This document shows, in pieces, positions 1 to 7,887 of a DNA stretch of 7,887 bases. The stretch is from the NCBI GenBank assembly GCA_018667995.1, contig JABIQT010000512.1, positions 1 through 7,887 on the forward strand. Direction: 5' to 3'. The number at the start of each line of letters is the position of its first letter. Positions within the stretch are counted from its first letter, which is position 1. The translations under genes and the position numbers were made by a program. A model generated the notes under the pieces. The model did not search any database. It was not told the origin of the DNA and worked only from the letters and a program-made list of their open reading frames with translations. The DNA is from Candidatus Latescibacterota bacterium (GTDB lineage: Bacteria > JAAXHH01 > JABIQT01).

Positions 1-56
1 TCACCGATCCGTGCTGTCCAGAGCGTCCATCTCTCGGATCGCATGGCGTTGGTATT

Positions 57-1040
57 TCACTTGTGGAAGGTATTCTTGATAAACGCGAAAAGCGAGAAGC
101 GACGGGGATCGATCAACGCCAGAACGGGCTCAAAGATGGCCCCACCACGCACACCGTTCGTCAGCATTACTATGCCATTGCCTGTTGGAGGATCCCCCAG
201 GACGAAGTTCTGGAACGGGGCACCCGCTCCGCCACCTATATGCCAGAGAATGGAACCCGCCGGTGTGACTTCGATGCCCCACCCCATTCCCCAGCACTGA
301 TTCTCACCCAGCGAGACCTGCGGTTCCCCCATTCGTACACCGATGCTTCCCGAGTGCATTGATCTCAGGCACGAGGCCAAAAAGAGAGCATAATCGCCGG
401 CGGTGGTCAGGAGGCTGTCGGCGTCGGGAACGGATAGACGCCTATCGTCGATTGATTCCCCGTTGGTTCCGTGGCCCTGAGCCATCAGGGGGGCCATGCG
501 ATCCTGCCAGACAAAACTACTTGCCTTCATGGACAGGGGCCGTAGTACGTTTCCCATCATGTTTTCGTCGAAGGGCACCCTCGATATCCTGTCAATTGCG
601 TGCTGAAGAATTTCGTAGCCCTGCGTAGAGTATTGCCAATTTGAGCCGGGAGAGAAGGAGAGACCGGCACCACCATCCGAGTCCGAAAGTCCACTTATAT
701 GGCTTAGGACCATTCGTGGTGTTATGAGTCTCAACCTTTTGTCTCGCATCCCAGTATTGGCAAATAGGCCGTCCTCGAAGGGTGCGTCAAGATCCAGCAG
801 TCCAGCTTCACTCATCTGAAGCGCCCGATAGGCTACGAGTGGTTTAGTGAGCGAATAAGCCTCAAAGATACTGCGAGACCCCATTGGTGCCCGGGTTCCA
901 GTATTTCTCATGCCTAGGGCAATGGACTGAACCACTGCAAATTCCCTGACGATGGCCAATGCGACCCCTGGAACTTGGTGAAGTCTCAAGATTTCGGATA
1001 CTTCGTCACATAGCATTTCCGTGAATAAGGAGGAGCGCAT
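57..1040 (-). CDS. Beta-lactamase-fold serine hydrolase (class C / esterase EstB-like)
   Basis: This is a 327-residue protein of the beta-lactamase-related serine hydrolase family (class C beta-lactamase, DD-peptidase and esterase relatives). The nucleophile motif SLTK is at residues 63-66 (Ser63, Lys66) and is followed by the usual helix ending in GLLDLDAPF. LSHISGLSD near 112-120 and FSPGSNWQYS near 129-138 are typical family blocks. The second motif reads Y137-S-T instead of YxN, as in many esterase-like members. HIGG at 267-270 fits the third-motif position. No signal peptide is visible, so a cytoplasmic location is likely from this start. Start choice is weak: the ATG at 1040 lacks a well-placed Shine-Dalgarno, an in-frame stop lies about 13 codons upstream, and Met9 (position 1016) is the alternative. 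The substrate cannot be inferred; family membership is secure. Confidence 0.88.
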   Translation of the reverse strand: MRSSLFTEMLCDEVSEILRLHQVPGVALAIVREFAVVQSIALGMRNTGTRAPMGSRSIFEAYSLTKPLVAYRALQMSEAGLLDLDAPFEDGLFANTGMRDKRLRLITPRMVLSHISGLSDSDGGAGLSFSPGSNWQYSTQGYEILQHAIDRISRVPFDENMMGNVLRPLSMKASSFVWQDRMAPLMAQGHGTNGESIDDRRLSVPDADSLLTTAGDYALFLASCLRSMHSGSIGVRMGEPQVSLGENQCWGMGWGIEVTPAGSILWHIGGGAGAPFQNFVLGDPPTGNGIVMLTNGVRGGAIFEPVLALIDPRRFSLFAFIKNTFHK

Positions 1041-1326
1041 GTCTGTGATGACGGAGTGTTCCTCTGGTTTCGGAGCTCAGGAAGATGGATGGCCACTGTG
1101 GGCGCACTAACGCTCATATGGACCCGCAGTCCCGATTAGTGGGCAATCTGTAAATTGACCTTCTTTGGGAATGACGGAATAGGTTTGGCAGGCTGCTTCG
1201 GGATGATATGTGCAAGTCCCGCCGCGTGACTACGAGCGGCAACCGCATGCCATGGGTAACAGTGATAGCAGCAAAGCAGACATTGAAATTGAAGACTGAT
1301 CTCTAAGTCAACGGCACCAAACTGTC
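1041..1326. other. Intergenic stretch, no gene recognised
   Basis: These 286 nt separate the serine hydrolase from the YCII-like gene. Minus-strand reading gives only short open stretches broken by stops, none recognisable as a protein family. I see no tRNA and no hairpin plus T-run that would make a convincing terminator. A promoter for the serine hydrolase may lie here, but no clear -35/-10 pair stands out. Confidence 0.5.
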
Positions 1327-1614
1327 CTATGATTTCGGCAGCTCGCAGACCTCAATGGAGCCACCGCTTATGATAGTCGGGTGGCTCTTCAGTAAATCCT
1401 CAAGTTCCTCAAGATTGTCGGCATCAAATCTCATGTATCCGTCTATGTGATTCGTGACGTCCGGTACAGCCTTGGTTCCAACAGTAGACCTTGCGCCTAT
1501 GGCGCTGCCGCCCCGAAACAGGCCGCTTTTACGAACCATCTGGAAGAAGGCATCCCATGATTCTCTACTTGGCTCTGTATCGGTATTCGAGTGCATAAAG
1601 GTGATGTACTCCAT
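1327..1614 (-). CDS. YCII-related small protein
   Basis: This 95-residue protein resembles the YCII/DGPF-type family, which are small ferredoxin-fold proteins. The N-terminus is a short beta strand (EYITFMHS). A helix carries SWDAFFQMVRKSG near residues 19-31, followed by the glycine turn FRGGSAIG. The C-terminal half has the family-typical strand-helix-strand: GYMRFDADNLEELEDLL at 59-75, then HPTIISGGSIEVCELP at 78-93. The DGPF motif itself is absent, so it belongs to a divergent branch. The start is well supported by a strong Shine-Dalgarno. Biochemical function is not known for most members; some relatives are fused to sigma factors or act as small hydrolases, so no role is assigned. It stands alone, with gaps on both sides. 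Confidence 0.75.
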   Translation of the reverse strand: MEYITFMHSNTDTEPSRESWDAFFQMVRKSGLFRGGSAIGARSTVGTKAVPDVTNHIDGYMRFDADNLEELEDLLKSHPTIISGGSIEVCELPKS

Positions 1615-1618
1615 AACG

Positions 1619-1623
1619 CCTCC
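1619..1623 (-). promoter_or_regulatory. Strong ribosome binding site of the YCII-like gene
   Basis: The minus strand reads GGAGG four bases before the ATG at 1614. This is a near-perfect anti-16S match and fixes the start of the YCII-like gene. It also argues that the overlapping minus-strand frame running on through this point to 1565 is not the translated one. Confidence 0.7.
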
Positions 1624-1633
1624 GGGATTTTAC

Positions 1634-1896
1634 AGATGAAATGACCTGTCCTGTCCATTCATTTGCCTGGCAATCCAGAACGGACGAAGCGATGTACTTG
1701 GCCACTTCTCCATGGTCTGATATACGACTATTGCCGGTAAATACGGTTCGCCCGCTAGTAACTATGATAGATTGAGCATAGTTTAACAGATACGCCAGCG
1801 TCAATCAAGTGCCTTCACGGCCCGGCCACCGTGTAAGCCTACACAACGGCACGCTGTCGAATATTGAGCGGAACATTCGCTATCTTTGTAGTCAAT
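1634..1896 (-). pseudogene. Possible remnant of a short-chain dehydrogenase (SDR)
   Basis: Two minus-strand fragments in different frames resemble the ends of an SDR oxidoreductase. The first (about 1804-1896) contains IDYKDSE, then GLHGGRAVKALD, which recalls the N-terminal TGxxxGxG dinucleotide-binding turn and following helix, and stops at 1801. The second (about 1634-1708, open from 1804) reads GEVAKYIASSVLDCQANEWTGQVI near its end. This matches the common SDR C-terminal pattern 'EEVAxAIAFLxSDxAxxxTGQVI'. The whole catalytic middle, including YxxxK, is missing, and a frameshift separates the pieces. The second fragment runs into the start of the YCII-like gene in another frame. I infer a heavily deleted pseudogene; chance resemblance is possible, especially for the N-terminal piece. 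Confidence 0.25.
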
Positions 1897-2174
1897 CTCA
1901 ATGGCACGGCAGGAACGGAGGACAAACACGACTGAATACGAGATATGAGGATGTCTTTTGTCTGTATGGTAGAGCGGAGGTTTCAGCGGAGAAGAATGGA
2001 GCACAGGGCGTAATGGTATCTGGAACTGGATATTGTAAGAATCGAGAATTGGTGGATCTGCGGCCACTGCTGTGGGCAGATGCCAGTTCCCAGGCATACA
2101 TGGGGTCTCACGTGAGCATTTCAGTGACTCAGCTGCCGATGAAGAACTGGATAGAATAGCTTATTGAAGTACAC

Positions 2175-2741
2175 CTATTCGAACCAGGTGGTCAATTTTG
2201 AAGCCGGAATCCGAGTCTGATCTGGTACTTCAGCTGGATATCCGGCATAGAGGAATCCGACGATTTCCTCTTTCGCCGTGTCCACCTTCAGGATATTCGT
2301 CGCCTCGGGATGGGTAGTAAGAGCGCTGGTGCTCCATTGCATACCGATGCCTTGTTCCCAAGCCGCGAGCGTAATATTGTGAATTGCACAGGAGACGGAG
2401 GCGTAATCCTCCCGCGCCCTGAACGCATCGTCACTCTTGAGGCATGTAATCCCGATAATGGTGGGTTTGGACACAAGTTTTTCGTAACCCTTTCGACTGG
2501 CAATTTCCAGAACGGCAGGATCATCGGACTTGGTTTTGCCTACCTGAATTTTCCGGTAGACATCAGCAAGTTTCTTCTTTGTGTTGCCATTTACCACTAG
2601 GAAGCGCCACGGTTCAGTACTTTTGTGATTAGGTGCCCAGACGGCACATTCAAGGATAGCCGCGACGGTTTCATTGGTCAATGACTCCGGGTTGAAATCA
2701 TAAACACTGCGCCGGTTTCGGATTGTCTGAACGATGGACAT
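2175..2741 (-). CDS. Nitroreductase-family FMN-dependent oxidoreductase (YdjA/small type)
   Basis: This 188-residue protein has the length and layout of the compact, cytoplasmic nitroreductase subgroup, which binds FMN as a homodimer and uses NAD(P)H. The N-terminal FMN-phosphate-binding block is RNRRSVYDF at residues 8-16 (Arg10, Arg11, Ser12). APNHKSTEPWRFLVV at 36-50 is the second conserved block, with the Pro-Trp-Arg-Phe flavin contact region. GIGMQWSTSA at 131-140 and EEIVGFLYAGYPAE at 158-171 complete the family pattern. The ATG at 2741 is preceded by AAGGA and GAAGG stretches. It follows the Feo cluster by 81 nt on the same strand, so it may be a distal operon member or have its own promoter. 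Its substrate is unknown; a link to flavin or iron reduction is only suggested by position. Confidence 0.92.
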   Translation of the reverse strand: MSIVQTIRNRRSVYDFNPESLTNETVAAILECAVWAPNHKSTEPWRFLVVNGNTKKKLADVYRKIQVGKTKSDDPAVLEIASRKGYEKLVSKPTIIGITCLKSDDAFRAREDYASVSCAIHNITLAAWEQGIGMQWSTSALTTHPEATNILKVDTAKEEIVGFLYAGYPAEVPDQTRIPASKLTTWFE

Positions 2742-2822
2742 GAACCTTCGATCCTTTCTGTATACTCTTGGCCAGGTCGACCGATATTTTGTTCGCCCTG
2801 CCCTAAGGACGCCCGTGTATTG

Positions 2823-3044
2823 TTACGTTTCTCTATTGCCAGCAGTTCTACCAGTTTGGACGTCAGGATTGATATCGTTTTCTAAGGAAACGAGTGACTG
2901 CGAGCTTGTCTCTTGTGATCCGCAATGGGAGCATCCGGGGCACCCTTCTTTCTCCCGTGTTGAGAACTGGCGAATTAAGCTCCGCACGACGAACAGGGCC
3001 GCACCCGTGACAACGGCGTAACCCATGTAGTCTTGTATATCCAT
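2823..3044 (-). CDS. FeoB-associated Cys-rich small membrane protein
   Basis: This 73-residue protein has one predicted N-terminal membrane helix (about residues 7-22, GYAVVTGAALFVVRSL). A basic stretch follows, then a Cys cluster CPGCSHC (Cys35, Cys38, Cys41). A helix followed by a short CxxC-rich cytoplasmic segment immediately downstream of feoB is the hallmark of the FeoB-associated Cys-rich membrane protein family. About 32 polar residues follow the cluster with no recognisable motif, longer than in the minimal members I know of. The start lies 3 nt after the feoB stop, so the two are almost certainly co-translated. By family analogy it may bind iron or an iron-sulfur cluster and assist or regulate FeoB, in place of FeoC, which I do not see here. 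That role is inference. Confidence 0.8.
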   Translation of the reverse strand: MDIQDYMGYAVVTGAALFVVRSLIRQFSTREKEGCPGCSHCGSQETSSQSLVSLENDINPDVQTGRTAGNRET

Positions 3045-3047
3045 AGC

Positions 3048-5213
3048 CTACCCCAATCCAAGTCCGATCCCGGTCTGATAGACAATCAGCGATGCTAGGT
3101 ACGCTAATCCGGTCATATAGGAGACCATTATAGTTGGCCAGAGCCAACTGTTTGTTTCGCGCTTAACTATGGCCACGGTGGCCATACACTGACAGGCGAG
3201 AACAAAGAACACCATAAGTGACACTGCCACGAGAGGGGTGTAAACACGCTCACCTGTCACCGGGTCCGTTTCGTTTCGAAGCGCTGTCCTCAGATCGACG
3301 GAGGTCTCACTGGCCTCCTCCACATTGTAGATCGTAGCCATTGTGCTAACCAGAACTTCGCGTGCAGCAAATGAGGTGATCAGTCCGATACCCAGTTTCC
3401 AATCAAACCCCAAAGGTTTGATTGCAGGCTCAATGGCGTGTCCCAGTTGCCCGGCATAACTTTCGGATATGCGCTCACGCGGCGTGAGATTGTCAGTACT
3501 GTCGGCCTGTGGATAGGAAGCCAGAAACCAAAGCACGATGGAGATGGCTAAGATGATCTGGCCAGCGTCTGTTATGAAGATTCTAGCTCGCTCGTACATC
3601 TGCATGAGCACCCATCGAATCGATGGACGCCGATATGGTGGCAATTCCATAATAAACGAGGTGGGCGTGTCCGATTGTTTTAAAACGCGCTTGAATACGA
3701 GAGCTGCCGCAATGGCTGCGCAGATACCCAGCAGATACATGGTCAAGAGGGTCACGCCTGGCAGTGAGAAGATCACTAGGACGGGTTCGTTCGGCACGAA
3801 TGCCCCGATCATGAGTACATAGACGGGCAATCTCGCGCTGCAACTCATCAATGGTGCAATCATGATGGTGATGAGTCTGTCACGAGCGCTGGAAATGGTA
3901 CGTGTTGCCATGATGCCGGGAATGGCGCACGCGAAGGACGAAAGCAGTGGTATAACGGATCGACCGGATAGTCCGAGGCTCTTCATGAGCCTGTCCATCA
4001 AGAAGGCAACTCGTGCCATATAACCGGTATCTTCAAGCAAGGCCAGGAAGAAGAACAGGAACAGTATCTGCGGCAGAAACACGAGAACGGCACCGACACC
4101 GGCAATAATACCGTCAACGGTCAAGTTCCGAATCATGCCTTCCGGCATTTGAGTGGCAGCTGCTGCACCAGCACTAGCGACAGCAGATTCAATGAGGTCC
4201 ATAGGCCATTCTGCCCAGGAAAAGACCGTCTGGAAGATCAGAGCAAAAAGCACTACCACGATGATGGGCCCGGCGAACCTATGAGTAAGGACCATGTCTA
4301 GGCGTACGCTGATACTATCTATTTCTGGGCGTACTTCACGCACCGTGTCTGCGTAGATCTCATCGATTTGTCTATAGCGTAGCGTGGCCTCGAGCATTCG
4401 CCAGGAGATATCGCGCTCCTCCAACTGTGCTCTTGCGTCGGCTACGAATTCATTGAAGTGAGCAAGGCAGTCAGGAGGTCCATCGATCTGCCGCCACACG
4501 TCTGCAGAGATATCGCTGGATATGATCCTCAGCGCTTCCGCGATTCGCGCGGAAGATGAAAGCTCAGTGTGCTCTATCAGCCAATCGGATACCGGAGCAA
4601 TGGATGTGCTTATTGTATCATCCAGCGATAGTATGCCATCTGGAAGCTCTGGCGACGGGTTCTTGATGGCCGCGAAGATTTCTTTTCGCAAGAGATCGAT
4701 GCCCGTTTCGCGTGTGGCAACGATGGGTACTACGGGGACAGAAAGCCGTTTTGAAAGCGCCTGAACGTCGATATGAACACCCGCGTTCTCGGCGCTGTCC
4801 ATCATGTTCAGTGCGACAATAACGGATATATCAAGGTCTATTACCTGTGAGACCAGGTATAGGTTCCTGCTCAGATTAGCGGCGTCCACTACAACGACGA
4901 CGAGCTTGATATTGCCGTCTTCGTGTGATTCACCCAGCAAAACATCCCGGGCTATTTTTTCGTCAAGTGATTTAGGATTGAGGCTGTACAGTCCCGGCAG
5001 ATCATGAAGAGTAGCCACGGCGCCTTCAGGGCCGTCCATGATTCCTGACTTACGCTCCACCGTGACGCCGGGGTAGTTTCCAATCTTCTGGCGAAGACCG
5101 GTAAGCGCGTTGAAAATCGAAGTCTTGCCTGTGTTCGGATTCCCAATAAGAGCTACGTCAGCGGGGGCGAGCTGATTGGGCGGAATATCTATAGTGGGCG
5201 CTGTCTTTGACAT
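3048..5213 (-). CDS. feoB: Ferrous iron transporter FeoB
   Basis: FeoB imports Fe(II) across the inner membrane. Numbering from the ATG at 5213 (721 residues), the N-terminal G domain shows G1 GNPNTGKT at 24-31, the switch region around NYPGVTVE at 46-53, G3 DLPG at 71-74 and G4 NMMD at 136-139. A helical spacer (about 200-308) leads to the polytopic membrane part from about 309. Both Gly/Cys gate motifs are intact: FACAIPGI at 427-434 and SCSARLP at 457-463. The late ACQCMATVAIVKRE block (673-686) is also family-typical. An in-frame TTG at 5243 would add 10 residues and overlap feoA by 14 nt, but has no Shine-Dalgarno. The ATG, 16 nt after the feoA stop, is preferred. The gene is complete, with no missing catalytic motif, and its neighbours are feoA upstream and the Cys-rich protein downstream. 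Confidence 0.98.
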   Translation of the reverse strand: MSKTAPTIDIPPNQLAPADVALIGNPNTGKTSIFNALTGLRQKIGNYPGVTVERKSGIMDGPEGAVATLHDLPGLYSLNPKSLDEKIARDVLLGESHEDGNIKLVVVVVDAANLSRNLYLVSQVIDLDISVIVALNMMDSAENAGVHIDVQALSKRLSVPVVPIVATRETGIDLLRKEIFAAIKNPSPELPDGILSLDDTISTSIAPVSDWLIEHTELSSSARIAEALRIISSDISADVWRQIDGPPDCLAHFNEFVADARAQLEERDISWRMLEATLRYRQIDEIYADTVREVRPEIDSISVRLDMVLTHRFAGPIIVVVLFALIFQTVFSWAEWPMDLIESAVASAGAAAATQMPEGMIRNLTVDGIIAGVGAVLVFLPQILFLFFFLALLEDTGYMARVAFLMDRLMKSLGLSGRSVIPLLSSFACAIPGIMATRTISSARDRLITIMIAPLMSCSARLPVYVLMIGAFVPNEPVLVIFSLPGVTLLTMYLLGICAAIAAALVFKRVLKQSDTPTSFIMELPPYRRPSIRWVLMQMYERARIFITDAGQIILAISIVLWFLASYPQADSTDNLTPRERISESYAGQLGHAIEPAIKPLGFDWKLGIGLITSFAAREVLVSTMATIYNVEEASETSVDLRTALRNETDPVTGERVYTPLVAVSLMVFFVLACQCMATVAIVKRETNSWLWPTIMVSYMTGLAYLASLIVYQTGIGLGLG

Positions 5214-5229
5214 GGACCGGTCGGTTCTC

Positions 5230-5457
5230 TTATATCTTATCAACTAGAATGGCGTGGGCTTCCGATCGGCGAATTGAAAGGTGGTAGCCTCGCACTCGGA
5301 GCTCGATGGGGTCCCCCAGCGGGGCCGTTTTTATGAACTCAACCTGAGTTCCCACGAGCAAGCCCATCTCCATAAGATGTGCTTCTTCGTTGGTCTTACC
5401 ACTAATGCTACTGATTACGGCCTTATCGCCCGGTAGAAGTGAGTCAAGTGAGCACAT
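5230..5457 (-). CDS. feoA: Ferrous iron transport accessory protein FeoA
   Basis: FeoA is a small cytoplasmic SH3-like protein required for full FeoB activity, probably by contacting its GTPase domain. The 75-residue length is standard. Typical family features are LLPGDKAVISSISG near the start, EAHLMEMGLLVGTQVEF in the middle (the MGLxxG turn), and PLGDPIELRVRGYHLSIRRSEA near 46-67 followed by the final strand ILV. It is a separate gene, not fused to feoB. Its ATG lies 14 nt inside the end of the upstream membrane-protein gene and has no strong Shine-Dalgarno, so translational coupling is likely. feoB follows after 16 nt. Confidence 0.97.
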   Translation of the reverse strand: MCSLDSLLPGDKAVISSISGKTNEEAHLMEMGLLVGTQVEFIKTAPLGDPIELRVRGYHLSIRRSEAHAILVDKI

Positions 5458-5950
5458 GTTTGGAGGATTCCGGTGAGGGTAAATTCTCGAGCATTGAATC
5501 GCCCAGGATCGGCAATAGGCTTCTTTCGCGACGTTTCTTCAGTGATACGATTTGATGAATTACGTATCCGGCAATCCAAAGACCAGACGTTACACAGTGG
5601 ACCACGATCCATATTGTGCGCCACTGCTCGGTAACGGTAACCTGAATCATGTACCCGGAGCCTATCATGGGTACCAGGGTCATAATCATACTGAGCCCAC
5701 TCCGGCGACCTGTTTTTGTGCCCGAATTACGGTGGATAGAGACATGTCTATTCCAAATCATCCCCACGGCAAAGATCATGAGTGGAGCCGCCAGGACGTG
5801 GAGATGCTGGGTGTCCGGCTGCCACGGATGATTCACCACGGAAAATCGATCGACCGGCAGCATGAGATACCGCATTGCCGCGTATACTATACCAGTGACG
5901 CCTACCAGTATCGTGGCGCCGTGGACGAACCAGGCCTCAGAGCGATTCAT
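5444..5950 (-). CDS. Four-helix His-rich membrane protein, b-type cytochrome-like
   Basis: This 168-residue inner-membrane protein has four predicted transmembrane helices at about residues 8-30, 50-67, 86-104 and 110-136. Histidines cluster at helix ends: His10 (helix 1), His41, His49 and His51 in NHPWQPDTQHLHVLAAP before and into helix 2, His69 and His73 after it, and His118 and His132 in helix 4. This is the layout of small di-haem cytochrome b or DUF4405-like quinol:acceptor proteins, but I cannot place it firmly in a named family. The NHPWQP-QHLHVL segment looks like a conserved signature. The ATG overlaps the stop of the FMN-binding gene as ATGA, and its own end overlaps feoA by 14 nt. 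The context suggests it passes electrons from quinol across the membrane to the periplasmic FMN protein. Membrane topology is well supported; haem and function are inference. Confidence 0.8.
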   Translation of the reverse strand: MNRSEAWFVHGATILVGVTGIVYAAMRYLMLPVDRFSVVNHPWQPDTQHLHVLAAPLMIFAVGMIWNRHVSIHRNSGTKTGRRSGLSMIMTLVPMIGSGYMIQVTVTEQWRTIWIVVHCVTSGLWIAGYVIHQIVSLKKRRERSLLPILGDSMLENLPSPESSKHVLT

Positions 5951-6507
5951 TTACCGATGCCATCCTTCAATATCTGGTGCACTGCGAGCACACGCCGAAC
6001 GGCATCGGTGGTGACACGGGCAGTGAGTGTGGCGCCGGCCATTTGACGAATATCACGTTTAAGAACGAGTGCCTCATGCAGATGCTGATCAACGAACTGT
6101 TGATACCACACATCCTTTGGGATGTAGTCCGTTGGCTCATTGAACGAAAGAAGTTCGATTCTTTTGACACGATCCTTGGAATTTACAACAACCATGATCG
6201 TTTCGGGAAGCGTACGGACAATGTGGGCATCGAAATATGCCGTCCCTATGACACTTCCATCTTTTTTGGCTACGTACGGGTGCACGATGGCGCTGGTTAT
6301 CTCCGAATTTGACAGTCCGGCGGCATCTGTGATTTGTTGTTGCGTCAGATATATGGTAGTTCGTTCGACGGCGCAATCTGGAAATGCCAGTCTTAAAGCC
6401 TCATCTACCGTAATGAAAACCTTGGCAGACACTGATGTTGGCGTGCTCAAGAGACATCCGAAAAGCAATAAAAGTGCAGCACGTACCAGGCAGGACTTCC
6501 ACGCCAT
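5947..6507 (-). CDS. Secreted FMN-binding-domain protein (ApbE flavinylation target)
   Basis: This 186-residue protein has a clear Sec signal peptide (basic MAWKSCLVR, hydrophobic core, likely cleavage after SVSA near residue 28), so it is periplasmic. The mature part is a single FMN-binding domain of the NqrC/RnfG C-terminal type. Its flavinylation motif is GATLT at 158-162, in MAGATLTARVTTDAVRRVL, with Thr162 the expected phosphoester-linked FMN site. The position before the glycine is Ala157 where Ser or Thr is more usual. The domain is followed by a short helix to the C-terminus, as is common. A GGGAG Shine-Dalgarno precedes the start, which overlaps the apbE stop by one base (TAATG). The gene for the modifying enzyme lies directly upstream and a putative membrane electron donor directly downstream. 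The role as a one-flavin electron carrier is well founded; Fe(III) as acceptor is inferred from the Feo genes. Confidence 0.88.
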   Translation of the reverse strand: MAWKSCLVRAALLLLFGCLLSTPTSVSAKVFITVDEALRLAFPDCAVERTTIYLTQQQITDAAGLSNSEITSAIVHPYVAKKDGSVIGTAYFDAHIVRTLPETIMVVVNSKDRVKRIELLSFNEPTDYIPKDVWYQQFVDQHLHEALVLKRDIRQMAGATLTARVTTDAVRRVLAVHQILKDGIGK

Positions 6508-7571
6508 TATCTGGACTCCCGTGACGGAATGATCTCTACATTTACGCTCTCGTATACATCCAATATTTGGTCCGCAAGCCCACTCGTAATGCGGGCACGA
6601 ATTCCCTCTTTGGATGTTTGAAGTACCACTGCTTCAATGCCACTGCGGCACGACACCCATTCTATTGCTGATTCCGGGCCCATGACGAAAAGGCCTGTAG
6701 AGAGGCAGTCAGCCGTCAGGCTGTCATCTGCAAATACCGTAATGGTACCGAAATCGGGTGCCGGAAAACCGCTTCTGGGATCAAGAATATGGCTATATGA
6801 GACCCCGTCAACTTCTATGCCTCTCTCACTATTCCCGGAGGTGGCCAGAGAACCCTCATTGATAGAGAGTTTGATAACCATGCTATCTCGCCGTCGAGGA
6901 TCAGCAAGGCCGATTTCCATCGGTTTCCTGGAACTTTGAACGGCAATCTGCCCTCCCAGATCGATGGAAGCAGCAAATACGCCTTCTCCACGGACGGCCT
7001 CCATGGCAGAATCAATCCCGGCGCCCTTGCCGAATCCGCCTTCCTCTATCTGCAACCCAGAGCGTAACCTCGATGCGGTGCGGCCGTTGAAGTCCATATA
7101 GAGCATGCCGCATGACTCCAAAGCCTTTTGAATCTCACTTTTGACAGGACGACGCCCTCCAGTTCTTAAGCCCCAGGCTGAGACGAGCGCTCCAATGGCG
7201 GGATCGAATGCTCCGTCTGTCTCACGCCACCAATGCCTGACTGCGTGCAATTCCTTCGCAAGCTTATCCGAGAGATCAAACGGTCTTCCGCGATCGTTGT
7301 GATTCAGCCGGCCGAGTTCCGTACCTGTCTTCCAGGTAGAGAGGCGATGCTCGGTAGTCTCCAAGGCGCTAAGCGCTCTTTCGCTGGCGGCTAAGGCAGT
7401 TGCTCTGTCTACAGCATCTACGGTGATAACTAGGGTTGTACCCATTACGCCGAGACGCCGCTCCAAACGAACCGACTCCTCCACCTCAGCATGACAGTAG
7501 TCTGGCACACACATCGTAAGAAGGAGTAGCATGGTAGCGGGGTAAGTGACAGGCATCACGTTTCTTGACAT
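6507..7571 (-). CDS. apbE: FAD:protein FMN transferase (ApbE family)
   Basis: This 354-residue enzyme transfers FMN from FAD to a Thr of target proteins, in a Mg-dependent periplasmic reaction. The N-terminus is a signal peptide ending near residue 28 (after CHA). Cys21 is preceded by LTM, which is a poor lipobox, so a soluble or signal-anchored form is more likely than a lipoprotein. Family blocks appear in order: MGTTLVITV at 43-51, W80..GTELGRLN at 83-90, GAFDPAIGALVSAWG at 120-134, EEGGFGKGAGID at 176-187, SIDLGGQIAV at 202-211, SHILDPRSGFP at 260-270, and ADCLSTGLFVMG at 287-298, with metal-site Asp288 and Thr292. The Glu at 176 replaces the more common Asp, a conservative change. Its likely client is the FMN-binding protein encoded next, whose start overlaps its stop. 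The ATG overlaps the stop of the upstream barrel gene (TGATG). Confidence 0.95.
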   Translation of the reverse strand: MSRNVMPVTYPATMLLLLTMCVPDYCHAEVEESVRLERRLGVMGTTLVITVDAVDRATALAASERALSALETTEHRLSTWKTGTELGRLNHNDRGRPFDLSDKLAKELHAVRHWWRETDGAFDPAIGALVSAWGLRTGGRRPVKSEIQKALESCGMLYMDFNGRTASRLRSGLQIEEGGFGKGAGIDSAMEAVRGEGVFAASIDLGGQIAVQSSRKPMEIGLADPRRRDSMVIKLSINEGSLATSGNSERGIEVDGVSYSHILDPRSGFPAPDFGTITVFADDSLTADCLSTGLFVMGPESAIEWVSCRSGIEAVVLQTSKEGIRARITSGLADQILDVYESVNVEIIPSRESR

Positions 7572-7887
7572 CAGAATATGTATCCCAGCGCGCCGTTAAC
7601 CTGATTGATGCCCGTTTTGGCTTCGTTGCTAATACGTTTGAAATCGGCTTTGAAGACAATACGACTCTCCGGATAGAACGAAAGACCTGCGGTGATAGAT
7701 TTGATGTCCTTGGACGGATTACTGGAGAAACCAATCGGAACCGAACTTTGGGTGTTATATCTTTCGTAACGTATATATGGCATCAGTGTTACTTCATTGA
7801 AACTCGTACGCGCCAGCACGTCGTAACCTGTTTGCGCATAGAATCCCTGCATCACATCTCCAACAGACTGGTTGCCGGTGAGTCCAA
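7571..7887 (-). CDS. Outer-membrane beta-barrel (porin-like) protein, C-terminal part
   Basis: Only the last 104 residues are in the window; the frame stays open to the window edge, so the gene is 5'-truncated here. The visible part is a series of amphipathic strands of outer-membrane barrel type: FYAQTGYDVL, VTLMPYIRYERYNT, ITAGLSFYPE, IVFKADFKRIS and a final VNGALGYIF. The C-terminal aromatic residue with alternating hydrophobics is the usual barrel-assembly signal. The pattern 'PYxRYERYxT ... GLxxYP ... KADFxR ... NxxLGYxF' resembles porins of the phosphate-selective porin type, but the specific family cannot be fixed from this fragment. Its stop shares a base with the apbE start, so it belongs to the same operon. 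The operon promoter should lie further upstream, outside the window. In-frame GTG/ATG codons near 7855 are internal, not starts. Confidence 0.75.
   Translation of the reverse strand, partial: GLTGNQSVGDVMQGFYAQTGYDVLARTSFNEVTLMPYIRYERYNTQSSVPIGFSSNPSKDIKSITAGLSFYPESRIVFKADFKRISNEAKTGINQVNGALGYIF

Follow-up and report, generated by a model that had tools for sequence, protein, structure and literature searches.

A predicted porin–flavoprotein–cytochrome cassette within Feo operons as a probable portable ferric reductase

Analysis of the window, which is the whole of a 7,887-base contig (C88) from a 6.06-Mb genome (G000; 85% complete, 1165 contigs), revealed that genes for a porin, ApbE, an FMN_bind protein and a four-helix membrane protein form a conserved cassette, which in the source phylum is built, as judged from gene content and order, into a feoA-feoB operon. 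We read the complete run as a reduce-and-import iron operon in which the cassette would act as a portable ferric reductase, one that occupies the same place as FoxB-type PepSY_TM proteins and is not intrinsically tied to Feo, and we give this reading a probability of roughly two in three. The cassette is probably a flavin–heme reductase module that can move between contexts, was recruited into Feo operons and is used for iron. The taxonomic group of the source genome comprises 16 genomes and is referred to here as the phylum; in public records, close relatives go under the names Zixiibacteriota, Gemmatimonadetes or Latescibacterota.

The minus strand of the window carries a run of eight genes: the end of a barrel gene (7571..7885), apbE (6507..7571), the FMN_bind gene (5947..6507), the four-helix gene (5444..5950), feoA (5230..5457), feoB (about 3048..5213), the gene for a FeoB-associated Cys-rich membrane protein (2823..3044) and a nitroreductase gene (2175..2741). 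The barrel gene and apbE overlap by 1 nt, as do apbE and the FMN_bind gene; the overlap is 4 nt between the FMN_bind and four-helix genes and 14 nt between the four-helix gene and feoA. Gaps of 16 nt and 3 nt separate feoA from feoB and feoB from the Cys-rich gene, respectively, and 81 nt lie between the Cys-rich gene and the nitroreductase gene. Because the first seven genes overlap or lie at most 16 nt apart, they very probably form one transcript that is largely translationally coupled. Promoter and terminator scans of the window gave chance-level results only, so transcript structure was judged from gene overlaps and from relatives; the start of the window's operon falls outside the contig. 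A scan with Rfam yielded zero matches at gathering thresholds, and positions 1000–3100 gave one chance-level match only. An earlier note on this DNA had placed seven genes on one strand in the order given here, and all seven were found, on the minus strand and overlapping or nearly abutting. Its list of members was right for those seven but omitted the nitroreductase gene, which belongs to the same run. Elsewhere in the window, positions 57–1040 encode a serine hydrolase of the beta-lactamase family (PF00144, E 2e-38), for which none of the class C beta-lactamase models exceeded its cut-off, and positions 1327–1614 contain a 95-aa ORF without a Pfam or NCBIfam match.

ApbE, an extracytosolic FAD:protein FMN transferase, matched PF02424 at 205 bits (E 1.8e-60; curated cut-off 25.6), and its N-terminus is hydrophobic by inspection. 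The secreted FMN_bind protein, its predicted substrate, matched PF04205 at 24.0 bits (cut-off 22), has a signal-like N-terminus and carries the motif GATLT at residues 158–162, with the Thr160 codon at 6030–6028. The motif is of the [S/T]GA[S/T] flavinylation type and in the window reads AGATLT, with A rather than S/T at the first position. Among 69 FMN_bind relatives, 68 keep GA[TS]x[ST]; the sole exception (L149, 8780–9238) reads SGSTLT. Judged by this motif, FMN should be carried on Thr160 of the FMN_bind protein, attached there by ApbE.

FeoA matched PF04023 (E 4.3e-20), and FeoB scored 535 bits against TIGR00437 (cut-off 316) and contains the motifs GNPNTGKT, DLPG and NMMD of its GTPase domain; the feoB ORF opens at a TTG at 5243, with an ATG at 5213. 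With both protein profiles and the GTPase motifs present, the window encodes a Feo Fe(II) transport system. FeoB transports Fe(II) only. The FeoB-associated membrane protein, with cysteines at C35, C38 and C41, matched PF12669 at 27.5 bits (cut-off 27), and the nitroreductase-family flavoprotein matched PF00881 (E 1e-25). The downstream place of the latter is conserved in the phylum, its gene following the FeoB-associated gene in every relative's operon whose contig extends that far (L020 stops within feoB). Nitroreductase and Thioredoxin_9 genes were both seen downstream of the FeoB-associated gene in L010–L015, L017–L019 and L054–L061, where the contig extends; in the window, the place downstream of the nitroreductase gene lacks a Thioredoxin_9 gene. 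Two other contigs of the same genome, G000:C287 and G000:C1013 (L063, L016), carry an additional, divergent feoA-feoB pair and another apbE next to Rnf-complex-like genes.

The four-helix protein is predicted to be a di-heme cytochrome b from its AlphaFold model, its invariant histidines and its fold matches. The model (pLDDT 92) has helices at residues 3–28, 44–76, 82–104 and 108–155. Five residues, H51, H69, H118, H132 and Q103, do not vary among the 48 relatives; H41 is shared by 46 of them and H10 by 33. Helix position and positive loops would place H51 and H118 towards the periplasmic side of the membrane and H69 and H132 towards the cytoplasmic side, which is the arrangement expected for two hemes b held between helices 2 and 4. 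The inner heme may alternatively be ligated by H10, which would yield an FdnI-like set. H118 and H132 are 14 residues apart, the same distance as between the ligands on helix 4 of FdnI and HyaC. Fold comparison of the model returned cytochrome b6, FdnI, HyaC, CybB (5oc0, Z 10.0) and a designed di-heme bundle, with Z of 10–11.5, a range in which helical bundles also match by chance, and the structural alignments to b-type cytochromes showed 17% identity or less. The resemblance to di-heme b cytochromes is therefore best called suggestive, in a model whose membrane-helix histidines and fold are like those of FdnI, HyaC, cytochrome b6 and CybB, but whose second invariant pair, H51 and H69, lies on one helix, 18 residues apart.

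Profile searches placed the window's four-helix protein above cut-off in zero curated families. It had no match to PF03929 (PepSY_TM), PF14358 (DUF4405) or PF01292 (cytochrome b561/Ni_hydr_CYTB); 4 of the 48 relatives matched PF14358 weakly (best E 0.0099), and 11 of 48 matched PF01292 (best E 8.8e-6). A sequence search of solved structures gave chance matches only, and viral contigs contained no relative of the protein. Four conserved histidines in a central position are also found in the small membrane proteins of the DUF4405 and FezC kinds, which bind heme b and have links with apbE or ferrosomes (Huang et al. 2024 mSystems, PMC11334425). In contrast to the window protein, with its four modelled helices and no DUF4405 match, DUF4405 has six transmembrane segments and FezC is homodimeric (PMC11334425).

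Only the last 104 aa of the barrel lie inside the window, because the contig ends there, and this fragment matched BBP2 below cut-off (E 0.029). The earlier proposal of a barrel was thus weakly grounded in the window alone, whereas full-length relatives make its identity as a porin clear: the fragment is 52–58% identical to the full-length barrels of L010–L014. For the L010 barrel, AlphaFold gave a model with the 16 strands of a 16-stranded porin fold, which was closest to OprO/OprP (Z 27.5 and rmsd 3.2 over 309 residues for OprO), with general porins at about 24. This likeness makes an anionic substrate, for example a ferric chelate, plausible as far as the model goes. The PF07396 profile matched 9 of 31 barrel relatives (best E 1.5e-5), with no match for the L010 barrel. 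In the barrel alignment (A5), mean column identity was 50%, compared with 38% for the four-helix protein, and invariant Glu and His residues, including E127, E129, E131, H174 and E175 (L010 numbering), possibly line a metal or chelate path. The barrel was also considered as a second flavinylation substrate of the DUF3570-like kind, which was rejected, [ST]GA[ST] occurring in only 4 of 57 barrels.

Five further phylum genomes (G011, G012, G009, G004 and G006; L010–L014) show the gene order of the window, with the Cys-rich gene of L010 detected by profile only, and the arrangement is therefore not a product of chance. We consider it very improbable that unrelated genes are simply packed together on the contig. 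The cassette and Feo do also occur apart, most of the cassette being gone from G013, which retains Feo, and G170 having kept the cassette beside a feoB fragment only; against this, the gene ends overlap, the order is conserved in six phylum genomes, and a similar linkage is found in Acidobacteriota with another gene order. In G013 (L015), the cassette is a remnant in which the barrel start is joined to a damaged four-helix gene, followed by intact feoA-feoB; positions 8075–8257 and 7857–8087 of this locus mark a large internal deletion, which reflects either the natural disappearance of the cassette from a Feo operon or faulty assembly. Where loci extend to the operon start, phylum operons are headed by a DtxR-type regulator with both iron-dependent repressor domains (PF01325 and PF02742). 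In the interval between regulator and barrel of L010, L012, L014 and L020, a hairpin after the DtxR-type gene (e.g. ACTATCG...CGATAGT) is a candidate terminator. An AT-rich inverted repeat just before the barrel, ATACATTG and CAATGTAT separated by 15 nt in L012, is a candidate operator at the operon start, as is the corresponding repeat ATATATTG/CAATATAT in L010.

Comparison of feo operons across the phylum revealed that, within one taxonomic order, the cassette alternates with a PepSY_TM gene of the FoxB type (PF03929, E 6e-53). In genomes without the four-helix gene, every contig that covers both feoA and feoB has the PepSY_TM gene between the two. Four genomes have the cassette only (G000, G004, G011 and G012), none of which has such a PepSY gene anywhere in the genome; three loci have both (G009, G006 and L020); eight genomes have PepSY_TM without the four-helix gene (G002, G003, G005, G007, G008, G010, G014 and G015); and one has the remnant, with no intact operon having neither. 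The association gave a Fisher p of 0.015 across 14 genomes and 0.09 inside the one genus showing both states, both values being uncorrected for kinship. The swap is confined to one small phylum, and mostly to one genus, so it represents few independent events. In L058 (G007), the PepSY_TM gene spans two frames (8170–9406), a possible fresh pseudogene or sequencing error.

FoxB-type PepSY_TM proteins (FoxB, FsrB, HiuB) are known or proposed periplasmic ferri-siderophore reductases, and in B. japonicum (Bradyrhizobium) FsrB passes Fe(II) to FeoAB (PMC10760861; PMC13001220). That a gene of this known reductase type changes places with the cassette makes the reduce-then-import reading plausible, and by analogy the swap is the strongest argument that the cassette may reduce ferric iron for FeoB. 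The two systems would share periplasmic ferric reduction feeding FeoAB, and the PepSY_TM gene stands in the feo operon of close relatives; FoxB, FsrB and HiuB differ in having no flavin partner or porin and in belonging to another protein family, and the cassette either replaces or accompanies PepSY_TM.

In the mechanism that we propose, the porin would admit Fe(III), probably as a small anionic chelate. The four-helix protein would bind two hemes b, the outer one between H51 and H118 and the inner one between H132 and H69, or between H132 and H10 where the latter is present. Electrons from the quinol pool would enter these hemes and pass to the FMN that ApbE is predicted to attach to Thr160; the flavoprotein would then reduce Fe(III) in the periplasm, and FeoB would import the resulting Fe(II). 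The earlier note had likewise suggested that the four-helix protein feeds a flavinylated protein beside FeoAB and a porin, and at the level of gene content this gains support from the interchange with PepSY_TM and from iron-type regulators beside the cassette in relatives, DtxR-type in the phylum and Fur in some Acidobacteriota.

A reversed electron flow, from periplasm to quinone as in a CybB-like superoxide oxidase, or a module for copper or manganese, appears quite improbable. CybB is indeed among the fold matches of the four-helix protein, and DtxR-family regulators can sense Mn. A PepSY_TM protein, CrpH, has been linked to copper-oxidase function (PMC13038864). However, FMN_bind proteins and ApbE are partners in electron export chains (PMC8238504), the operon contains FeoAB with its Cys-rich partner, and elsewhere the cassette is associated with Fur.

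Beyond the phylum, a profile of the four-helix family detected the gene in 100 of 396 sampled Acidobacteriota genomes (about a quarter), nearly always as part of a cassette with porin and FMN_bind genes, with or without apbE, and a 384-genome sample centred on the window contained it in 13 genomes, seven of them from the phylum. Neighbouring genes were called by codon position; in GC-rich genomes, antisense ORFs overwhelmed the clustering of ORFs. In 60 Acidobacteriota neighbourhoods, the four-helix gene always lies beside an FMN_bind gene, usually with the barrel gene and apbE as well, in several orders. In L107–L116 and L119, loci from a group of closely related Acidobacteriota genomes, the barrel, FMN_bind and four-helix genes are present and apbE was not recognised within 20 kb. 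A feoB gene is adjacent in only 4 of 80 four-helix-bearing Acidobacteriota genomes (G059, G378, G331 and G416; 0.34 expected, kinship uncorrected), while FeoB_C occurs somewhere in the genome in 64 of the 80. Fur genes lie within 8 kb of the four-helix gene in 17 of the 80 (0.54 expected, kinship uncorrected), and in 15 of these cases fur is upstream and in the same orientation. Two Acidobacteriota loci (L021 and L106) read fur-feoA-feoB-Cys-rich-apbE-barrel-FMN_bind-four-helix, an order unlike that of the window. In L125 (G170), the cassette is intact and a short FeoB fragment with a GTP-binding motif (13399–13737) lies between fur and apbE; this locus was left out of the Feo-linked count because its feoB is a short fragment. 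For a cassette contig from Planctomycetota (L022), no end overlap was found with the feoB contig of the same genome (L074). The tree of the four-helix family contains at least two changes of Feo linkage; a single origin is also possible.

The earlier note had described the module as dedicated to iron import through Feo, and this does not extend outside the phylum. It had named as contrary evidence that the cassette genes usually occur in relatives without feoAB, and this is what the neighbourhood survey of Acidobacteriota found. Since the cassette mostly occurs there without feoB, it is better described as a stand-alone module that is enriched near iron genes and has become linked to Feo in certain lineages. 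Neither Feo nor Fur adjoins the majority of Acidobacteriota cassettes, so another electron acceptor is possible. In its broadest form, this would make the cassette a general periplasmic electron outlet, serving respiration, extracellular electron transfer or some other acceptor, with the Feo linkage incidental or only regulatory. The rarity of adjacent feoB and the unrelated neighbours of stand-alone cassettes, e.g. MutL, fit such an outlet, which we nevertheless regard as unlikely: Fur and feoB adjacency are both well above chance, PepSY_TM replaces the cassette inside the same feo operon, and none of the cassette genes was recognised as encoding a terminal oxidoreductase. We retain the portable ferric reductase as the preferred reading.

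Gene clusters that combine flavinylation with iron transporters are already a described class (Meheust et al. 2021 eLife, PMC8238504), comprising MsrQ-like, PepSY-like, DsbD and NQR/RNF-like systems with VIT1, as well as P19/FTR1 clusters, with TonB also named. The window has the features of such a cluster, with ApbE, an FMN substrate, a membrane electron-transfer protein and an iron transporter together, and clusters that join ApbE, an extracytosolic FMN protein and an iron transporter were read in that paper as assimilatory iron reduction. It differs in that the transporter is FeoAB (the words FeoA and FeoB are absent from PMC8238504), in that its small four-helix membrane protein fits none of the classes of the paper, and in that the cassette includes a conserved OprO/P-like porin. 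Acidobacteria and b561 are mentioned in neither PMC8238504 nor PMC11334425, and our literature search found no paper combining FeoB with flavinylation and ApbE, or FeoB with flavinylated and ferric. The earlier note did not know of this seven-gene arrangement being characterised as a unit; the broader class of flavinylation–iron transporter clusters was already described, with VIT1, P19/FTR1 and TonB rather than FeoB (PMC8238504). Membership of this known class, together with a four-helix protein outside the curated families, points to an iron reductase that relies on flavinylation, includes a cytochrome not described before and was recruited into Feo operons.

Which periplasmic enzyme supplies Fe(II) from inorganic ferric iron is often not known, as stated for B. 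japonicum (PMC10760861); here, a candidate reductase lies inside the Feo operon itself. A wider proposal, for and against which we see the chances as evenly balanced, is that the four-helix proteins are small di-heme b cytochromes of a family not yet described and, with FMN_bind, ApbE and an OprO/P-like porin, make up a portable ferric reductase of the periplasm that is common among Acidobacteriota, built into Feo in some lineages and interchangeable with FoxB-type proteins, and that it could be the kind of Feo-feeding reductase still sought for inorganic iron in B. japonicum. The alternation of the cassette with a FoxB-type gene between close relatives amounts to a natural replacement experiment, and the predicted four-helix cytochrome adds to the known range of membrane proteins that may pass electrons to flavinylated proteins in the periplasm.
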